Shown: positions 1 to 64,000 of the stretch, one piece after another
Layout of the letters: every line of letters begins with the position of its first letter
Position numbering within the stretch: position 1 is the first letter of the stretch
NCBI GenBank assembly: GCA_944322745.1
Contig: CALUPV010000001.1
Span: 62,001 to 126,000, forward strand
Direction of reading: 5' to 3'
From: Candidatus Gastranaerophilales bacterium
GTDB lineage: Bacteria > Cyanobacteriota > Vampirovibrionia > Gastranaerophilales > Gastranaerophilaceae
Length of the DNA: 64,000 nucleotides
Made by a program: the position numbers and the translations under genes
The notes under the pieces: generated by a model
What the model was told of the DNA's origin: nothing
Seen by the model: the letters and a program-made list of their open reading frames with translations, nothing else
The model's database searches: none

Positions 1-1
1 T

Positions 2-151
2 AAAGAAGTTGAGATGATTGATACCGATGTAAATATTGAGATAGACACAAATTCTGCTGGTTACAAATATGCGTCTATGCAACAAACAGAAGAGCATATA
101 GATATAAAATTATTTGAAGATGATAAAAACAGTTCAACAGGAAACATCTGA
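2..151 (+). CDS. C-terminal end of an unidentified protein
   Basis: An open frame enters from the left edge and runs about 49 codons to a TGA at 149-151. The visible tail is acidic and polar, ending DDKNSSTGNI, with no recognisable domain. It converges on the histidine kinase gene, whose stop lies 16 bases away. The start and function lie outside the window. The reading frame is clear, but nothing can be said about its role. Confidence 0.6.
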   Translation, partial: KEVEMIDTDVNIEIDTNSAGYKYASMQQTEEHIDIKLFEDDKNSSTGNI

Positions 152-166
152 TTAATTTCAATATTC

Positions 167-1165
167 CTATATATTAAAAGGCAAAGTTAAAACAAAGGTT
201 GTTTGTCCTTCTATTGACGAATCGACTTCAATATTTCCATTGTGTGCCAGAACTATTTGCTGAGACAAATATAGCCCCAAGCCTGTTCCTGCTTTTCTAA
301 ATTTTGAATGACCACAATAATATTTTTGAAAAATCAAATCTAAATCATCTTTAGAAATTCCAGTTCCTTTGTTTGTAAATAATAGTTTGACTTTTTCATC
401 ATATAATTTTGTTTCCAATATAATTTCAGAAGCTTCGGGACTAAAAGAAAGAGCATTTTGCAATAAATTTTTTATTACTCTCTTCAATTGAAAAACATCA
501 AAATCAATTTCAACATTTTTTGTTTGTTCCAAATTAACAATTATCTTATGTTCTGTCTGAATAGCAATCTGACGCATTTCTTCCACAGTAGATTTAATGA
601 AAGAATTAATAGAATTTCTGGACTTATTTAATTTAATAGTTTTTTGTTCTAATTTATATGTTTCAAGCATATTTTCAATCAAATCCTTTAGTTCTTGATT
701 TGAAGATTTCATTAATTTTAATATTTCCGATTGTTTTTCGTTCAAAGAGCCAAAGCGACCATCCAATAAATAATTTAAAGAATTCAATTCTGCAATAACA
801 GGCACTTTCATATCATGAGTTAATGTTGCGGCAAATTCTTCTTTAAAAAGTTGTAACTGTTTTTCTTGTTTTATAACTTCTTCCAGAGATAAATTCTTCT
901 TAGATAAAGTTGTTTGATATTCTTTTATCATCAACTCCCTATCATACATTGTTTCAAAAAGACGATTCGTTGATACTTCCAATTCTTTATTATTTAAATT
1001 ATCGAGTCTAACATTTATGTCTCCGTATCTGACTCTTTTAACAGCCAAATATATTTTTGAAACATCATTCAAAAGTCGATTATATTTTTTCAATATATAT
1101 ATAAATCCGGCAAATAAAAAAAGATAAATAATTATAAGAAAAGTTATTATGCTAAAAGATATCAT
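167..1165 (-). CDS. Membrane-bound sensor histidine kinase
   Basis: One strong N-terminal membrane helix is followed by a short HAMP-like linker (RYGDINVRL), a coiled coil, and a HisKA segment with the phospho-acceptor His in LTHDMKVP (about residue 117). A HATPase_c domain follows, with an N box (NLLQNALSFSP), NKGTGIS and a GTGLGLYLS G2 box. It would autophosphorylate and pass phosphate to a response regulator. No regulator lies next to it, so it is an orphan here. I chose the ATG at 1165 because it sits six bases after a perfect TATAAT; an in-frame TTG at 1183 is the alternative. Family call is secure, signal and partner are unknown. Confidence 0.88.
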   Translation of the reverse strand: MISFSIITFLIIIYLFLFAGFIYILKKYNRLLNDVSKIYLAVKRVRYGDINVRLDNLNNKELEVSTNRLFETMYDRELMIKEYQTTLSKKNLSLEEVIKQEKQLQLFKEEFAATLTHDMKVPVIAELNSLNYLLDGRFGSLNEKQSEILKLMKSSNQELKDLIENMLETYKLEQKTIKLNKSRNSINSFIKSTVEEMRQIAIQTEHKIIVNLEQTKNVEIDFDVFQLKRVIKNLLQNALSFSPEASEIILETKLYDEKVKLLFTNKGTGISKDDLDLIFQKYYCGHSKFRKAGTGLGLYLSQQIVLAHNGNIEVDSSIEGQTTFVLTLPFNI

Positions 1166-1171
1166 ATCAAA

Positions 1172-1177
1172 ATTATA
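1172..1177 (-). promoter_or_regulatory. Candidate -10 box for a (near-)leaderless histidine kinase mRNA
   Basis: On the minus strand TATAAT lies immediately downstream of the tsf terminator T-run, six bases before the kinase ATG at 1165. Transcription from it would start at or within a base or two of that ATG. No good -35 is seen because the terminator hairpin occupies that place. The motif is seen; promoter activity is inferred. Confidence 0.35.
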
Positions 1178-1183
1178 ACACAA

Positions 1184-1215
1184 AAAAGAGGCACCTTTAT
1201 AAAGGTGCCTCTTTT
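1184..1215 (-). terminator. Rho-independent terminator after tsf
   Basis: A perfect 32-base palindrome (arms AAAAGAGGCACCTTTA and its complement) lies just after the tsf stop and runs into T residues on the minus strand. It ends the rpsB-tsf transcripts and abuts the histidine kinase start. Confidence 0.85.
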
Positions 1216-1226
1216 ATTAACGAAAT

Positions 1227-2090
1227 CTATTTTACCATTTGATTCATAACTTCTTCAGCAAAATTATCTTGTCTTTTTTCAAGACCTTCACCTAATGTCC
1301 AACGAACAAAAGATTTAATTTCTAATTTACCGGCTAATAAAGCTTCAATGGTTTGATCAGGATTTTTAACAAACGGTTGTTCCATTAAACATTTTTGCGA
1401 CATTAGTTTGTTTACACGCCCCTCAACTATTTTAGCTCTGATATTTTCAGGCTTCTTAGCCAAATCTTCCTTACCCATTTCAATTCTGGTTTCTTCATCT
1501 ATAACAGATTGCGGAATTTCTTTTCTTGAAACAAATTCCGGAGCAGAAGATGCAATATGTAAAGCAACATCTTTTAAAAGCACTTCATCTTGAGCTGTAG
1601 CAGACAGTAAAACACCAATTTTACCATTATGTACATATGTTGCCAGATTTCCTTGAAGAATTTCAAATCTTCTAATACTGATTTTTTCACCAATTGTAGC
1701 AATTTTGTCTTTCACTGCATCTTCTATCTTCATATTACAACAAGCACAAACAGATGAATTCAATGCATCCATATCTTTTGGTTTTGTAGTTGCAATATGC
1801 TTAGCAAGACCATTAACAAAAGTTTTAAAATCTTCATTTTTTGCTACAAAATCTGTTTCACAGTTAACTTCAACAATAGCACCAACGCCATTTTCAATAT
1901 ATGTTGCAACTAAACCTTCAGCAGCAATTCTGTTTTGTTTTTTCTCAGCAGAAGCAATACCTTTTTGTCTCAAAAATTCCATTGCTTTTTCAATATCGCC
2001 GTCACATTGTTCAAGAGCTTTTTTAGAGTCCATAAAGCCAGCGCCTGTCTTTTCTCTAAGTTCTTTAACCATAGCAGCTGTTACTGTCAT
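1227..2090 (-). CDS. tsf: Elongation factor Ts
   Basis: EF-Ts is the guanine nucleotide exchange factor that recycles EF-Tu-GDP in translation. The N-terminal UBA-like domain (VKELREKTGAGFMDSKKAL, residues 9-27) and the diagnostic CETDFVAKN motif (about residues 77-85) are intact, and 287 residues is close to the usual length. A CACC cysteine cluster near residue 110 is unusual for the family. It lies downstream of rpsB, the classical rpsB-tsf order, separated by a hairpin terminator that probably lowers rather than abolishes readthrough. The start at 2090 is supported by the conserved N-terminus. Confidence 0.97.
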   Translation of the reverse strand: MTVTAAMVKELREKTGAGFMDSKKALEQCDGDIEKAMEFLRQKGIASAEKKQNRIAAEGLVATYIENGVGAIVEVNCETDFVAKNEDFKTFVNGLAKHIATTKPKDMDALNSSVCACCNMKIEDAVKDKIATIGEKISIRRFEILQGNLATYVHNGKIGVLLSATAQDEVLLKDVALHIASSAPEFVSRKEIPQSVIDEETRIEMGKEDLAKKPENIRAKIVEGRVNKLMSQKCLMEQPFVKNPDQTIEALLAGKLEIKSFVRWTLGEGLEKRQDNFAEEVMNQMVK

Positions 2091-2150
2091 AATTTATTAT
2101 CCTTTCAATATCTTATAAAAATACCAAAACATTTTAATACAAAAAATTTT

Positions 2151-2179
2151 GAGATACTTCTGATTTTCAGAAGTATCTC
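2151..2179 (-). terminator. Hairpin between rpsB and tsf
   Basis: Arms GAGATACTTCTGA and TCAGAAGTATCTC with a three-base loop are followed on the minus strand by AAAATTTTTTG. It is a good rho-independent terminator inside the rpsB-tsf unit. It may act as an attenuator setting the S2 to EF-Ts ratio, or tsf may have its own promoter in the short gap. Confidence 0.75.
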
Positions 2180-2186
2180 AAATATT

Positions 2187-2999
2187 TTATTCTTCAGTTT
2201 GAGTTTCTTCTTCTTCAACTTTAGCTTCTTCGACTTCAGCCTTCACGTCTTCAGATACACCTGCATCTTCAGCTTTAATAGACTGGATTTTAGACATTTG
2301 ATTAGCTTTATTTTCTCTTAATTGTTTTCCTTCAAGAACAGCATCTGCAAGCTTTGAGCAAACTAACTTTATAGATCTTATAGCATCATCATTACCTGGA
2401 ACTATATAATCAATTCCATCAGGGTCAGCATTTGTATCAGCTAAACAAATAACAGGAATATTTAACTTATTAGCTTCAGCAATTGCAATTGCTTCTTTCT
2501 TTTGGTCAATAACAACCAATAAATCAGGCATACCTCTCATTTCTTTGATACCGCCTAAAGTTTTAGTTAATTTAGCAAGTTTTCTCATCATTTGAGCAAC
2601 TTCTTTTTTAGGCAATTTATCAATTTGACCTGAATTTGAGAATTCTTCAATTTCTCTTAATTTGTTAACTCTGCCTCTGATTGTTTCAAAGTTAGTTAAC
2701 ATTCCGCCTAACCATCTTCTGTTTACATAATAAGCACCAGCTCTTGTAGCTTCTTCAGCAACTACGTCAACTGCTTGTTTTTTTGTACCAACAAAAACAA
2801 CATTTTGACCTTTTGCAGCTGCATCTCTAACTACAGCATATGCTTCGTCTAATTTTTCAGAAGTTTTTCTTAAGTCTAATACATAAATTCCATTTCTTGC
2901 ACCATATATATATGGTTTCATTTTTGGGTTCCATCTTTGAGTTTGGTGACCAAAATGTACACCTGCGTCAAGTAATTCAATCATTGATGCTACCGGCAT
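2187..2999 (-). CDS. rpsB: 30S ribosomal protein S2
   Basis: S2 binds 16S rRNA late in 30S assembly and recruits S1. The N-terminus [20 protein letters not shown] and the block [11 protein letters not shown] are diagnostic, as is [22 protein letters not shown] near the C-terminus. The protein is 270 residues with an acidic Glu-rich tail. I start at 2999 because a GGAGA ribosome binding site precedes it; an in-frame ATG 15 codons upstream would add a segment not typical of S2. It is first in the rpsB-tsf unit. Confidence 0.97.
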
Positions 3000-3110
3000 C
3001 GTTCTTTCTCCTTTTTTCTTGTAACCTATGAATTGCTTTCCCATCTTTATAAGACTAAGTTATCATCACCTTATGCGACATAACCTATCGGATTCACAAC
3101 TCAATAATCA
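3000..3110 (-). promoter_or_regulatory. rpsB: rpsB leader region
   Basis: The minus-strand leader ahead of rpsB contains a small hairpin (TTATG-TCG-CATAA, about 3071-3083) and an in-frame ATG 45 bases upstream of the chosen start. S2 leaders are known autoregulatory sites in other bacteria. Here only the location and the small hairpin support that, so it is a weak proposal. Confidence 0.2.
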
Positions 3111-3265
3111 TGGTAATACAAACAAAAAAAAAGTAAAAATAAAAATATGATAATTAAAAAAATAACAATTATCCTGTTACATAAGTTAAGGATTAATATT
3201 TTTCATTTACTCTTTGAATTATAATTTTACAAAATACGAAGTTTATGGTTAGAAAAGGGTTTTAT

Positions 3266-6200
3266 ATGAAAAAATTTTTCAAAGTTCTTGGAGTTTTAAT
3301 AGTTTCAATTGTTGTACTTTTATATTTGAGTTTTCTGTTTATACTTCCAAATGCTGTGGATTTAAATAAATTCAAACCTGAAATACAAAAATTAGTAAAA
3401 GAACAAGCTAATCTTAATATAGACTTTGATAATCCTAAAATTTCGGTAACACCACTATTATCTGCAGGCATTAATGCAAATAATATTTCCTTAAATCTTC
3501 CAGATGATTCTAATCTTTTAAAAGCCGACTCTTTTACAGGAAGGATTTCTCTTCCGCATTTATTATTCTTGACTGTTAAAGTTTCTAAAGCTGAAATAAT
3601 AAATCCAATATTAAATATTGATATAGTAGATGGAAAAGCATTTAAAGCTGTTCAAGCCTATGAAGTAATTTTAAATAATAAAGAAGAAAAGATAGAAGAA
3701 AATTTACAAACCGCACAAAAACCAATAATTGATCCTGCTTTGATAAAAGTACAAATTCCTGCTTTTAAACTAATAAACTATTGTGCAAAAATTAATGATT
3801 TAAAAACTTCTGACACACTAAAATTAAATGGTAATGAGCTTGTTTTAGGTTATAGAAACGGAGAAAGCATACTATTAAAAACGAATGCAGAATTATTTAT
3901 TAACGAAACAAAAAATATAAATGCAAACATAGATATAGATACAATAATTCCAAAACAAAGCAAACTGGATGAAGAAGACGATAAAGCTCAAAGAGTTGAA
4001 ATTCCTTTTATAAACCCAGTTGCAATGTACAAAGCATACGATTTAAAAGCTAACATTGATTCAAAAATTAAAATCAGAAACAAAAATAAACAAATTATAT
4101 CAAACGGTTATTTTAATATTGATAATTTTACAATCAACTTAGCCGGTTTAAAACTTCCTGAAAGTAAAATCCATTTTACTTCAAAAGGTACAAAAGTTAA
4201 TTTGGATACAGATTTATATATAACAAATGAAGAAAAAATATCCGTTCTCGGAATGTTAAATTATGGTGCAAAGCCTGCAACAGATATAAAAATCACTTCA
4301 AATGAAATACATATAAATAATGTTATAAATTTAATAAAAGCAACTTTAGATTCCCTTCACCTAAAACATGAACTCAATCCAATAATAGGGGAAGGTATTT
4401 TTACAGCTGATACTTATATTAAGACTGATTTTAAAAAGCTAAATTCAAACGGAAACATTAAAATAAAAAACTGCATTATAAAAAATAAAGATAAAAATCT
4501 GCAGTTAGCAAAAATAAATTCTATAATATCTTTAGATAACAGTATTCTTAAATTTATAGATACCTCTTTAGAAATTGCAGAAACAATATTTAAAATCGAT
4601 GGAAGTATCAATGAAAAATCATATGCTGATATTTCTATTTTAATGGAACAAATGCCATTAGCTAAAGTATTTTCTATGTTTCTACCGGCAGAAATTAATA
4701 ACACCTACAATGTAAACTCAGGAAATATAAACCTAATTGCGAATATAAAAGGTGAATTAAAAAATGCAAACGGAAATATCAAGTTATCACTTAAGAATTT
4801 GTCATTAACAGATAAAATTAATAAAATAGACTACCTAAATAATTTATTAGTTGCAGATTTTACAAGTGATTTTAAAACATTTACAGGTAATATAAACAAC
4901 TCTGATTTTAAGTTAAAAATTAATGGAGCAAGTATTGATTGTGAAAAATTCTCGCTTAACATCGGAGAAAAAGATTTAAAAATAAATCCCTCAATAATAA
5001 AAATAAACAAGTCTACAGACATTAATCTAGATGGTGAAATCAAAGACTATATAAAAAATCCGATATTCAATTTTAACGTAAACGGCAATGTCAGAACTAA
5101 AGACCTTAAACAATTTTTGGGTTCTGATATGGCAATCTTCATAAAAGAAAAAGGAATTATCCCTATAAATATAAACTTAAACGGCGATAAAAAGAAACAG
5201 ACATTAACAGCATCATTAGAAGCGAATGCCAATAACTATATTACTCCAATTGATATAAAAAATGTTCTGGATAAAAATACCATATTTAAAACAGTTATTG
5301 ACTTTAAAGGAGATAGGTTAAAAATAAAAGACACAGGATTTTATATAAAGACAATTGAACAAGATTCTGAAAATCCTGAAAAGACAATAACAAAATATGA
5401 AGAAATTGTAGATATAGATGGAACAATAACAAAATTAAATACAAAAACTCCAAATATAAATCTTATAAAAATAAAAATGCCAAAAGATTTAAATGTTGTT
5501 ATTTGTGCTTTTCCACAATCAAATTTAAATGCTAATGGAAATATTCTTATATTTGGTGATTTATTTGCACCAAGAATACGAGGTGAATTTGATATCTGGG
5601 ATCTATCTATTCCTGAACTCTTTATAAAAATGGACAAAGCATCATCAAAATTTGAAGGTAAAAATCTTGATATCAATATAAAAAATTTAATTGCGAATAG
5701 TTCAGATTATAACATTTTGATAAACGCAGATTTAAATCCATCAAAATACTTTACTATTAAGAATTTAAATTTAATATCAAATCTAACCGATGCAGATAAA
5801 TTAATGGAAGTATCAAATGCAGCTATGAAATATATGCCTATAGCTACAACAGAGAACAATACTAAAAACACTAATCAAGCTGCAGATATTCCAGTTATAA
5901 TAAAAGACGGTAACATTGACATAAAAGAAATAAAAACAGGCAATATCACTTTAAATGAAACAACTGGAAGAATTTCATTTAATAAAAATATATTATATAT
6001 AAATAATTTAATAACATCAGGATTTAAAGGAAAAATAAAAGGTGATGTATCAACAAACATACTAACAAGTGAAATAAAAGCAGCACTAAAAGGTAACAAT
6101 TTAGATGTAGAAAAAACTCTTTTGGATGCAGCAGCAATGAAAGATACACTTACAGGCACTATGGACTTCGATACCAAAATATCATTAAAAGGTGTTACTT

Positions 6201-7147
6201 ATGAAGAACAAATGAAAACTTTAAAAGGAACATTGGACTTCACAATGGAAGACGGAACTCTCGGGCCATTTGGTAAAATAGAAAACTTAATTATGGCAGA
6301 AAATATAAGAGAATCGGCATTTTTCCAATCAACAATAGGAACAATTATAAATTCATTACTATCTTTTGATACAAGTCATTACAACACTCTTAAAGGTGAA
6401 TTAAGATTTAATAACGGGATAGCAGAAATAAACCCAATTACATCAACAGGAGATGTTATGGGTACATATATATTTGGTGATTTTGACTTAATAAAAAACA
6501 CTATAGATATTAAGTTAAGAGGACGTCTAGGCTCTCAAGTTTCGGATTCAATGGGACCACTTTCAATGCTAAACCCTGTAAATCTTGTAAAAGCAACTCC
6601 GGGCATGAGCATTGTATTAGGAAAAATGTTTGCACTATTTTGTGAAGAAGTAACAGAAGATGAAATAGCTCAAATTCCAAATCTAGGTAAAGATATATCT
6701 GATACAAATTCTACAAAGTTCCAAGTCATAGTAAGAGGCGATGTTGCAAAACCTTTAACCTTAATAAAATCATTCAAATGGTTAGCACTTGAGTCTGAAA
6801 TTCAAAATGCTAATTCATATTTAAATACAATACCAAAAGATACATTGCCTATTGATATAATAAATGTTGACAAGGAAGAAATAAAGACACAAGTAAAAGA
6901 ACAAACAAAGCAAACTGTAAAAGAAACTATCGAGAAATCATTATCTGAGGAAACAAAAGAATCTATAAATAAAACAAAAGAAACAACAGACAAACTAAAA
7001 AGTCTTTTTGGGAATAAAGAAACAACAAAAAAGACATTGGAAGAAACAAAAGAACAAGCAAAACAAAATTTGCTAAATCAACTAAAAGAACAAACATCAC
7101 AAACAGGAATAGAACAAGAGCCTGAAGCAAATACGACAACACCATAG
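3266..7147 (+). CDS. Very large AsmA-like membrane-anchored protein
   Basis: About 1293 residues. An N-terminal membrane helix (residues 6-28) precedes LPNAVDLNKFKPEIQKLVKE and a segment typical of the AsmA/DUF748 group, then a long run of beta-strand-rich repeats. A C-terminal AsmA-type region carries LKGTLDFTMEDGTLGPFGKI and related lines near residues 990-1080. AsmA-like proteins (YhdP, TamB relatives) bridge the periplasm and are linked to phospholipid movement to the outer membrane. After about residue 1190 comes an unusual Lys/Glu/Thr-rich, probably coiled-coil tail. The ATG at 3266 is preferred over the one at 3245 because AAAAGGG precedes it. It stands alone between rpsB and the NfeD/SPFH pair. 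Confidence 0.75.
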   Translation: MKKFFKVLGVLIVSIVVLLYLSFLFILPNAVDLNKFKPEIQKLVKEQANLNIDFDNPKISVTPLLSAGINANNISLNLPDDSNLLKADSFTGRISLPHLLFLTVKVSKAEIINPILNIDIVDGKAFKAVQAYEVILNNKEEKIEENLQTAQKPIIDPALIKVQIPAFKLINYCAKINDLKTSDTLKLNGNELVLGYRNGESILLKTNAELFINETKNINANIDIDTIIPKQSKLDEEDDKAQRVEIPFINPVAMYKAYDLKANIDSKIKIRNKNKQIISNGYFNIDNFTINLAGLKLPESKIHFTSKGTKVNLDTDLYITNEEKISVLGMLNYGAKPATDIKITSNEIHINNVINLIKATLDSLHLKHELNPIIGEGIFTADTYIKTDFKKLNSNGNIKIKNCIIKNKDKNLQLAKINSIISLDNSILKFIDTSLEIAETIFKIDGSINEKSYADISILMEQMPLAKVFSMFLPAEINNTYNVNSGNINLIANIKGELKNANGNIKLSLKNLSLTDKINKIDYLNNLLVADFTSDFKTFTGNINNSDFKLKINGASIDCEKFSLNIGEKDLKINPSIIKINKSTDINLDGEIKDYIKNPIFNFNVNGNVRTKDLKQFLGSDMAIFIKEKGIIPININLNGDKKKQTLTASLEANANNYITPIDIKNVLDKNTIFKTVIDFKGDRLKIKDTGFYIKTIEQDSENPEKTITKYEEIVDIDGTITKLNTKTPNINLIKIKMPKDLNVVICAFPQSNLNANGNILIFGDLFAPRIRGEFDIWDLSIPELFIKMDKASSKFEGKNLDINIKNLIANSSDYNILINADLNPSKYFTIKNLNLISNLTDADKLMEVSNAAMKYMPIATTENNTKNTNQAADIPVIIKDGNIDIKEIKTGNITLNETTGRISFNKNILYINNLITSGFKGKIKGDVSTNILTSEIKAALKGNNLDVEKTLLDAAAMKDTLTGTMDFDTKISLKGVTYEEQMKTLKGTLDFTMEDGTLGPFGKIENLIMAENIRESAFFQSTIGTIINSLLSFDTSHYNTLKGELRFNNGIAEINPITSTGDVMGTYIFGDFDLIKNTIDIKLRGRLGSQVSDSMGPLSMLNPVNLVKATPGMSIVLGKMFALFCEEVTEDEIAQIPNLGKDISDTNSTKFQVIVRGDVAKPLTLIKSFKWLALESEIQNANSYLNTIPKDTLPIDIINVDKEEIKTQVKEQTKQTVKETIEKSLSEETKESINKTKETTDKLKSLFGNKETTKKTLEETKEQAKQNLLNQLKEQTSQTGIEQEPEANTTTP

Positions 7148-7176
7148 AACAGAACAAACAAAAACTTTTAACAAAA

Positions 7177-7202
7177 AAAAGAGGATTAGAAAATCCTCTT
7201 TT
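7177..7202 (+). terminator. Terminator after the AsmA-like gene
   Basis: Arms AAAAGAGGATT and AATCCTCTTTT around a four-base loop, 30 bases after the AsmA-like stop. It matches the standard terminator form used throughout the window. Confidence 0.8.
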
Positions 7203-7264
7203 GACTAATCACAAAAAAAAATATATACTGGAGATATTAGTTATAGAAATTATAAGAGGTTTTT

Positions 7265-7693
7265 ATGTTTGAATTGTGGATGTTATATGTTATTTTATCA
7301 ATTATTGCAATAATAATTGAAATATTTGCGCCGAGCCTTTTTTGTATTAATTTTGCATTTGGAGGAATAATTACTGCTATTATTTCGATTTTTTGGGGTG
7401 ATTTATATACAACCTTAATCATTTTTGCAGCGATATCAGTAATTTCTCTAATATTTATAAAGCCGTTGCTAACAAAATTAATCAAAAAACAAAAAAATGC
7501 TGATTTTGATTCACAATACATTGGAAAAATTGTTAAAAGCATTGAACCAATAAATACAACTCAAGGTGCAGTAAGTATTTATGATGAGAGATGGGAAGCT
7601 CGAATAAAAGAAGGCGGAGAAGAAATTCCAATAGGTTGTGATGTAAAAATAATAGACAATGACAGCTTAATATTATATGTAGAAAAAGTATAG
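7265..7693 (+). CDS. NfeD-like membrane protein
   Basis: 142 residues. Two or three hydrophobic helices (about residues 5-70) precede a C-terminal OB-fold domain with GKIVKSIEPINTTQGAVSI and RWEARIKEGGEEIPIGCDVKI, as in short NfeD proteins. NfeD partners with SPFH/stomatin proteins in membrane microdomains, and the next gene, 12 bases downstream, is exactly such a protein. AAGAGG precedes the ATG at suitable spacing. The pairing makes the call firm; the physiological role is not clear from sequence. Confidence 0.85.
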   Translation: MFELWMLYVILSIIAIIIEIFAPSLFCINFAFGGIITAIISIFWGDLYTTLIIFAAISVISLIFIKPLLTKLIKKQKNADFDSQYIGKIVKSIEPINTTQGAVSIYDERWEARIKEGGEEIPIGCDVKIIDNDSLILYVEKV

Positions 7694-7705
7694 AGGAGAC
7701 TAAAC

Positions 7706-8677
7706 ATGGGTTTTTTAGTTTTAGGTTTATTATGCCTTGCTTTAATTTTTGTATTAAAGGGATGCATAATTGTACAACAGCAAGAAGCAGTAATTATACA
7801 ACGATTGGGTCAATATTCTAAAACATTGGCTCCTGGCCTACATTGGATTGTACCTTTTTTTGATTCTCCAAGACCAATGTTAAAAATAGAGAAGCAAAAA
7901 TCGCTCGATGGAAGAACATATTCATCTATTACATATTCTCCACGAATTGATTTAAGAGAGACTGTTTATGATTTTCCCAGACAAAATGTAATTACAAAAG
8001 ATAATGTAACTATAAGTATTAACGCTCTTTTATATTTCCAAATTATAGATGCCCAAAAAGCTTTGTATTCAATTGAAAATTTACCGGAAGCTATTGAAAA
8101 ATTAACACAAACTAATTTAAGAAACTTAGTTGGACAATTAGCATTAGATGAAACTTTAGTATCTCGTGACATAATAAATGACAAATTAAGAGAGATTCTT
8201 GATAAAGCAACTGATAAATGGGGTGTAAAAGTAAACCGTGTAGAACTTCAAGATATAGTTCCGCCTGCATCAATACAACAAGCAATGGAAAAAGAAAAGA
8301 AAGCAGAACAAGACAGACGTGCTACAATTCTTGAAGCAGAAGGTATAAAAAAATCTGCAATATTAACAGCAGAAGGTGAAAAAATGGCTGCAATAAATAA
8401 GGCAGAGGGTGAAAAGCAAGCAGAAATTTTAAGAGCGGAAGGGGTCGCACAAGCTCGTATTATTGAAGCAGATGCAGAAAAAGAAGCTATTAGCAGAATA
8501 GTAAATGCTCTAGCAGATAAAGGCAAACCGGATCAATATTTGATTGCTATGAAATATCTTGAAACATTGAGCAATATAACAGCAGGAAGTGATAATAAAG
8601 TTGTTTATATGCCTTACGAAGCAACAGGAATTCTAAGTTCAGTTGACGGAATAAAACAAATGTTCGACAAAAAATAA
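7706..8677 (+). CDS. SPFH/stomatin-like membrane protein (QmcA type)
   Basis: 323 residues. One N-terminal membrane helix (residues 2-19) leads into an SPFH/Band 7 domain: QQEAVIIQRLGQYSKTLAPG, LRETVYDFPRQNVITKDNVT and WGVKVNRVELQDI. An Ala/Glu-rich coiled coil with repeated AEGEK units follows (about residues 190-265), then a short C-terminal domain. Such proteins oligomerise into membrane scaffolds and often bind FtsH or NfeD-type partners. It forms a two-gene operon with the NfeD-like gene. GAGGAG lies upstream of the ATG. Confidence 0.92.
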   Translation: MGFLVLGLLCLALIFVLKGCIIVQQQEAVIIQRLGQYSKTLAPGLHWIVPFFDSPRPMLKIEKQKSLDGRTYSSITYSPRIDLRETVYDFPRQNVITKDNVTISINALLYFQIIDAQKALYSIENLPEAIEKLTQTNLRNLVGQLALDETLVSRDIINDKLREILDKATDKWGVKVNRVELQDIVPPASIQQAMEKEKKAEQDRRATILEAEGIKKSAILTAEGEKMAAINKAEGEKQAEILRAEGVAQARIIEADAEKEAISRIVNALADKGKPDQYLIAMKYLETLSNITAGSDNKVVYMPYEATGILSSVDGIKQMFDKK

Positions 8678-8697
8678 TTTTAATATATAAGAAACAT

Positions 8698-8729
8698 AAA
8701 AAGGAACGATAAAATTATCGTTCCTTTTT
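8698..8729 (+). terminator. Terminator after the NfeD/SPFH operon
   Basis: Perfect 14-base arms (AAAAAGGAACGATA and complement) with a short loop, ending in TTTTT. Confidence 0.85.
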
Positions 8730-8758
8730 GTGTTAGGATAAGTATAAAGAGGTATATT

Positions 8759-9436
8759 ATGCAAGGTATTATTTTCGACTTCAATGGTACATTATTTTTC
8801 GATTCTCATATGCATTATGAAGCTTGGAGATTATACTCTAAAAAATTGAGAGGCTATGAATTTTCAGATGAAGAAATGCGAGAAAAAATGTTTGGAAGAA
8901 CCAATGCAGATATAATTGAATATGCAATTGGCAGAAAACCAACACCAGATTTAGTAATAAATTTGGCAAAAGAAAAAGAATCAATGTATCGGGAAATGTG
9001 TAAAAAAGATAGAAAGAACATGATATTAGCGCCCGGTGCAGAAAAATTCCTTGATTTTTTAAAAGAAAAAGAAATTCCACGAACAATTGCGACAATGTCA
9101 GAATGGGATAACGTAGAGTTCTACATTAAAGAATTTAATTTGGGAAAATGGTTTGATATAGAAAAAATAGTATATTCAAATGGTAAAATTCCAGGAAAAC
9201 CAGCTCCCGATATATATAAAATAGCAGCAAAGAATTTAAATATAGAGCCAAAAGATTGTATTGTTGTAGAAGATGCAATATCAGGGATAAACGCTGCAAA
9301 CAATGCCGGTATAGGAATGATTATAGCTATAGCATCTATTGAAGATGATGCTTTATATTCATCAATTCCCTATGTAAAACAAATTATACATAATTTTGAC
9401 GAAATAGATAAAAAACTTTTTAAAAGAATATATTAA
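8759..9436 (+). CDS. HAD-family hydrolase, beta-phosphoglucomutase-like
   Basis: 225 residues. Motif I is DFNGTLFFDS at the N-terminus, followed by an alpha-helical cap. Motif II is TMSEWDN (about residue 108), motif III the Lys in GKPAPDIY, and motif IV VVEDAISGINAANNAG. The order fits HAD subfamily IA phosphatases/mutases. The second Asp of motif I, the usual general acid/base, is Asn. This occurs in some family members but weakens any claim of ordinary phosphatase activity. GAGGTATATT precedes the ATG. Substrate unknown. Confidence 0.82.
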   Translation: MQGIIFDFNGTLFFDSHMHYEAWRLYSKKLRGYEFSDEEMREKMFGRTNADIIEYAIGRKPTPDLVINLAKEKESMYREMCKKDRKNMILAPGAEKFLDFLKEKEIPRTIATMSEWDNVEFYIKEFNLGKWFDIEKIVYSNGKIPGKPAPDIYKIAAKNLNIEPKDCIVVEDAISGINAANNAGIGMIIAIASIEDDALYSSIPYVKQIIHNFDEIDKKLFKRIY

Positions 9437-9597
9437 GTTTTATTAAAAATAATCTAATCCATTTATTTGTAGTATTTTTACAAAAAAGTAGAATGTAAAG
9501 TGATTCAAAAATTAACAATTTCTATACTACAATTTTTTTTACATGTTTATGGGGAAAAAATAAACACATTTTAAAAATAAACATGGGGGAAAAGAGA

Positions 9598-11199
9598 ATG
9601 AATATTGGAATTGGAAATGGTTATGATGATATAGCCTTGAGAACGCTATATGCCACACAACCGGAAGACTTAAATGGAAGTAAAGCTTCAGAAACAAGCA
9701 GCAATCCTATAAGCTTTTCATCAGGAGCAGAAGAAACAAAGAGTCTTGAAGATATTGAATCAGAATATGAAGAAGCAGAAGCAGCAATAAACAATGGTGA
9801 AGTAGAAGATTCAGAAAACATACAAGCAATTGCAGGCACTCAAGCTGCACAAGGGTCATCTTCTGTAAGTGCAACAGGTGAATCTTCAGAAAAAATTAAA
9901 GAAGAAATAGAAGAACTTGAAGCAGAGAAAGAAGAAAACATCGAAAAGATGGAAAAGATTGAAGACGAAATTGAAACATTAGCAAAATCTGCAGAAAAAC
10001 ATATAATGGAGGCTGCAAAAGCGCAAGAAACAACAGTAAAAGAACATGAAGAAGAAACACAAGCTGTATTAGATGAAAACATTCAAGCATACATCAACGC
10101 AAATAAAGAAGGCGGCGAAGGTATGACAAGAGATGAACTTCAAGAAAATATAAAAGGTGCTATGCCAAACACACCTGAAATTGCTGATGCTGTCGCTGCT
10201 TTAACTGCAGCAAGTGAAGAAGTTGGTGAAATTGATTCTTGCTTGGGTGAACTAAACAAACTAATTACAGATACACAATTAATAGATGAAGAAATTGAAC
10301 TAAAGAATGAAGAATATGAAGCTGCTCTTAAAGCAGAAGAAGAAGCAAAATGTTGCGATCCTATTGGTTTCACTGCAACAGATGAAGATGGAAATCAAGC
10401 ACAATATGATTTCATAGTTGATGATGGAGCTTTTGATTCAACAAGTGATTTCTTAGGTGCTAATGGGCAATGGAATGATATGGCAGCACTTGATACAGAC
10501 GGAGATAATATCGTATCAATTGCAGAATTACAAGCCGGAAATATAAAAGCTGTAAAGACAAATGCAGATGGTTCTCAAGAAGTAGTCGATTTAGCAGATG
10601 AATTTGGGGAAGACTTCTCTGTAGATCTATCCTCATATGAAAAAGGCGGTTCTCACAGTGCAGTAAATACAACAAGTGATAGTGACGGAGATGGAACAGC
10701 TGACCAAACAATGTTAGGTACATTCAATGTTAATATTAATGGTCAAACTGTAAATGGATATAATACCTTAGATGATGTAGATTGGCTCTCTGAAAACTAC
10801 GGTATTTCAGCTGATTCAACAACAGAACAAACAGATGGATTAGATTCAACTTTATTCTCTGAAGACTTACAAGCACATGTAAACTTCTTCAATATGTATA
10901 CAGAAAAATCAGAAGCATTAAAAGAACAAATTAAAGAAGGCTATGCAAACATTGGCTTATCTGAAGAACAAATGAACGGAATTAACGAAGTTACAAAGAA
11001 AGAAGCAGAAGAAGAAGCAAAAGCATTTTTATCGTCGATAGATAAAAAAGAAGAAGTTAATGAAGAAAATGCAGAGGATGGAATCATTGGTCAATCTGTA
11101 GAAGATTCAGACTCTGAAATAGCAGATGAAGGGACATTAGCAACTGAGCAGCAAGATGATGATAAATTAAGAGAAAAAGAACTTATGATTGCTGCATAA
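9598..11199 (+). CDS. Acidic coiled-coil protein with an EF-hand
   Basis: 533 residues, strongly acidic, no signal peptide or membrane helix. After a Ser-rich N-terminus (NPISFSSGAEE near residue 35) comes a Glu/Lys coiled coil (about residues 95-150). A canonical EF-hand calcium loop, DTDGDNIVSIAEL, lies near residue 295, and a calcium-loop-like DSDGDG near 360. The C-terminus is again acidic and helical. GGGGGAAAAGAG precedes the ATG at 9598, making it a better start than 9583. No family recognised; the calcium site is the only functional clue. It may be exported by a non-Sec route or be a cytoplasmic structural protein. Confidence 0.75.
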   Translation: MNIGIGNGYDDIALRTLYATQPEDLNGSKASETSSNPISFSSGAEETKSLEDIESEYEEAEAAINNGEVEDSENIQAIAGTQAAQGSSSVSATGESSEKIKEEIEELEAEKEENIEKMEKIEDEIETLAKSAEKHIMEAAKAQETTVKEHEEETQAVLDENIQAYINANKEGGEGMTRDELQENIKGAMPNTPEIADAVAALTAASEEVGEIDSCLGELNKLITDTQLIDEEIELKNEEYEAALKAEEEAKCCDPIGFTATDEDGNQAQYDFIVDDGAFDSTSDFLGANGQWNDMAALDTDGDNIVSIAELQAGNIKAVKTNADGSQEVVDLADEFGEDFSVDLSSYEKGGSHSAVNTTSDSDGDGTADQTMLGTFNVNINGQTVNGYNTLDDVDWLSENYGISADSTTEQTDGLDSTLFSEDLQAHVNFFNMYTEKSEALKEQIKEGYANIGLSEEQMNGINEVTKKEAEEEAKAFLSSIDKKEEVNEENAEDGIIGQSVEDSDSEIADEGTLATEQQDDDKLREKELMIAA

Positions 11200-11234
11200 T
11201 GTATAAAAAAGGTTTGAAAAAAGGATAAAAAAGG

Positions 11235-11258
11235 TAGAGTGGCAATATTGCCACTCTA
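11235..11258 (-). terminator. Bidirectional terminator between convergent genes
   Basis: A perfect 24-base palindrome with arms TAGAGTGGCAAT and its complement. On the minus strand it is followed by CCTTTTTTATCCTTTTTT, a strong U-run for the PfkB gene. On the plus strand the run is weaker (TTCTATTTATTTT). Confidence 0.75.
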
Positions 11259-11264
11259 TTCTAT

Positions 11265-12311
11265 TTATTTTACAATGTTAACTTTAAATTCTGGATTTTC
11301 TTCTAATTTCTTTTCTATTTCTTTAAATGAAAGGAAACCACTCTGCGCTCCAAAATGTTCAACGACAGATGCAGCAACGACAGATGCGTATTTTAAAGAT
11401 TTTTCAACATCTCCTTTCGTTCTTTCGAAAGAAGATACAAAAGTAGATGAAAAAGCATCTCCAGCACCAAGAGTACTTACAACTTGTGCCGGAAATTCAC
11501 CACATTGATAAAATTTTATACCATCATAGGCATATACACCGTTCTTACCGTCCGTAATTATAGTAATTCTATATTTCCCAGAATTTATTTCTTTCAGCAT
11601 TGAAATTATATCAGGGTGAATTACTTCTTCAGAATATTTCTCATGTTTAGTATCAGGTCTAACTTGAATTCCTGTAAGCATTGAAGCTTCATCTCTATTT
11701 AAGATAACAACTTCTGCTGTTTTTAATACATTATATAAATTTTCTTTTCCTTGTTTAATACTACTTGTACCAACATTTATAGCCAAATTCACATTGTGTT
11801 CCTCGGCAAAATCAGCAAGTTTATCAAGAATTTTAGTTGAATTTCCATTCAAAGGAGCAAGATATAACCATTTAGAATGCTTTATTGCATCAAAATTAAT
11901 ATCATCCATTTCTAACTGTGCATTAGCCCCCCTATGTGCAAGAACAGTTCTATCTCCCTGAAAACTTGTTAAAATTATGGAAAAACCTGTTTGATATTTT
12001 TTAGTTTTTACAATATTTGATAAATCGACATTAGCTTTTTTGAGAACATGTTTAATCTTCTCACTTTGAATATCATCGCCAACTTTAACTATTGTTGATG
12101 TCTTTAATCCTAAATTAGAAAAATTTGTAGCAGTGTTAATAGCACCACCACCTGTTTCAAATTCGAAGTTATCTATTTCAATCTTCGCACCATATGGGTA
12201 TGCCATAAATTCCTTCTTTGTATCTGTCGTACAGACAGATACAATATTTGCGGCATCAGTTTCAATAAAAGCATCTAATGTTGCACTGCCTATTGTTATT
12301 ACATCATACAT
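11265..12311 (-). CDS. PfkB/ribokinase-family sugar or nucleoside kinase
   Basis: 348 residues. The N-terminal PfkB signature (GGGAINTATNFSNLGLKTS) and the C-terminal active-site signature (STLGAGDAFSSTFVSSF, with the catalytic Asp in GAGD) are intact, and the protein starts MYDVITIGSATLDAF. The family phosphorylates sugars or nucleosides with ATP; the substrate cannot be told from sequence. GAGGGA seven bases before the ATG at 12311 fixes the start. It lies 39 bases downstream of the recombinase gene on the same strand, so the two may be co-transcribed. Confidence 0.9.
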   Translation of the reverse strand: MYDVITIGSATLDAFIETDAANIVSVCTTDTKKEFMAYPYGAKIEIDNFEFETGGGAINTATNFSNLGLKTSTIVKVGDDIQSEKIKHVLKKANVDLSNIVKTKKYQTGFSIILTSFQGDRTVLAHRGANAQLEMDDINFDAIKHSKWLYLAPLNGNSTKILDKLADFAEEHNVNLAINVGTSSIKQGKENLYNVLKTAEVVILNRDEASMLTGIQVRPDTKHEKYSEEVIHPDIISMLKEINSGKYRITIITDGKNGVYAYDGIKFYQCGEFPAQVVSTLGAGDAFSSTFVSSFERTKGDVEKSLKYASVVAASVVEHFGAQSGFLSFKEIEKKLEENPEFKVNIVK

Positions 12312-12350
12312 ATTTATCCCTCTTTTCAATAATATTGATATTATTATATA

Positions 12351-13259
12351 CTAATTTGCTCTAGGATGTGCAATATTATAGGATTGTTTTAACCTTTCGG
12401 TAGAGACATGTGTATATATTTGAGTATTACTTATACTGCTATGACCCAATAGTTCTTGAACAATTCTCAAATCGGCACCATTTTCTAATAGTTTTGTAGC
12501 AAAACTATGCCTGAATACATGTGGCGTAACATGTTTCGGAAGTTCTATTCTCTCAACAACATCTTTTATTGCTAATCTTACACTCTGTGGTTGAAGCCTA
12601 TACCCGGTTTTATTTATAAAAACAGGAGATTGAGATAACACTTTTTCATCTTTGAAAATCAAATATCTTACCTTTTTTATATATGTTTCTAAAAATTTCT
12701 TTGCCCTCTCTGATACTAAAACAATTCGTTCTTTTGATCCTTTTCCAAATACAGTTATCTCATTTTCTTCCAAATTCAAATTTTCAAAATTTAAGCTGCT
12801 TAATTCTGAAATACGCATCCCAGTTGCATACAATAACTCAAGTATAGTTCGATTACGATATCCTGCAGGAGAATCCATTTTAATATTGTTAAGAACTTGT
12901 TCTATCTCCGAATCAGTTAAAAACTCAGGAAGACTTTTACCTCTTTTGGGAGAATGTAGTCCTATAGCAGGATTGGCATCAACAACTCTTTCCCTATACA
13001 AAAATCGATAAAACGTCCTTAATGAAGCTATTTTTCTGGCGGTAGTTGTTTTTGAATAATTAAATTGCTGAATATATACAAGATATTCTCTAAGCGTTTC
13101 ATATACAACATCTTCGACATTTTTATCGTTTAACCAAATTAAGAAGCTCAAAATATCTGAACTATATGCCACTACTGTATGCTTAGAAAAATTTCTTTCT
13201 ACTTCAATATACAATTTAAAAGACTGAAGATATTTTTTAGAACATTCATTCATAACCAT
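12351..13259 (-). CDS. XerC/XerD-type tyrosine recombinase
   Basis: 302 residues, the standard length of chromosomal Xer proteins. A SAM-like N-terminal DNA-binding domain (about 1-95) precedes the catalytic domain with Arg149 (TGMRIS), Lys173, the HVFRHSFATKLL box (His247, Arg250), LGH (His273) and Tyr282 in QIYTHVS. Xer recombinases resolve chromosome dimers at dif. No att sites, phage genes or tRNA flank it, so the housekeeping role is likelier than a mobile-element integrase. The sequence does not distinguish XerC from XerD with confidence. No strong ribosome binding site is seen at the start. Confidence 0.92.
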   Translation of the reverse strand: MVMNECSKKYLQSFKLYIEVERNFSKHTVVAYSSDILSFLIWLNDKNVEDVVYETLREYLVYIQQFNYSKTTTARKIASLRTFYRFLYRERVVDANPAIGLHSPKRGKSLPEFLTDSEIEQVLNNIKMDSPAGYRNRTILELLYATGMRISELSSLNFENLNLEENEITVFGKGSKERIVLVSERAKKFLETYIKKVRYLIFKDEKVLSQSPVFINKTGYRLQPQSVRLAIKDVVERIELPKHVTPHVFRHSFATKLLENGADLRIVQELLGHSSISNTQIYTHVSTERLKQSYNIAHPRAN

Positions 13260-13414
13260 AAGATTGTAAAAAAATTTAACAAAAAAATCAATATATCATT
13301 GAAAAAAAAGCTATATTAAGAAAAGTTAAGACAGTTGAAATCATGCCAATAACCATGGTTACATGGGTTTTGAGGTGTTTATAATATTCATTTATTTGTT
13401 TAGTAAACAATTTG

Positions 13415-13443
13415 TTGTATTATTAACAATCTTTGATTATAAT
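13415..13443 (+). promoter_or_regulatory. Promoter for yggS-sepF
   Basis: TTGTAT (13415-13420), a 17-base spacer and a perfect TATAAT (13438-13443) place a transcription start near 13450, about 45 bases ahead of the yggS ATG. Seen as a sequence match to the sigma-70-type consensus. Confidence 0.6.
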
Positions 13444-13493
13444 AAACACAGTGCTTGTTTTGTTCAAAAAGAAAGAGACGGATTCTTAACTTA

Positions 13494-14153
13494 ATGGATA
13501 AAGTTTTTGAAAATTATGAAAAAATCAAAGCACAAATTGTACCTTATAATCCAACGATAGTAGCTGTAACTAAATATTTTGATGAAAACCAAATCATAAA
13601 ATATTATGAAATGGGATTTCGGGATTTTGGTGAGAACAGAGTAAAAGATGCTCTAAAAAAAATAGATAAGCTGCCTGAAAAAATAAGAAAAGACAGTCAT
13701 TTCCATTTGATAGGTCATCTGCAAACAAATAAAGTCAAACTTGCAGTAGGTAACTTTGATTTAATTCATTCTGTTGATTCTGTAAAACTTGCAAAAGAGA
13801 TTAATGAAGAAGCAAAGAGAAAAGGAATTATACAAAAAATTCTATTACAGGTTAATAATGCAAGAGAAGACCAAAAATCAGGTTTTTCACCGGAAGAAAT
13901 AAAGACAGCATTTAAAGAAATAATAAAGTATGGTGCTATTAGAGTATGCGGTTTAATGAATATGGCTCCGATAGATGCAACAGATGAAGAATTACATCAT
14001 TTGTTTGGCAATATCAAACAAATAAACGATGTATTACAATCTGAATTCGGAGTAGAATTAAAACAAATATCAATGGGTATGAGCAGGGACTTTAAAATTG
14101 CGCTTGAAGAAGGCGCTACCATGATAAGACTAGGAAGAATACTATTTGAATAA
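13494..14153 (+). CDS. yggS: YggS-family PLP homeostasis protein
   Basis: 219 residues in a single TIM-barrel fold of the YggS/PLPBP family. The PLP lysine lies in VAVTKYF, followed by FGENRVKDAL, HLIGHLQTNKVK and the phosphate-binding end SMGMSRDFKIALEEGATMIRLG. These proteins bind pyridoxal phosphate and control its level. A TTG-initiated N-terminal extension is rejected because family members begin close to the ATG at 13494. It sits 18 bases before sepF, a neighbour pair conserved in cyanobacteria and Gram-positives. Confidence 0.92.
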   Translation: MDKVFENYEKIKAQIVPYNPTIVAVTKYFDENQIIKYYEMGFRDFGENRVKDALKKIDKLPEKIRKDSHFHLIGHLQTNKVKLAVGNFDLIHSVDSVKLAKEINEEAKRKGIIQKILLQVNNAREDQKSGFSPEEIKTAFKEIIKYGAIRVCGLMNMAPIDATDEELHHLFGNIKQINDVLQSEFGVELKQISMGMSRDFKIALEEGATMIRLGRILFE

Positions 14154-14171
14154 TACTTAGGAGGAAGAACA

Positions 14172-14660
14172 TTGGCAGTTGCAGACAAATTTCAAAAAAT
14201 CATTGATTTTTTAACATCAGGATTTGACAACAGAGAAGACAGTATTTATGAAGAAATGATGGATGGAGCAGAAGACTATCCGGTGCAGGATAATCTTGCA
14301 TTGAATCCTTCATACAATCAAAATGAACAAAAATCACAAAATTTAAAAGTAGTTTCACATCCAAATTACAGAGGATATGAAGTTATGGTTTGTGAACCAC
14401 GTTCGTATGAAGATTCTATTTCTATTGTAAAACACTTAAAAGATAGAAAAACTGTTGTACTAAACTTACATTTATTGGATAAAGAACAAGCTTTAAGGAT
14501 AGTTGATTTCTTATGTGGTGCAACTCATGCATTATCAGGAAGCCAACAAAAAATCGGTGATTCAGTATTTATCTTCACTCCTGTTAACGTAGCATTGTCT
14601 GCAGAATCACAAAAAAGCAAATTTTTAAGAGATGCTTTGTGGAATCAACCGCAAGCATAA
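14172..14660 (+). CDS. sepF: Cell division protein SepF
   Basis: 162 residues. The N-terminal amphipathic membrane-targeting helix (MAVADKFQKIIDFLTSGF) and the C-terminal SepF domain (CEPRSYEDSISIVKHLKDRK through FIFTPVNV) are clear, with a disordered linker between. SepF tethers FtsZ filaments to the membrane and shapes the septum. The start is TTG: AGGAGG lies seven bases upstream and no ATG is nearby. Co-transcribed with yggS. Confidence 0.92.
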   Translation: MAVADKFQKIIDFLTSGFDNREDSIYEEMMDGAEDYPVQDNLALNPSYNQNEQKSQNLKVVSHPNYRGYEVMVCEPRSYEDSISIVKHLKDRKTVVLNLHLLDKEQALRIVDFLCGATHALSGSQQKIGDSVFIFTPVNVALSAESQKSKFLRDALWNQPQA

Positions 14661-14676
14661 GTTTTGGGGATTAGTT

Positions 14677-14712
14677 AAAAAAGAAGAACGATTAAAATCG
14701 TTCTTCTTTTTT
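14677..14712 (+). terminator. Terminator after yggS-sepF
   Basis: Long arms (AAAAAAGAAGAACGAT and complement) with a short A-rich loop, symmetric enough to act on both strands. It lies between sepF and the leftward DUF2229 gene. Confidence 0.85.
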
Positions 14713-14742
14713 ATTTACAAAACAGGAGTAAAAAATTAATAA

Positions 14743-15792
14743 CTATATTAAATCTTTACACTGTACATCTGTATATTTTTCTTTTCGATCTTGAATTTTT
14801 ATTTTACTTAAAATTCCAGAACGTTTTTTTCTATAAAGCATATCAACAAAAGCCTCAATACGAGTAACAAAACCAGCTTCACCTGTTTGTTCATCAATAG
14901 ATAAATGAAGAATTGGTTTTTTAGCTTTTCTTGCGTATCTAGCCATTCTTTCAAGCATTAAGGAATCCGGACCACAACCAAAGGCATTAATAGTTATAAT
15001 GCCGTCAATTTTCCTATCTTGAATATAGTGCCCTGCTGCACCTGTAATTTCATATTCATTCGCCCAATATAATTTGGACTTCATAGAATTAAGCCCCTTT
15101 TTCATTTGCTCGATAGTTAAATGATTTGCTGTAAATACTTTAACATCAAGTTTTTCCAATTTTTCAAATATTTTCATACTTACACGTTCATCATAAAGAT
15201 TATATCCGTGAGCAATTAAAGCAACATTAATAGGATAAGCTTTTTGATTTTCAGCAATAACAACCTTATTTTCAATTGCATATCTAAGTGCTTTTTTGTA
15301 TGGAACACCACTTCTTGTCATAACATGAAAATTATTATAAACTTTCCAAGCGTTTTTTGAGGCTTGTTTAATTCTATCCATATCAGTAATGCCAAAAGGC
15401 TTAACTGCTTCAGCTAAAAACTCATATAATCCTTGTTTCTTTTCTGACTTATCAAGAGTTGTTTCAACAATTGTAAAATCACGTTTTATAACATTTCTGA
15501 TTAAGTCAGGAAGCCCTCTGATTTTAGAACAGTTATAAATTTTAGGGGCTATAGATTGAATAGACGGTACAAAAATTTTATCTATTCCTTTATCTAATAA
15601 GTTTAATATATGACCAACATAAACTTTTATCGGCAGACAAGTCTCAGGCACAACCAATGATGAACCAACAGACATTGTTTGCTTTGTAGTTGGATCTGAC
15701 AAAACAATTTCTATTCCCAAATCAGAGAAAAAGCCATACCAAAAAGGAAAAAAATCATAATATGATAGCGCTCTGGGTATTCCTATTTTCAT
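14743..15792 (-). CDS. DUF2229 protein, acyl-CoA dehydratase activase-related
   Basis: 349 residues. The opening MKIGIPRALSYYDFFPFW, VVPETCLPIKVYVGHILNLL and the late block GAAGHYIQDRKIDGIITINAFGCGPDSLM fit the DUF2229 domain found in large proteins related to 2-hydroxyacyl-CoA dehydratase activators. Conserved cysteines (PETC, FGCGP) could ligate an Fe-S cluster. Here the domain is alone, without the BadF/HgdC ATPase half next to it. Function is unknown; a redox or activase role is by family analogy only. Confidence 0.75.
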   Translation of the reverse strand: MKIGIPRALSYYDFFPFWYGFFSDLGIEIVLSDPTTKQTMSVGSSLVVPETCLPIKVYVGHILNLLDKGIDKIFVPSIQSIAPKIYNCSKIRGLPDLIRNVIKRDFTIVETTLDKSEKKQGLYEFLAEAVKPFGITDMDRIKQASKNAWKVYNNFHVMTRSGVPYKKALRYAIENKVVIAENQKAYPINVALIAHGYNLYDERVSMKIFEKLEKLDVKVFTANHLTIEQMKKGLNSMKSKLYWANEYEITGAAGHYIQDRKIDGIITINAFGCGPDSLMLERMARYARKAKKPILHLSIDEQTGEAGFVTRIEAFVDMLYRKKRSGILSKIKIQDRKEKYTDVQCKDLI

Positions 15793-15843
15793 TTACATCC
15801 CTTTTATAAAATCTAGTGTCTATTGGATTATAACATGAACAAA

Positions 15844-16809
15844 CTATTTTTTGCGGATTGTCAATAGAAATTGAAAAAGAGGTATCTGCTTTGTCATCTT
15901 TACAAGCTTTTTCTTTGTATTAATTTGGCAAATATATATACCTAAAAAGACTAATACACAAGCTGCAAATTGTTTCAGATTGAATGTTTCTCCCAAGAAG
16001 AACCACCCAAAGAACACTGCTGCTACAGGCAGCATAAATAAGAATGGTGAAAATTTGCTTGCGGGCAACGTACAAATTGCAAAATTATACAATGCATAGG
16101 CAATAACTGTAAGCAATCCTAAATATACAACAAGAAAGACACTCGCATTCATAACTATATGGAAATTTCCACCTGAGAATATATTTAAAGAAGTAAAAAA
16201 CAGTAATCCACCTATTACAGATAATCCTGCGAGAAAAAATGGCGGATATTTATCCATTAAATACTTCGTCGTAATTACACAGGTATCAGTAAGAATTATT
16301 GCAATAAGTTCTAAAAAATTTCCAAGCAAAGGATTTGGTGCCAACTCTGAAATATCTGATGAAACACTTAAAAGAACAGAACCAATAATAGATATAAATA
16401 GCCCCAAATATACTATTTTAACAAAACGTTCCTTTAATATTATTCTAGCTGCGATTACAAGTAAAACGGGCTCAAGAGAACTTACTATGCCTGCTTGCCC
16501 TGATGTGGTATATTTTAAAGCATTTGTTTCGAAAATAAAGTATAAGCATGGTTCACAAAGAATCATCAATAAAATTAATTTTATATCTTTAAAATCAATT
16601 TTTATATTTTTATATACAGTAAATATAAACGGAAGAAAAAACAATGCTGATATTAGCATTCTAAATGACATTAATTGAGGAGTTGAATAATAATTTAAAC
16701 AAATCTTTGTTGCGGTAAGAGTTGTTCCATACAACAAAACAGCGATTGAAATAGATAAATAAGCAAAAAGCTCATTCTGATTTTTATATTTCGACAAAAA
16801 ATCTTTCAT
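15844..16809 (-). CDS. EamA/DMT-family transporter
   Basis: About 321 residues with roughly ten hydrophobic helices in two EamA repeats. The first begins ISIAVLLYGTTLTATKICL, the second LELIAIILTDTCVITTKYL. Pairs such as AGIVSSLEPVLLVIAARIIL and FSPFLFMLPVAAVFFGWFFLGE are the usual end-of-repeat helices. It is an inner-membrane drug/metabolite exporter or permease; substrate unknown. The ATG at 16809 with GAGGA upstream is preferred over a TTG at 16842. Confidence 0.88.
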   Translation of the reverse strand: MKDFLSKYKNQNELFAYLSISIAVLLYGTTLTATKICLNYYSTPQLMSFRMLISALFFLPFIFTVYKNIKIDFKDIKLILLMILCEPCLYFIFETNALKYTTSGQAGIVSSLEPVLLVIAARIILKERFVKIVYLGLFISIIGSVLLSVSSDISELAPNPLLGNFLELIAIILTDTCVITTKYLMDKYPPFFLAGLSVIGGLLFFTSLNIFSGGNFHIVMNASVFLVVYLGLLTVIAYALYNFAICTLPASKFSPFLFMLPVAAVFFGWFFLGETFNLKQFAACVLVFLGIYICQINTKKKLVKMTKQIPLFQFLLTIRKK

Positions 16810-16942
16810 TTCATATAGATTCCTCAATTCCGACTTAGACAATAGTAAAATAATTAAATAAAATCAATCAAAAATCAAACATTAATAATTAATTAATTAA
16901 CAAAAATATATTAAATATTTTTATGTTTTTTTAAGAAATATT

Positions 16943-16970
16943 TTGATTTTTTTATATTTTGTAATATAAT
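16943..16970 (+). promoter_or_regulatory. rpaB: rpaB promoter
   Basis: TTGATT (16943-16948), a 16-base spacer and a perfect TATAAT (16965-16970), about 43 bases before the rpaB ATG. The -10 lies inside the direct repeat described next. Confidence 0.6.
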
Positions 16971-16975
16971 GTAAA
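16958..16975 (+). promoter_or_regulatory. rpaB: HLR1-like direct repeat over the rpaB -10
   Basis: TTTGTAATATAATGTAAA contains two TGTAA units ten bases apart. It matches, on this strand, the reversed HLR1 consensus bound by cyanobacterial RpaB (two octamers containing TTACA separated by two bases) with one mismatch. It overlaps the TATAAT, a position that would favour repression. The repeat is seen; RpaB binding and autoregulation are inferred. Confidence 0.45.
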
Positions 16976-17012
16976 CAAAGGTAATATTTTTTAATGTTAA
17001 GGGGTCTAAAAA

Positions 17013-17762
17013 ATGACTGAGAATAGTGAATTACAAGCCGAACAAGATTCGCATCAAAAAATACTTGTAGCTGATGATGAAGCAAGTATAAGAAGAATCT
17101 TAGAAGCTCGTTTAAGTATGATTGGATACGATATTGTAACAGCAACTGACGGAGAAGAAGCAATTGCTGCATTTAATAAACATAATCCTGACTTGATTGT
17201 TTTAGACGTAATGATGCCTAAAATTGACGGTTATGGTGTTACGAGAGAAATAAGAAGGACATCAGATGTTCCTATTATTATTCTTACAGCTTTAGGTGAT
17301 GTATCTGAAAGAATTACAGGTCTTGAACTTGGTGCTGATGATTATGTTATAAAACCGTTCAGTCCAAAAGAACTTGAAGCAAGAGTCAAAGCTGTTTTAA
17401 GAAGAACAAACACAAAAGAAGTAGCTGCACCAACAAGTAAAATTGCAAAGAATGTTATTACTACAGGTAACATAAGAATTGATACTGCAAGAAGACAAGT
17501 ATTTAGAAAAAATGAAAGAATAAGACTTACCGGTATGGAATTCAGTTTACTTGAACTATTAGTTAATAATTCTGGGCAAGCATATTCCAGAAACGAAATC
17601 TTACAACATGTATGGTCTTATCCGCCGGATCATAGAATTGACACTCGTGTAGTTGATGTTCATATTTCAAGATTGCGTTCAAAACTTGAGACAGACCCTG
17701 CAAATCCGGAGCTTATTCTTACTGCTCGCGGCATAGGTTATATGTTTCAAAGAATTTCTTAA
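17013..17762 (+). CDS. rpaB: RpaB/Ycf27-type OmpR-family response regulator
   Basis: 249 residues. A receiver domain begins KILVADDEASIRRILEARL, with the phospho-acceptor Asp65 in VLDVMMPKIDGYGV, followed by LTALGDVSERITGLELGADD and IKPFSPKELEARV. The winged-helix domain carries RIRLTGMEFSLLELL and ends VVDVHISRLRSKLE plus ILTARGIGYMFQRI. These strings are characteristic of cyanobacterial RpaB, the essential regulator of light and redox stress genes. Finding it without photosynthesis genes supports a non-photosynthetic cyanobacterial relative. AAGGGG precedes the ATG. The partner kinase is not adjacent. Confidence 0.9.
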   Translation: MTENSELQAEQDSHQKILVADDEASIRRILEARLSMIGYDIVTATDGEEAIAAFNKHNPDLIVLDVMMPKIDGYGVTREIRRTSDVPIIILTALGDVSERITGLELGADDYVIKPFSPKELEARVKAVLRRTNTKEVAAPTSKIAKNVITTGNIRIDTARRQVFRKNERIRLTGMEFSLLELLVNNSGQAYSRNEILQHVWSYPPDHRIDTRVVDVHISRLRSKLETDPANPELILTARGIGYMFQRIS

Positions 17763-17778
17763 TTGATGCAAATTTCAA

Positions 17779-17812
17779 AAAAAAGAGGGGGACAAATCAT
17801 CCCCTCTTTTTT
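17779..17812 (+). terminator. Bidirectional terminator between rpaB and the acyltransferase gene
   Basis: Arms AAAAAAGAGGGG and CCCCTCTTTTTT around a ten-base loop, lying between two convergent genes. Confidence 0.85.
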
Positions 17813-17825
17813 AGTTATTAAATTA

Positions 17826-18488
17826 TTACATTTTTAAATATTTTTCATAATTACTTTCCAAATCTTCTTCTAATTTAGACATTTCATTTTCAACTTTTTC
17901 ACACCAAACTTTTGTTTCATCTTTTGTTAATTCTGACGGAATATGGATTGGATCACCATATAATGCAACAGTATTACAAGGACCAAACGGAACTTGGAAC
18001 TTGTCCCAGGTATTAAAAGTAAAGAAGGTTTTATCTTTTGATTTCCAAGCAACAGGAATAATAGGGACACCCGAAATTTTTGAAATATTTATAATACCAT
18101 CTTTAACTTTTCCTCTGGGGCCTCTTGGTCCATCAACCATTATAGCAGCAGAATTACCTTCTTTTAATTTTTCAATTAATTCTAATGAAGCAGCAACACC
18201 TCTACGTTTTGTAGAGCCTCTTACTGATTTAATATTTAAGCATTCCGCAGCCTTTGCAATTATTTCACCGTCATTTGATGCACTAATTAATGCATAAAAT
18301 TTTGATTTATCCTTTATTCCATATACCAAACATTGATGACAATGCCACATTGAAAGAATAAATTGTTCACTTGGATAATTAATACTTTTTATTTTCAGCA
18401 AATGTTGTTCTGTCAAAAAAAATAATTTTAAAAGCCTAATTAAAATGCCAAGTTTTATTCTTTCTTTTAATGGTCTGTTTTGTGCCAC
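17826..18488 (-). CDS. DUF374 lysophospholipid acyltransferase-like protein
   Basis: 220 residues. The acyltransferase-like His box is SMWHCHQCLVYG. It is followed by SASNDGEIIAKAAECL, GSTKRRGVAASLELI, MVDGPRGPRGKVKDGI and SGVPIIPVAW, the standard DUF374 series (the LPLAT superfamily related to lipid A acyltransferases). It probably transfers an acyl chain in envelope lipid or lipid A synthesis at the inner membrane. It lies downstream of rplA but beyond a strong terminator. Confidence 0.85.
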   Translation of the reverse strand: MAQNRPLKERIKLGILIRLLKLFFLTEQHLLKIKSINYPSEQFILSMWHCHQCLVYGIKDKSKFYALISASNDGEIIAKAAECLNIKSVRGSTKRRGVAASLELIEKLKEGNSAAIMVDGPRGPRGKVKDGIINISKISGVPIIPVAWKSKDKTFFTFNTWDKFQVPFGPCNTVALYGDPIHIPSELTKDETKVWCEKVENEMSKLEEDLESNYEKYLKM

Positions 18489-18513
18489 TTATTTTCCCCC
18501 TAATATTAAAAAA

Positions 18514-18540
18514 GAGTACGGCAGTATTGCTACCGTACTC
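18514..18540 (-). terminator. Terminator ending the rpmG-secE-nusG-rplKA operon
   Basis: Arms GAGTACGG and CCGTACTC with an inner paired AGTATTGCT segment, followed on the minus strand by TTTTTT. It separates rplA from the DUF374 gene. Confidence 0.8.
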
Positions 18541-18557
18541 AATAAATAAAAACTGCA

Positions 18558-19286
18558 CTATTGTACATTTTCCTTAACTTCAGCAGCAACATTTTTGCTG
18601 TCCAATTTAATACTTGGACCCATTGTTGTTGTAAGATATACAGATTTTAAGTAAATACCTTTTGAAGTAGAAGGTTTAGCTCTTAAAACTGCATCTGCCA
18701 AAGTAATATAGTTTTTCATTAAATCATCAGATGTAAATTGAATTTTACCGATTGGTACATGAATCATACCTTGTTTATCTGCTCTGAATTCAACTTTACC
18801 GGCTTTAGCATCTTTAACTGCCTTTGCAACATCTAACGTTACTGTACCTGTTTTAGGGTTAGGCATTAAACCTTTAGGACCTAAAACACGTCCTAATTTA
18901 CCTAACATACCCATACAATCGGGTGTAGCAATTAAAGTATCAAATTCAAACCAGCCACCTGAAATTTTATCAATAATTTCTTCAGCACCGGCTTCATCTG
19001 CACCTGCTTCTTTTGCTTCAGTTGCTTTTACACCTTTAGCTATAACGCAAACTCTAACAGTTTTACCAAGTCCTGCAGGTAATACTGTTGTAGAACGTAC
19101 TTGTTGATCAGCATGTTTTACATCAATACCCAAAGACATGTGGCATTCAACTGTTTCATTGAATTTGCACGTTTCTTTTGCTACTTCTTGTAATTTTTTT
19201 ATAGCATCTATAGCATTAGCACATGGTTGGGTAAAACATTCCATCATTTCTGCTATTTTCTTTTGTTTTTTTGTTAATTTAGACAT
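18558..19286 (-). CDS. rplA: 50S ribosomal protein L1
   Basis: L1 forms the mobile L1 stalk of the 50S subunit and represses its own mRNA. The 242 residues include [20 protein letters not shown], the family signature around [20 protein letters not shown], and [29 protein letters not shown] precedes the ATG. It is last in the operon; rplJ, rplL and rpoBC, usual downstream neighbours, are absent. Confidence 0.97.
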
Positions 19287-19300
19287 TTCTTTCTCCTTTT

Positions 19301-19328
19301 GTGGTCATAACGCAATTTCAGCTTCCAC
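19301..19328 (-). promoter_or_regulatory. Possible L1-binding hairpin ahead of rplA
   Basis: On the mRNA, GUGGAAGC and GCGUUAUGACCAC can pair through GUGG/CCAC and GC/GC, leaving an asymmetric internal loop with AUGA. The layout resembles L1 sites (short stem, GGA-type strand opposite AUGA). It ends nine bases before the rplA ribosome binding site. Inferred from appearance only. Confidence 0.35.
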
Positions 19329-19356
19329 ATTTTTAGTAAACAATCTACTTTTGCAA

Positions 19357-19782
19357 TTATTCTACAACGGTAACTCCCATTGCTCTGCAAGATCCTTTAA
19401 TCATTTCAACAGCAGCTTCCAATGTTGTTGCATTAAGGTCTTCCATTTTAATCTTTGCAATTTCTTCCAGTTGAGCAACTGTTATCTGACCAACCTTTGT
19501 TTTGTTTGGAGCAGCGCTTCCTTTTGGTAGATTGATTGCTTTTTTAATTAATACTGCGGCTGGTGGTGATTTTGTAACGAATGAAAACGATCTGTCTTCA
19601 TATACATCAATTACAACCGGAATAATATATCCAGCTTGAGATTCAGTTCTTGCATTGAACTGTTTGCAGAAATCCATGATGTTAACACCATGCTGACCTA
19701 ATGCCGGACCAACCGGTGGTGACGGATTAGCTTTTCCTGCTTGAATTTGTAGTTTAATTTTCCCTACAACTTTCTTTGCCAT
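19357..19782 (-). CDS. rplK: 50S ribosomal protein L11
   Basis: L11 forms the GTPase-associated centre with 23S rRNA and recruits release and stringent factors. All landmarks are present in 141 residues: [20 protein letters not shown], the [13 protein letters not shown] segment, the proline-rich switch region [13 protein letters not shown], and the C-terminal [21 protein letters not shown] site precedes the ATG. Confidence 0.97.
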
Positions 19783-19797
19783 TTTGTTTCTCCTTTC

Positions 19798-19828
19798 GTG
19801 GTAGTAGCGGAACTTTCGTTCCTTCCAC
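19798..19828 (-). promoter_or_regulatory. Possible L1-binding hairpin ahead of rplK
   Basis: On the mRNA, GUGGAAGGAAC, a GAAA tetraloop, then GUUCCGCUACUACCAC. GUGG/CCAC closes the stem and GGAAC/GUUCC forms the tip, with an asymmetric loop between. The outer part matches the element ahead of rplA, and GAAAGGAG, the rplK binding site, follows at once. L1 feedback on the L11 leader is known from other bacteria; its use here is inferred. Confidence 0.4.
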
Positions 19829-19843
19829 TATTTTTATGTATTA

Positions 19844-20503
19844 TTATATTTTTTGAATTTGTTTATATTCTAACTCTACAGGTGTTTCTCGACCAAAGAT
19901 TGAAACCATTGCTCTAAGTTTTGACTTATCAGGATATACTTCTGTAATATCACCAATAAATTCAGAGAACGGACCTGATATAATTCTGACTTTATCGCCG
20001 GCTTTAACATCAAGTTCAACCTTTGTAACCTGATTTTGTGTTTTATGGATAATTTTTTTAATTTCACTATCCTTTGCAGGTATTGGTTTTTTACTTGAGC
20101 CTACAAACTTTGTAACACCTGCTGTATGTCTTACAACATACCAAGAATCATCATCCATTATCATTTCAACAAGAACATATCCCGGGAATATTTTTTCATC
20201 CCTATCCATCTTCTTGCCATCTTTCATTTTGGTAACAGTTTTTTGAGGAACTTCAACTCTAAAAATTTTGTCACCCATATTCATATATTCAATACGTTTT
20301 TCAAGGTTTACTTTAACCTTATTTTCATGACCTGAGTATGTATGAACTATATACCATTTCTTTTGAGGAGCTTTTGGTTCCTTAACTGCTTCTTTAAATT
20401 CAGAATCTTTCTGAGAAAGAACTTCCTCTTTGGAAACAATGCCATCTTGTCCAAGTTCCATATCTGATAAATGTTCTACAATTTCATTTTTATCTTTTGT
20501 CAT
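19844..20503 (-). CDS. nusG: Transcription termination/antitermination protein NusG
   Basis: 219 residues. The NGN domain begins WYIVHTYSGHENKVKVNLEK and includes FPGYVLVEMIMDDDSWYVVR and TAGVTKFVGS. The KOW domain is GDKVRIISGPFSEFIGDITEV to the C-terminus. NusG binds RNA polymerase and couples it to Rho or ribosomes. About 48 acidic, probably disordered residues precede the NGN domain, longer than usual. I start at the ATG at 20503 because AAAGGATAGGA precedes it; longer in-frame starts would overlap secE. Confidence 0.95.
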   Translation of the reverse strand: MTKDKNEIVEHLSDMELGQDGIVSKEEVLSQKDSEFKEAVKEPKAPQKKWYIVHTYSGHENKVKVNLEKRIEYMNMGDKIFRVEVPQKTVTKMKDGKKMDRDEKIFPGYVLVEMIMDDDSWYVVRHTAGVTKFVGSSKKPIPAKDSEIKKIIHKTQNQVTKVELDVKAGDKVRIISGPFSEFIGDITEVYPDKSKLRAMVSIFGRETPVELEYKQIQKI

Positions 20504-20552
20504 TACGTGTAAATTCCTATCCTTTGTTATCACTCGCATATATTCTACATCA

Positions 20553-20759
20553 TTAAACTCTGAAGAGATTCTTAATAAAATCTCCCAAGCCAGGTACAAT
20601 GAATTGGAATAGCAAATCAAGCCCATATGTATAAACAGTGAAAGCTATAACAATGACAAGCACTGTAATTGTCATTGTAATTACTTGTTTCTTTTCCGGC
20701 CAAGTAATCTTGCCCCACTCGGCTTTAACTCCTTTGAAATATGTTACGATTTTTTCCAT
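20553..20759 (-). CDS. secE: Preprotein translocase subunit SecE
   Basis: 68 residues, the short one-helix form. A cytoplasmic amphipathic segment (YFKGVKAEWGKITWPEKKQV) is followed by one membrane helix (TMTITVLVIVIAFTVYTYGL). SecE clamps SecY in the translocon. It lies between the tRNA-Trp gene and nusG, the canonical order. Confidence 0.95.
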   Translation of the reverse strand: MEKIVTYFKGVKAEWGKITWPEKKQVITMTITVLVIVIAFTVYTYGLDLLFQFIVPGLGDFIKNLFRV

Positions 20760-20778
20760 TTATTTCCTTTTTATAACT

Positions 20779-20851
20779 CGCGCCCTGAAGGACTCGAACC
20801 CTCGACATCCGGTTTTGGAGACCGACGTTCTACCAACTGAACTAAGGACGC
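20779..20851 (-). tRNA. trnW: tRNA-Trp (CCA anticodon)
   Basis: The minus strand folds as a complete cloverleaf: acceptor GCGTCCT with AGGGCGC (one G-T pair), D arm with AGTTGGTAGA, anticodon loop CTCCAAA giving CCA, and T arm with GGTTCGAGTCC. The discriminator is G and the 3' CCA is not encoded. Its place between rpmG and secE is common to many bacteria. Confidence 0.97.
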
Positions 20852-20864
20852 TTATTATATTTCC

Positions 20865-21032
20865 TTATTTTGTTTCTTTATGTAATGTATGTTTTTGGCA
20901 GAACGGACAATATTTATTTAATTCCATTCTTTCTTTTATGTTTTTCTTATTTTTAACAGTAGTATAGTTTCTTCTTTTGCATTCTTCACAAGCAAGAACT
21001 ACCATTCTATCGTTTTTTCCTTTGATTCCCAT
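20865..21032 (-). CDS. rpmG: 50S ribosomal protein L33
   Basis: 55 residues with two CXXC zinc-binding pairs (CEEC and CPFC), [11 protein letters not shown] and [18 protein letters not shown]: the zinc-binding form of L33. The start is the ATG at 21032 with AAAGGTGA upstream; a start further out would add residues atypical of L33. It is the first gene of the leftward operon with the tRNA, secE, nusG, rplK and rplA. Confidence 0.95.
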
Positions 21033-21287
21033 TGTGTCACCTTTTCTTATCAAATTATATTATTATTTACAATAGAAAATTATAGAATACAGCTTTTTCC
21101 CTTATATTCTACTTCTTTTGTGTAAATCACTGATAATATAATATCTTAAACATATTTTTTTTCAAACATATATTTACAAAACTCAAAATTATTATCTTAA
21201 ACGGCAAACAATACTACGTTCAAACTATTCAAGATTAAGTTTAGAAACCTTATAATTATTATAGTTATACAATATAAGGAGATTTTC

Positions 21288-22133
21288 ATGTCTATTAGTA
21301 TTAGAGCAGCTGTGAAAAATGTAGCTTCCGAAGCATATAACAAAACAAATCTATTTTATTATATTCTTTTGATTTTCATCTCTGGCATTTGTGGTACTTT
21401 CTTTCCTTCTGAAAATACCATAGTTATAAGTAAACTTAGTATAATTGCGATTGTTATATACTGTTTAACTTGTTTTTTCTGCGGCAGTTTATATATGTTG
21501 AGCATTAATAACTCAATCAACAATAAAGAGGGGGTTATTCCTAATTTGTTTACTGATATAAAACAAATTTTATCAAAAGGATTTTTATATTTTGTTGGGT
21601 GTTTTGCTGTTTTCTTAATTATGACCATCCTTGTCGCTATACCTTTTATGATTTTACTTATGATTAATCCTCTTCTTGGGCTCCTTACTATCCCTTTAGT
21701 TTTTGTTTTTGGTATATATTTCTTAGGTTTTTATTTTAATTTTATTAAGTCTTTACATTTTGAAGATTGGTTTAACATTAAAAAAGCTCACGAATTTATT
21801 AAAAAATCCGGCGGCAAACTTATGGGAATCTACATATCTAAATATATCCTTATAAATTTAGCTTCTATCATTATTGCTCTAGTATTTATAATTCCGATTG
21901 CTGTTATTATTGGGGTACAATCCGTCTTTTCTTCTATTTCAGGAGAAACATTACAAATAACAGCAGCCTCTATTAGTGCTTTAATAATCTCTGTTATTAT
22001 AGGAATTTGTAACATATATACAATTGATTTAACCGCTCAATATATAAAAGAAGTAGATTTAAAATCTGAAAGTGAACAAATAGAAACTGAAACTGGAACT
22101 GAACCTGAATCTGAACCAGAAAGGGAAAATTAA
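21288..22133 (+). CDS. Multi-pass membrane protein of unknown function
   Basis: 281 residues with about six hydrophobic helices (around 22-38, 48-72, 103-128, 130-150, 187-210 and 225-250) and an acidic Glu-rich tail. The amphipathic LHFEDWFNIKKAHEFIKKSGGK between helices resembles DUF4013-type membrane proteins, but I do not recognise it securely. AAGGAGATTTTC precedes the ATG. It stands alone, convergent with the flavoprotein gene. Confidence 0.7.
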   Translation: MSISIRAAVKNVASEAYNKTNLFYYILLIFISGICGTFFPSENTIVISKLSIIAIVIYCLTCFFCGSLYMLSINNSINNKEGVIPNLFTDIKQILSKGFLYFVGCFAVFLIMTILVAIPFMILLMINPLLGLLTIPLVFVFGIYFLGFYFNFIKSLHFEDWFNIKKAHEFIKKSGGKLMGIYISKYILINLASIIIALVFIIPIAVIIGVQSVFSSISGETLQITAASISALIISVIIGICNIYTIDLTAQYIKEVDLKSESEQIETETGTEPESEPEREN

Positions 22134-22149
22134 AATATAATATAATAAA

Positions 22150-22173
22150 AAAGGGAGATTAACTTCTCCCTTT
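22150..22173 (-). terminator. Terminator between convergent genes
   Basis: Arms AAAGGGAGA and TCTCCCTTT with a six-base loop, flanked by A- and T-runs. It directly abuts the flavoprotein stop codon. Confidence 0.7.
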
Positions 22174-23376
22174 CTAATTAAAATTCATACTGCATACATA
22201 TGCTGTTGACCAGCAGTTTTGAAGATTAAATCCGCCTGTAAATCCATCTATATTTAATACTTCACCTATAAAGTACAAACCGTTCAATATTTTTGACTCC
22301 ATTGTTTTAGAATTAACCTCATCTAAATCGACGCCGCCGGCGGTAACTATTTCTGAATCTTTTATTCGTCCTATAATATGCAATTTTAATGAGGTTATGG
22401 AATGTATCAATATTTCTTTTTCTATTTTTTTCAATTGTGCTGCTTGTTTATTTGAATCTATCTTATTTTTTTCTAATAACAACGATACAAAATTCTCAGG
22501 TACAAATGACGAGAATACATTTTTTACTGTCTTTTTAGAATTTTCTTTAATTATATTTTCTATTTCTTCATATTTTAAATCTGATAACCTTAACTCTATT
22601 TCCAATGGATTATTTAAAGATATCTCTTCAAATGCCGTTAGAGAAGATATTTTAAATATACATGGCCCTGATATGGATTTATGAGTAAAGAGGATATCTC
22701 CACAGCAATTATATTTCTTTTTACCTATTTTAAATGAAGCATCAACTTTTTTAAAACTCATTCCCGATAATTTATAGAAATCTTTTTCTTCTATATCGAG
22801 TGCAGTTAAAGATGGTTTAGGATCTATTATTTTATGCCCTAAATTCTTTGCCAGCCAAAATCCATTACCCTTACCACCAGTTGCTATAACGACATAATCA
22901 AAATTATATGAATTTTTTTCTGTTTGAATAACAAACTCATTTAAATTATCTGATACACTTATAACTTTTTCTTTAATATGTTTAAAATTATCAGTGTAAA
23001 GGTGTTTTTTTAAATCCGATATTATTTTTGCAGAACTATCAGAAACAGGAAAAACTCTTTTGTCTTTTTGAACATATGTTTTAATTCCTAAATCTTTAAA
23101 TATATCTCTAGTTTTCTTCTGACCGATTTTTGAAAAAACAGACATTAAAAACTTTTCGCCGCGTGGATAGTTTTTTACAAACTCGTTTAAATCATCTTCA
23201 TCGTATGATAAATTGCATCTTCCGCCACCTGTAGGCAAAAGAGTTGTAAAAGGCTCATTTATATCAAACGCAGTTACTTTATTATAAGGATTTTTACACA
23301 GTAAAACTGATAAAAAACCTCCTGCTGCACCACAACCAACTATAGCTATATTTTTATATGTCGACTCTTGTACCAT
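22174..23376 (-). CDS. HI0933/BaiN-family FAD-dependent oxidoreductase
   Basis: About 400 residues. The N-terminal Rossmann motif is IAIVGCGAAGGFLSVLL, followed by LLPTGGGRCNLSYD, YVVIATGGKGNG, ILFTHKSISGP and the C-terminal FAD site GLYFIGEVLNIDGFTGGFNLQNCWSTAY. All are typical of the HI0933-like flavoprotein family, whose substrates are mostly unknown (BaiN acts on bile acids). The start overlaps the end of folK, so the two are probably coupled. The ATG at 23376 is chosen; one at 23391 is also possible and neither has a strong ribosome binding site. Confidence 0.88.
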   Translation of the reverse strand: MVQESTYKNIAIVGCGAAGGFLSVLLCKNPYNKVTAFDINEPFTTLLPTGGGRCNLSYDEDDLNEFVKNYPRGEKFLMSVFSKIGQKKTRDIFKDLGIKTYVQKDKRVFPVSDSSAKIISDLKKHLYTDNFKHIKEKVISVSDNLNEFVIQTEKNSYNFDYVVIATGGKGNGFWLAKNLGHKIIDPKPSLTALDIEEKDFYKLSGMSFKKVDASFKIGKKKYNCCGDILFTHKSISGPCIFKISSLTAFEEISLNNPLEIELRLSDLKYEEIENIIKENSKKTVKNVFSSFVPENFVSLLLEKNKIDSNKQAAQLKKIEKEILIHSITSLKLHIIGRIKDSEIVTAGGVDLDEVNSKTMESKILNGLYFIGEVLNIDGFTGGFNLQNCWSTAYVCSMNFN

Positions 23377-23860
23377 AAAGAAATACGTCATCCAATGTTT
23401 CTAATTCTTCATGCAATTGCAAAAGAGATTTTTTATACTTTGGATGCTCATAATCAGGAATTAATTCTAACAACGGAACAAGCGCAAATGCTCTTTCGTG
23501 CAGATGTTCGTGAGGAATTTTCAAATCAGGCTCATCAACAATTAAATCCCCATAAAACAAAATATCAATATCGATAATTCTTGCTTCATATTTATCAGAT
23601 TTAACATTTTTTCTTCCCATTTGGATTTCTGTATTTTTACATAAATCAAGCAGTTCTCTTGGAGATAGTTTTGTTTTAACTTCAATAACTGCATTAACAA
23701 ACCAATCTAAATCTTTATTTCCCCACGGTTCTGTTTCATATAATGCCGATGACCTCACTACAGTAACCATCCCTGTTGAAGTAAGCATCTTAACAGCTTG
23801 TTGAACATAGCCTACTTTATCACCTATATTAGAACCCAAACACAAATATGCTATCGCCAT
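23354..23860 (-). CDS. folK: 2-amino-4-hydroxy-6-hydroxymethyldihydropteridine pyrophosphokinase
   Basis: HPPK transfers pyrophosphate from ATP to the pterin in folate synthesis. The 168 residues include AYLCLGSNIGDKVGYVQQAV, SALYETEPWG, FVNAVIEVKTKLSPREL, and the metal/pterin-binding ARIIDIDILFYGD followed by IPHEHLHERAFALVPL. The last 23 bases overlap the flavoprotein gene. No other folate genes are adjacent. Confidence 0.96.
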   Translation of the reverse strand: MAIAYLCLGSNIGDKVGYVQQAVKMLTSTGMVTVVRSSALYETEPWGNKDLDWFVNAVIEVKTKLSPRELLDLCKNTEIQMGRKNVKSDKYEARIIDIDILFYGDLIVDEPDLKIPHEHLHERAFALVPLLELIPDYEHPKYKKSLLQLHEELETLDDVFLYGTRVDI

Positions 23861-24015
23861 TAGAACTCCTTATTTTAGCTGTTTTTCAAGCACCTATAGC
23901 AATATTGTATTATGTTTTTTTCAACTTTACAACAATATTAAATTTATAATTAAAAATTGTAATAATAATTATAGTTATAATTTTTTACAACATTCTTTTA
24001 TGATAAACTTTCCTT

Positions 24016-24657
24016 ATGTTTACCGGATTAATTGAAGAACAAGGAAAAATAAAAAGCTGTAGTATTTCCTCAAAAGGAATGGAAATTACTGTTTATTGTA
24101 ATAAAATACTTTCTGATATAAAAGAAGGTGCAAGTATTGCAATAAATGGTGCCTGCCAAACAGTTGTGAAATATGGAAAAGATTATATAACCGTACAAGC
24201 TTCCAATGAAACGCTAAAAGTTACTAATTATAAAAATCTAAAAGTTAATGATTCAGTTAATTTAGAAAGAGCTTTAACACTAAATAAAAGAATAGACGGG
24301 CATATTGTTTCAGGACATATTGATTGCCTGGCTGAATTTTTATATGCAAAACAGGATGGATTTTCAAAAGAATTCTTTTTCAAAATTCAAAAAGATTTTT
24401 CAAAATATATAATATATAAAGGCTCAATTGCAATAAACGGAGTCAGTTTAACAATCGCTTCAATTAATAATGAAAGTTTTTCTGTTGAACTAATCCCTAC
24501 AACGTTAGAAGAAGTAAATCTTTCAAAGCTAAAAGAAGGTGATTTTGTAAACATTGAAACAGATTTATTTGCCAAATATGTTGAAAAAATTTTAACTTCA
24601 AAAGATAATACAAGTAAGATTGATTATGGCTTTTTAGCCGAGAACGGATTTATATAA
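24016..24657 (+). CDS. ribE: Riboflavin synthase, alpha subunit
   Basis: Riboflavin synthase dismutates two 6,7-dimethyl-8-ribityllumazine molecules to riboflavin. The 213 residues hold two lumazine-binding repeats: MFTGLIEEQGKI with INGACQTVV, then VSGHIDCLAEF with INGVSLTIASI. No clear ribosome binding site precedes the ATG, and no FMN riboswitch is visible upstream. The stop codon directly abuts the start of ribBA. Confidence 0.95.
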   Translation: MFTGLIEEQGKIKSCSISSKGMEITVYCNKILSDIKEGASIAINGACQTVVKYGKDYITVQASNETLKVTNYKNLKVNDSVNLERALTLNKRIDGHIVSGHIDCLAEFLYAKQDGFSKEFFFKIQKDFSKYIIYKGSIAINGVSLTIASINNESFSVELIPTTLEEVNLSKLKEGDFVNIETDLFAKYVEKILTSKDNTSKIDYGFLAENGFI

Positions 24658-25872
24658 ATGAGCGAAATTAAATTTAATACAATAGAAGAAGCCATTGAAG
24701 ACTTTAAGAATGGGAAGCCCATTATAGTGGCAGATGATGAAGACAGAGAAAACGAAGGTGATGTTATTGTTCCTGCTCAGTTTGCTTCGCCGCAGATTGT
24801 TAATTTTCTTATTTCACAGTGCAAAGGAGTTGTATGCCTTGCATTAACAAGAGAAAAAGCAGAAAAACTCGGATTATCAGAAATGGTAAGTCATAGTACA
24901 GATCCAAAGGGAACTGCATTTACTCAAAGTATAGATGCTGTAAAGAAATATGGTGTAACAACAGGGGTAAGTGCATATGACAGAGCAAAAACAATAGAAG
25001 TTGCTGTTGCAAATGATGCTATTGCTTCAGATTTATCGCGTCCCGGACATATTTTCCCTTTAATAGCAAGAAAAGGTGGTGTTTTGGAACGTGTGGGACA
25101 TACTGAAGCTTCTGTCGATTTAGCTCGTTTAGCAGGATTAACACCTGCAGCTGTTATTTGCGAAATAGTTAATGAAGACGGTACAATGGCAAGAAGAGAT
25201 AATCTTGTTGATTTTTCAAAAAAGCACAATTTAAAATTCATAACTGTCGCTCAATTAATAGAATACCGATTACAAAAAGAAATGTTCATGAAAAGAGATG
25301 CCGTAGCTAATCTTCCATCTGACTTCGGAGATTTTAAAGTATATGGATATACTAATAAACTTGGCGGGATTGATCAAGTTGCAATCGTTAAAGATGACGG
25401 TTCTGATAAAATTCCTATGGTTAGAGTCCACTCTGAATGTTTAACCGGAGACATTTTTCATTCAAAAAGATGTGATTGTCAAAATCAACTTGAAGCAGCT
25501 TTAAGGTTAATTGAAAACTATGGTAAAGGTGCTTTGGTCTATATAAGAGGGCACGAAGGAAGAGGTATAGGCCTTGTAAATAAAATTAAAGCATATGCCC
25601 TTCAAGAAAAAGGTCAAGACACTGTTCAAGCAAATATTTCACTCGGTTTTCAACCTGATTTGAGAAATTATGGTATTGGAGCACAAATTCTTAGAGATTT
25701 AGGATACACTAAGTTTAAATTAATAACAAATAACCCAACAAAGATTGTTGCCCTAAAGGGGTACGGTCTTGAGATTGTTGAAAGAGTCGCTCTTAAGACT
25801 CCGCTTAATAAATACAATGAAAGATACATTCACACTAAAGTTGATAAGATGGAACATTTAATCGATTTATAA
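24658..25872 (+). CDS. ribBA: Bifunctional DHBP synthase / GTP cyclohydrolase II
   Basis: 404 residues. The N-terminal 3,4-dihydroxy-2-butanone 4-phosphate synthase half carries ADDEDRENEGD and RVGHTEASVDLARLAG. The GTP cyclohydrolase II half begins around residue 205, with RVHSECLTGDIFHSKRCDC (three zinc-ligand cysteines) and IRGHEGRGIGL. Together they make both precursors of the lumazine. Coupled to ribE without a gap, so the two form a partial riboflavin operon; ribD and ribH are not nearby. Confidence 0.97.
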   Translation: MSEIKFNTIEEAIEDFKNGKPIIVADDEDRENEGDVIVPAQFASPQIVNFLISQCKGVVCLALTREKAEKLGLSEMVSHSTDPKGTAFTQSIDAVKKYGVTTGVSAYDRAKTIEVAVANDAIASDLSRPGHIFPLIARKGGVLERVGHTEASVDLARLAGLTPAAVICEIVNEDGTMARRDNLVDFSKKHNLKFITVAQLIEYRLQKEMFMKRDAVANLPSDFGDFKVYGYTNKLGGIDQVAIVKDDGSDKIPMVRVHSECLTGDIFHSKRCDCQNQLEAALRLIENYGKGALVYIRGHEGRGIGLVNKIKAYALQEKGQDTVQANISLGFQPDLRNYGIGAQILRDLGYTKFKLITNNPTKIVALKGYGLEIVERVALKTPLNKYNERYIHTKVDKMEHLIDL

Positions 25873-25883
25873 AGAGAATAATA

Positions 25884-26879
25884 ATGGCAAATATAACTAT
25901 ATATAAAGTAGAATCATATAATGCAAAATATTTCAGAATTTTTTCGGGTGTTTATAATGATTTTAAAACAAACGCCGCTACTGACTATAATTTTGAACTA
26001 GAACCCCTTGCTTATCCCAATTTTATTAAAAGCATTGAAGATGGTCTTCTAAACTGCCTTATTCTATTTGAGGATGATATTCCTACTGGCTTTTTGGTTT
26101 ATACTACTTTAATTTCCGAATCATTAGAATTGAATATAATTCATTGTATAGGAAATGAAAACTTAAACGTAAAAAGAAAACTTCTTCTTGAAAAATTCAT
26201 TGAAATAAACAAACACTTAATGCGAGAAAAAGTTATAACATATCCAATGCTTGGAAAACAAGCAACATTTATTCACGATATTGAGAATTTTGGATTTAAA
26301 TTTGTAAATACTTCAGTGATGGGATTTAATCTTACTGATATAACAGCAATAAATAAAACAAAAGAAATATATATTCCCAAACTGCCTCATGACTATTCTA
26401 TTTCAAATTGGAAAACAATCTATTTTAAAGATGCAGCTGAAGTTATTCACCAGGCATTTAAAGATTCTTCTGATGCATTATTTGATAGCCGTTTCACATC
26501 TGTAAAAGGTTGTAAGGATATTCTGGAAAAAATTACCGAAAATGTATACGGTCAATTCTTACCAGGAATTACCAAAGTATTACTATATAAGAAACATCCT
26601 GTAGGTTTTTGTTTTGCAAATCTAACCAACGAAAAAATTGCAAATATTCCTCTTGTTGCAATTCTAAAAAAGCACAGGCATTACGGTTTCGGTAAAATTA
26701 TGCTTAAACAATTAGTTGATAATCTTTTAACTTCTGCTATTACAGGAGGATGGGCTTTAAAAGAATTAAATGCAAGCTGTGATTCCGATAATTTAGCAGC
26801 AGTAAAGATGTATTCTTCTGTAGGATTTTCTGAAGAATATACATATCCCCAAGCATATTATCAAAAAGCTGTCAGTTAG
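25884..26879 (+). CDS. GNAT-family N-acetyltransferase
   Basis: 331 residues. The C-terminal half (about 170-325) is a GNAT domain with the acetyl-CoA loop region HRHYGFGKIMLKQLVDNLL and the closing NLAAVKMYSSVGFSEEYTY. The N-terminal half also looks like a degenerate GNAT fold (ILFEDDIPTGFLVYT), so this may be a two-domain acetyltransferase. Acceptor unknown. It lies 11 bases after ribBA and may be part of that transcript. The terminator overlaps its last codons. Confidence 0.8.
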   Translation: MANITIYKVESYNAKYFRIFSGVYNDFKTNAATDYNFELEPLAYPNFIKSIEDGLLNCLILFEDDIPTGFLVYTTLISESLELNIIHCIGNENLNVKRKLLLEKFIEINKHLMREKVITYPMLGKQATFIHDIENFGFKFVNTSVMGFNLTDITAINKTKEIYIPKLPHDYSISNWKTIYFKDAAEVIHQAFKDSSDALFDSRFTSVKGCKDILEKITENVYGQFLPGITKVLLYKKHPVGFCFANLTNEKIANIPLVAILKKHRHYGFGKIMLKQLVDNLLTSAITGGWALKELNASCDSDNLAAVKMYSSVGFSEEYTYPQAYYQKAVS

Positions 26880-26889
26880 ACAGCTTTTT
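26863..26889 (+). terminator. Terminator overlapping the end of the GNAT gene
   Basis: Arms AAAAAGCTGTC and GACAGCTTTTT; the loop contains the stop codon of the acetyltransferase gene. The 5' arm is therefore coding sequence. Confidence 0.75.
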
Positions 26890-26903
26890 AAATGTTATAA
26901 ACA

Positions 26904-27107
26904 TTAATTATTACTGAATACAACTTTCATTGTCGCCAGATTCTTAATAGACAACATTTTGTGTTTATTTTTTTGTTCTTCATTAATATTAAAAATTCTT
27001 ACAATTCTTTGAATTTCTTCAATTTGTTTTCTTGAAGAAAGAATATAAGCATTTTTTACCGGTTCGCTTATTGTTCCTAAAACCCCATTTAATTGTTCTT
27101 CGTTCAT
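26904..27107 (-). CDS. Small protein of unknown function
   Basis: 67 residues, mostly helical and charged (ISSRK-type helix followed by IQRIVRIFNINEEQKNKHK), no membrane segment. An AGGGGA site lies six bases before the ATG, and the frame is open with normal codon use, so I think it is real. No family recognised. It sits alone between the GNAT gene and a divergently oriented YhcH-family gene. Confidence 0.55.
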   Translation of the reverse strand: MNEEQLNGVLGTISEPVKNAYILSSRKQIEEIQRIVRIFNINEEQKNKHKMLSIKNLATMKVVFSNN

Positions 27108-27252
27108 CGATTTCCCCTGTAAGATATAAAGACTAACTTCCTCTATACTTTAATAAAGTTTTTTTCTCACTGATAATTGCCTTTTAATTTAACAAATGTA
27201 AAAATTTATGTTACATTAATAATCAAAAGTTTTATAAATGGGAGATTTACTT

Positions 27253-27696
27253 ATGATTATAGATAATTTATCCAATGCTGAAAAATATATTAGTTTACAT
27301 AAAGACTTTAAACTTGTATTTGATTTTCTTAAAAATAATGATTTAAGTGAGCTGGAATGCGGAAAACATCAATTAAGAGGAGAAGAAGTTTTCTTCAATT
27401 TACAAGAATATGAAACAAAGCCGACTCAAAAGTTAGAAGCTCATAAAAAATATATTGATATTCAAGTAGTTGCTATTGGTGAAGAATTTATGGGTTATAC
27501 AAACATAGAAAATACTTCTTTAACTGAAGAATATGATGCAGAAAAAGATGTTATGTTTTTAACAGGAAATGTTGATAAACTTCTCGCAACAAATAAAAAC
27601 TTTTTAATTTTCTATCCTGAAGATGCACATATGCCTGCTTTAGCAGTTGATAAACCATCAAAAGTAAAAAAGGCTATATTCAAAATTTTAAAATAG
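27253..27696 (+). CDS. YhcH/YjgK/YiaL-family protein
   Basis: 147 residues of the DUF386 family (beta-galactosidase subunit beta-like cupins). Typical lines are GKHQLRGEEVFFNLQEYETK, LEAHKKYIDIQVVAIGEE and FLIFYPEDAHMPAL; the His/Glu residues in these would bind a metal. Family members are linked to sialic acid and other sugar metabolism, but no such genes are adjacent. GGGAGATTTACTT precedes the ATG at 27253. Confidence 0.88.
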   Translation: MIIDNLSNAEKYISLHKDFKLVFDFLKNNDLSELECGKHQLRGEEVFFNLQEYETKPTQKLEAHKKYIDIQVVAIGEEFMGYTNIENTSLTEEYDAEKDVMFLTGNVDKLLATNKNFLIFYPEDAHMPALAVDKPSKVKKAIFKILK

Positions 27697-27702
27697 ATTT
27701 AT

Positions 27703-28380
27703 ATGAAAAACAAAACAAATTTCGAAATAAAGAATATGTTCGACAAAATATCTGAAAATTATGATTTTATGAATAGAATCATATCTTTTGGATTAAATGA
27801 ATATGTAAAAACACAAGCAATAAAAGCACTAAATATAAAACCGAATTCAAAAGTGTTGGATTTATGTTGCGGAAGCGGTGATTTAGGTAAAATTATAAAA
27901 AAGATACAGCCATCATGTGATGTAATAGGGGTTGATTTTTCGCAGAACATGATTGAATTAGCAAGCAAAAAAAATCCAAATATAACATACAGACAAATGG
28001 ACGTAACTTCTCTTACATTTGAAAAGAATTCTTTCGATTATATAGTAATGGGATTCGGTCTAAGAAATATTCCGCAAAGAAACAAAGCACTTGAAGAAAT
28101 ATATAGAACTCTTAAATCAGAAGGTCAATTTCTTCACATCGATTTCGGCAAGCATAATATATATAGTAAAATCTACGATATTATTATATTATTCATAGTT
28201 AAATTTTTTACTAAGAACACAAAACCATATAAATATTTAATATTATCTAAAAGAAATTTTTTAGAACCTGAAGAACTAATTGAATTGTTTAAGTTCAACA
28301 AACTCACATACGTTAAACACCAAAATATGTTTTTTGATGTAATTTCTTTTCAAATATTAAAAAAATCAGAGATTAAATAA
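27703..28380 (+). CDS. ubiE: UbiE/MenG-family quinone methyltransferase
   Basis: 225 residues. FDKISENYDFMNRIISFG opens the protein, then the SAM-binding motif VLDLCCGSGDLG, VIGVDFSQNMIELA, and FDYIVMGFGLRNIPQRNKAL, which is diagnostic for the family that C-methylates demethylmenaquinone or the ubiquinone precursor. With complex I genes later in the window it suggests a membrane quinone pool. It follows the YhcH-family gene by six bases, probably in one transcript. Confidence 0.88.
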   Translation: MKNKTNFEIKNMFDKISENYDFMNRIISFGLNEYVKTQAIKALNIKPNSKVLDLCCGSGDLGKIIKKIQPSCDVIGVDFSQNMIELASKKNPNITYRQMDVTSLTFEKNSFDYIVMGFGLRNIPQRNKALEEIYRTLKSEGQFLHIDFGKHNIYSKIYDIIILFIVKFFTKNTKPYKYLILSKRNFLEPEELIELFKFNKLTYVKHQNMFFDVISFQILKKSEIK

Positions 28381-28403
28381 TATATTTTTTAATATACATA
28401 AAA

Positions 28404-28432
28404 AGAAGGGAACACAATAAAGTGTCCCCTTC
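28404..28432 (-). terminator. Terminator after nifJ
   Basis: Arms AGAAGGGAACAC and GTGTCCCCTTCT (one mismatch) with a TTTTT run on the minus strand. It also lies at the end of ubiE but has a poor T-run on that strand. Confidence 0.7.
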
Positions 28433-28452
28433 TCTTCATAAGAGTGAATTAA

Positions 28453-31400
28453 CTATTTAATCAATTCACCAACTGCTTTAAATACAGCCATACGTTGAGC
28501 AGCATCCTTTTCAGCTTGTTCATACAAAGCTTGTGCTTCTTCAGGATTTGTTTTTGCTAATGACTTGTATCTGCCTTCAGACTTAATAAAGTCTTGGAAG
28601 CTTTCCTTTGGATCTTTAGCATCCCAAGTAAACGGTTGTTCGTTAGCAGGATTATATCTGTATAGTGGGAAATAACCAGCTTCAACAGCACGTTTTTGTT
28701 CTGTTTGAGTTTTACTCATATCGATACCGTGAGCAATACAAGGTGCATAAGCAAATATAATTGATGGTCCATCATATGCTTCAGCTTCTTGGAATGCTTT
28801 CAATGTTTGTTGTCTGTCTGCACCAAGTGCAACAGAAGCAACATATACATATCCATATGACATACTCATCAAGCCCATATTCTTCTTATATGTTTTCTTA
28901 CCACCTGTAGCAAATTTAGCAACAGCACCGGTTGGTGTAGATTTAGAAGCTTGACCGCCTGTGTTTGAATATACTTCAGTATCCAAAACAAGAACATTAA
29001 CATTCTTATTTTGAGCAAGAACATGGTCAATACCACCGTAACCGATATCGTTTGCCCAACCGTCACCACCAATAATCCATATTGATTTATCAGTAAAGTA
29101 ATCTTGTAATTCCCTTACTTTAGCTAAATCAGGACAATCAACATCAGCATATTTTGCTAATACTTCTTTTGCTTTTGTTTGAGCAGCAACTGCTTCATCT
29201 GTTTTAGAATTATCAAAATAAGCCATTGCACCTTCTAATGCTTCTACTAAATCAGCAGGAGCTTTACCTGATGCAAGTACTTTTTCAACGTATGTTTTCA
29301 AAGTATCTCTGTTTTGATCTACAGCTAATCTCATACCGAAACCGAATTCAGCATTGTCTTCAAATAATGAGTTTGCCCAAGCAGGTCCTCTTCCATCTTT
29401 ATTTGTTGTATAAGGAATTGTTGGGAATGTACCGGAATATATTGAAGAACAACCTGTTGCGTTTGCTACAATTGCATTTTCACCAAATAATTGAGAAACC
29501 AATTTAACATAAGGTGTTTCACCGCAACCAGCACAAGCACCTGAGAATTCAAATAACGGTTTTCTTAACATTGCACCTTTAATTGTTTTGGTTGTATTTT
29601 TACCCATTACATTATCAGGCAATGAATCAAAGAATTTTTCGTTAACAACTTCACAAGCTTCAACTTCTTTTTCAATTGTTGACCAAGATAAAGCTTGTTT
29701 TCCAGGTAATTTGTTTGCAGGACATTGATCAATACAAACACCGCAACCTGTACAATCATTACAATAAACTTGAACTTTGAACTGTTCACCGTTTGCATTT
29801 GGTTTTGCTTCAACAGTTTTAAATGATTCAGGAGCATTTGCCAAGTTTTCTTTTTCAACCAATTTTGTTCTGATTGCAGCATGTGGACAAGCACTTGCAC
29901 ATATACCGCATTGAATACAATCAGCTGAATTCCATTTTGGAACTCTTGGAGCGATTCCACGTTTTTCAAGGCAAGCAGTACCTGTAGGTATAACACCGTC
30001 AACACTCATTGCACTAACAGGAATATCATCTCCTTTTTGTCTCATAGAAGGTTCAATAATCTTCTTAGCAAATTCAGAAGCATCATCAGGAATTAATTTG
30101 ACTTCTTCAGCTGCACATACACCGTCTAAAGAAGCAGGTATTTCAACTTCTTGACAAGCATCTACCGCAGCATCGATTAATGCTAAGTTCATATTTACAA
30201 CATCATCACCTTTTTTCTTGAAGGTTTTGATTGTCATTTCTCTCATACCTTCATAAGCTTGTTCAAACGGAATAATTCCTGAAACTTTAAAGTATGCAAC
30301 CATCATAACTGTGTTTGCACCTTTACCTCTTAATCCGGGTTGTTGTGCGATTAATTTTTCTGCATCTACATTGTAGAATTTAATTTTCTTCTTTATTATT
30401 GTTTCTTGCATATCACGAGTTAAGTGAGCAAATGCTTCTTCTTTTGTGTATGGAGAATTCAATAAGAAAGTACCACCTTCTTTTAACCCCTTTAATAAAT
30501 CATATCTGCCAACATATGCATGAGCGGAACAAGATACAAAATCAGGTGCAGTAATTAAATATGTTGATTTGATTGGTTTATCACCAAATCTCAAGTGAGA
30601 TACTGTTACACCGAATGATTTTTTAGAGTCATATGCAAAATATGCTTGAGCATCTTTATTTGTATATTGACCGATAATTTTAATTGAGTTTTTATTTGCA
30701 CCAACAGTACCATCTGAACCCAAGCCCCAGAACATACAATTTGTAGTGCCTTCTGGCTCAGTTACAATATGTTCTGTTACTTTTAATGATAAGTTAGTAA
30801 CATCATCTTCAATACCTACGGTAAAGTTATGGAATCCATTTGATTCACCGTGTTTATAAATTGCAAGTACCATTGACGGAGTGAATTCTTTAGAAGATAA
30901 ACCATAACGACCGCCAATAACTCTGATATCTTTATTTTCTAATGCTGCAACTACATCCAAATACAATGGTTCACCAATTGAACCGGGTTCTTTTGTTCTA
31001 TCTAATACGTTAATACGTTTAACTGTTTTTGGTAATACAGCATTAAAGCGTTTAACATCAAACGGTCTGTATAATCTAACTTTAACTAAACCATACTTAG
31101 TACCGCGTTTTTCATTTAAGTATTCGATTGTTTCTTCAATTGTTTCACAACCAGAACCCATTGCAACAATTACATCAGTTGCATCAGGAGCACCAACGTA
31201 ATCAAACGGATGATATTGTCTTCCTGTAACAGCTGCAACTTTATCCATATATTCTTGAACAATATCAGGAACAGCATTGTAGTATTTATTAACTGTTTCA
31301 CGACCTTGGAAATATACGTCTGTATTTTGAGCACCAACTTTACATACTGGAGCTTCAGGTCTCAATGCACGTTTTCTGAATTCTTCAATGTATTTTGGTT

Positions 31401-31986
31401 CTACTAATTTTGCAATGTCTTCATAAGATATCTCTTCAATTTTATGTACTTCGTGAGAAGTTCTGAAACCATCAAAGAATTGTAAGAATGGAACTTTAGC
31501 TTTATAAGTAGCCAAGTGAGCAACCAAAGCTAAATCCATTTCTTCTTGTACAGAGTTAGCAGCTAACATAGCATAACCAGTATTACGGCAAGCCATAACG
31601 TCACTATGGTCACCAAATATTGATAATGATTGAGCAGCTAAAGCTCTTGCTGCTACATGGATTACAGAAGGAAGCATTTCCCCTGCAACTTTGTGCATAA
31701 CAGGAATCATTAACAATAGACCCTGTGATGCTGTATAGGTTGAAGTTAAAGCACCTGCTGCCAATGAACCGTGAACAGCACCTGCTGCACCGGCTTCTGA
31801 TTGCATTTCTGCTACTTTTACTTCTTTACCCCAGATATTTTGTTTGTGTTGTGATGCCCATTCATCAATCCATTCACCCATTGTAGATGATGGAGTAATT
31901 GGGTAGATTGCTGATACTTCGCTTAATGCATAAGCCACATGGGCTGCAGCATAGTTACCATCAACCGTAATTGTTTTCTTTGGCAT
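28453..31986 (-). CDS. nifJ: Pyruvate:ferredoxin (flavodoxin) oxidoreductase, single chain
   Basis: PFOR oxidises pyruvate to acetyl-CoA and CO2, reducing ferredoxin. The 1177 residues follow the single-chain order. Domain I has AHVAYALSEVSAIYPITPSS, the gamma domain includes GCETIEETIEYL, and two ferredoxin-type clusters are CIQCGICASACP and CNDCTGCGVCIDQCP. The TPP domain has FSGACAGCGETPYV, IIGGDGWANDIGYGG and DTEVYSNTGGQASKST. MPKKTITVDGN at 31986 is the chosen start, with GGAGG upstream. It is monocistronic and marks an anaerobic fermentative metabolism. Confidence 0.97.
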   Translation of the reverse strand: MPKKTITVDGNYAAAHVAYALSEVSAIYPITPSSTMGEWIDEWASQHKQNIWGKEVKVAEMQSEAGAAGAVHGSLAAGALTSTYTASQGLLLMIPVMHKVAGEMLPSVIHVAARALAAQSLSIFGDHSDVMACRNTGYAMLAANSVQEEMDLALVAHLATYKAKVPFLQFFDGFRTSHEVHKIEEISYEDIAKLVEPKYIEEFRKRALRPEAPVCKVGAQNTDVYFQGRETVNKYYNAVPDIVQEYMDKVAAVTGRQYHPFDYVGAPDATDVIVAMGSGCETIEETIEYLNEKRGTKYGLVKVRLYRPFDVKRFNAVLPKTVKRINVLDRTKEPGSIGEPLYLDVVAALENKDIRVIGGRYGLSSKEFTPSMVLAIYKHGESNGFHNFTVGIEDDVTNLSLKVTEHIVTEPEGTTNCMFWGLGSDGTVGANKNSIKIIGQYTNKDAQAYFAYDSKKSFGVTVSHLRFGDKPIKSTYLITAPDFVSCSAHAYVGRYDLLKGLKEGGTFLLNSPYTKEEAFAHLTRDMQETIIKKKIKFYNVDAEKLIAQQPGLRGKGANTVMMVAYFKVSGIIPFEQAYEGMREMTIKTFKKKGDDVVNMNLALIDAAVDACQEVEIPASLDGVCAAEEVKLIPDDASEFAKKIIEPSMRQKGDDIPVSAMSVDGVIPTGTACLEKRGIAPRVPKWNSADCIQCGICASACPHAAIRTKLVEKENLANAPESFKTVEAKPNANGEQFKVQVYCNDCTGCGVCIDQCPANKLPGKQALSWSTIEKEVEACEVVNEKFFDSLPDNVMGKNTTKTIKGAMLRKPLFEFSGACAGCGETPYVKLVSQLFGENAIVANATGCSSIYSGTFPTIPYTTNKDGRGPAWANSLFEDNAEFGFGMRLAVDQNRDTLKTYVEKVLASGKAPADLVEALEGAMAYFDNSKTDEAVAAQTKAKEVLAKYADVDCPDLAKVRELQDYFTDKSIWIIGGDGWANDIGYGGIDHVLAQNKNVNVLVLDTEVYSNTGGQASKSTPTGAVAKFATGGKKTYKKNMGLMSMSYGYVYVASVALGADRQQTLKAFQEAEAYDGPSIIFAYAPCIAHGIDMSKTQTEQKRAVEAGYFPLYRYNPANEQPFTWDAKDPKESFQDFIKSEGRYKSLAKTNPEEAQALYEQAEKDAAQRMAVFKAVGELIK

Positions 31987-32112
31987 TTGTTTTACAACCT
32001 CCATTCTCTCTATATTATGCTGTTTAAATACCTAGTACTACATATGAAAATGGTACTCCAAAGATAGTTAAATTACAAATAAAAATCCATGCCCGATTTT
32101 CCCAAAAAACTT

Positions 32113-32140
32113 AAAGCGGACTATATAAGATATCCGCTTT
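32113..32140 (-). terminator. Terminator after trpBA
   Basis: Arms AAAGCGGA and TCCGCTTT around a 12-base loop, followed on the minus strand by AAGTTTTTT. Confidence 0.65.
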
Positions 32141-32199
32141 AATTTAAAAATTATTATCATTTTTAAAGTCTTAGATTCAAACTTTGATTACTTAAATTA

Positions 32200-32973
32200 C
32201 TATTTGATTTTTATCGCTGATTTCATTTTTTTAACATAGTCAAAAACTTGAGAAGGCGAATCCTTTCCATACTTTTCGACTATTTTAACAATTGCATTAC
32301 CAACAATAATCCCGTCAGCTATTTCAGAGAAAAATTCAGCCTGTTGCACCGTGTTTATTCCAAAACCTAATGCAATAGGTATATTTGTATTTTCTTTCAA
32401 AATATCAATTATATTTGTTATTTCTTTAAAATGTCCTTCCATTGAAGAAGTAGAACCTATTGACGGAACAAAATATATAAAGCCTGTAGCTTCTTTTGCT
32501 ATCATTTTTACTCTGTCAATATTTTCAGGAACTACAAAAGAAATAATATCAACATTATATTTGTCTGCATATTCTTTTATTTCAGACTTTTCTTCATATG
32601 GTAAATCCGGAACAACAATACCACAGACATTAACCTCAGAACATTTCATAAAGAATTCTTCATATCCGTAATTAAAAACGGGATTTATATATGTGTGAAG
32701 AATAATCGAAATTTGAGTTGTATTTCGAACTTCTTTTATCATATCAAAAATACCTTTAAGATATGTTTCTGATTTTAATGCGCGTAAATTTGCACTTTGT
32801 ACAACACTGCTTTCTGCAATAGGGTCAGAAAAAGGGACTCCGAGTTCTACCATATTACACCCCGCTTTTGCCATAGAAATAATAACTTCTTTTGTTGTAT
32901 TTAAATCGGGATCACCGGCCATTAAAAAACCTATTAAAGCTTTATTTTGAAACGCATTTTTTATGTTATTCAT
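32200..32973 (-). CDS. trpA: Tryptophan synthase, alpha chain
   Basis: TrpA cleaves indole-3-glycerol phosphate and channels indole to TrpB. The 257 residues include [32 protein letters not shown] (catalytic Glu), VPDLPYEE (catalytic Asp) and [30 protein letters not shown] precedes the ATG at 32973, which overlaps the trpB stop by eight bases, so the two are translationally coupled. The other trp genes are absent here. Confidence 0.97.
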
Positions 32974-34150
32974 TGATAATCCTTCCTCTATATTTTGCAA
33001 TTGCAGCTACATCTTTATCACCTCGACCTGATAAACAAACTATAATTATTTCATCTTTTTTCATTGTTGGAGCAAGCTTCTTTGCATATGCAACAGCATG
33101 AGAACTTTCTATTGCGGGAATTATTCCCTCAACTTTTGATAAATATTCAAACGCTTCAACTGCTTCTTCATCTGTAACAGGAACATATTCAGCTCTGCCT
33201 GTTTCTTTTAAATAAGCATGTTCAGGTCCAATACCCGGATAATCCAATCCTGCAGATATTGAATATACAGGAGCAATTTGTCCATGCTTATCCTGACAAA
33301 ATATCGACTTCATACCATGGAATATTCCTACACTTCCCTTTGTCATCGTTGCAGCGTGTTTATCAGTATCAACACCAAGCCCTGCTGCTTCACAACCTAT
33401 AAGTTTTACATCTTTGTCATTTATAAAGTTATAGAACATACCCATAGCATTACTGCCACCACCGACACAAGCCATAACTACATTTGGAAGTTTACCTTCA
33501 ATATGAAGTATTTGTTCACGTGCTTCTTTACTTATTACACTTTGAAAATCTCTTACAATAGTAGGATAAGGATGAGGGCCCATAACAGAACCAAGAAGAT
33601 ACATTGTATCATCACTTCTTTTTGACCATTCCTTCATAGCCTCATTAACCGCATCTTTTAATGTCTGAGTTCCAAATGTTACTGCATGCACTTTAGCGCC
33701 TAATAATTCCATTCTATAAACATTTAAAGATTGTCGAATAGTATCTTCAAGCCCCATATAAATTTCGCATTCTAAACCCAAAAGAGCGGCCGCAGTTGCT
33801 GTTGCAACACCATGCTGGCCTGCACCAGTTTCAGCTATAACACGCTTTTTACCCATATATTTCGCAAGTAAAGCCTGCCCTAATACATTATTAATTTTAT
33901 GTGAACCTGTATGATTTAAATCTTCCCTTTTTAAATATATTTTTGCACCATTCAAATCCTCAGTCATATTCTTCGCAAAATACAATAAAGAAGGACGTCC
34001 GGCATAATTTGCAAGCAAAGAATTTAATTCTTCATTAAACTTCTTATCATTTTTATAAAATTCATATGCTTCTTCTATGCGTTTAATTTCAGGCATTAAA
34101 ACTTCAGGAACATACTGTCCTCCGAATTTTCCAAATCTGGTTTTTGTCAT
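32966..34150 (-). CDS. trpB: Tryptophan synthase, beta chain
   Basis: TrpB condenses indole with serine using PLP. The 394 residues start [20 protein letters not shown] and carry the PLP lysine in [34 protein letters not shown] and the phosphate-binding [12 protein letters not shown]. This is the regular TrpB1 form that pairs with TrpA. AAGGATATAGAA precedes the ATG at 34150. A leader of about 140 bases containing a short ORF precedes it. Confidence 0.97.
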
Positions 34151-34292
34151 TTCTATATCCTTATACAATTAATAAAACTTACTATATGCTATACAAATAT
34201 TCCTAATGTTTATATATAGCACAACAAAACTGTTTTTCGCTAAAAGCAAAAAACAACAAACACTGTCGACAAATCGAAATCAAAAGACGAGA

Positions 34293-34421
34293 TTAATACC
34301 TGTCAAAACGATTGTCAACCTTAACGGGACACCAACCCATTCTTTTTTCACTTAAAGAAAACCAATTAGAAAGAAATTCTGTAAAAATAACTAAGAAACT
34401 ATAAAGTGAACTTCTATTCAT
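34293..34421 (-). CDS. Candidate 42-residue ORF upstream of trpB
   Basis: An ATG at 34421, preceded by AGGAAAGGGAAG at good spacing, opens 42 codons. The product begins MNRSSLYSFLVIFTEFLSNW and ends RMGWCPVKVDNRFDRY. It has two Trp codons (positions 20 and 30), not tandem. It lies on the trpBA strand, about 140 bases upstream of trpB, so it could be a leader peptide, an independent small protein or a chance frame. A weak TTTTTTGC/GCGAAAAA hairpin follows at about 34234-34254. Conservation would decide. Confidence 0.4.
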   Translation of the reverse strand: MNRSSLYSFLVIFTEFLSNWFSLSEKRMGWCPVKVDNRFDRY

Positions 34422-34681
34422 TATTAACTTCCCTTTCCTACCATGGATTGTTGTAATATTCTAACTCCAATTTAAAATTTTGGCTAGTCTATTCTTTACA
34501 TTTTTTAAAAATTTATATAGATATAGACAAATATTAATTTTTATTAAGTTGGTTTCAGGGCCGTTTTCTTTGTATTTTATGAGTTTTTAAATCGATATAC
34601 AAATTTTACATATATTATATATAACAATTTTATATACTGTAATTTTTTTAATATAGTATAAGCTATAAGAGGGATATTAAG

Positions 34682-35104
34682 ATGAGTGTAAATCTTTCAA
34701 GCAAACAGAATATAGAACAAATTAATGTAGAAACAAATGTCCAAGCACAAGACCAACAAAATATACAAGAATATAATAGAAGCTTGGAATTATACAAAAA
34801 TACAATGTCAACATTCAATCCGGGCAATAACTGTGATGAATATGCATCGACATTTTTTCAAAATGCACAATCATTAAAAGAAGAAAGTAAAGCTCGCACT
34901 AGTAAAAAAATAAAAGAACCAAGTACAGACCTTGGAATAGTTGCGAAAGCTGCAGATTGGATTGCAGATATATTAGGTGTGGATTTGGATAAAGAAGAAG
35001 ACCCTCTTGAATCATTACAAACATATGAAGAAGTACTGCCGGGAGCTGGCTTTAGCAGAACTACAAAAGAATACCAAATGATGCTAAAAGAACTTCATTT
35101 ATAA
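34682..35104 (+). CDS. Hypothetical protein, lineage-specific
   Basis: 140 residues, soluble, no signal peptide. A Gln/Asn/Ser-rich N-terminus (MSVNLSSKQNIEQINVETNV) is followed by a Lys-rich linker and a more hydrophobic stretch, LGIVAKAADWIADILGVDLD. AAGAGGGATATTAAG precedes the ATG. It is monocistronic, with its own terminator. No family recognised. Confidence 0.65.
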   Translation: MSVNLSSKQNIEQINVETNVQAQDQQNIQEYNRSLELYKNTMSTFNPGNNCDEYASTFFQNAQSLKEESKARTSKKIKEPSTDLGIVAKAADWIADILGVDLDKEEDPLESLQTYEEVLPGAGFSRTTKEYQMMLKELHL

Positions 35105-35113
35105 TAAGTAATC

Positions 35114-35144
35114 AAAAAGATAACCAATATCGGTTATCTTTTTT
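35114..35144 (+). terminator. Bidirectional terminator
   Basis: Arms AAAAAGATAACC and GGTTATCTTTTT with a short loop, between the convergent hypothetical and hydrolase genes. Confidence 0.85.
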
Positions 35145-35155
35145 ATAGAGAAGAT

Positions 35156-35965
35156 TTACATATTTCTTATTTTTTCAAGAAAATTAATTATAATAGGGAG
35201 AGAATTTTCATAATCATTATGATCATCTCCTTTTACTAAAAAGAATTCTGCATCATTTGATTTTTTATTATTTTTGATTGCTTGTTCATAAGGAATCATA
35301 GAATCATCAATTGAATGTACAATCAATAATGGTTCTGTAATTTTATCTATTCTTGAGTAATTATCAAATTTTTGTATAAATGGAACAAAATAAACAATGT
35401 TTTGCAACCAATCCTTTTTAGTTACTCTTTTTAATGTTGCTTTACCCATATCTTTAGTATTGGTAAAAGTGGATTGTAATATTACAGCCAGAAAATCATT
35501 TTCTATTGCAATTTTAGATGTAACAGCTCCACCAACAGACAATCCCCATAAAATTATATTTTCTGATTTTATATTCTTTTCATTATTTAAAAAGGCAAGA
35601 GCAGCTCTTGCATCTTTATACAATCCTTGTTCGAACGGAATGCCTTCACTTTCACCATAGCCTCTATAATCGTAAATAAAAATACCATACCCCATATTAA
35701 TAACAGGTATAAGCATATCGAAGAAATAGCTTATATTTCCTCCATTTCCGTGTGAAAACAGTATTGTCGGATATTCTTCTTTTGGAGGAACATACCAAGC
35801 ATTAAGTTTTATACCATCAATTGTTTTAAAACAAACATTTTCATGTGGGTATTTTGTTTCATAAACTTCTTTCGAAGGGAAATATATATTATTTGTACAT
35901 AAAAATAAAATAATATAACATCCTATGATTATTGATAAAAAAATTCTTTTCCAGCTAATCTTCAT
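35156..35965 (-). CDS. Membrane-anchored alpha/beta hydrolase
   Basis: 269 residues. An N-terminal hydrophobic segment (about 8-26, uncleaved anchor or signal) precedes an alpha/beta hydrolase fold of the Bem46/DUF1749-like group. The oxyanion loop is FSHGNGGNISYF, the nucleophile elbow GLSVGG, with the Asp in HSIDDSMIPYEQA and the His in GDDHNDYEN. Probably an esterase or peptidase facing the periplasm; substrate unknown. Monocistronic. Confidence 0.85.
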   Translation of the reverse strand: MKISWKRIFLSIIIGCYIILFLCTNNIYFPSKEVYETKYPHENVCFKTIDGIKLNAWYVPPKEEYPTILFSHGNGGNISYFFDMLIPVINMGYGIFIYDYRGYGESEGIPFEQGLYKDARAALAFLNNEKNIKSENIILWGLSVGGAVTSKIAIENDFLAVILQSTFTNTKDMGKATLKRVTKKDWLQNIVYFVPFIQKFDNYSRIDKITEPLLIVHSIDDSMIPYEQAIKNNKKSNDAEFFLVKGDDHNDYENSLPIIINFLEKIRNM

Positions 35966-36100
35966 AGTAACCTTATTCCACGCAATAATATAAATTTAAC
36001 AAATTCCATATTTTCCTTTTGAATCTTACAGAAATTTAATAAATTTATTAATTTTCTTTTAATTGATATTATTTTAATTAAAGAAAGCGAGGAAAGAACA

Positions 36101-37084
36101 ATGTTTGAATCATACTATTGTGAGAAATTGGAAAAAACTCTGCACTTTTTGCCTGATGGAGTAAAATTTTGTTGCAGCTGCGCAGAAGGAGCCGGAATCA
36201 AAATAAGTGATTTTTCAAAATTCAACAAAGAAGATATTATTAAAGCAAAGAAAAAATATATAGAATTTCTAAAAAAAGGACAACTTCCAAAAGAATGTAG
36301 CGGATGCATAGAGTATAAAAAAAGAAGCATTAAACAAAGAATAAAAGAATTTTTTGAAAAACCTGTTGAAACAAAAGTTTCACATATAATAGTCGATCAC
36401 TTTAAACAATGCGATTGTAATTGTACATATTGTTCGCAAACAAAATTTTTTCCATCCAAAACTCAAAATTATGAATTATTGCCAATTATTCAAGAGTTAT
36501 ATGAACAAAAAATGATTGACTTAGAGAACCTGAAAGTAGAATTTCAGGGTGGGAATATATCAGAACTTAAAGAATTTGAACTGTTAATGAGAGAATTTTA
36601 TGCTCATAACTGTGATGACTTTGTTATTTTAATGAATGCAATCAAATATATTCCAATACTTGAAAAAATCGGAAATAATTGGAAAAGTCATATTTGTATT
36701 TCTTTAGATGCAGGTACGAGAGAAACCTTCAAAAAAATAAAGAATATAGATGCATTTGATCAAGTTATAGAAAACATAACGAAAATCAGACAACATTCAA
36801 AAGCACAAATTTCTCTTAAATATATAATAATTAAAGATGTAAATGATAACAAAGAAGAATTAGAAAAATTTTTAAACATTGCAAAAGAAATAGGAAATAT
36901 CCAGCCTGTACATTTAGAAATTGATTACAACAATACTCTTCTTTCAAAAGGAATAAAGTTTGAAGTACCAAAACACTATTACGAATTATTCAAAATTGCA
37001 GAAAATTATTGTAAAGAAAATGATTTAGGATACAAAGTATTTCCATACACTCAACACATTTTAGACCAAGGTTACAGCATATAG
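36101..37084 (+). CDS. Radical SAM protein with extra N-terminal cysteines
   Basis: 327 residues. The radical SAM motif CX3CX2C is at Cys104, Cys108 and Cys111 in CDCNCTYC, followed by the glycine-rich VEFQGGNISELKEF and ISLDAGTRETFKKI. Before it lie FCCSCAEGAG (residues 23-32) and ECSGC (65-69), which could hold a second Fe-S cluster. Such a split-cluster layout occurs in peptide- or carbohydrate-modifying enzymes. No obvious substrate gene is adjacent. GAGGAAAG precedes the ATG. Confidence 0.8.
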   Translation: MFESYYCEKLEKTLHFLPDGVKFCCSCAEGAGIKISDFSKFNKEDIIKAKKKYIEFLKKGQLPKECSGCIEYKKRSIKQRIKEFFEKPVETKVSHIIVDHFKQCDCNCTYCSQTKFFPSKTQNYELLPIIQELYEQKMIDLENLKVEFQGGNISELKEFELLMREFYAHNCDDFVILMNAIKYIPILEKIGNNWKSHICISLDAGTRETFKKIKNIDAFDQVIENITKIRQHSKAQISLKYIIIKDVNDNKEELEKFLNIAKEIGNIQPVHLEIDYNNTLLSKGIKFEVPKHYYELFKIAENYCKENDLGYKVFPYTQHILDQGYSI

Positions 37085-37150
37085 CTTGATAAAAAAATGT
37101 GTTTTAACTAATATCTACATGTTAAATTACAAAGGAAAGAAGGTAGAATT

Positions 37151-37927
37151 ATGTCAAGAAGACCTGTAATTGCCGGTAACTGGAAAATGCACAATTTACA
37201 AAAAGAAGCAGCCGATTTAACAAACGGAATTATGCAAGAATTAAAAGCAGAAGATAAAGCTGCACTTCCTGAAGTTATTATTGCGCCAACATTTACAGCA
37301 TTATATGCTGCAAATAAAGCATTAACAGATTGTGGTTGCGGAAAAGTTAAATTAGCAGCACAAAATTGTTACTATGAAACAAAAGGTGCTTTCACCGGTG
37401 AATGTTCAGTAGAAATGTTAAAAGATGCAGGATGTGAATATATTATCATAGGACACTCTGAAAGAAGAGAATACTTTGGTGAAACAGATGAAATGATTAA
37501 CAAAAAAGCAAAAGCAATTTTAGCTAACGGTTTAATTCCGATTATATGTTGCGGTGAATCTTTAGAACAAAGAGAAGCTGGTGTTACAGACTACCATATC
37601 GCATCTCAAATCACAAAAGCATTAAGAGATTTAACTGCAGAAGAAGTTGCAAAATCAATTATTGCATATGAACCTATATGGGCTATAGGAACAGGTAAAA
37701 CTTGTGATTCAACAGAAGCAAACAGAGTTATTGCTATGATTAGAAATGTTGTAAAAGGTTTATATGATGCAAATACTGCGGATGCTATAAGAATTTTATA
37801 TGGCGGAAGTGTTAAACCTGCTACAATTAAAGAACAAATGGCACAATCTGACATAGATGGCGCATTAGTTGGCGGTGCAAGCTTAACTGCAGACAGTTTT
37901 GCACAAATTGTAAAAGGGGCTATGTAA
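37151..37927 (+). CDS. tpiA: Triosephosphate isomerase
   Basis: Interconverts dihydroxyacetone phosphate and glyceraldehyde 3-phosphate. The 258 residues hold AGNWKMH (substrate Lys), IIGHSERREYFGE (catalytic His), AYEPIWAIGTGK (catalytic Glu, loop 6) and ILYGGSVKP, DGALVGGASL. AAAGAAGG precedes the ATG. It stands alone rather than beside gap or pgk. Confidence 0.97.
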   Translation: MSRRPVIAGNWKMHNLQKEAADLTNGIMQELKAEDKAALPEVIIAPTFTALYAANKALTDCGCGKVKLAAQNCYYETKGAFTGECSVEMLKDAGCEYIIIGHSERREYFGETDEMINKKAKAILANGLIPIICCGESLEQREAGVTDYHIASQITKALRDLTAEEVAKSIIAYEPIWAIGTGKTCDSTEANRVIAMIRNVVKGLYDANTADAIRILYGGSVKPATIKEQMAQSDIDGALVGGASLTADSFAQIVKGAM

Positions 37928-37943
37928 TAGATAAAAGAAAGCA

Positions 37944-37980
37944 AAAAAAACTCTTAATTGTCATAATTAAGAGTTTTTTT
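37944..37980 (+). terminator. Terminator after tpiA
   Basis: Arms AAAAAAACTCTTAATT and complement with a five-base loop, ending in seven T residues. Confidence 0.88.
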
Positions 37981-38002
37981 CTGCTTATTTTATGAAAATT
38001 TT

Positions 38003-39079
38003 CTAGATTCTAAAAGAAGTAGATAATTTTAATCTTTGTTTAATTGATGAATTATTTGTATATTGATTAGTAGCATAAATCTCAATTTCCAAATTATTTT
38101 TATTTTTTATTGGTTTATATGTCAGTACTATTTCATCCTGCATAGTATTTTGAGAAACATTCCTTATAAATCTTGTTTTTAAATACAATGAATCTGAAAT
38201 TTTAAATTCAGGAATAAAATACAGGCTTGTATCACAATCCTGAGCATTAGAAAATCTGCTCTGACCAACTTGAGCATTTAACTTTAGACGTTTAAAGGTA
38301 TATTCAATAAAACCACCGCCTGTCGTTTTATTATCAACCTGAGCTTCATTTGAATAATAAGCACCACCAATGATAATACTTCCTGTATTATTAGGAAGAA
38401 ATATAGAATTGGAGGATAAAATAGCTCCCCCTGATGCTGCATGGTTATAAGAAGAAGAGAAAGAACCTACAGACAAATTTAAAGAATCACCTTTATAAGA
38501 TATTATTGAACCTGTATTATAAGTTGATTCATTAGCCCTAACAAATAAAACAGAAGGTCCATTTGCATCAAATAAAAATGTTTGCCCCAATTGTGCAGAG
38601 ATTGAGCTTCCGACATTTGCAGATATTTTAGATGAATTAACAACACCCGGTATTGGAGCCATATGTCTTGTATCATTTAAAAATGCCTGTGAAAAAGATT
38701 TTGAGCTGTCCCAAATCATATTCTCAGCTTTTATTTGTTGCTCAATTCGATATTGAGTTTCATTTACTTTTAACTTAAAAACCCTATCACTATTTATTTC
38801 GTCTAAAGCCGTATCATCAACATCATTAAGATTTAATTCAACAGAATTTTCTTCATACCTTTTTGCTACATCAATTATTGCCTCTTCTTCAAAGTTATCA
38901 TCTTGAAGTACTTTTGCAGACTCATCATCAATTGTATTTTCATTTATTTCTAAAGTTTCAACATAACGACCTAAGTCCATAAAACTTTGAGATTTAACAT
39001 CAAGTTTTTCGTTTTCTTTAGCAAAAACCGGACTTATAACAAAACTAAATATAATTATTACAAGCAATATCTTATTCAT
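38003..39079 (-). CDS. Exported beta-rich protein, probably outer membrane
   Basis: 358 residues. A clear signal peptide (MNKILLVIIIFSFVISPVFA) is followed by an acidic helical region (about 25-120). The C-terminal 220 residues alternate polar and hydrophobic strands (GSIISYKGDSLNLSVGSFSS, IIIGGAYYSNEA, LKLNAQVGQS, LYLKTRFIRN), compatible with a small beta-barrel. It ends LKLSTSFRI, not a classical terminal Phe. No family recognised. Monocistronic, with a 300-base AT-rich gap upstream. Confidence 0.65.
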   Translation of the reverse strand: MNKILLVIIIFSFVISPVFAKENEKLDVKSQSFMDLGRYVETLEINENTIDDESAKVLQDDNFEEEAIIDVAKRYEENSVELNLNDVDDTALDEINSDRVFKLKVNETQYRIEQQIKAENMIWDSSKSFSQAFLNDTRHMAPIPGVVNSSKISANVGSSISAQLGQTFLFDANGPSVLFVRANESTYNTGSIISYKGDSLNLSVGSFSSSYNHAASGGAILSSNSIFLPNNTGSIIIGGAYYSNEAQVDNKTTGGGFIEYTFKRLKLNAQVGQSRFSNAQDCDTSLYFIPEFKISDSLYLKTRFIRNVSQNTMQDEIVLTYKPIKNKNNLEIEIYATNQYTNNSSIKQRLKLSTSFRI

Positions 39080-39380
39080 AATATAATTCTGAATTAAAAA
39101 AAATTTTTGTTCAATCGACTAAATAAAGAATATTTGACTTTAACTCAAAAAAGTATTTGAATAATGAAAGCAGAAAATGAATAAAAAATACCTACAACGT
39201 ATATAATATATTAAGTTTTGTAAACACATATATTTTTTCACTGTATTCGTTGATTAACAAAACTTTTAGACAAATATACATTTGATTTTTTACTAAAAAA
39301 AATATATATTTTTAAATTAACTAGCAAAAAATTTTAATAACACGGTTTAAAATAAATTGCGAATGAACACGGAGATAAAA
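39080..39380. other. AT-rich intergenic region with an inverted repeat
   Basis: About 300 bases between divergent genes. It holds an exact nine-base inverted repeat, AAGTTTTGT (39213-39221) and ACAAAACTT (39257-39265), 35 bases apart, and many A/T runs, probably the promoters of both flanking genes. I see no ORF with a ribosome binding site and no structured RNA. Confidence 0.4.
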
Positions 39381-39767
39381 ATGGCTGAAATAAATAATAA
39401 TATTCCAAAATTTGGATATAACATAGAAAAAATAGATAGTAATAAAAATAAAACACCTGATATAATTCAAGCTGAAGCACAAGCAAGACTTGAAGAACAA
39501 TCATATGTGCCTGATACAGGAGTACTTGGACGTTCTCAAATAAAGAATCCCAAAGGAGCTGACGTAACAAGAAGCGTCGATGAAGCAATTACATTATGTG
39601 AAAAATATCCGCAAATAGCAGAATGTGGCGACGATTTTTTTGATGTTTTATATGAACAATTCATATCAGATGGAATGGAACCTGCAGAAGCATATACAAA
39701 AGCTTCTATGGCAATGGAAGAATTCGTTGAGATAGGTAAAGCTCAATTAGCTAAAAATCTTGATTAG
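39381..39767 (+). CDS. Hypothetical protein, lineage-specific
   Basis: 128 residues, no signal peptide. It begins MAEINNNIPKFGYNIEKIDS and has a C-terminal helical part containing DGMEPAEAYTKASMAMEEFV. GGAGATAAAA precedes the ATG at 39381. It lies just upstream of pyrF with a small palindrome between. No family recognised; its N-terminus resembles other small hypothetical proteins of the window (short motif with a central Phe-Gly). Confidence 0.6.
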   Translation: MAEINNNIPKFGYNIEKIDSNKNKTPDIIQAEAQARLEEQSYVPDTGVLGRSQIKNPKGADVTRSVDEAITLCEKYPQIAECGDDFFDVLYEQFISDGMEPAEAYTKASMAMEEFVEIGKAQLAKNLD

Positions 39768-39772
39768 TTAGT

Positions 39773-39793
39773 CTAATAGTGTTAACATATTAG
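39773..39793 (+). repeat. Near-perfect palindrome upstream of pyrF
   Basis: CTAATA and TATTAG flank a central TGTTAACA; spacing gives a roughly 21-base imperfect palindrome between two genes. It could be an operator or a weak terminator, since only a short T-run follows. Confidence 0.3.
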
Positions 39794-39820
39794 CATTGTT
39801 CCATTTTTTGAAAGAGACGT

Positions 39821-40564
39821 ATGAAACGAATCAGACCCGTTGAGGCAAGGGATAGAATAATTCTTGCACTTGATGTTGACACCATTGAAGATGTCATAAA
39901 ATATGTTGATTTATTGAAAGAGTATGTAGGCTATTTCAAGGTTGGTTTGCCTTTATTTATATCTTGCGGTTTTGAAGCAATAGATGTAATAAAAGAGCAT
40001 GGAGGGAAAGTATATTTTGACGGCAAATTTCAAGACATACCCAATACAACTGCGAAAGCAAGTATAAATTTAATGAGAAAAGGAATTGATTTTTTTAACA
40101 TAAGTTCTACCGGCGGTTCAAAGATGTTAACCAGCACAATTATAGAGTGCAATAACTATGCAAAAAAGAACAATATGGAACCTCCAACTATATTAGCAGT
40201 AACACTTCTTTCGAGTTTTGGACAAAAAACATTGACAAATGAACTTGGCATAGAGATGAATATTTCATCATATGTACTAAAACTTTCCCAAATAGCAAAA
40301 GAAGCCGGCTTATCTGGTGTCGTAGCACCTGATACTGACGCAACACAAATAAAAAAAGAATTAGGTGATGATTTTATTGTTGTATGTCCTGCTGTAAGAC
40401 CAACCTGGGCAATAGTAAACGATCAAATAAGAATTGTCTCTCCTACAGATGCAATAAAAGCCGGAGCAGATTACATAATCATAGGCAGACCGATAACAAA
40501 AGCAGCTGATCCGACTGCTGCAGCAAAACTTGTCATTGCAGAAATTGAAGAAGCACTTAAGTAA
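39821..40564 (+). CDS. pyrF: Orotidine 5'-phosphate decarboxylase
   Basis: Decarboxylates OMP to UMP, the last step of pyrimidine synthesis. The 247 residues begin with ILALDVDTIEDV, and the catalytic Lys-Asp-Lys-Asp set lies in FDGKFQDIPNTT. VVCPAVRPTWA, GADYIIIGRPITKAADP and the closing region match the short bacterial form. AAAGAGACGT precedes the ATG. Thirteen bases separate it from ald, so the two are likely co-transcribed. Confidence 0.95.
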   Translation: MKRIRPVEARDRIILALDVDTIEDVIKYVDLLKEYVGYFKVGLPLFISCGFEAIDVIKEHGGKVYFDGKFQDIPNTTAKASINLMRKGIDFFNISSTGGSKMLTSTIIECNNYAKKNNMEPPTILAVTLLSSFGQKTLTNELGIEMNISSYVLKLSQIAKEAGLSGVVAPDTDATQIKKELGDDFIVVCPAVRPTWAIVNDQIRIVSPTDAIKAGADYIIIGRPITKAADPTAAAKLVIAEIEEALK

Positions 40565-40577
40565 GAAGGAATAATAT

Positions 40578-41699
40578 ATGATTATTGGTGTACCAAAAGA
40601 AATAAAAGTTAGAGAAGACAGAGTTGCCATAGCACCACAAGGTGTTAGATTTTTATGTAAAGATGGACACAAGGTATTAATAGAAAAATCAGCCGGTATT
40701 AGTAGCGGATTTTCTGATGAAGAATATATAAAAGAAGGTGCTTTAATTTGTGATTCACCAGAAGAAGTTTATTCTAAATCAGACATCATATTAAAAGTGA
40801 AAGAACCACAGCCATCGGAATATAAATTATTAAAGAAAAATCAAGTTTTGTTTACTTATCTTCATCTTGCTGTTGAAAAAGCTCTGACAAGGGAGTTAAT
40901 AAATAAAAAAATTACAAGTATTGCATATGAAACCATTCAAACAGCTGACGGAAGATTGCCCCTATTAGTACCAATGAGCGAAGTTGCTGGCAAAATGTCG
41001 ATACAAATAGCTGCAAATTTATTAGAAAACAGAAATAATGGCGCTGGTATTCTTCTTGGCGGTATAGCCGGAGTACCTGCAGGAAAAGTTCTTATTGTAG
41101 GAGCTGGAAATGTTGGTATTAATGCCGCAAAAATAGCAACAGGAATGGGAGCAAACGTGAGTATTGTTGATATAGACATAGATAAGCTTAGAATTATTGA
41201 TGATATGTTTAGTTCAAAAATAAAAACATATGTATCTACTGAAGCAAATTTAAAAGAATTAGTAAAAGATACCGATGTCTTAATTGGTGCAGTTTTAATA
41301 CCCGGATATAAGGCACCATGCATAATTACGGAAGAAATGGTAAAAAGCATGCATAAAGGATCTGTAATAGTGGATGTATCTATTGACCAAGGTGGAATTG
41401 TTGAAACAATGGATAGGATTACAACACATGATAATCCGGTATTTGAAAAATACGGTGTTCTTCATTACAGCGTTGCCAATATTCCCGGAAGTGTAGCTAG
41501 AACATCAACAATAGCTCTTACAAATGAAAATATAAAATATGTAAGAGAATTAGCTACTGATGGTATGATTGAAGCATTTAAAAAAGATAAAGCTTTAGCA
41601 AAAGGTGTTAATACTTTTAATGGAAAACTAACAAATAAAGGTGTTGCTGAAGCATTGAACTTAGAATTTACAGAATTACCCAGTCTTATAGGTTTTTAG
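40578..41699 (+). CDS. ald: Alanine dehydrogenase
   Basis: Reversibly deaminates alanine to pyruvate with NAD. The 373 residues begin MIIGVPKEIKVREDRVA. KEPQPSEYKLLKKNQVLFTYLHLA and AYETIQTADGRLPLLVPMSEVAGKM belong to the catalytic domain, and VLIVGAGNVGINAAKIATGMG is the NAD-binding Rossmann loop. ADIP in the classical DVSIDQGGIVETM region is conserved as a family. The last 14 bases overlap the leftward radical SAM gene. Confidence 0.95.
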   Translation: MIIGVPKEIKVREDRVAIAPQGVRFLCKDGHKVLIEKSAGISSGFSDEEYIKEGALICDSPEEVYSKSDIILKVKEPQPSEYKLLKKNQVLFTYLHLAVEKALTRELINKKITSIAYETIQTADGRLPLLVPMSEVAGKMSIQIAANLLENRNNGAGILLGGIAGVPAGKVLIVGAGNVGINAAKIATGMGANVSIVDIDIDKLRIIDDMFSSKIKTYVSTEANLKELVKDTDVLIGAVLIPGYKAPCIITEEMVKSMHKGSVIVDVSIDQGGIVETMDRITTHDNPVFEKYGVLHYSVANIPGSVARTSTIALTNENIKYVRELATDGMIEAFKKDKALAKGVNTFNGKLTNKGVAEALNLEFTELPSLIGF

Positions 41700-42762
41700 G
41701 AATCAAATCACAACACATTTGACAAGCATTAAAAACTTTTGATCTATATAAATTCTTTCTAAAGCACTTAAATTTTACCGTGTTAATTGCCTCTTTAAGT
41801 TTCATCTCTTTCAGAGTGGCAACTTTATAAGATAAACAAGGATATATATCTCCCTCAGGATTAATATAAATACTTGTCATCGGTATTCTACAAGGATAAT
41901 ATAATTCTGTAATCTTTTCATTTCTGGAACCAAAAAATTTTTTTATTTTATCTGCATCACCGATCGCCTTAAATCTCGGAGCATACCTTAATATAGTTTT
42001 TGAATTTTTTGCCAAACTTTCAAGTTCTTTATATATTTCAATAAAATGCTCCAAGTTAAAATAAAGTTCAACCGGATATTCTTTCAAATAAAATTCTTCA
42101 GTGAATTCATCCCATAATTTTGAGTTTTGACGCAATGGCTGTTTTCTCAAAAATGTTAAAGAAAAAAATTGTGCATTCAAACGTATAGCTTCTTTATACA
42201 ATAGAGGTAAATCATCAAGATTATTTCCCAAAATACAAGTTTTAATATCCAACATAGGTTTTAATTTACCTTGTCGTTTAAAATTAAAAAACTCAATATT
42301 ATTTATAACTTTATCCCACAAACCATCAAAATTTCTATTTACATCATGATTTTTACCATAACCATCTAATGAAACGGAAAGAAGTAATAATTTATTTTTT
42401 ATAAAAGAATCTATTATTTCTTCATTCAAAGCCAAACCATTCGAAATCAAAGAAATTTTTCTAAATTTCTGAGAAGCTTTTTCATAAATTTTCAGAAAAT
42501 CTTTTTTTAAAATAACTTCTCCGGCAACAAAAGAAACCAAAGAGAAAGGAGGAATTTGATTAATAACAGATAACCACTCTTGTGTATTTAACTCATTTTT
42601 ATGCCTATCTTCAGTAATATAACAGAACGGACATTTCAAATTACAATTATAGGTTAATTCCAATATATAACGCATTGGCAATAGGACTTTCCCTGTTTTA
42701 TCAGAATATGCATATGTAGCATATAATTGTCTAATAAAATCAAACAAAAAACTGTAATTCAT
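41686..42762 (-). CDS. Radical SAM protein with a C-terminal SPASM-like domain
   Basis: About 358 residues from the ATG at 42762. The radical SAM cluster motif is CNLKCPFC (Cys40, Cys44, Cys47), followed by SFVAGEVILKKDFLKIYE and LLSVSLDGYG. The C-terminal part has YPCRIPMTSIYINPEGDIYPCLSY and later NACQMCC, as in SPASM/twitch auxiliary cluster domains of peptide-modifying enzymes. No short precursor gene is obvious beside it. AAAGGAGG lies 14 bases before the ATG, longer than usual, so the start is uncertain. Confidence 0.82.
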   Translation of the reverse strand: MNYSFLFDFIRQLYATYAYSDKTGKVLLPMRYILELTYNCNLKCPFCYITEDRHKNELNTQEWLSVINQIPPFSLVSFVAGEVILKKDFLKIYEKASQKFRKISLISNGLALNEEIIDSFIKNKLLLLSVSLDGYGKNHDVNRNFDGLWDKVINNIEFFNFKRQGKLKPMLDIKTCILGNNLDDLPLLYKEAIRLNAQFFSLTFLRKQPLRQNSKLWDEFTEEFYLKEYPVELYFNLEHFIEIYKELESLAKNSKTILRYAPRFKAIGDADKIKKFFGSRNEKITELYYPCRIPMTSIYINPEGDIYPCLSYKVATLKEMKLKEAINTVKFKCFRKNLYRSKVFNACQMCCDLIPKNL

Positions 42763-42912
42763 AAAAGTAATTATCGCCTCCTTTCTCATAATACATAAAA
42801 AATTTTTTGTTAACAAAATTTAACTTACAAAAAATAAAAACGCAATTTTGACAGATAGAAAATTTTTATATAAATATAAGGAAAAATAGTTAAGACACAG
42901 GGGATGAAGCTT

Positions 42913-43167
42913 ATGGCTGTCGGAGCAAAAGATAAAATTGACAGGGAATTAGTTAAAAAATATGCAAAATTAAAAATGGATAATCCCGAGACAACTAAGT
43001 TGGTAGATTCACAGAAAATGTTATCAGCAATGAATGATTATGCAGCAATGCAAAGAAATATGCTTGATATGAACTCCAAATTAAAAGATATTTGTTCAAA
43101 TGTAACATCAAAATCTGTTGTTTACTTAAAACTTAATTTCAATCCACCAAGAGCAAGAAAACAATAA
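42913..43167 (+). CDS. Small hypothetical protein
   Basis: 84 residues, basic and helical, with no signal peptide or membrane segment. It begins MAVGAKDKIDRELVKKYAKL and ends FNPPRARKQ. AGGGGATGAAGCTT precedes the chosen ATG. No family recognised. It is followed by a long hairpin and then maf. Confidence 0.6.
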   Translation: MAVGAKDKIDRELVKKYAKLKMDNPETTKLVDSQKMLSAMNDYAAMQRNMLDMNSKLKDICSNVTSKSVVYLKLNFNPPRARKQ

Positions 43168-43208
43168 ATTGTAAATAATTTGAAAATAAATTCTTGGTAT
43201 ATATCAAA

Positions 43209-43250
43209 ATGATTAACTTTTAATTACAATGTAATATGAAAGTTAATCAT
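43209..43250 (+). repeat. Long hairpin directly upstream of maf
   Basis: A perfect 12-base inverted repeat (ATGATTAACTTT and AAAGTTAATCAT) encloses an inner stem ATTAC-AAT-GTAAT. The whole element is 42 bases long and ends 16 bases before the maf ATG. It has no U-run on either strand, so it is not an ordinary terminator. It could be a protein operator, an RNA hairpin controlling maf translation, or an RNA processing site. Confidence 0.6.
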
Positions 43251-43266
43251 TATAGTATGGGTAAAT

Positions 43267-43845
43267 ATGAAACAAATTATATTAGCCTCGACTTCACCAC
43301 GAAGACAAGAATTATTGGAAAATTTAGGAATTTTATTTAGAATTGTAGAACCTGTCTACAATGAGAATATATTAAATAAAGCTTTTGATTATAAGATAGT
43401 TGAATCAGTTGCTGAGAATAAAGGACTATCTGTTATAAAACAAATCAACTTTCCTGCAATAGTAATCAGTGCTGATACTGTTGTTATTAACAATAATGTA
43501 ATTTTAGGGAAACCTAAAGATTTTGATGATGCATTTAAAATGCTTTCAATGTTAAACGGAAAAACCCATAAAGTTGTAACGTCGGTTTGTATAATTGATA
43601 ATGAAATTGATAAAAAAATCATTAAATCAGAAACAAGTGAAGTTACATTCAATAAAATTTCAGAAAATGATATAAAAAACTATATATATGACTTTAAACC
43701 ATATGATAAAGCAGGTTCATACGGTATTCAAGAACTTCCAGAAACTTTTATCAAAGAAATAAAAGGAGAATATGACAATATTGTAGGATTACCTACAAAA
43801 TTATTAATAAATATGCTTTCGGAAATCAATAATGTACAAGTTTAA
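43267..43845 (+). CDS. maf: Maf-family nucleoside triphosphate pyrophosphatase
   Basis: 192 residues with the Maf signature ILASTSPRRQELLENLG at the N-terminus, VISADTVVINNNVILGKP (catalytic Asp region), MLNGKTHKVVTSV, and YDKAGSYGIQ plus GEYDNIVGLPTKLL. The family hydrolyses dTTP/UTP or modified NTPs. GGG precedes the ATG weakly. It lies 38 bases before apt, probably in one transcript. Confidence 0.93.
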   Translation: MKQIILASTSPRRQELLENLGILFRIVEPVYNENILNKAFDYKIVESVAENKGLSVIKQINFPAIVISADTVVINNNVILGKPKDFDDAFKMLSMLNGKTHKVVTSVCIIDNEIDKKIIKSETSEVTFNKISENDIKNYIYDFKPYDKAGSYGIQELPETFIKEIKGEYDNIVGLPTKLLINMLSEINNVQV

Positions 43846-43883
43846 TGTAAAATATAAATAGAGGAGTTAAGAAGGAGATAAAT

Positions 43884-44411
43884 ATGAATAGTGTGCAGCT
43901 TGTAAAAGACAGAATAAGAAGTATAAAAGATTTTCCTATAGAAGGAATTATTTTTAGAGATATTACAACTGCAATTAAAGATAAAGAAGCATTAAGAGAA
44001 ATGATAAACTTCTTAACTGAAAAATTTATAAATAAAGGTATAGATTATGTTGCAGTCATTGAATCGAGAGGGTTTATTTTCGGTTCTGCACTTGCATATA
44101 ATATAAATGCCGGTTGTATATTAATAAGAAAACCCGGAAAACTTCCAGCAGAAACAATAAGTGAAGAATACGCTCTTGAATATGGAACAGATAAACTGGA
44201 AATCCATAAAGATGCTATAGAAGAGGGTAAAAACGTAATTGTTATAGACGATTTATTAGCTACAGGCGGAACAGTAGCTGCAGCATGCAAATTATTAAAG
44301 AAAGCAGGAGCAAATGTAAAAGCAGCTGCTTTTGTAATTGAACTTGCAGATTTAAACGGAAGAAAAAACTTACCTCAAGATATAGAGGTTGTTTCAATGG
44401 TTACTTATTAA
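43884..44411 (+). CDS. apt: Adenine phosphoribosyltransferase
   Basis: Converts adenine and PRPP to AMP (purine salvage). In 175 residues: DFPIEGIIFRDITT, VAVIESRGFIFGSALA, LIRKPGKLPAETISEEYALEYG, and the PRPP loop VIVIDDLLATGGTVAAACKLL. AAGGAGATAA precedes the ATG. Last 18 bases before flhB; the operon may continue into flhB. Confidence 0.96.
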   Translation: MNSVQLVKDRIRSIKDFPIEGIIFRDITTAIKDKEALREMINFLTEKFINKGIDYVAVIESRGFIFGSALAYNINAGCILIRKPGKLPAETISEEYALEYGTDKLEIHKDAIEEGKNVIVIDDLLATGGTVAAACKLLKKAGANVKAAAFVIELADLNGRKNLPQDIEVVSMVTY

Positions 44412-44428
44412 AATACCGGTAGAAATTA

Positions 44429-45502
44429 ATGGGTGATGAGAATAAACAATTTGAAGCGAGCCAACAAAAACTTCAAAAAGCAAGAAAAGAAGGTCAGGTT
44501 GTAAAATCAAAAGATTTTTCCATGGCAATTGCTTTGCTTGTTATGTTTATTGTTATATTAAAATTGTCTCCATTTATATGGGATCAAATATCTATATTAT
44601 TTGTTTACATATATGATAAAATTCCAGAGAAACATTTGGAAGATATAGGTTATGTTCACTTATTTACTGCAATTGCCATTCCTTCTTTATTAATAATTGG
44701 TCCAATTCTTATAATGTCTGCATTCATAGCCATTCTAGGAGACTTTATACAAGTTGGTCCATTAGTAACAACAAAACCTTTAGAGCCAAAACTAGATAAA
44801 CTTAATCCATCAAAATATTTTAAAAATTTAATGTCACCTAAAACAGCATTTGAGTTGGTAAAGAACATTGTAAAAGTTGCCCTTCTAGGCGTTATTGGCT
44901 GGATGGTATACAATTCTCACTTAGAAGCGATATTGGCATTAGCAACCATTGATAACAGTTTTGCTATTATGAATGAATTTGGTTCACTTATAATAGATTT
45001 CGTTATGAAAGCAGGGCTTGCTTTTTTAATAATCGCAGCAGCAGACTATGGAATGGTTCGCTGGAAATTTTTACAAGATCAAAAAATGTCTTTCAAAGAA
45101 GTAAAAGATGAATATAAAAACTCAGAAGGCGATCCCCATGTAAAAGCAGCATTAAGACAAAGAAGACAACAAATGTTACAAAAGAAAATGATGGATTCTG
45201 TTCCGGATGCAGATTTTGTAGTAACAAATCCGACACATATTGCCTGTGCATTAAAATATGATGCAGAGCAAATGGAATCTCCAAAAATGTTAGCAAAAGG
45301 TACAGAATTATTTGCTAAAAAGATTATAGAAATAGCAAGAGAGCATTCAATACCCGTTATAGAAAATCCACCTGTAGCGAGAGCTTTATTCAGAATGGTA
45401 GAAATTAATGCTTCTATTCCTCCTGAACTTTATAAAGCCGTCGCAGAAATATTGATTTTTGTATATAATTTGCGAAATACAAAAAAAGGTAGTAATATAT
45501 AA
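44429..45502 (+). CDS. flhB: FlhB-family type III export switch protein
   Basis: 357 residues. Four membrane helices (about 30-51, 78-107, 142-165, 180-205) precede the cytoplasmic domain, which carries the autocleavage motif NPTH (residues 267-270) in VVTNPTHIACALKYD. TTKPLEPKLDKLNPSKYFKNLMSP is the conserved cytoplasmic loop. FlhB/YscU switch substrate specificity in flagellar or injectisome export. No other flagellar or injectisome structural gene lies in the window. It is followed 24 bases later by a FliA-like sigma factor gene, which favours a flagellar or related export system encoded elsewhere. Confidence 0.93.
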   Translation: MGDENKQFEASQQKLQKARKEGQVVKSKDFSMAIALLVMFIVILKLSPFIWDQISILFVYIYDKIPEKHLEDIGYVHLFTAIAIPSLLIIGPILIMSAFIAILGDFIQVGPLVTTKPLEPKLDKLNPSKYFKNLMSPKTAFELVKNIVKVALLGVIGWMVYNSHLEAILALATIDNSFAIMNEFGSLIIDFVMKAGLAFLIIAAADYGMVRWKFLQDQKMSFKEVKDEYKNSEGDPHVKAALRQRRQQMLQKKMMDSVPDADFVVTNPTHIACALKYDAEQMESPKMLAKGTELFAKKIIEIAREHSIPVIENPPVARALFRMVEINASIPPELYKAVAEILIFVYNLRNTKKGSNI

Positions 45503-45526
45503 ATTAAAAGACTAACAGATTAAAAA

Positions 45527-46186
45527 ATGCACACAAAAATTAAAGATTACATTGAAATAATCGAGAAGGTAGCTAAGGTAGAGCATAAGCGTATTCCGTC
45601 GCATATGGTGGATTATGACGAGCTTGTCAGCATTGGTATTATTGCAATTCAGGTACTAATAAAAGATAAAACCGATGAACAACTGGCGAGATATAATAAT
45701 GCTTACATAGCAACTGCTGTCAGATGGGCAATAAGAAATGAACTCAGAAACAGATATAAATGGTATTCTTTAAAACATACAAATGTTGATTCACAAGATA
45801 ATCTCGAGTCAAATGAGGAGAATGAAGAATCGGCAATTACTCCCGGTAAGGTTAGAGAAGCTATTTATGAAACAATTTTGTCTATTGACAGCTTGGCAGC
45901 TGCTGCCTCTGATAATGACTCTCCGTTTGATTTTATAAAAGATCCTTCAGCTCTTCCTGACGAAAAGGCTGAAATTTCAGAACTTGGAAGAGTAATAAGA
46001 GAAGCAATTGCAAAACTGCCACAAAAAGAAAGAATTATAATTGAATACAGATTTTACCGTAATATGCAGGTAAAAGAAATTGCGGAGCAAGTTGGTCTTT
46101 CTTCTTCAAGAATTACAAGAATAATTCAAGCAGCATTAAATACCGTAAGGGAATATCTTAATAAAAAAGATCACTACGGATATTAA
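45527..46186 (+). CDS. FliA/WhiG-like alternative sigma factor
   Basis: 219 residues. Region 2 runs VDYDELVSIGIIAIQVLIKD to YIATAVRWAIRNELRNRYKW (core binding and -10 recognition). An acidic linker is followed by region 4 with LPQKERIIIEYRFYRNMQVKEIAEQVGLSSSRITRIIQAAL, a clear helix-turn-helix. Region 3 is reduced. The family includes FliA (flagellar), WhiG and SigF-type factors. Adjacency to flhB suggests FliA-like control of late export or flagellar genes. Regulon and anti-sigma partner are unknown. Confidence 0.82.
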   Translation: MHTKIKDYIEIIEKVAKVEHKRIPSHMVDYDELVSIGIIAIQVLIKDKTDEQLARYNNAYIATAVRWAIRNELRNRYKWYSLKHTNVDSQDNLESNEENEESAITPGKVREAIYETILSIDSLAAAASDNDSPFDFIKDPSALPDEKAEISELGRVIREAIAKLPQKERIIIEYRFYRNMQVKEIAEQVGLSSSRITRIIQAALNTVREYLNKKDHYGY

Positions 46187-46197
46187 TATTTTTCATT

Positions 46198-47865
46198 TTA
46201 AACTTCGAACAAAGAAAATAATCTTCTTCTTATTTCTTCTGAGTCTAGTTCAGCATCAATTTCATTTAATTCCAAGGCTTTTTGGTATGACTTTGCTGCA
46301 TCTATATTTTTGCCTTGTTCTTGAAGTACTCTGCCCAAATTAAAATGAGCCATTACATAATCTTTCTTTAGTGATATTGCCGTTTCAAAAAGCTTTTTTG
46401 CCTCTTTTAAATTACGGATACCATCTAAATATATGACTCCAAGATTATTATATGCAGAATAATAATCAGGAGCAATTGCTATTGCTTTATGATATGCAAT
46501 AATAGCCTCTTCTAAATAATCTTTTTGCCACAATGCCATAGCACATTTATTATATGAGATTGCATTTTTCGGATTCAATTTTATAGATTCACAATATGCT
46601 TTAATTGCGCTGTCTATATCTTCCGTTTGCAAATATATATCACCAAGTTCTACAAATATCTCATCATTATTTTCGTCAAGCATTATTGCGGTTTTTAATA
46701 AATCAATAGCAGTATCAATATCATCAAATACATTGTGATATAACGAAGCTAAAGCTTGACAAACAATTGCTGTCCATTCAGCATCCGGATTTTTATCTAT
46801 GGCAAATTTATAATGTTCACAAGCTTCTTCATATTGTTCAGCCTTAACAAGTGCATATGCTAGTGCATTATGATAAAATGGGTTTTCTTCATCTTTATTA
46901 AGTGCAAGTTTGAAAGCATTTACAGAGTTTATAATATCATCTTTTTTCAAATAAAGATGTCCAAGTTCATAATATATATTTGCACTATTTTCTTCTATTT
47001 CTAATAGCTTAGAATAACAATCAATTGCAGTATTAATATCATTTTCATAATAGATTTGAGTAATAGTTGCAACTTTTAATAACAATTCTTTGTTATAAGG
47101 ATTAGTCTCTAATGCTTTTATATAAGCATTTCTTGCTGTTTCAACATCTTCTTCTTTTATATTAATATCACCAATTTTTTGGTAATATATCTCATTTCTG
47201 CCTGTAGAATTTGCAGCTACATCATAAGCTTTTACAGCCATCGAATAATTTTTTGTTTTTTCTAAAAATTTGCCTAGTAAGTCGTAAAATATTAATGAAA
47301 AATTTTTAGATAAATTTTTATATAACATTCGCATAGAAGGATAATCAAGCGGAATACTTAAACTGCCTGAGAGCATATAATATAAGGATTGAGAAAAATC
47401 TTTTGCATTCAAATTTGTATCGTGCATTTTATCTATGTACATTGAAGCCAACGATAATCTTGAGCGTGCTGATTTAAAAGGACTCAATTTAATTGCTTCT
47501 TTTAGTTCTTTTTCAGCTTCATCATATTTTTTTGCCATTTCTAGAAAATATGCAGCATAAATACGAGCATTTGGATTAGATGGAGAAATATTAATTGCCG
47601 ATTTACACTGTTCAATTGCAGAAGAAAGATTTATTTCACCTCTATCCCATAACAAAGTTGCAAGTCGATAATAAGCTTCAGCAATGTTTGGATTAAATTT
47701 AATTGCATCTATATAGTTATCAACAGCATTATCTAAATCTGATTTCTTACCCTTTATCAAATATTGTTCATGATATTTACGAGCAAATTCCATGTAGTTT
47801 TGAGCCATAGAATCAAAATCAAATTCTTCAGTTTTTAGAGAATTATTTGTTCTTTCTTCAACCAT
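46198..47865 (-). CDS. Large TPR protein
   Basis: About 555 residues made almost wholly of tetratricopeptide repeats: NPNIAEAYYRLATLLWDRGE, NPYNKELLLKVATITQIYYE, NPKNAISYNKCAMALWQKDY and APDYYSAYNNLGVIYLDGI are examples, with some 12-14 units. No signal peptide or membrane segment. It would be a cytoplasmic scaffold for protein complexes. It converges on the sigma factor gene with a 12-base gap. The start is the ATG at 47865, after a GAGGA site. Confidence 0.85.
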   Translation of the reverse strand: MVEERTNNSLKTEEFDFDSMAQNYMEFARKYHEQYLIKGKKSDLDNAVDNYIDAIKFNPNIAEAYYRLATLLWDRGEINLSSAIEQCKSAINISPSNPNARIYAAYFLEMAKKYDEAEKELKEAIKLSPFKSARSRLSLASMYIDKMHDTNLNAKDFSQSLYYMLSGSLSIPLDYPSMRMLYKNLSKNFSLIFYDLLGKFLEKTKNYSMAVKAYDVAANSTGRNEIYYQKIGDINIKEEDVETARNAYIKALETNPYNKELLLKVATITQIYYENDINTAIDCYSKLLEIEENSANIYYELGHLYLKKDDIINSVNAFKLALNKDEENPFYHNALAYALVKAEQYEEACEHYKFAIDKNPDAEWTAIVCQALASLYHNVFDDIDTAIDLLKTAIMLDENNDEIFVELGDIYLQTEDIDSAIKAYCESIKLNPKNAISYNKCAMALWQKDYLEEAIIAYHKAIAIAPDYYSAYNNLGVIYLDGIRNLKEAKKLFETAISLKKDYVMAHFNLGRVLQEQGKNIDAAKSYQKALELNEIDAELDSEEIRRRLFSLFEV

Positions 47866-48050
47866 CAACCATTTATTCCTCTACAATATATATCATCTGA
47901 TAAAATTTAAAAAAAAGGAATATTTTAGGTCGAAAATACTTCGTATGGAGTAGTCTACAATCAGTATATTTATTAGATTAATATTAAAAGTCAATTTTTT
48001 CAATTCAAATGTTTTTATTATAATAGGTAGTTATATTAATGGAGGTTTAT

Positions 48051-48509
48051 ATGAATCCTATAAAATTTGGAGAAATAAATTATAGTTCTAAATATGGCAA
48101 AGATGCCCTTAAAGCAAGAATTGAGAATACTTCAACCCAAGAAGTTAAAAGTGATTCATTTAATCCAAAGTATAAATCAAAATCGAATAAAAAAGCAGCA
48201 GGAATTTTTACAACAATCGCATTAATGGCAGCAACAGGCATTGCCGCATATAAAGGTAAAGGAAAAATTCAACAAATTCTAAAAAATACTAATTCAAATG
48301 TAACAACTGCAATAAAAGATTTTGCAACAAAACATCCTAATTTATCTCAAGCAGGTAAATCATTAAAAGAAGCAGGTACACACTTAAAAGATGCCTGTGC
48401 AAAACCAACTGAATTCGTGAAAAAAGGTGCAAATATTATTGCTAAACCATTTAAAGCAATATTTAACGGAGCAAAAAATATATTTTCCAATTTAAAAAAT
48501 AATAAATAA
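48051..48509 (+). CDS. Hypothetical protein with one hydrophobic helix
   Basis: 152 residues. It begins MNPIKFGEINYSSKYGKDAL, has a basic middle and one hydrophobic segment (AAGIFTTIALMAATGIAAYK, about 49-68), then a helical basic C-terminus. GGAGG five bases upstream fixes the ATG at 48051. The stop is two bases from the next start, so the pair is coupled. Lineage-specific; no family recognised. Confidence 0.65.
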   Translation: MNPIKFGEINYSSKYGKDALKARIENTSTQEVKSDSFNPKYKSKSNKKAAGIFTTIALMAATGIAAYKGKGKIQQILKNTNSNVTTAIKDFATKHPNLSQAGKSLKEAGTHLKDACAKPTEFVKKGANIIAKPFKAIFNGAKNIFSNLKNNK

Positions 48510-48511
48510 AA

Positions 48512-50347
48512 ATGATACAAAATAATAATCTACAAAGCACAAATAACATATTTAGCTTGTTCCCGCCATACTCACTGGAACAAGCTAATGAAATACAAAA
48601 TCAAAATAATACTACTGCAAAACCCCAAGCTGCAACAACAGAGAAAAAAGATTCTGTTGAACTAACAAAGAAAAAATCAAGCAAAGCAAAGAAAATTATT
48701 TTTGGTTCAACACTTGCTTCAACAATAATAACAGCAGGTATTGTAAGTATGTTTTTTGCAAAAGGTGTACATGGTAGTTCTTTAAAAAAACTAGTTAGAT
48801 TTAAAGAGAAATTAGCTAAAGAAATATCAGAAAGCAGCAGAGCAGAGGGACTTACACAGAAAACCGTTCTATACACAAAAAAAGGCGCACAGAAAGCCAT
48901 TGATGGGCTTGAAGCCACATCAAACTTTGCGGCAATAAAAGACTGGACTTGTGACAGAATATTAAGATTAAACAAAGCAACAGCAAAATTTGCAGAAAAA
49001 TCAAGAAATTTATTCAAAAAAGTTGTAGATAAAACTTTAGGGAAAAAATATGATAAAGTTGAAGTCAAGGTAAGAGATTTAGCATCACTTTTAAAACACT
49101 ACAATATTACTAATCTTGAAAATTTAGACGAAGCTCAAAAAATAATGCCTGTAACAATTAAAGGGGAAACAAAAACTCTGGCAGAATGGCTTAAAAAACT
49201 TCACATAGAAATCAACCGTTTAGAAAGTGCTTATGATAATGGTTTCAGTTTGGGAGCAAGAAAATTAAGAGAACAAAAACGTTCTAAATTATTATCTGGA
49301 ATTTCTGATAAAATTAAAGAAAAGTTATTTGGTTCGAAGGGATTTCATTTTAATCCTAAAAATTATAAAACATACGTTACACAGGATGTATCCAGTACTG
49401 CGCAAAAAGAACTAAAAGAAGAAATTATAAGTGCAAGAAAAGAAGTTACGAACAGTATAACTTCAATATACGATGATATAAGAAGTAAAATTAATGAATT
49501 TTCAAATACAGTAAATGTCCAAGACTCGACTTCAATAGAGTTCATAAAAAAATTAAACCAACAACTTGAAGCATTTAAAAAATGTTCGGGAGCAAATGAA
49601 GCTTTATCAAGGAGAAAAATTGTTGAAGAAATATCATCAAACATAGATGATTTCATTAACCTCATAAATAAATCAAATTATTCTGAAGCTGATAAAAAGA
49701 ACTTATTTAGTATTTTAAAATCAATAAAATCTGTTGCAAAATCTTCAAGCGGTAAATCAAAGGGTGCTCTTGAAGAAATAATGACGATTATAAAAGGCTT
49801 AAACGGACAAACTATACAAGGAACAAATTCAAAACTAATATCAGATTCTGAATATAGAGATTTTTCAAGGTTGGCAGCAAAAATTAGTAAAGGACTTGAT
49901 AATGCTACAGAACTTGAAATGGGTGAATATTTCTTAAAACAAGCGGAATTGGAAGTAGGGTCTGCTGCAACGGATGTATTATCATTACTTTTCCCAATAG
50001 GTGCAGGTGCTATTGCCATCGCAAAAGGAGATGACAAAGAGGAAAAAGTTTCTGCAACATTAACAACTTGTATTCCTCTTGCCGGCAGCTTTGTAACATT
50101 TATATACGGCACAACAAAAATGTTTTCCGGTGCTAAAAATTTAATGTTTTCATTAATTTCAGGTATTGCATTAGGAAAACTTGGAAACTACTGCGATAAA
50201 TTATACAAAAAATATAAAGAATCAGGCTCTGTAACAAAAGTAGCAAAAGAAGAATATGACAATTTCTGGACAGATCTAACACCAAAATATGCACAGCCAT
50301 TAAAAAATGATGATACCAAAAATCAAAAAAATAAAAAATCAAAATAA
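48512..50347 (+). CDS. Large hypothetical protein with membrane segments
   Basis: 611 residues. A Gln/Asn/Thr-rich N-terminus (MIQNNNLQSTNNIFSLFPPY) is followed by one hydrophobic helix (IIFGSTLASTIITAGIVSMFF, about 66-86). A long helical, lysine-rich region comes next, then hydrophobic helices near the C-terminus (TDVLSLLFPIGAGAIAIAKG, LMFSLISGIALGKLGNY). Two bases after the previous gene. No family recognised. It looks like an inner-membrane or secreted structural protein. Confidence 0.65.
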   Translation: MIQNNNLQSTNNIFSLFPPYSLEQANEIQNQNNTTAKPQAATTEKKDSVELTKKKSSKAKKIIFGSTLASTIITAGIVSMFFAKGVHGSSLKKLVRFKEKLAKEISESSRAEGLTQKTVLYTKKGAQKAIDGLEATSNFAAIKDWTCDRILRLNKATAKFAEKSRNLFKKVVDKTLGKKYDKVEVKVRDLASLLKHYNITNLENLDEAQKIMPVTIKGETKTLAEWLKKLHIEINRLESAYDNGFSLGARKLREQKRSKLLSGISDKIKEKLFGSKGFHFNPKNYKTYVTQDVSSTAQKELKEEIISARKEVTNSITSIYDDIRSKINEFSNTVNVQDSTSIEFIKKLNQQLEAFKKCSGANEALSRRKIVEEISSNIDDFINLINKSNYSEADKKNLFSILKSIKSVAKSSSGKSKGALEEIMTIIKGLNGQTIQGTNSKLISDSEYRDFSRLAAKISKGLDNATELEMGEYFLKQAELEVGSAATDVLSLLFPIGAGAIAIAKGDDKEEKVSATLTTCIPLAGSFVTFIYGTTKMFSGAKNLMFSLISGIALGKLGNYCDKLYKKYKESGSVTKVAKEEYDNFWTDLTPKYAQPLKNDDTKNQKNKKSK

Positions 50348-50349
50348 TC

Positions 50350-50375
50350 ACTCATTTAATTGAGTAAAATTTTTT
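50350..50375 (+). terminator. Weak terminator after the large hypothetical gene
   Basis: Small hairpin ACTCA/TGAGT followed by AAAATTTTTT. Short stem, so termination may be partial. Confidence 0.4.
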
Positions 50376-50397
50376 ACTTTGAATATAAAATATAGTT

Positions 50398-51189
50398 ATG
50401 AAAAGATTCTTAACCATATTTTTATTATTTTGCATTATAAATTCAACATCTTTTGCGGTAGAGTTTGATTCATCTATAGATGCAAGTATAAGAAAAGATT
50501 TTAATGTTGCATCAAATGAATTACCTGCACTGCCAAGCGCTGTTCCAACCACAAATCCAATAAAAACAGAAATATCGACTCAAACAGCATATAATCCTAC
50601 AGGTAAAATTTACATTCTAAAACGCGGAACCAAAATTAGTTTAACATCAAAAAATAATATATCTGACTGGATGCACAAAGGCAGTCAAGTTACATTTAGT
50701 TCTAATGGAAATATATATACAAAAGAAGGAGCTATAATTCCATCAGGAACAATATTTAAAGGAACGGTAACAGACTCGCACAGACCACAAATGACGGGAA
50801 ATGGTGGTCTTATTGAACTTAAGATTGACGAAATATATTTTAACGGAATAATGTCCAAAATAGAAACAAAAGTAAGTATGGCTAATTCTAAAAGAATATT
50901 TCTTGATAATATAAAAGGTAAACGCTCATATTGGAAGAATTTTTCTAAAGTAATGACACCAGGGAAAAAAGTATTTTCAGCAACCCATACTTGCGCTATG
51001 GCTATGATGCCAATCCCTTTTGTTAACCTATTTTCAATAATTCCTTTAGCAGGCGGAGCTGTTGTTTATACATTAAATTTAGTAACAGCACCTGTTATTA
51101 CAATATTTACAAAGGGGGGTTCTTTATCCTTACCTTCCGGTACACAATTTCAAATTAAAATCACAGATGAAGTAAAAATTAAAGGTTAA
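50398..51189 (+). CDS. Exported hypothetical protein
   Basis: 263 residues with a signal peptide (MKRFLTIFLLFCIINSTSFA). The domain after it contains YILKRGTKISLTSKNNISDW, IIPSGTIFKGTVTDSHRPQ and a C-terminal LPSGTQFQIKITDEVKI. The SGT-F/G pattern is reminiscent of TrbI/VirB10-like C-terminal domains, but I would not assign it. A hydrophobic, Pro-rich loop (MMPIPFVNLFSIIPLAGGAVVY, about 200-221) could touch a membrane. No family recognised with confidence. Confidence 0.6.
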   Translation: MKRFLTIFLLFCIINSTSFAVEFDSSIDASIRKDFNVASNELPALPSAVPTTNPIKTEISTQTAYNPTGKIYILKRGTKISLTSKNNISDWMHKGSQVTFSSNGNIYTKEGAIIPSGTIFKGTVTDSHRPQMTGNGGLIELKIDEIYFNGIMSKIETKVSMANSKRIFLDNIKGKRSYWKNFSKVMTPGKKVFSATHTCAMAMMPIPFVNLFSIIPLAGGAVVYTLNLVTAPVITIFTKGGSLSLPSGTQFQIKITDEVKIKG

Positions 51190-51203
51190 TTTTAAATTGT
51201 TGA

Positions 51204-51230
51204 TTAGCGTATATTTTTATATTACGCTAA
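51204..51230 (+). repeat. Inverted repeat upstream of ychF
   Basis: TTAGCGTA (51204-51211) and TACGCTAA (51223-51230) form an eight-base stem around an AT-rich loop, 23 bases before the ychF start. There is no U-run, so a regulatory site is more likely than a terminator. Confidence 0.4.
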
Positions 51231-51253
51231 ATGTAGTTCGAAAGGAAAAATTT

Positions 51254-52351
51254 ATGTTACGAGCAGGGATTGTAGGACTACCAAATGTAGGAAAATCAAC
51301 ATTATTTAATGCATTAACTTCTTCAAATAATGCCCAGAGTGCGAACTTTCCGTTTTGTACTATAGAACCAAATGTCGGCGTTGTTAATGTTCCTGATGAA
51401 AGACTTCAGATTTTAGGCAAACTTGTTAAAACTCAAACAATAATTCCTACTGCTATTGAGTTTGTAGATATTGCAGGACTTGTAAAAGGTGCAAGTAAAG
51501 GGGAAGGACTTGGCAACCAATTTTTACATAATATAAGAGAAGTTGATGCAATTATTCAGGTTGTAAGATGTTTTGATGATATAAATACTATCCATGTTTC
51601 AGGAAAAGTTAATCCTATTGATGATATAGAAACTATTAATACAGAATTAGCTTTAGCAGATATGGCATCAATAGAAAAAAGACTTGAAAGATTAACTAAA
51701 ATAGTTAAAACCGGTGATAAACAAGCGGCACTTGAATATAAAGTTCTATCAAAAATCAATGAATTATTAGCAGATGCAACATTTATAAATCTCGAAAAAT
51801 ATTTTGAAGATGAAGAACTTGAATTTGCAAAAAATTCACAATTAATGTGCATAAAACCGGTTATATATGCTGCCAATGTTAGTGAAACAGATTTAGCTAC
51901 AGGCAATAATTATGTTGAACAGGTAAGAGAATATGCATCTAAACATGGAGCTGATGTTGTTGTAATTTCTGCAAAGATAGAAGCAGAACTTGTAGATTTA
52001 TCGCAAGAAGAAGCAAAAGCATATCTATCAGATTTAGGCGTAACAAGTTCAGGTATTGAGAGAATGGTTCAATCTGTATATAAGCTGCTTGATTTAACAA
52101 CATTTATAACAGCTGGCGAAAAAGAAGTAAGAGCTTGGACTGTAAAGAAAGGCTCTAAGGCGCCAAAGGCAGCTGGAGTAATTCATACAGATTTTGAAAA
52201 AGGTTTTATAAGAGCAGAAGTAACAAGTTATAAAGACTTTGTAGATGCAGGTTCTTATGTTGTTGCCAGAGAAAGAGGCGTTACAAGACTGGAAGGAAAA
52301 GATTACATTATTCAAGATGGAGATATAGTCCATTTTAGATTTAATGTGTAG
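51254..52351 (+). CDS. ychF: Ribosome-associated ATPase YchF
   Basis: 365 residues of the Obg-related YchF group. The P loop is GLPNVGKSTLFNALT; switch and DIAG motifs are PFCTIEPNVGVV and VDIAGLVKGASKGEGLGNQFL. The non-canonical NXXE-type G4 and the C-terminal TGS domain (ITAGEKEVRAWTVKKGSKAP, DYIIQDGDIVHFRF) are present. YchF binds ribosomes and hydrolyses ATP. AAAGGAAAAATTT precedes the ATG at 51254. The last 11 bases overlap the leftward btuF gene. Confidence 0.96.
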   Translation: MLRAGIVGLPNVGKSTLFNALTSSNNAQSANFPFCTIEPNVGVVNVPDERLQILGKLVKTQTIIPTAIEFVDIAGLVKGASKGEGLGNQFLHNIREVDAIIQVVRCFDDINTIHVSGKVNPIDDIETINTELALADMASIEKRLERLTKIVKTGDKQAALEYKVLSKINELLADATFINLEKYFEDEELEFAKNSQLMCIKPVIYAANVSETDLATGNNYVEQVREYASKHGADVVVISAKIEAELVDLSQEEAKAYLSDLGVTSSGIERMVQSVYKLLDLTTFITAGEKEVRAWTVKKGSKAPKAAGVIHTDFEKGFIRAEVTSYKDFVDAGSYVVARERGVTRLEGKDYIIQDGDIVHFRFNV

Positions 52352-53138
52352 GTTCTTCACTAAAATTTAAAGTTGAGAATAGTTTAACCGCTTCTGCGAT
52401 CCTAGGTCCGGGGCGGTTTATTATATCTCTTTGTTTTGAACTTAAATATAATATTCTTGACTTAGGAAATAATTCCTTTAATTTTTCAACATCTGAAGGG
52501 AAACAAATAATAATAACATCCGGATTTTTTTCAAGCACATATTCTAAAGTTATATTTGGATAATAATATGGAATATCTGATGTAATAGATATATGACCCG
52601 ATTTTTCTATAATATCTGTTATATAGCTTTCACTGCCGATTGTTACCAGAGGGTTTGTTTGAACTACGTATAAAATTTTTTTAGGACTATTTGTCCTATT
52701 TTCTTCAATGTTTTGTTTAATATCTCTTATAAGTCTTTGTGCATTTTTTTCACTGTTTGTAATTTTCGCAATATTATTTATTGTTTCGTATATTTCTTCG
52801 ATCTTTGTAAACTCAAAATAGACTGGCTTAGTATTTGTTAAAGAAAGTTCACCAAGTTTAGGTTTTGCTGACGTCATCGCAAATATGTAATCAGGTTTCA
52901 AACTAACAATCATTTCCATATTCACGAAATAAGTATCACCAATAATTGGTTTTTCTTTGACCTTTTCCGGATAATTACAAGTTGAAGAAACAGCAAGAAG
53001 ATTATTCTCCGCACCAAGTGAATATATTATTTCCGTTATAACAGGAGATAAACTAATATAAGTTGAAGCAAATGTTATGTTACCAATAAAAAATAATATA
53101 AAACTAATTACATATCTGTATATGAATATCTTCTTCAT
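52341..53138 (-). CDS. btuF: Periplasmic vitamin B12-type substrate-binding protein
   Basis: 265 residues. A signal peptide (YVISFILFFIGNITFA) without a lipobox precedes a TroA/BtuF-fold domain: ISLSPVITEIIYSLGAENNL, VSLKPDYIFAMT, RILYLSSKQRDIINRPGPRIAEAVK. It delivers cobalamin to the BtuCD transporter. It is last in a riboswitch-controlled operon and its start overlaps the btuD end by 35 bases. Assignment to B12 rests on the riboswitch, since iron-siderophore proteins look alike. Confidence 0.82.
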   Translation of the reverse strand: MKKIFIYRYVISFILFFIGNITFASTYISLSPVITEIIYSLGAENNLLAVSSTCNYPEKVKEKPIIGDTYFVNMEMIVSLKPDYIFAMTSAKPKLGELSLTNTKPVYFEFTKIEEIYETINNIAKITNSEKNAQRLIRDIKQNIEENRTNSPKKILYVVQTNPLVTIGSESYITDIIEKSGHISITSDIPYYYPNITLEYVLEKNPDVIIICFPSDVEKLKELFPKSRILYLSSKQRDIINRPGPRIAEAVKLFSTLNFSEEPTH

Positions 53139-53826
53139 TATTTATAACCTTAAAATTAATACCGAATATCTTCTTTAATATATCAGGTGAAATAAAGTCT
53201 TTCTTACTGCCGGATATTATTTTCCCCTCTTTCGATAAACCTAAAAAATAATCTCCATAATTAGAAGACAAATTAATATCGTGAAGAACAATAATACAAG
53301 TAATTCCTGTTTGTGTAAGTTTTTTTATCATATTTAGGATTTTTATTTGGTTAATTAAATCCATATTTGATGTAGGCTCATCAAGTAATAGAATATGTGC
53401 TTCTGAAATTAAGCCTAAAGCTATATTTGCTTTTTGTAATTCTCCTGAACTTAAATTATCAATCAGTGTACATTTCTTATCTGTAAGTTCAAGTATATTA
53501 AGCATTTCATTAACTTTATCTTTTTCTTCTTTTGTTAAAAACCACTTCCAATTTTGTTTATAAAAAGAGGATTCAATATACTCTTGCAAAGTAATCCCTT
53601 GAGGATATTTTATCCGTTGCGGAAGATAAAATAAATCTTTATTATTTACAAGTATTTCACCCATCTGAGGTTTAATAATACCTGCAATTATTTTTAGCAA
53701 AGTAGTTTTTCCGACTCCATTAGGCCCTACCATTATAGTAAGCTGATTTCTAGGAATTTGTATATAGACATTTTCAAAAAGTTTAAGATTATCAACTGTA
53801 TAAGAAAGGTTTTTGATATTAATCAC
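53104..53826 (-). CDS. btuD: ABC transporter ATPase for cobalamin uptake
   Basis: 240 residues. Walker A is GPNGVGKTTLLK, the signature LSSGELQKANIALGL, Walker B ILLLDEPTSNMD, and the switch His is in VLHDINLSS. It belongs to the FepC/BtuD branch that energises import through FecCD-type permeases. It overlaps btuC by eight bases and btuF by 35. Confidence 0.9.
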   Translation of the reverse strand: MINIKNLSYTVDNLKLFENVYIQIPRNQLTIMVGPNGVGKTTLLKIIAGIIKPQMGEILVNNKDLFYLPQRIKYPQGITLQEYIESSFYKQNWKWFLTKEEKDKVNEMLNILELTDKKCTLIDNLSSGELQKANIALGLISEAHILLLDEPTSNMDLINQIKILNMIKKLTQTGITCIIVLHDINLSSNYGDYFLGLSKEGKIISGSKKDFISPDILKKIFGINFKVINNEEDIHIQICN

Positions 53827-54802
53827 TAAAAATATCTCCTTTCTTTATTAAGAAAAATACAAAAACAGGTGCACCGATAAAAGCTATAACGAGCCCTAAC
53901 GGAACCTGCAATGGATATATTATAGTTCTCGCAATATAGTCAGAAATAAGAATAAAACTACTACCTAACAATATATTAGAAAAATATAACCACCGGTAAT
54001 CTTGACCAAATAGCATTCTTGAAATCTGAGGTGCAATAATACCTACAAATCCAAGTATTCCCGCAGAAAATACACTTAAAGAAGTTAATAATGAAGCTAA
54101 TATTATTATTACTAAAGTATATAAATATCTTCTATTTTTATCAGTTGACAATAGATCAGAATCTAACCTTAAATAATTCAACTTTGGTATAAATAGAACA
54201 GTTATTAACATTAAAATGACAAATATTATTATCAACGCTTTATTTGATATCACCTCATTATTAGTAACTCCACCGGATAGAATTAGCATCATCATGTATG
54301 ATTTCAAAGGATTTATCAATATTATCAATGATATTAAAGAACTAACAAAAATATTTATAGATAAACCTATTAATATTAATTTTGTAATAGAAAACTTACT
54401 TAATCCGGAAAATATTATAACAATAGAAGAAGAAATCAACGCACCAATAAAACCGAAAAGAGAATAATTAGAACTGTTGAAAAATAATATAGAAAGAACA
54501 ATGCCAAGACCGGCACCTGAAGATATTCCTGTTATATAGGGTTCTGCTAAAGGATTTTTTGATACAGACTGCATAAACATACCGGCAAGTGCCAAACAAC
54601 AGCCTGCAATTAAAGCTTTTAATGCTCTGGGATATCTTAACACAGTTAATATTACACTATCAGTATCTTCTGAAATATTAAAAGCTTTATATAACATATT
54701 TATTCCAAAATCTTTGTATCCTGCATACATAGCAAGATACAAAGATAAAATGAGTATAATAAATAAAATTATTATTATAGATATCTTTTTAAATTTATTC
54801 AT
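53819..54802 (-). CDS. btuC: FecCD-family permease for cobalamin uptake
   Basis: 327 residues with about ten membrane helices. The FecCD signature lies in LRYPRALKALIAGCCLALAG and NPLAEPYITGISSGAGLG, and GFVGIIAPQISRMLFGQDYR is the segment that contacts the ATPase. BtuC dimers form the inner-membrane channel. It starts 13 bases after btuB ends. Confidence 0.9.
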   Translation of the reverse strand: MNKFKKISIIIILFIILILSLYLAMYAGYKDFGINMLYKAFNISEDTDSVILTVLRYPRALKALIAGCCLALAGMFMQSVSKNPLAEPYITGISSGAGLGIVLSILFFNSSNYSLFGFIGALISSSIVIIFSGLSKFSITKLILIGLSINIFVSSLISLIILINPLKSYMMMLILSGGVTNNEVISNKALIIIFVILMLITVLFIPKLNYLRLDSDLLSTDKNRRYLYTLVIIILASLLTSLSVFSAGILGFVGIIAPQISRMLFGQDYRWLYFSNILLGSSFILISDYIARTIIYPLQVPLGLVIAFIGAPVFVFFLIKKGDIFSD

Positions 54803-54814
54803 AAGTTAACTATA

Positions 54815-56908
54815 TCACAGAGTTTCTACTTTTTCTTTCTGCGGGAAAGTATATTTCATAAATAAACCTGCTCTAAAATGAATTCCCGGAGCATAATACG
54901 AAGTCGGACCTGTTTTATACATAGAAATATCTTGATCAAGAAGGTTATATACAGTGCCATTTAGGGATATTTCAGTATTTTCAGTTTTAAGTAATCTAAC
55001 TTTACCTCCTATTTTTACGTCAACATATCCGTTTGTTTTATCTGAATTTTGAGTTGCAGACATATAGCGACCTGAATTAGCTTCAACTCCTGCATATAAA
55101 TTAACTATTTCATTAGGAATCCAATAAATTGTTCCCTTAATTGAGTTTCTTGGACAACCGGGTAAATCCGTATGAGTTGTTTTATCCTCTGAATCAGTAT
55201 AAGTATAACTTGCGATTGCTTTTAACCAAGGTCTGGGTTCCCAAGTTATTTTTCCTTCGTAGCCCTGTATTCTTGCCCTGTCAACATTAACGTATTGTCC
55301 GACATAAACCCACGTTATAGGGTCTGTTTCACCTCTATAAGCAATATAATCATTATAATCACTGTTAAAATAACCAAAATCAATTGTTAATTTTTCATCA
55401 AAGAAGGACTGAGTAACACCTACATCCCAGCTTTCCATTTTTTCCGCTTTTAAATTAGGATTCGCCAGTGATTGCATATAAGATGAATTAAGTGTTCCAA
55501 AACGTTGATACAATGTAGGATTATTAACACTCTGCCCCCAAGAACTTCTGAATTTAGTTTTTGAGCCTTCTAAATTAAACGTAGGTAGAACTAATGCTGC
55601 AGACACATTTGGCGTAACATATGTACCGAAATCAGAATTATTAATAATTCTTGCACCGCCTCTTATAAATAACTTATCTTTAATGTTTATTAAATCATTA
55701 ACAAATACATCATTTTGTATCGTATTACCGGAGTATCCATTAAGAACGGTTCCTGTCCACATAGCTACATCTCTTGTATGACCATCTATAAATTCTGTTT
55801 CAAAATTGTAACCGACAGATAAAGTATTCCAATCTGCAACTTTATAATTATGTTGAGTTACAAAATTAAGTCTGGTACTATCTATCTTTGAAATTGATTC
55901 ATAAAACGGATCACCGCTTAAATTGTCCGGCAGAACATAACTGTTACTTTCATTATGATATACTCCAAACTTTGCATCATAGGTATATTTTTCATTCGGA
56001 CTATGTGAATAAGAAAGAACATTCATTATATCGTAATTAAGACCATAATTATTCGGCGATTGATATATTCCGTATGGATATGATTGTTGATAACCAACCC
56101 CCAAGCCTTTTCTTGCTCTTGAAAATCTAAATATGTTGCGTACTTCAGCTTTTTCATCAAGAATTCTTTTACCTATATTTGTAACTATATTCAAATTATT
56201 ATAATCATCATTACGGATATCTCCCAAACCGGTAGCACTCATACCACCATCAGTTTTAAACCAAGTCAAGCCCATATAATAATCTATAGAATGATTGCCA
56301 CCCATAAGCGCTAATCGTTCTTTAAAAGTCCCAAGATTTCCCATCTCACTGCCCATTTCAATTGATAACGGACCTCGACCTCGTCTCGTCTGCATTGCAA
56401 TTAAACCGCCTGAAGCATTTGTACCTGCCAAATTACCTTGAGGACCTCTTATTATTTCTATCCTTTCTAAATCGTCAGTTAATATAAATTGAGGTTCTAC
56501 GCCGGGACTTGTCATAGATGTTCTGTCTGCTCTTATACCATCAATCGTCATCCGGACTCTATCTGTACCACGCAACCTTACGGAAGACACTGATCCATCT
56601 GAACCATTTGCATTTTGAACAAAAAGGCTACCTGTTTGGTTTAATAATTCTGATAATAAAGGAGAATTTTGCCTCGTAATTTCTTTACGTGTAATAATAT
56701 CAACACTGGCACCGGCTGACTCTATTGATTCTGCATAATTACTATATGAGTATATTTCCTTTTCCTTAACATCCCCATATAGAATCAATTTATCTGAGGA
56801 TTTTTCATCAGGAGTATCCAAATCCAACTCTACTACTTCTTCCACTGCTTGCATTGGCATAACAGAAAATAATGCCGTGGCAAGCATCGCATAAAACATC
56901 TTTTTCAT
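54815..56908 (-). CDS. btuB: TonB-dependent outer membrane receptor, probably for B12
   Basis: 697 residues. A signal peptide (MKKMFYAMLATALFSVMPMQA) is followed by a plug domain (SVDIITRKEITRQNSPLLSE, VSSVRLRGTDRVRMTIDGIR, LERIEIIRGPQGNLAGTNAS) and a C-terminal beta-barrel with many aromatic strand ends. The last strand, HFRAGLFMKYTF, is followed by a short extra tail PQKEKVETL. A cobalamin riboswitch precedes it and BtuCDF follow, so B12 or another corrinoid is the likely ligand. TonB and ExbBD genes are not in the window. Confidence 0.88.
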   Translation of the reverse strand: MKKMFYAMLATALFSVMPMQAVEEVVELDLDTPDEKSSDKLILYGDVKEKEIYSYSNYAESIESAGASVDIITRKEITRQNSPLLSELLNQTGSLFVQNANGSDGSVSSVRLRGTDRVRMTIDGIRADRTSMTSPGVEPQFILTDDLERIEIIRGPQGNLAGTNASGGLIAMQTRRGRGPLSIEMGSEMGNLGTFKERLALMGGNHSIDYYMGLTWFKTDGGMSATGLGDIRNDDYNNLNIVTNIGKRILDEKAEVRNIFRFSRARKGLGVGYQQSYPYGIYQSPNNYGLNYDIMNVLSYSHSPNEKYTYDAKFGVYHNESNSYVLPDNLSGDPFYESISKIDSTRLNFVTQHNYKVADWNTLSVGYNFETEFIDGHTRDVAMWTGTVLNGYSGNTIQNDVFVNDLINIKDKLFIRGGARIINNSDFGTYVTPNVSAALVLPTFNLEGSKTKFRSSWGQSVNNPTLYQRFGTLNSSYMQSLANPNLKAEKMESWDVGVTQSFFDEKLTIDFGYFNSDYNDYIAYRGETDPITWVYVGQYVNVDRARIQGYEGKITWEPRPWLKAIASYTYTDSEDKTTHTDLPGCPRNSIKGTIYWIPNEIVNLYAGVEANSGRYMSATQNSDKTNGYVDVKIGGKVRLLKTENTEISLNGTVYNLLDQDISMYKTGPTSYYAPGIHFRAGLFMKYTFPQKEKVETL

Positions 56909-56940
56909 AAAATTTTAACCTCGTGCTCGCAAGTAATTCC

Positions 56941-57033
56941 AGACAAAATAGGTATTCTGACTTCAAAAGGATAAACCTTTCCTTACAGCTACGGCATAGT
57001 CACTCGTACGAGTAGTTTCCCTATAACGTCTCT
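56941..57033 (-). ncRNA. Cobalamin riboswitch upstream of btuB
   Basis: On the minus strand: TATAGGGAAAC, then GCCGTAGCTGTAAGG and GAAGTCAGAATACC, the standard B12-box elements in the right order. GAC and GTC at the ends can close the outer stem. It is compact (about 95 nucleotides), so peripheral helices are reduced. It ends about 33 bases before the btuB ATG and probably controls translation, as no clear terminator follows. Confidence 0.85.
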
Positions 57034-57036
57034 TCT

Positions 57037-57064
57037 AGATTAACATTTTTTTTATTTTTGTCAA
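57037..57064 (-). promoter_or_regulatory. Promoter of the btu operon
   Basis: On the minus strand TTGACA (57059-57064), a 16-base spacer and TAATCT (57037-57042) with TG just upstream of the -10. Transcription would start near 57030, exactly at the riboswitch 5' stem. Confidence 0.7.
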
Positions 57065-57136
57065 TATAATAAAAAAAAAACAAACAAAAAAATTGACTAT
57101 AATATTAAAAAAAATTAAGCTTACTATTACTCAAAA

Positions 57137-57165
57137 TTTACTACAGATATATTGCATGATAAACT
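57137..57165 (+). promoter_or_regulatory. Candidate promoter of the structured leader
   Basis: TTTACT (57137-57142), 17-base spacer, TAAACT (57160-57165) with TG one base upstream (extended -10). Start predicted near 57172. Moderate match only. Confidence 0.35.
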
Positions 57166-57171
57166 TAACAA

Positions 57172-57318
57172 AGTTAGTAATGAGGAAATCGAGTGGAATT
57201 CTTGAACCGGACCGCGGCCGTATAGTCGGAATGCTCTAATTCTTATATGGGTTGCGTGTATCCTGCCTATATACTGAAGAAGAGCTCCTTACGTTAAGCG
57301 TATAAGGAGTTTTTTATT
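57172..57318 (+). ncRNA. Structured leader RNA with SD-containing terminator
   Basis: A GC-rich patch (ACCGGACCGCGGCCG, about 57206-57220) stands out from the AT-rich surroundings. CCGGAC and GTCGG can pair around it. A second long hairpin joins 57233-57251 to 57266-57285: ATATGGG/CCTATAT, TTCTT/AAGAA and GCTC/GAGC. A terminator follows, CTCCTTA (57285-57291) with TAAGGAG (57303-57309), then six T. The 3' arm holds the AAGGAG ribosome binding site for the TTG start at 57319. This layout suits a riboswitch, an attenuator or a separate small RNA. I could not match it to a known class. Confidence 0.6.
57285..57315 (+). terminator. Terminator that contains the next gene's ribosome binding site
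   Basis: Seven-base perfect stem CTCCTTA/TAAGGAG, loop CGTTAAGCGTA, then TTTTTT. AAGGAG is nine bases before the TTG start, so folding would both end transcription and hide the start signal. Confidence 0.65.
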
Positions 57319-58038
57319 TTGCCGACACCAATATCATTACAATCTAATAATAGAGCAGGATTATGTCCACATGGGCTTCCACCTTCTGCTTGCCCTATTT
57401 GTAGTGGTGGTGGCATGGCTGGTGGTGGAAGAGTAAAAGAAGCTGTAGTTTCAAAACCAATGAATTCAGGCGAATGGTCATTTATGAAATGTTATGCAGC
57501 AGGACTTGCAATGCGAGCTCAAGAAGCAAGAGTTGAAAATGCAAAAACTGCATTTGAACGTCAAATTGAGTTTGCTCAACAACTTGGAAAAAACATACAA
57601 AATATTGCGGATAAAATCCAAAATGCCATTCAGAATTTACAAAACAGTTCGCCTGTTATTATCCAAAATATCTTACAAGTAATCAATAATTCAATAATTA
57701 ATCCTATATTAAACCTAATATCTCAAATACCTAAATTAATTGAAAATATAGCTGAACTTCAAAAAAAGCTTGGAGAAATGCTTCAACAAGCCGGGGAAAA
57801 GCTCACAGCTTTACTTGGTGATATTAAAAACTTCATAGACAGAAAAGTTATCGATAACATAAAAAAACAAATTAAGAAATTTTTCTTATGGTTTACAACA
57901 GATTTAGAAGATGAAAATTACAAAAATGACGATGCTTTAGAAGTATTCAAAGCAAGAGAAATGAAAAAGTATTTAGTTAATATTGTAACTAAGATTAAGA
58001 AACGGAATGACAATGATAATAGAGCCAATAAAGAATAA
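57319..58038 (+). CDS. Lineage-specific protein with a CPHG-CPIC cysteine motif
   Basis: 239 residues. A short N-terminal motif CPHGLPPSACPICSGGG (residues 15-31, three Cys and a His, a possible zinc site) is followed by Gly residues, then a long amphipathic helical region (about 60-180) with many Gln, Asn and Ile. The C-terminus is charged. Start codon is TTG, fixed by AAGGAG at nine bases. First of three genes after the structured leader. No family recognised; function unknown. Confidence 0.7.
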   Translation: MPTPISLQSNNRAGLCPHGLPPSACPICSGGGMAGGGRVKEAVVSKPMNSGEWSFMKCYAAGLAMRAQEARVENAKTAFERQIEFAQQLGKNIQNIADKIQNAIQNLQNSSPVIIQNILQVINNSIINPILNLISQIPKLIENIAELQKKLGEMLQQAGEKLTALLGDIKNFIDRKVIDNIKKQIKKFFLWFTTDLEDENYKNDDALEVFKAREMKKYLVNIVTKIKKRNDNDNRANKE

Positions 58039-59545
58039 ACAAGTTGATATAAAGAAAAAGAAAAAGAAGGAAGAGAAACCTGATAAAACAATGAATAAAA
58101 CACTGCAAGGAGTTTTAATAAACAGTCATGTCCGAACCAATCAGGAAACAGGTTACTCATTTAATGACATAAAAGATTCTTTATTAATTAGTGATTCAAC
58201 AAATTACTATTCTACAAACGGAACGGTAAAAAAGAGCGAAAACGAAAGTTCTTTTGATACAAAAAAAGCAATTAAACCATTATTAATAGGAACAAGCTTA
58301 ATTGTCGGCGGATGTTTTGCAATAAGCGCCATTTTAAAAAAATCATCAAAAGCATTGTTAACAACAGCCAATTTTGAACATTTACCTGATTTAGCTATAA
58401 ATATGAATATAAAAGAAGAGCCACAATTTGCTATATATCGAGCAATAAGAGATCCAAATTTCAAAAATTTATTCGGAGCTGCTGCTGTTTTTCTTATGAG
58501 TGGAATAACCATTGCGTGTAAAAATTTTGTAGAAGGCGCAAAAGAAGTTTGGACAAAGAAACAATCAGCAGATATTGAAAAAAATCTTCAAGAAAATTTA
58601 ATTGAAGTTGAGACAAATGCTTTTTCAGGAAAGCTAAAAGTCGTAAATGATTTAATGCAAAACAATGTAAAATATTTTGACGAAGTCATAAATAACAGAA
58701 AAGAAAAAGCTTCTACGCCTGAAGTTTTCTCAGGATTTTTATCTTTTAAAGGTGAAAATAATGAAAAAGAAACATCTCAAAAAGACAATACAATAATTAA
58801 CAAAAACCTAAAATATGCCGCACTAATTGGAGGGGTAATAATAGGCGCTGTTATCCTTGGGAAATTAAGCATTTCAAATCTTAGAAAAACTCTTGAATAC
58901 ACAAATAAATACGCAAATAATTATACTGAAAAAACCATAGATGCAATTAACGGAATTAGTAATAAAGCAGACAAAAAGGACTTACCAAAGGTTATAGAAT
59001 TTTTAAAATCAATTTGTGCAAAGCCTGATTATATAAAAGAAGTTGCGAAAAAATATAACCTTTCTGACAATGAAGTACAATCAATAATTCATGCAGTTGA
59101 AGAATCAAAGAAGACCATTTTTGCTGATGCACCGACAGCTCTTGGCGGCATTCCTCAAAAAGTCCAATATTATTGCTATATAGATGAGAATAGAGGTCAC
59201 TTATACAACTGGATATTGAATCCCCAAAACAAATTTACAAAGTTAATTTTTGGAGCTTTTACAATTTCGAGTGCTATAGGTTATCTTTTCAAACAAGGAA
59301 TGGATGCAATAAAAGAAGTAACAGTTATGAAGGAAAACGCAAAAACTGAACTTGATTTAAGAAAAAGACTTGTAGATGTTGAAATTGCAAACTTTAAAGC
59401 GAAAAAGGAAAGTGCAATCAATCCGCTTCTTGAAAATTTTGCAAAACACTCAAATGACGGTTCTAAAACAAAAGAAGAATTAAAACAATTGGCAGACAAT
59501 ATATTAATGGAAACAAAAAATGGTCCGCCATACGTATACAACTAA
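58007..59545 (+). CDS. Hypothetical membrane protein, lineage-specific
   Basis: 512 residues. A very basic N-terminus (KKKKKKEEKPDK, about 17-28) is followed by hydrophobic helices at about 87-107, 152-168, 265-283 and 415-432, joined by long charged helical segments. Its start overlaps the previous gene by 32 bases, so translation is coupled. Architecture (basic N-terminus, separated single helices) resembles the 611-residue protein at 48512. No family recognised. Confidence 0.65.
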   Translation: MTMIIEPIKNKQVDIKKKKKKEEKPDKTMNKTLQGVLINSHVRTNQETGYSFNDIKDSLLISDSTNYYSTNGTVKKSENESSFDTKKAIKPLLIGTSLIVGGCFAISAILKKSSKALLTTANFEHLPDLAINMNIKEEPQFAIYRAIRDPNFKNLFGAAAVFLMSGITIACKNFVEGAKEVWTKKQSADIEKNLQENLIEVETNAFSGKLKVVNDLMQNNVKYFDEVINNRKEKASTPEVFSGFLSFKGENNEKETSQKDNTIINKNLKYAALIGGVIIGAVILGKLSISNLRKTLEYTNKYANNYTEKTIDAINGISNKADKKDLPKVIEFLKSICAKPDYIKEVAKKYNLSDNEVQSIIHAVEESKKTIFADAPTALGGIPQKVQYYCYIDENRGHLYNWILNPQNKFTKLIFGAFTISSAIGYLFKQGMDAIKEVTVMKENAKTELDLRKRLVDVEIANFKAKKESAINPLLENFAKHSNDGSKTKEELKQLADNILMETKNGPPYVYN

Positions 59546-59554
59546 GGAAAAATT

Positions 59555-60046
59555 ATGAAAATAGCAAACATAAATATTCAGAATAATGTTTCACAACTTG
59601 GTCAAGGAGTAACTTTTCCAAATCATCAAAGAAATTACTGTACTTTCAACGAAAAAAGAACAGAAGAACTTGTTAACGCAAAAGAAGAGGCTCTACCATA
59701 TATTGATACATTTTTAAAATCTGCCTGGAGTGAAGAACAAGTATTAGATGGGCTTCAAGTACTTGATAAAATGCTTGATAAAGGCGTAAAAGGCATAGAT
59801 AAAATGTATCCGACAATTGCAAGATTTAACGATGTAACCTCTCCAAATGTACAAGTAATGTTAGCAGGAATTTACAGAAAAACACTTGTTCCGGATGCTT
59901 TTGGACCTTTAAATAAAATGATGACAAGACAAACCCTAATGCCAAATTCACCTTATTTTGATCCTACAGAAGAAATAGGAGGTGCAATTATGGAATATTT
60001 AAAGAATCAATCTAATATTAATTCTTCAACAATCATAAAACATTAA
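59555..60046 (+). CDS. Hypothetical soluble protein, lineage-specific
   Basis: 163 residues, no signal or membrane segment. It begins MKIANINIQNNVSQLGQGVT, and the remainder is helical (ERTEELVNAKEEALPYIDTF, LDGLQVLDKMLDKGVKGIDK). AAGGAAAAATT precedes the ATG, ten bases after the previous stop. The stop overlaps that of the convergent TPR gene. No family recognised. Confidence 0.65.
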   Translation: MKIANINIQNNVSQLGQGVTFPNHQRNYCTFNEKRTEELVNAKEEALPYIDTFLKSAWSEEQVLDGLQVLDKMLDKGVKGIDKMYPTIARFNDVTSPNVQVMLAGIYRKTLVPDAFGPLNKMMTRQTLMPNSPYFDPTEEIGGAIMEYLKNQSNINSSTIIKH

Positions 60047-60726
60047 TAGAAACTGTTTATATTTTCAATAATATCAGAAGCTTCCTCTTCTGTTTGCTGT
60101 TCTTGCGGAATTTTTTTATCTTTAAAAAGATATTTATATTTAGCTTCTTCTAGTTCTTGTGAATTATCAGGATGTTTTGCCGATGTATATTCATTTAATT
60201 TTTTCATTACTGCTTTTGATTTAGCATTTAAATGAATACATATTTGATAATACAATTCTGCATTTTCCAAATCACCTAATTTTTCATAACATTTTGCACT
60301 TTGAAGATTAGTATCGAAATCTTTCAATAGGCCTGATGCTAATGCCAATTTATAATACTCTATAGCCGTAGAATATTCTTGAAAACTATAGAAAAAATCC
60401 CCCATTGCTCTTTGAAGTTTAGGATCAGCCGGATTCATATTATATGCCTTTAAAACATATAATTTCGCCTCTGCTCTATCTTGAAGAAGTTGATTTACTT
60501 TGGATAGCCCCAATAATGCTTTTGTATTTACAGGATTTTTTTGATATTCTTCTTCATATAAAATTCTTGCTTTATGAATATACTCATAGCCTTCTTCTTG
60601 ATTAGATGTTGTTTGAGCTTTCCTTAAAAATTTTTCAGCTTTAGAAAAATTATCTGCCAATGCACAATTTAAAGATAAAAAAATTATCAATAAAGTATAT
60701 ATTAGTTTATTTCGTAAATTTTTCAT
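60043..60726 (-). CDS. Exported TPR protein
   Basis: About 227 residues. A signal peptide (LIYTLLIIFLSLNCALA) is followed by four or five TPR-like units (EGYEYIHKARILYEEEYQKN, TKALLGLSKVNQLLQDRAEA, DPKLQRAMGDFFYSFQEYST, DTNLQSAKCYEKLGDLENAE). Probably a periplasmic scaffold. An upstream in-frame TTG is rejected in favour of the ATG at 60726. Confidence 0.78.
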   Translation of the reverse strand: MKNLRNKLIYTLLIIFLSLNCALADNFSKAEKFLRKAQTTSNQEEGYEYIHKARILYEEEYQKNPVNTKALLGLSKVNQLLQDRAEAKLYVLKAYNMNPADPKLQRAMGDFFYSFQEYSTAIEYYKLALASGLLKDFDTNLQSAKCYEKLGDLENAELYYQICIHLNAKSKAVMKKLNEYTSAKHPDNSQELEEAKYKYLFKDKKIPQEQQTEEEASDIIENINSFY

Positions 60727-60818
60727 AATCAAACTTAATAATATCCACTCTAACTATTTATCTTAATAATAACTATATGTTATAAATAATTCAAGGTTAG
60801 CGATAAGGATAGTAATAA

Positions 60819-61172
60819 ATGCAAGAAATTGGGGTTTTGTTTTCTTTTATACTTTTTTCTCTTTTATTCGCTGTTTTTATGCTATTGTGTTCCATCATTT
60901 CTTCACCTAAAGCAAATAATGACAATAAAACCAGCATCTATGAATGCGGATTAAATATAAAAGAAAAATTTAATTGTAAATTTAAAATACAATTCTTTAT
61001 TTATGCAATTTTATTTTTAATTTTTGATATTGAAACAATATTTATATTTCCTTTTGCTATAAGTTATAGTTTCCTTGGGTTATTTGCTTTCATTGAAATT
61101 TCTATATTTTTAGCTTTACTTTTATTAGGATTAATTTATGCAATAAGAACAAAGATGTTAAGGTTTAGATAA
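60819..61172 (+). CDS. nuoA: NADH-quinone oxidoreductase subunit A
   Basis: 117 residues, three membrane helices. [20 protein letters not shown] carries the conserved loop with ECG, followed by [24 protein letters not shown], the NuoA/NdhC core. First of a tightly coupled nuoABCDH series. An AAGGATAGTAATAA site precedes the ATG. Confidence 0.93.
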
Positions 61173-61726
61173 TGAATATTATTTTATCAACAATAGATGC
61201 AATATCTAACTGGGCAAGGTCAAATTCATTATGGCCGTTGACTTTTGCCACATCTTGCTGTGGCATAGAAATGATGTCGGTATCAGCTTCTGACTATGAT
61301 ATAGCAAGATTTGGTTCTGAAGTTTTCAGAGCTTCCCCAAGGCAAGCGGATCTATTAATTATAGCAGGCACAATAACTCATAAAATGGCACCATTACTAT
61401 TAAAATTATACGAACAAATGCCGGAACCAAAGTATGTTATTGCAATGGGTGCTTGTGCTTGCTCTGGCGGAATGTTTAAAAATGGTTCTTACTCTGTTGT
61501 TTACGGGGCAGATAAGATTATTCCCGTCGATATTTATTTACCTATGTGCCCGCCAAAACCTGAAGCTCTTATTGATTCTATAAGAAAACTTCAATCAGAA
61601 ATAAAAAATGAATCCTTAACTACAAGAAAAGAATTTATAGCAAAACATAAGTCTAAATTAAAGATTCAAGATGACCTTGATATTTTAATACAAGAAGATG
61701 TTAATATTTATAGAATGGGGATATAG
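61172..61726 (+). CDS. nuoB: NADH-quinone oxidoreductase subunit B
   Basis: 184 residues of the N2-cluster subunit. The four cluster cysteines are in [12 protein letters not shown] (29, 30), [11 protein letters not shown] (95) and [10 protein letters not shown] (126), and [21 protein letters not shown] is conserved. It passes electrons to quinone. The start overlaps the nuoA stop by one base. Confidence 0.96.
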
Positions 61727-61729
61727 TTT

Positions 61730-62182
61730 GTGTTTAAAGAATTTGAAACAAAATATAATATATTAAATAAGACTATAATTCTACCAAATATTCAAGAATT
61801 CTATATTAAAAAAGAGAATATAAAAGAAGCATTAAGGTACTTAAAGAATTCTCCTGAGACAATATTTTCAAGGCTAGATTGCATTATTGCAAAAGATAAT
61901 TCAAAGAATTTTACTGTTAGCTATATTTTAAACTCTGATACATATAATACAAAATGTGCAATAAGTTATTATCTGGACTACGAAGAGGCTGAAACTGTAA
62001 GCATTTTCGACATATATAAAAATGCAATTTGGGACGAGAGAGAAATTTATGACCTATTTGGCATTAAATTTAATAATCACCCAGACCTAAAAAGAATTTT
62101 GCTACCAAATTCATTTAAAGGAAATCCTTTAAGAAAAGACTACATTGCAAATGATGAAAGACTCAAATGGAATAATGACTAA
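61730..62182 (+). CDS. nuoC: NADH-quinone oxidoreductase subunit C
   Basis: 150 residues of the 30-kDa subunit family. [38 protein letters not shown] and KGNPLRKDY are the signature end. The N-terminal region is divergent. GTG start, three bases after nuoB. The end overlaps nuoD. Confidence 0.9.
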
Positions 62183-63290
62183 AACTTCTGAACGTACAAT
62201 GCAAATAAATATAGGACCGCAACACCCATCAACACATGGAGTGTTAAGAATGCTTGTGACGTTAAGTGGCGAACAAATAATAAAAATAGACCCCATAATC
62301 GGCTACCTGCACCGTGGTATGGAAAAAATGGCAGAAACAAGAACATATTTGCAATACTTACCTATTGTTGACAGGATTGATTATCTTTCAGGTTTTTTCT
62401 GTTCATATGCTTACATTTCAGCTATTGAGAATTTAATTAATACAGATATTCCGATAAAAGCAAAATATATAAGAACACTTACAATGGAAATGAACAGAAT
62501 TTCATCACATCTTCTTTGGCTAGGCTGCTATCTGCTTGATTTAGGAGCCACTTCACCATTATTTTACACTTTTATTGAAAGAGAAAAAATATTAAATATT
62601 TTTGAAGATTTAACAGGCTCAAGAATGATGTATAACTACTATACTTTTGGCGGTATTAAAAGGGATATAGAAAAAGAACTTTTAATAAGAATTAAAAATT
62701 TTTCCAATGAATTTTTAAAAGCAGTTAGAGAATATGAAGACTTAATAACAAACAACCCTATTTTTATTACAAGAACAAAAGACATAGGAATATTATCGAA
62801 AGAAGATGCAACGGAATATTCCATAACTGGTGCCAATTTAAGAGCTTGCTCAATACCAAAAGATTTAAGAAAAGATTCTCCTTATCTTATATATAATAAT
62901 TTAGAATTTTCTGTTCCTATAGGAACAATTTCCGATTCTCATTCCCGCTACCTTATGAGAATAAAGGAAATGAAAGAAAGTAATAAAATAATAAATCAAT
63001 GTACAGATTGGCTTTTATCAAATATAGAAGATAAAGAAATAAATACAAAAATAAATCCGTTAACAATAAAACCAAACGGAACTGCTTTAGGAGAAGTCGA
63101 ATCAACGAGAGGACTTTTACAATGCTATATAGAAGCAAACGGAAGAGAATTTCCAAACCGCATTAAATGGAGAACCCCGTCATTCTATGCAACTCAAGCA
63201 ATCAATACAATTGCAAAAGGATTTATGCTTCCTGATTTAATGTCAATCTTTGGCAGTTTAGATATAATCATGCCGGAGGTAGACAGATAA
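62175..63290 (+). CDS. nuoD: NADH-quinone oxidoreductase subunit D
   Basis: 371 residues of the 49-kDa subunit. [16 protein letters not shown] carries the quinone-site His, [33 protein letters not shown] the conserved Tyr region, with [18 protein letters not shown], and the C-terminal [16 protein letters not shown] at 62175 overlaps the nuoC stop by eight bases. Confidence 0.95.
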
Positions 63291-64000
63291 TGAGTATATT
63301 TCATCTTATTTTTGTCGAATATCTTTTAAAATTAAACATTCCTGAATGGTTAATTTTTATATTATGGCAAATCATTTGTTTTGTTTTTATAAGTTTATTA
63401 ATGATTTTAGCTGTATTATTTTTAGTTCTATTTGAAAGAAAGTACCTCGCTTTTTTCACAAGAAGAAAAGGTCCAAATAGAGTCGGATTTTATGGATGTC
63501 TGCAAACAGTAGCAGATGGAATAAAAATATTATTCAAAGAAAATATAATGCCAAAAAATGCAGACAAATTTATTTATTTTATTGCACCAATTATAGTTTT
63601 TGCACCCATTTTAACAGTATATTCGCTAATTCCTTTTTCATCAGACATTAATTCTTACAAATCAGATATTGGTATTTTATTATTTATGGCAATATTATCA
63701 CTCCCTATAGCCGGCATATTATTTGCAGGATATTCAAGCGGAAATAAATATTCTTTAATTGGAGGCCTGCGTTCTTGTATACAGGCAATAAGTTCTGAAA
63801 TTCCAATATTTCTTGTACTTGCAGGCATAGTTATATTAACAGGTTCTATGAACTTAAATGAAATAGTAAAAGCTCAACATTCATTTTCTCAATGGAATAT
63901 TTTTCCTTCAATATTGGGTTTCATAATATTTTTTATTTGTTCATTAATAACATTAAACAGAATTCCTTTTGATTTTCCGGAAGCTGAAAGTGAACTTATC
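63290..64000 (+). CDS. nuoH: NADH-quinone oxidoreductase subunit H, cut by window end
   Basis: 237 codons are visible from an ATG that overlaps the nuoD stop by one base. The membrane protein shows FLVLFERKYLAFFTRRKGPNRVG, LQTVADGIKILFKENIMP, AGYSSGNKYSLIGGLRSCIQ and ITLNRIPFDFPEAESELI, all NuoH/NdhA landmarks that contact quinone. The C-terminal third lies outside. The order A-B-C-D-H lacks nuoE-F-G at this point. Confidence 0.95.
   Translation, partial: MSIFHLIFVEYLLKLNIPEWLIFILWQIICFVFISLLMILAVLFLVLFERKYLAFFTRRKGPNRVGFYGCLQTVADGIKILFKENIMPKNADKFIYFIAPIIVFAPILTVYSLIPFSSDINSYKSDIGILLFMAILSLPIAGILFAGYSSGNKYSLIGGLRSCIQAISSEIPIFLVLAGIVILTGSMNLNEIVKAQHSFSQWNIFPSILGFIIFFICSLITLNRIPFDFPEAESELI

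Follow-up and report, generated by a model that had tools for sequence, protein, structure and literature searches.

The question raised by this locus is what kind of RNA precedes the gene at 57319 and to which signal it responds. The window, namely the whole stretch of 64,000 nucleotides that was analysed, comes from a Candidatus Gastranaerophilales bacterium. A sequence-only reading had described its leader at 57172-57318 as the GC-rich, structured leader of lineage-specific genes, with a terminator also carrying the ribosome-binding site. From comparison with related genomes, the leader is judged, at a probability of roughly 87%, to be a cobalamin riboswitch of the AdoCbl-II class, which would repress the operon P1-P2-P3 under ample corrinoid supply. 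The features on the plus strand are as follows.

57172-57241, plus strand: AdoCbl-II (cobalamin) riboswitch aptamer, matched to RF01689 by cmscan, with the same family upstream of orthologues
57172-57177/57236-57241, plus strand: closing helix of the aptamer
57189-57193/57201-57205, plus strand: aptamer P4
57207-57209/57215-57217, plus strand: aptamer P5 with L5
57218-57220/57227-57229, plus strand: aptamer P6
57228-57230, plus strand: aptamer core GGA
57244-57273, plus strand: P13 hairpin (stem 57244-57251/57266-57273), supported by stem replacement, L5-L13 compensatory changes and a swap test
57253-57256, plus strand: L13 TGCG, complementary to L5 CGC at 57213-57215, putative kissing loop
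57233-57285, plus strand: predicted antiterminator (57233-57237/57281-57285 plus 57240-57242/57276-57278), which encloses P13 and uses the aptamer 3' strand
57285-57317, plus strand: predicted intrinsic terminator, stem of seven pairs 57285-57291/57303-57309 (CTCCTTA/TAAGGAG), T-run from 57310
57319-58038, plus strand: gene P1, 239 aa, TTG start, CPHG..CP.C cysteine motif followed by long helices
58007-59545, plus strand: gene P2, 512 aa, overlapping P1, about four hydrophobic helices by reading
59555-60046, plus strand: gene P3, 163 aa, third gene of the conserved operon

The G+C content of the leader is 41%, as compared with 30% in the whole window and 15% in the preceding 130 bases, and it exceeds that of 98% of 147-base windows. 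The 147-nt RNA folded more stably than all of 200 dinucleotide shuffles (z -2.9), and the value for a 181-nt stretch was weaker (z -1.1). Of the pairings suggested earlier, the one placed at 57207-57226 matches the aptamer helices P5 and P6, and that of 57233-57285 is the antiterminator helix around P13. The seven-pair stem and the T-run were present as described, and AAGGAG (57304-57309) in the 3' arm of the stem, nine bases 5' of the TTG, is the ribosome-binding site for the gene at 57319. A search by consensus found no sigma-70-like promoter, a point against the riboswitch reading.

A permissive Rfam scan of 56900-57400 matched RF01689 at 57172-57241 with 36.3 bits (E 5.1e-7), and the alignment spanned the full model (positions 1-81). 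The gathering score of RF01689 is 36.5 bits. The window copy is therefore 0.2 bits under the curated cut-off and was missed by the gathering-level scan of the window, which returned one tRNA only and no riboswitch. The conserved core of RF01689 comprises GGAAA, GUGAAAUUC and AGUCGGA, and the window has GAGGAAA, GUGGAAUUC (one change) and AGUCGGA. The order of P4-P6 also agrees with the family, and most orthologous leaders are over the cut-off, those before the P1 gene scoring 37-54 bits in many genomes. Apart from the missing 0.2 bits, the locus differs from the family in that its target operon is restricted to one order. RF00174, the cobalamin riboswitch family of the same clan, gave 15.7 bits with the plus-strand leader, below its cut-off of 31.5; on the other hand, L147, a homologue of the btuB leader on the minus strand, passes RF00174. 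By these matches the leader RNA is assigned to a known class, AdoCbl-II, a short representative of cobalamin clan CL00101. The sequence-only reading had compared it by eye with known classes, cobalamin included, and had seen no match. That comparison was mistaken, and the Rfam check that it proposed yields a strong match to a known class once orthologues are used.

Extra RF01689 copies in relatives (L043, L052, L053, L054, L149-L153) stand before nrdD or nrdD-like genes. NrdD, the anaerobic class III ribonucleotide reductase, is B12-independent and is a typical target of B12 switches, and cobalamin riboswitches typically control uptake, biosynthesis and B12-independent isozymes. Therefore, the class seems to show the usual behaviour of B12 switches in Gastranaerophilales too, as would be expected of a B12-repressing switch. 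Several of the extra copies before nrdD sit at a very short distance from the start codon and resemble translational switches.

The anatomy of the switch was examined by comparison among relatives. The P13 stem is wholly replaced in a relative that is 98% identical in P1, with the pairing and the loop kept (TATATGGG/CCTATATA as compared with TCAAAT/ATTTGA). L5 and L13 show compensatory changes, with CGC:GCG in the window, CAC:GTG in four of the four leaders having CAC, and GGC:GCC in L077, and a swap test of this pair gave z -3.2. The L5-L13 kissing contact, a feature of the cobalamin clan, is thus predicted to be present here. Terminator and antiterminator were assessed by permutation tests that ignore the tree and in which residual relatedness remains after removal of near-identical leaders: the terminator arms of 47 non-redundant leaders having a T-run at the start codon paired at -10.0 kcal/mol with their own partner and at -6.9 kcal/mol when swapped between species (z -10.3; 0 of 5000 permutations), and the antiterminator of 43 leaders, whose partners are the aptamer 3' strand and the strand at the terminator foot, at -11.9 and -7.7 kcal/mol, respectively (z -11.3; 0 of 5000), a signal that comes partly from the enclosed P13, the aptamer-only segment alone giving z -4.4. 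The terminator stem itself varies by clade (CCTTAC/GTAAGG, CCTCT/AGAGG, CCTTGTG/CACAAGG), with the purine-rich Shine-Dalgarno (SD) sequence kept in the 3' arm. These results support the earlier idea of a riboswitch-type leader whose terminator carries the ribosome-binding site, both pairings being sequence-specific across relatives and conserved upstream of homologues of the 57319 gene.

The two helices overlap by at least two bases in 39 of the 43 leaders. In 38 of the 43 the aptamer core GGA is paired with the strand that makes up the terminator 5' side and so joins the antiterminator helix, which indicates that one TCC-type strand is contested by the aptamer core and the SD. In the window, the predicted antiterminator mainly blocks the lower terminator (C57285 and A/G-U pairs), and in a constrained fold the upper stem can still form, a point against the model; as the predicted helix ends at C57285, the foot is blocked here and not the whole stem. 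The two states have constrained energies of -35.9 and -42.0, computed without ligand or kissing loop, and these values do not discriminate between the states. The loop of the terminator carries CTGCGG or TTGCGG, complementary to the aptamer L5 (CCGCAG), in several clades (L095-L104, L107, L133, L015, L121, L134 and L140). In these clades a kissing contact of L5 with the terminator loop would be conceivable in addition to that with L13.

The arrangement suggests the following mechanism. When B12 is bound, the aptamer 3' strand would be locked in the closing helix and by the kissing loop, the antiterminator would be unable to form, and the terminator would end transcription and hide the ribosome-binding site. 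When B12 is lacking, the aptamer 3' strand would pair with the terminator foot, transcription would go on and AAGGAG would be freed. With the terminator arm doubling as SD, one hairpin would end transcription and also block initiation on transcripts that slip through. The switch is most likely a B12-repressed OFF switch. The riboswitches of Priestia megaterium metE and A. halodurans cobT have been dissected (PMC10653944). The repressing metE switch resembles the present leader in its L5-L13 kissing loop, its P13 and the competition of an antiterminator with an intrinsic terminator (PMC10653944). However, its antiterminator uses the 3' side of P13, whereas here the aptamer 3' strand is predicted to be used and P13 is enclosed, and the terminator arm here is also the ribosome-binding site.

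Control of translation only, with a hairpin that hides the ribosome-binding site and an incidental T-run, is the rival that survives best, and we regard it as unlikely. The SD does lie within the terminator 3' arm, and the minus-strand riboswitch seems to be translational. However, 47 of the 62 non-redundant leaders have a T-run of four or more that stands directly between the stem and the start codon, and a leader from a second family of the order has a terminator-like hairpin and T-run separate from the SD. Activation of the operon in the presence of B12 is less likely still. Among corrinoid riboswitches one is known to activate, and its P13 has sequence in common with the terminator and is itself the antiterminator (PMC10653944). 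This architecture does not fit here, since P13 (57244-57273) has no overlap with the terminator arm (57285-57291), and the competitor that is conserved is the 3' strand of the aptamer itself. The new regulatory RNA class that had been thought possible was rejected on the basis of the RF01689 match and the orthologous leaders, and a non-cobalamin ligand bound by an RNA merely resembling AdoCbl-II is scarcely credible: the window copy is just below the gathering score and the controlled genes have no known function, but orthologous leaders reach 54 bits, other copies in the same genomes appear to control nrdD and the core letters agree with the RF01689 consensus.

The riboswitch was also considered together with its operon across relatives. 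Of 191 genomes from the bacterial family, 176 carried RF01689 (146 of them over the cut-off), in many cases as one copy per genome, and in all 19 loci selected for protein similarity it lay directly 5' of the P1 gene. When named genomes were scanned, 316 relatives of P1 came up, and the 80 that were kept are Candidatus Gastranaerophilales or other MAG records. A pattern for the leader core occurred 93-407 bases upstream of the P1 protein match in 74 of these 80 loci, and three further loci (L121, L134, L139) are over the RF01689 cut-off. L068 has a degraded copy by eye, and the upstream region of L078 is cut by the contig end. The leader core is absent upstream of position 6001 in L069 (RGIG4430), also one of the 80. 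This locus keeps the operon and has apparently lost the aptamer, and is a natural test of the purpose of the switch. In a set of 117 genomes, each of the 100 that have P1 also has RF01689, as do 8 of the 17 that lack P1 (Fisher p 3e-9). Neither P1 nor the riboswitch was found in the nearly complete family genomes of genus g27 (G026, G061, G088, G110) and in G077. In one genome of the second family, the operon leader is a diverged AdoCbl-II-like copy (20.9 bits, E 0.41) with the core CAGCCGTAAAGCCGGAA. Judged by these matches, the switch is kept by nearly every species that has the P1-P2-P3 operon.

On the other side of the leader lie the following features.

52341-56908, minus strand: putative B12 uptake cluster btuB, btuC, btuD, btuF (Pfam FecCD, ABC_tran, Peripla_BP_2, TonB receptor)
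54815-56908, minus strand: btuB-like TonB receptor gene
56906-57026, minus strand: second, divergent cobalamin riboswitch (putative), leader of the btuB-like gene, with the SD inside a P13-like hairpin

The best NCBIfam matches of the cluster, TIGR01779 (TonB-B12) and BtuF for the gene at 52341, are all below curated cut-offs. A link to this cluster as the cause was rejected, as the cluster flanks the leader in the closest relatives (L063-L066) alone; in L067 and beyond, the riboswitch and the P1-P2-P3 operon stay together where the btu cluster does not adjoin. The cobalamin-like core before btuB was recognised by eye. It did not reach the RF00174 gathering score of 31.5, with no match in the window or in its own genome, and its homologue L147 gives 33.9 bits; the btuB leader is therefore described as a divergent relative and not filed as RF00174. 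Close relatives retain this leader, and its extended P6 shows compensatory changes among them (A-U to G-C and G-C to A-U in L065). A covariance model, R1, built from four sequences matched before btuB homologues of 95, 71, 59 and 56% identity, the last of which passes RF00174; these come from a congeneric genome and from three outside the genus (G174, G039, G012 and G023; L144-L147) and have a changed L4 and an extended P6. R1 also reaches the accepted AdoCbl-II switches L148 and L151. Taken with the plus-strand leader, two cobalamin-type riboswitches would thus stand back to back between btuB and P1.

The proteins of the operon fall into no recognised family or fold. P1 and P2 occur together in 78 of the 80 loci, with P3 next in 64. 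P2 was detected in 136 of 240 genomes of the class, 135 from the family and one from the second family of the same order, and in none outside the order; the genes are thus lineage-specific, as had been supposed. The CPHG..CP.C motif of P1 is invariant together with one further cysteine, which suggests a metal site. No Pfam family matched P1 and no known family matched P3, nothing convincing for P1-P3 came from Pfam, NCBIfam, PHROGs or a PDB sequence search, and P2 had no known family or fold match (Foldseek, run for P2 only). The matches of P1-P3 to coiled-coil, tape-measure and translocon proteins were weak and those to alpha-pore folds of low probability, and both were attributed to helical composition. 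The AlphaFold models of P1 and P2 are of low confidence (pLDDT 63 and 68). A 611-aa helical protein at 48512-50347 on the plus strand, with no convincing family match, has an N-terminal region and a hydrophobic segment that are P2-like in style by reading. A census of B12-binding domains did not separate genomes with P1 from those without it. TIGR02504 (NrdJ) and TIGR00276, which we take to be QueG, were not found in the bacterium's own genome.

By distribution and predicted regulation, P1-P2-P3 is a conserved, B12-linked operon restricted to the order Gastranaerophilales. Because the switch would repress it when corrinoid is plentiful, the operon is probably a B12-starvation response. Corrinoid acquisition or an envelope function under B12 lack is our guess at its role, from its regulation and membrane character. 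The wider proposal, in which P1-P2-P3 is an undescribed B12-repressed membrane system of Gastranaerophilales (for example for corrinoid acquisition) with its riboswitch kept across the order, and in which btuB there is also under a divergent cobalamin riboswitch missed by the Rfam models, is given slightly less than an even chance as a whole. No paper on the P1-P2-P3 operon or on B12 riboswitches in Gastranaerophilales was found in the open-access literature. As far as found, the regulon is undescribed, and the RNA class is already known.

The curated Rfam thresholds hide cobalamin riboswitches in Gastranaerophilales, narrowly in the case of the P1 leader (36.3 vs 36.5 bits) and altogether in the case of the btuB leader. 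Therefore, B12 regulation in these bacteria is probably under-annotated. For the order-wide operon, which otherwise lacks distinguishing features, the apparent tie to vitamin B12 status in these uncultured gut relatives of cyanobacteria would be a first functional handle.
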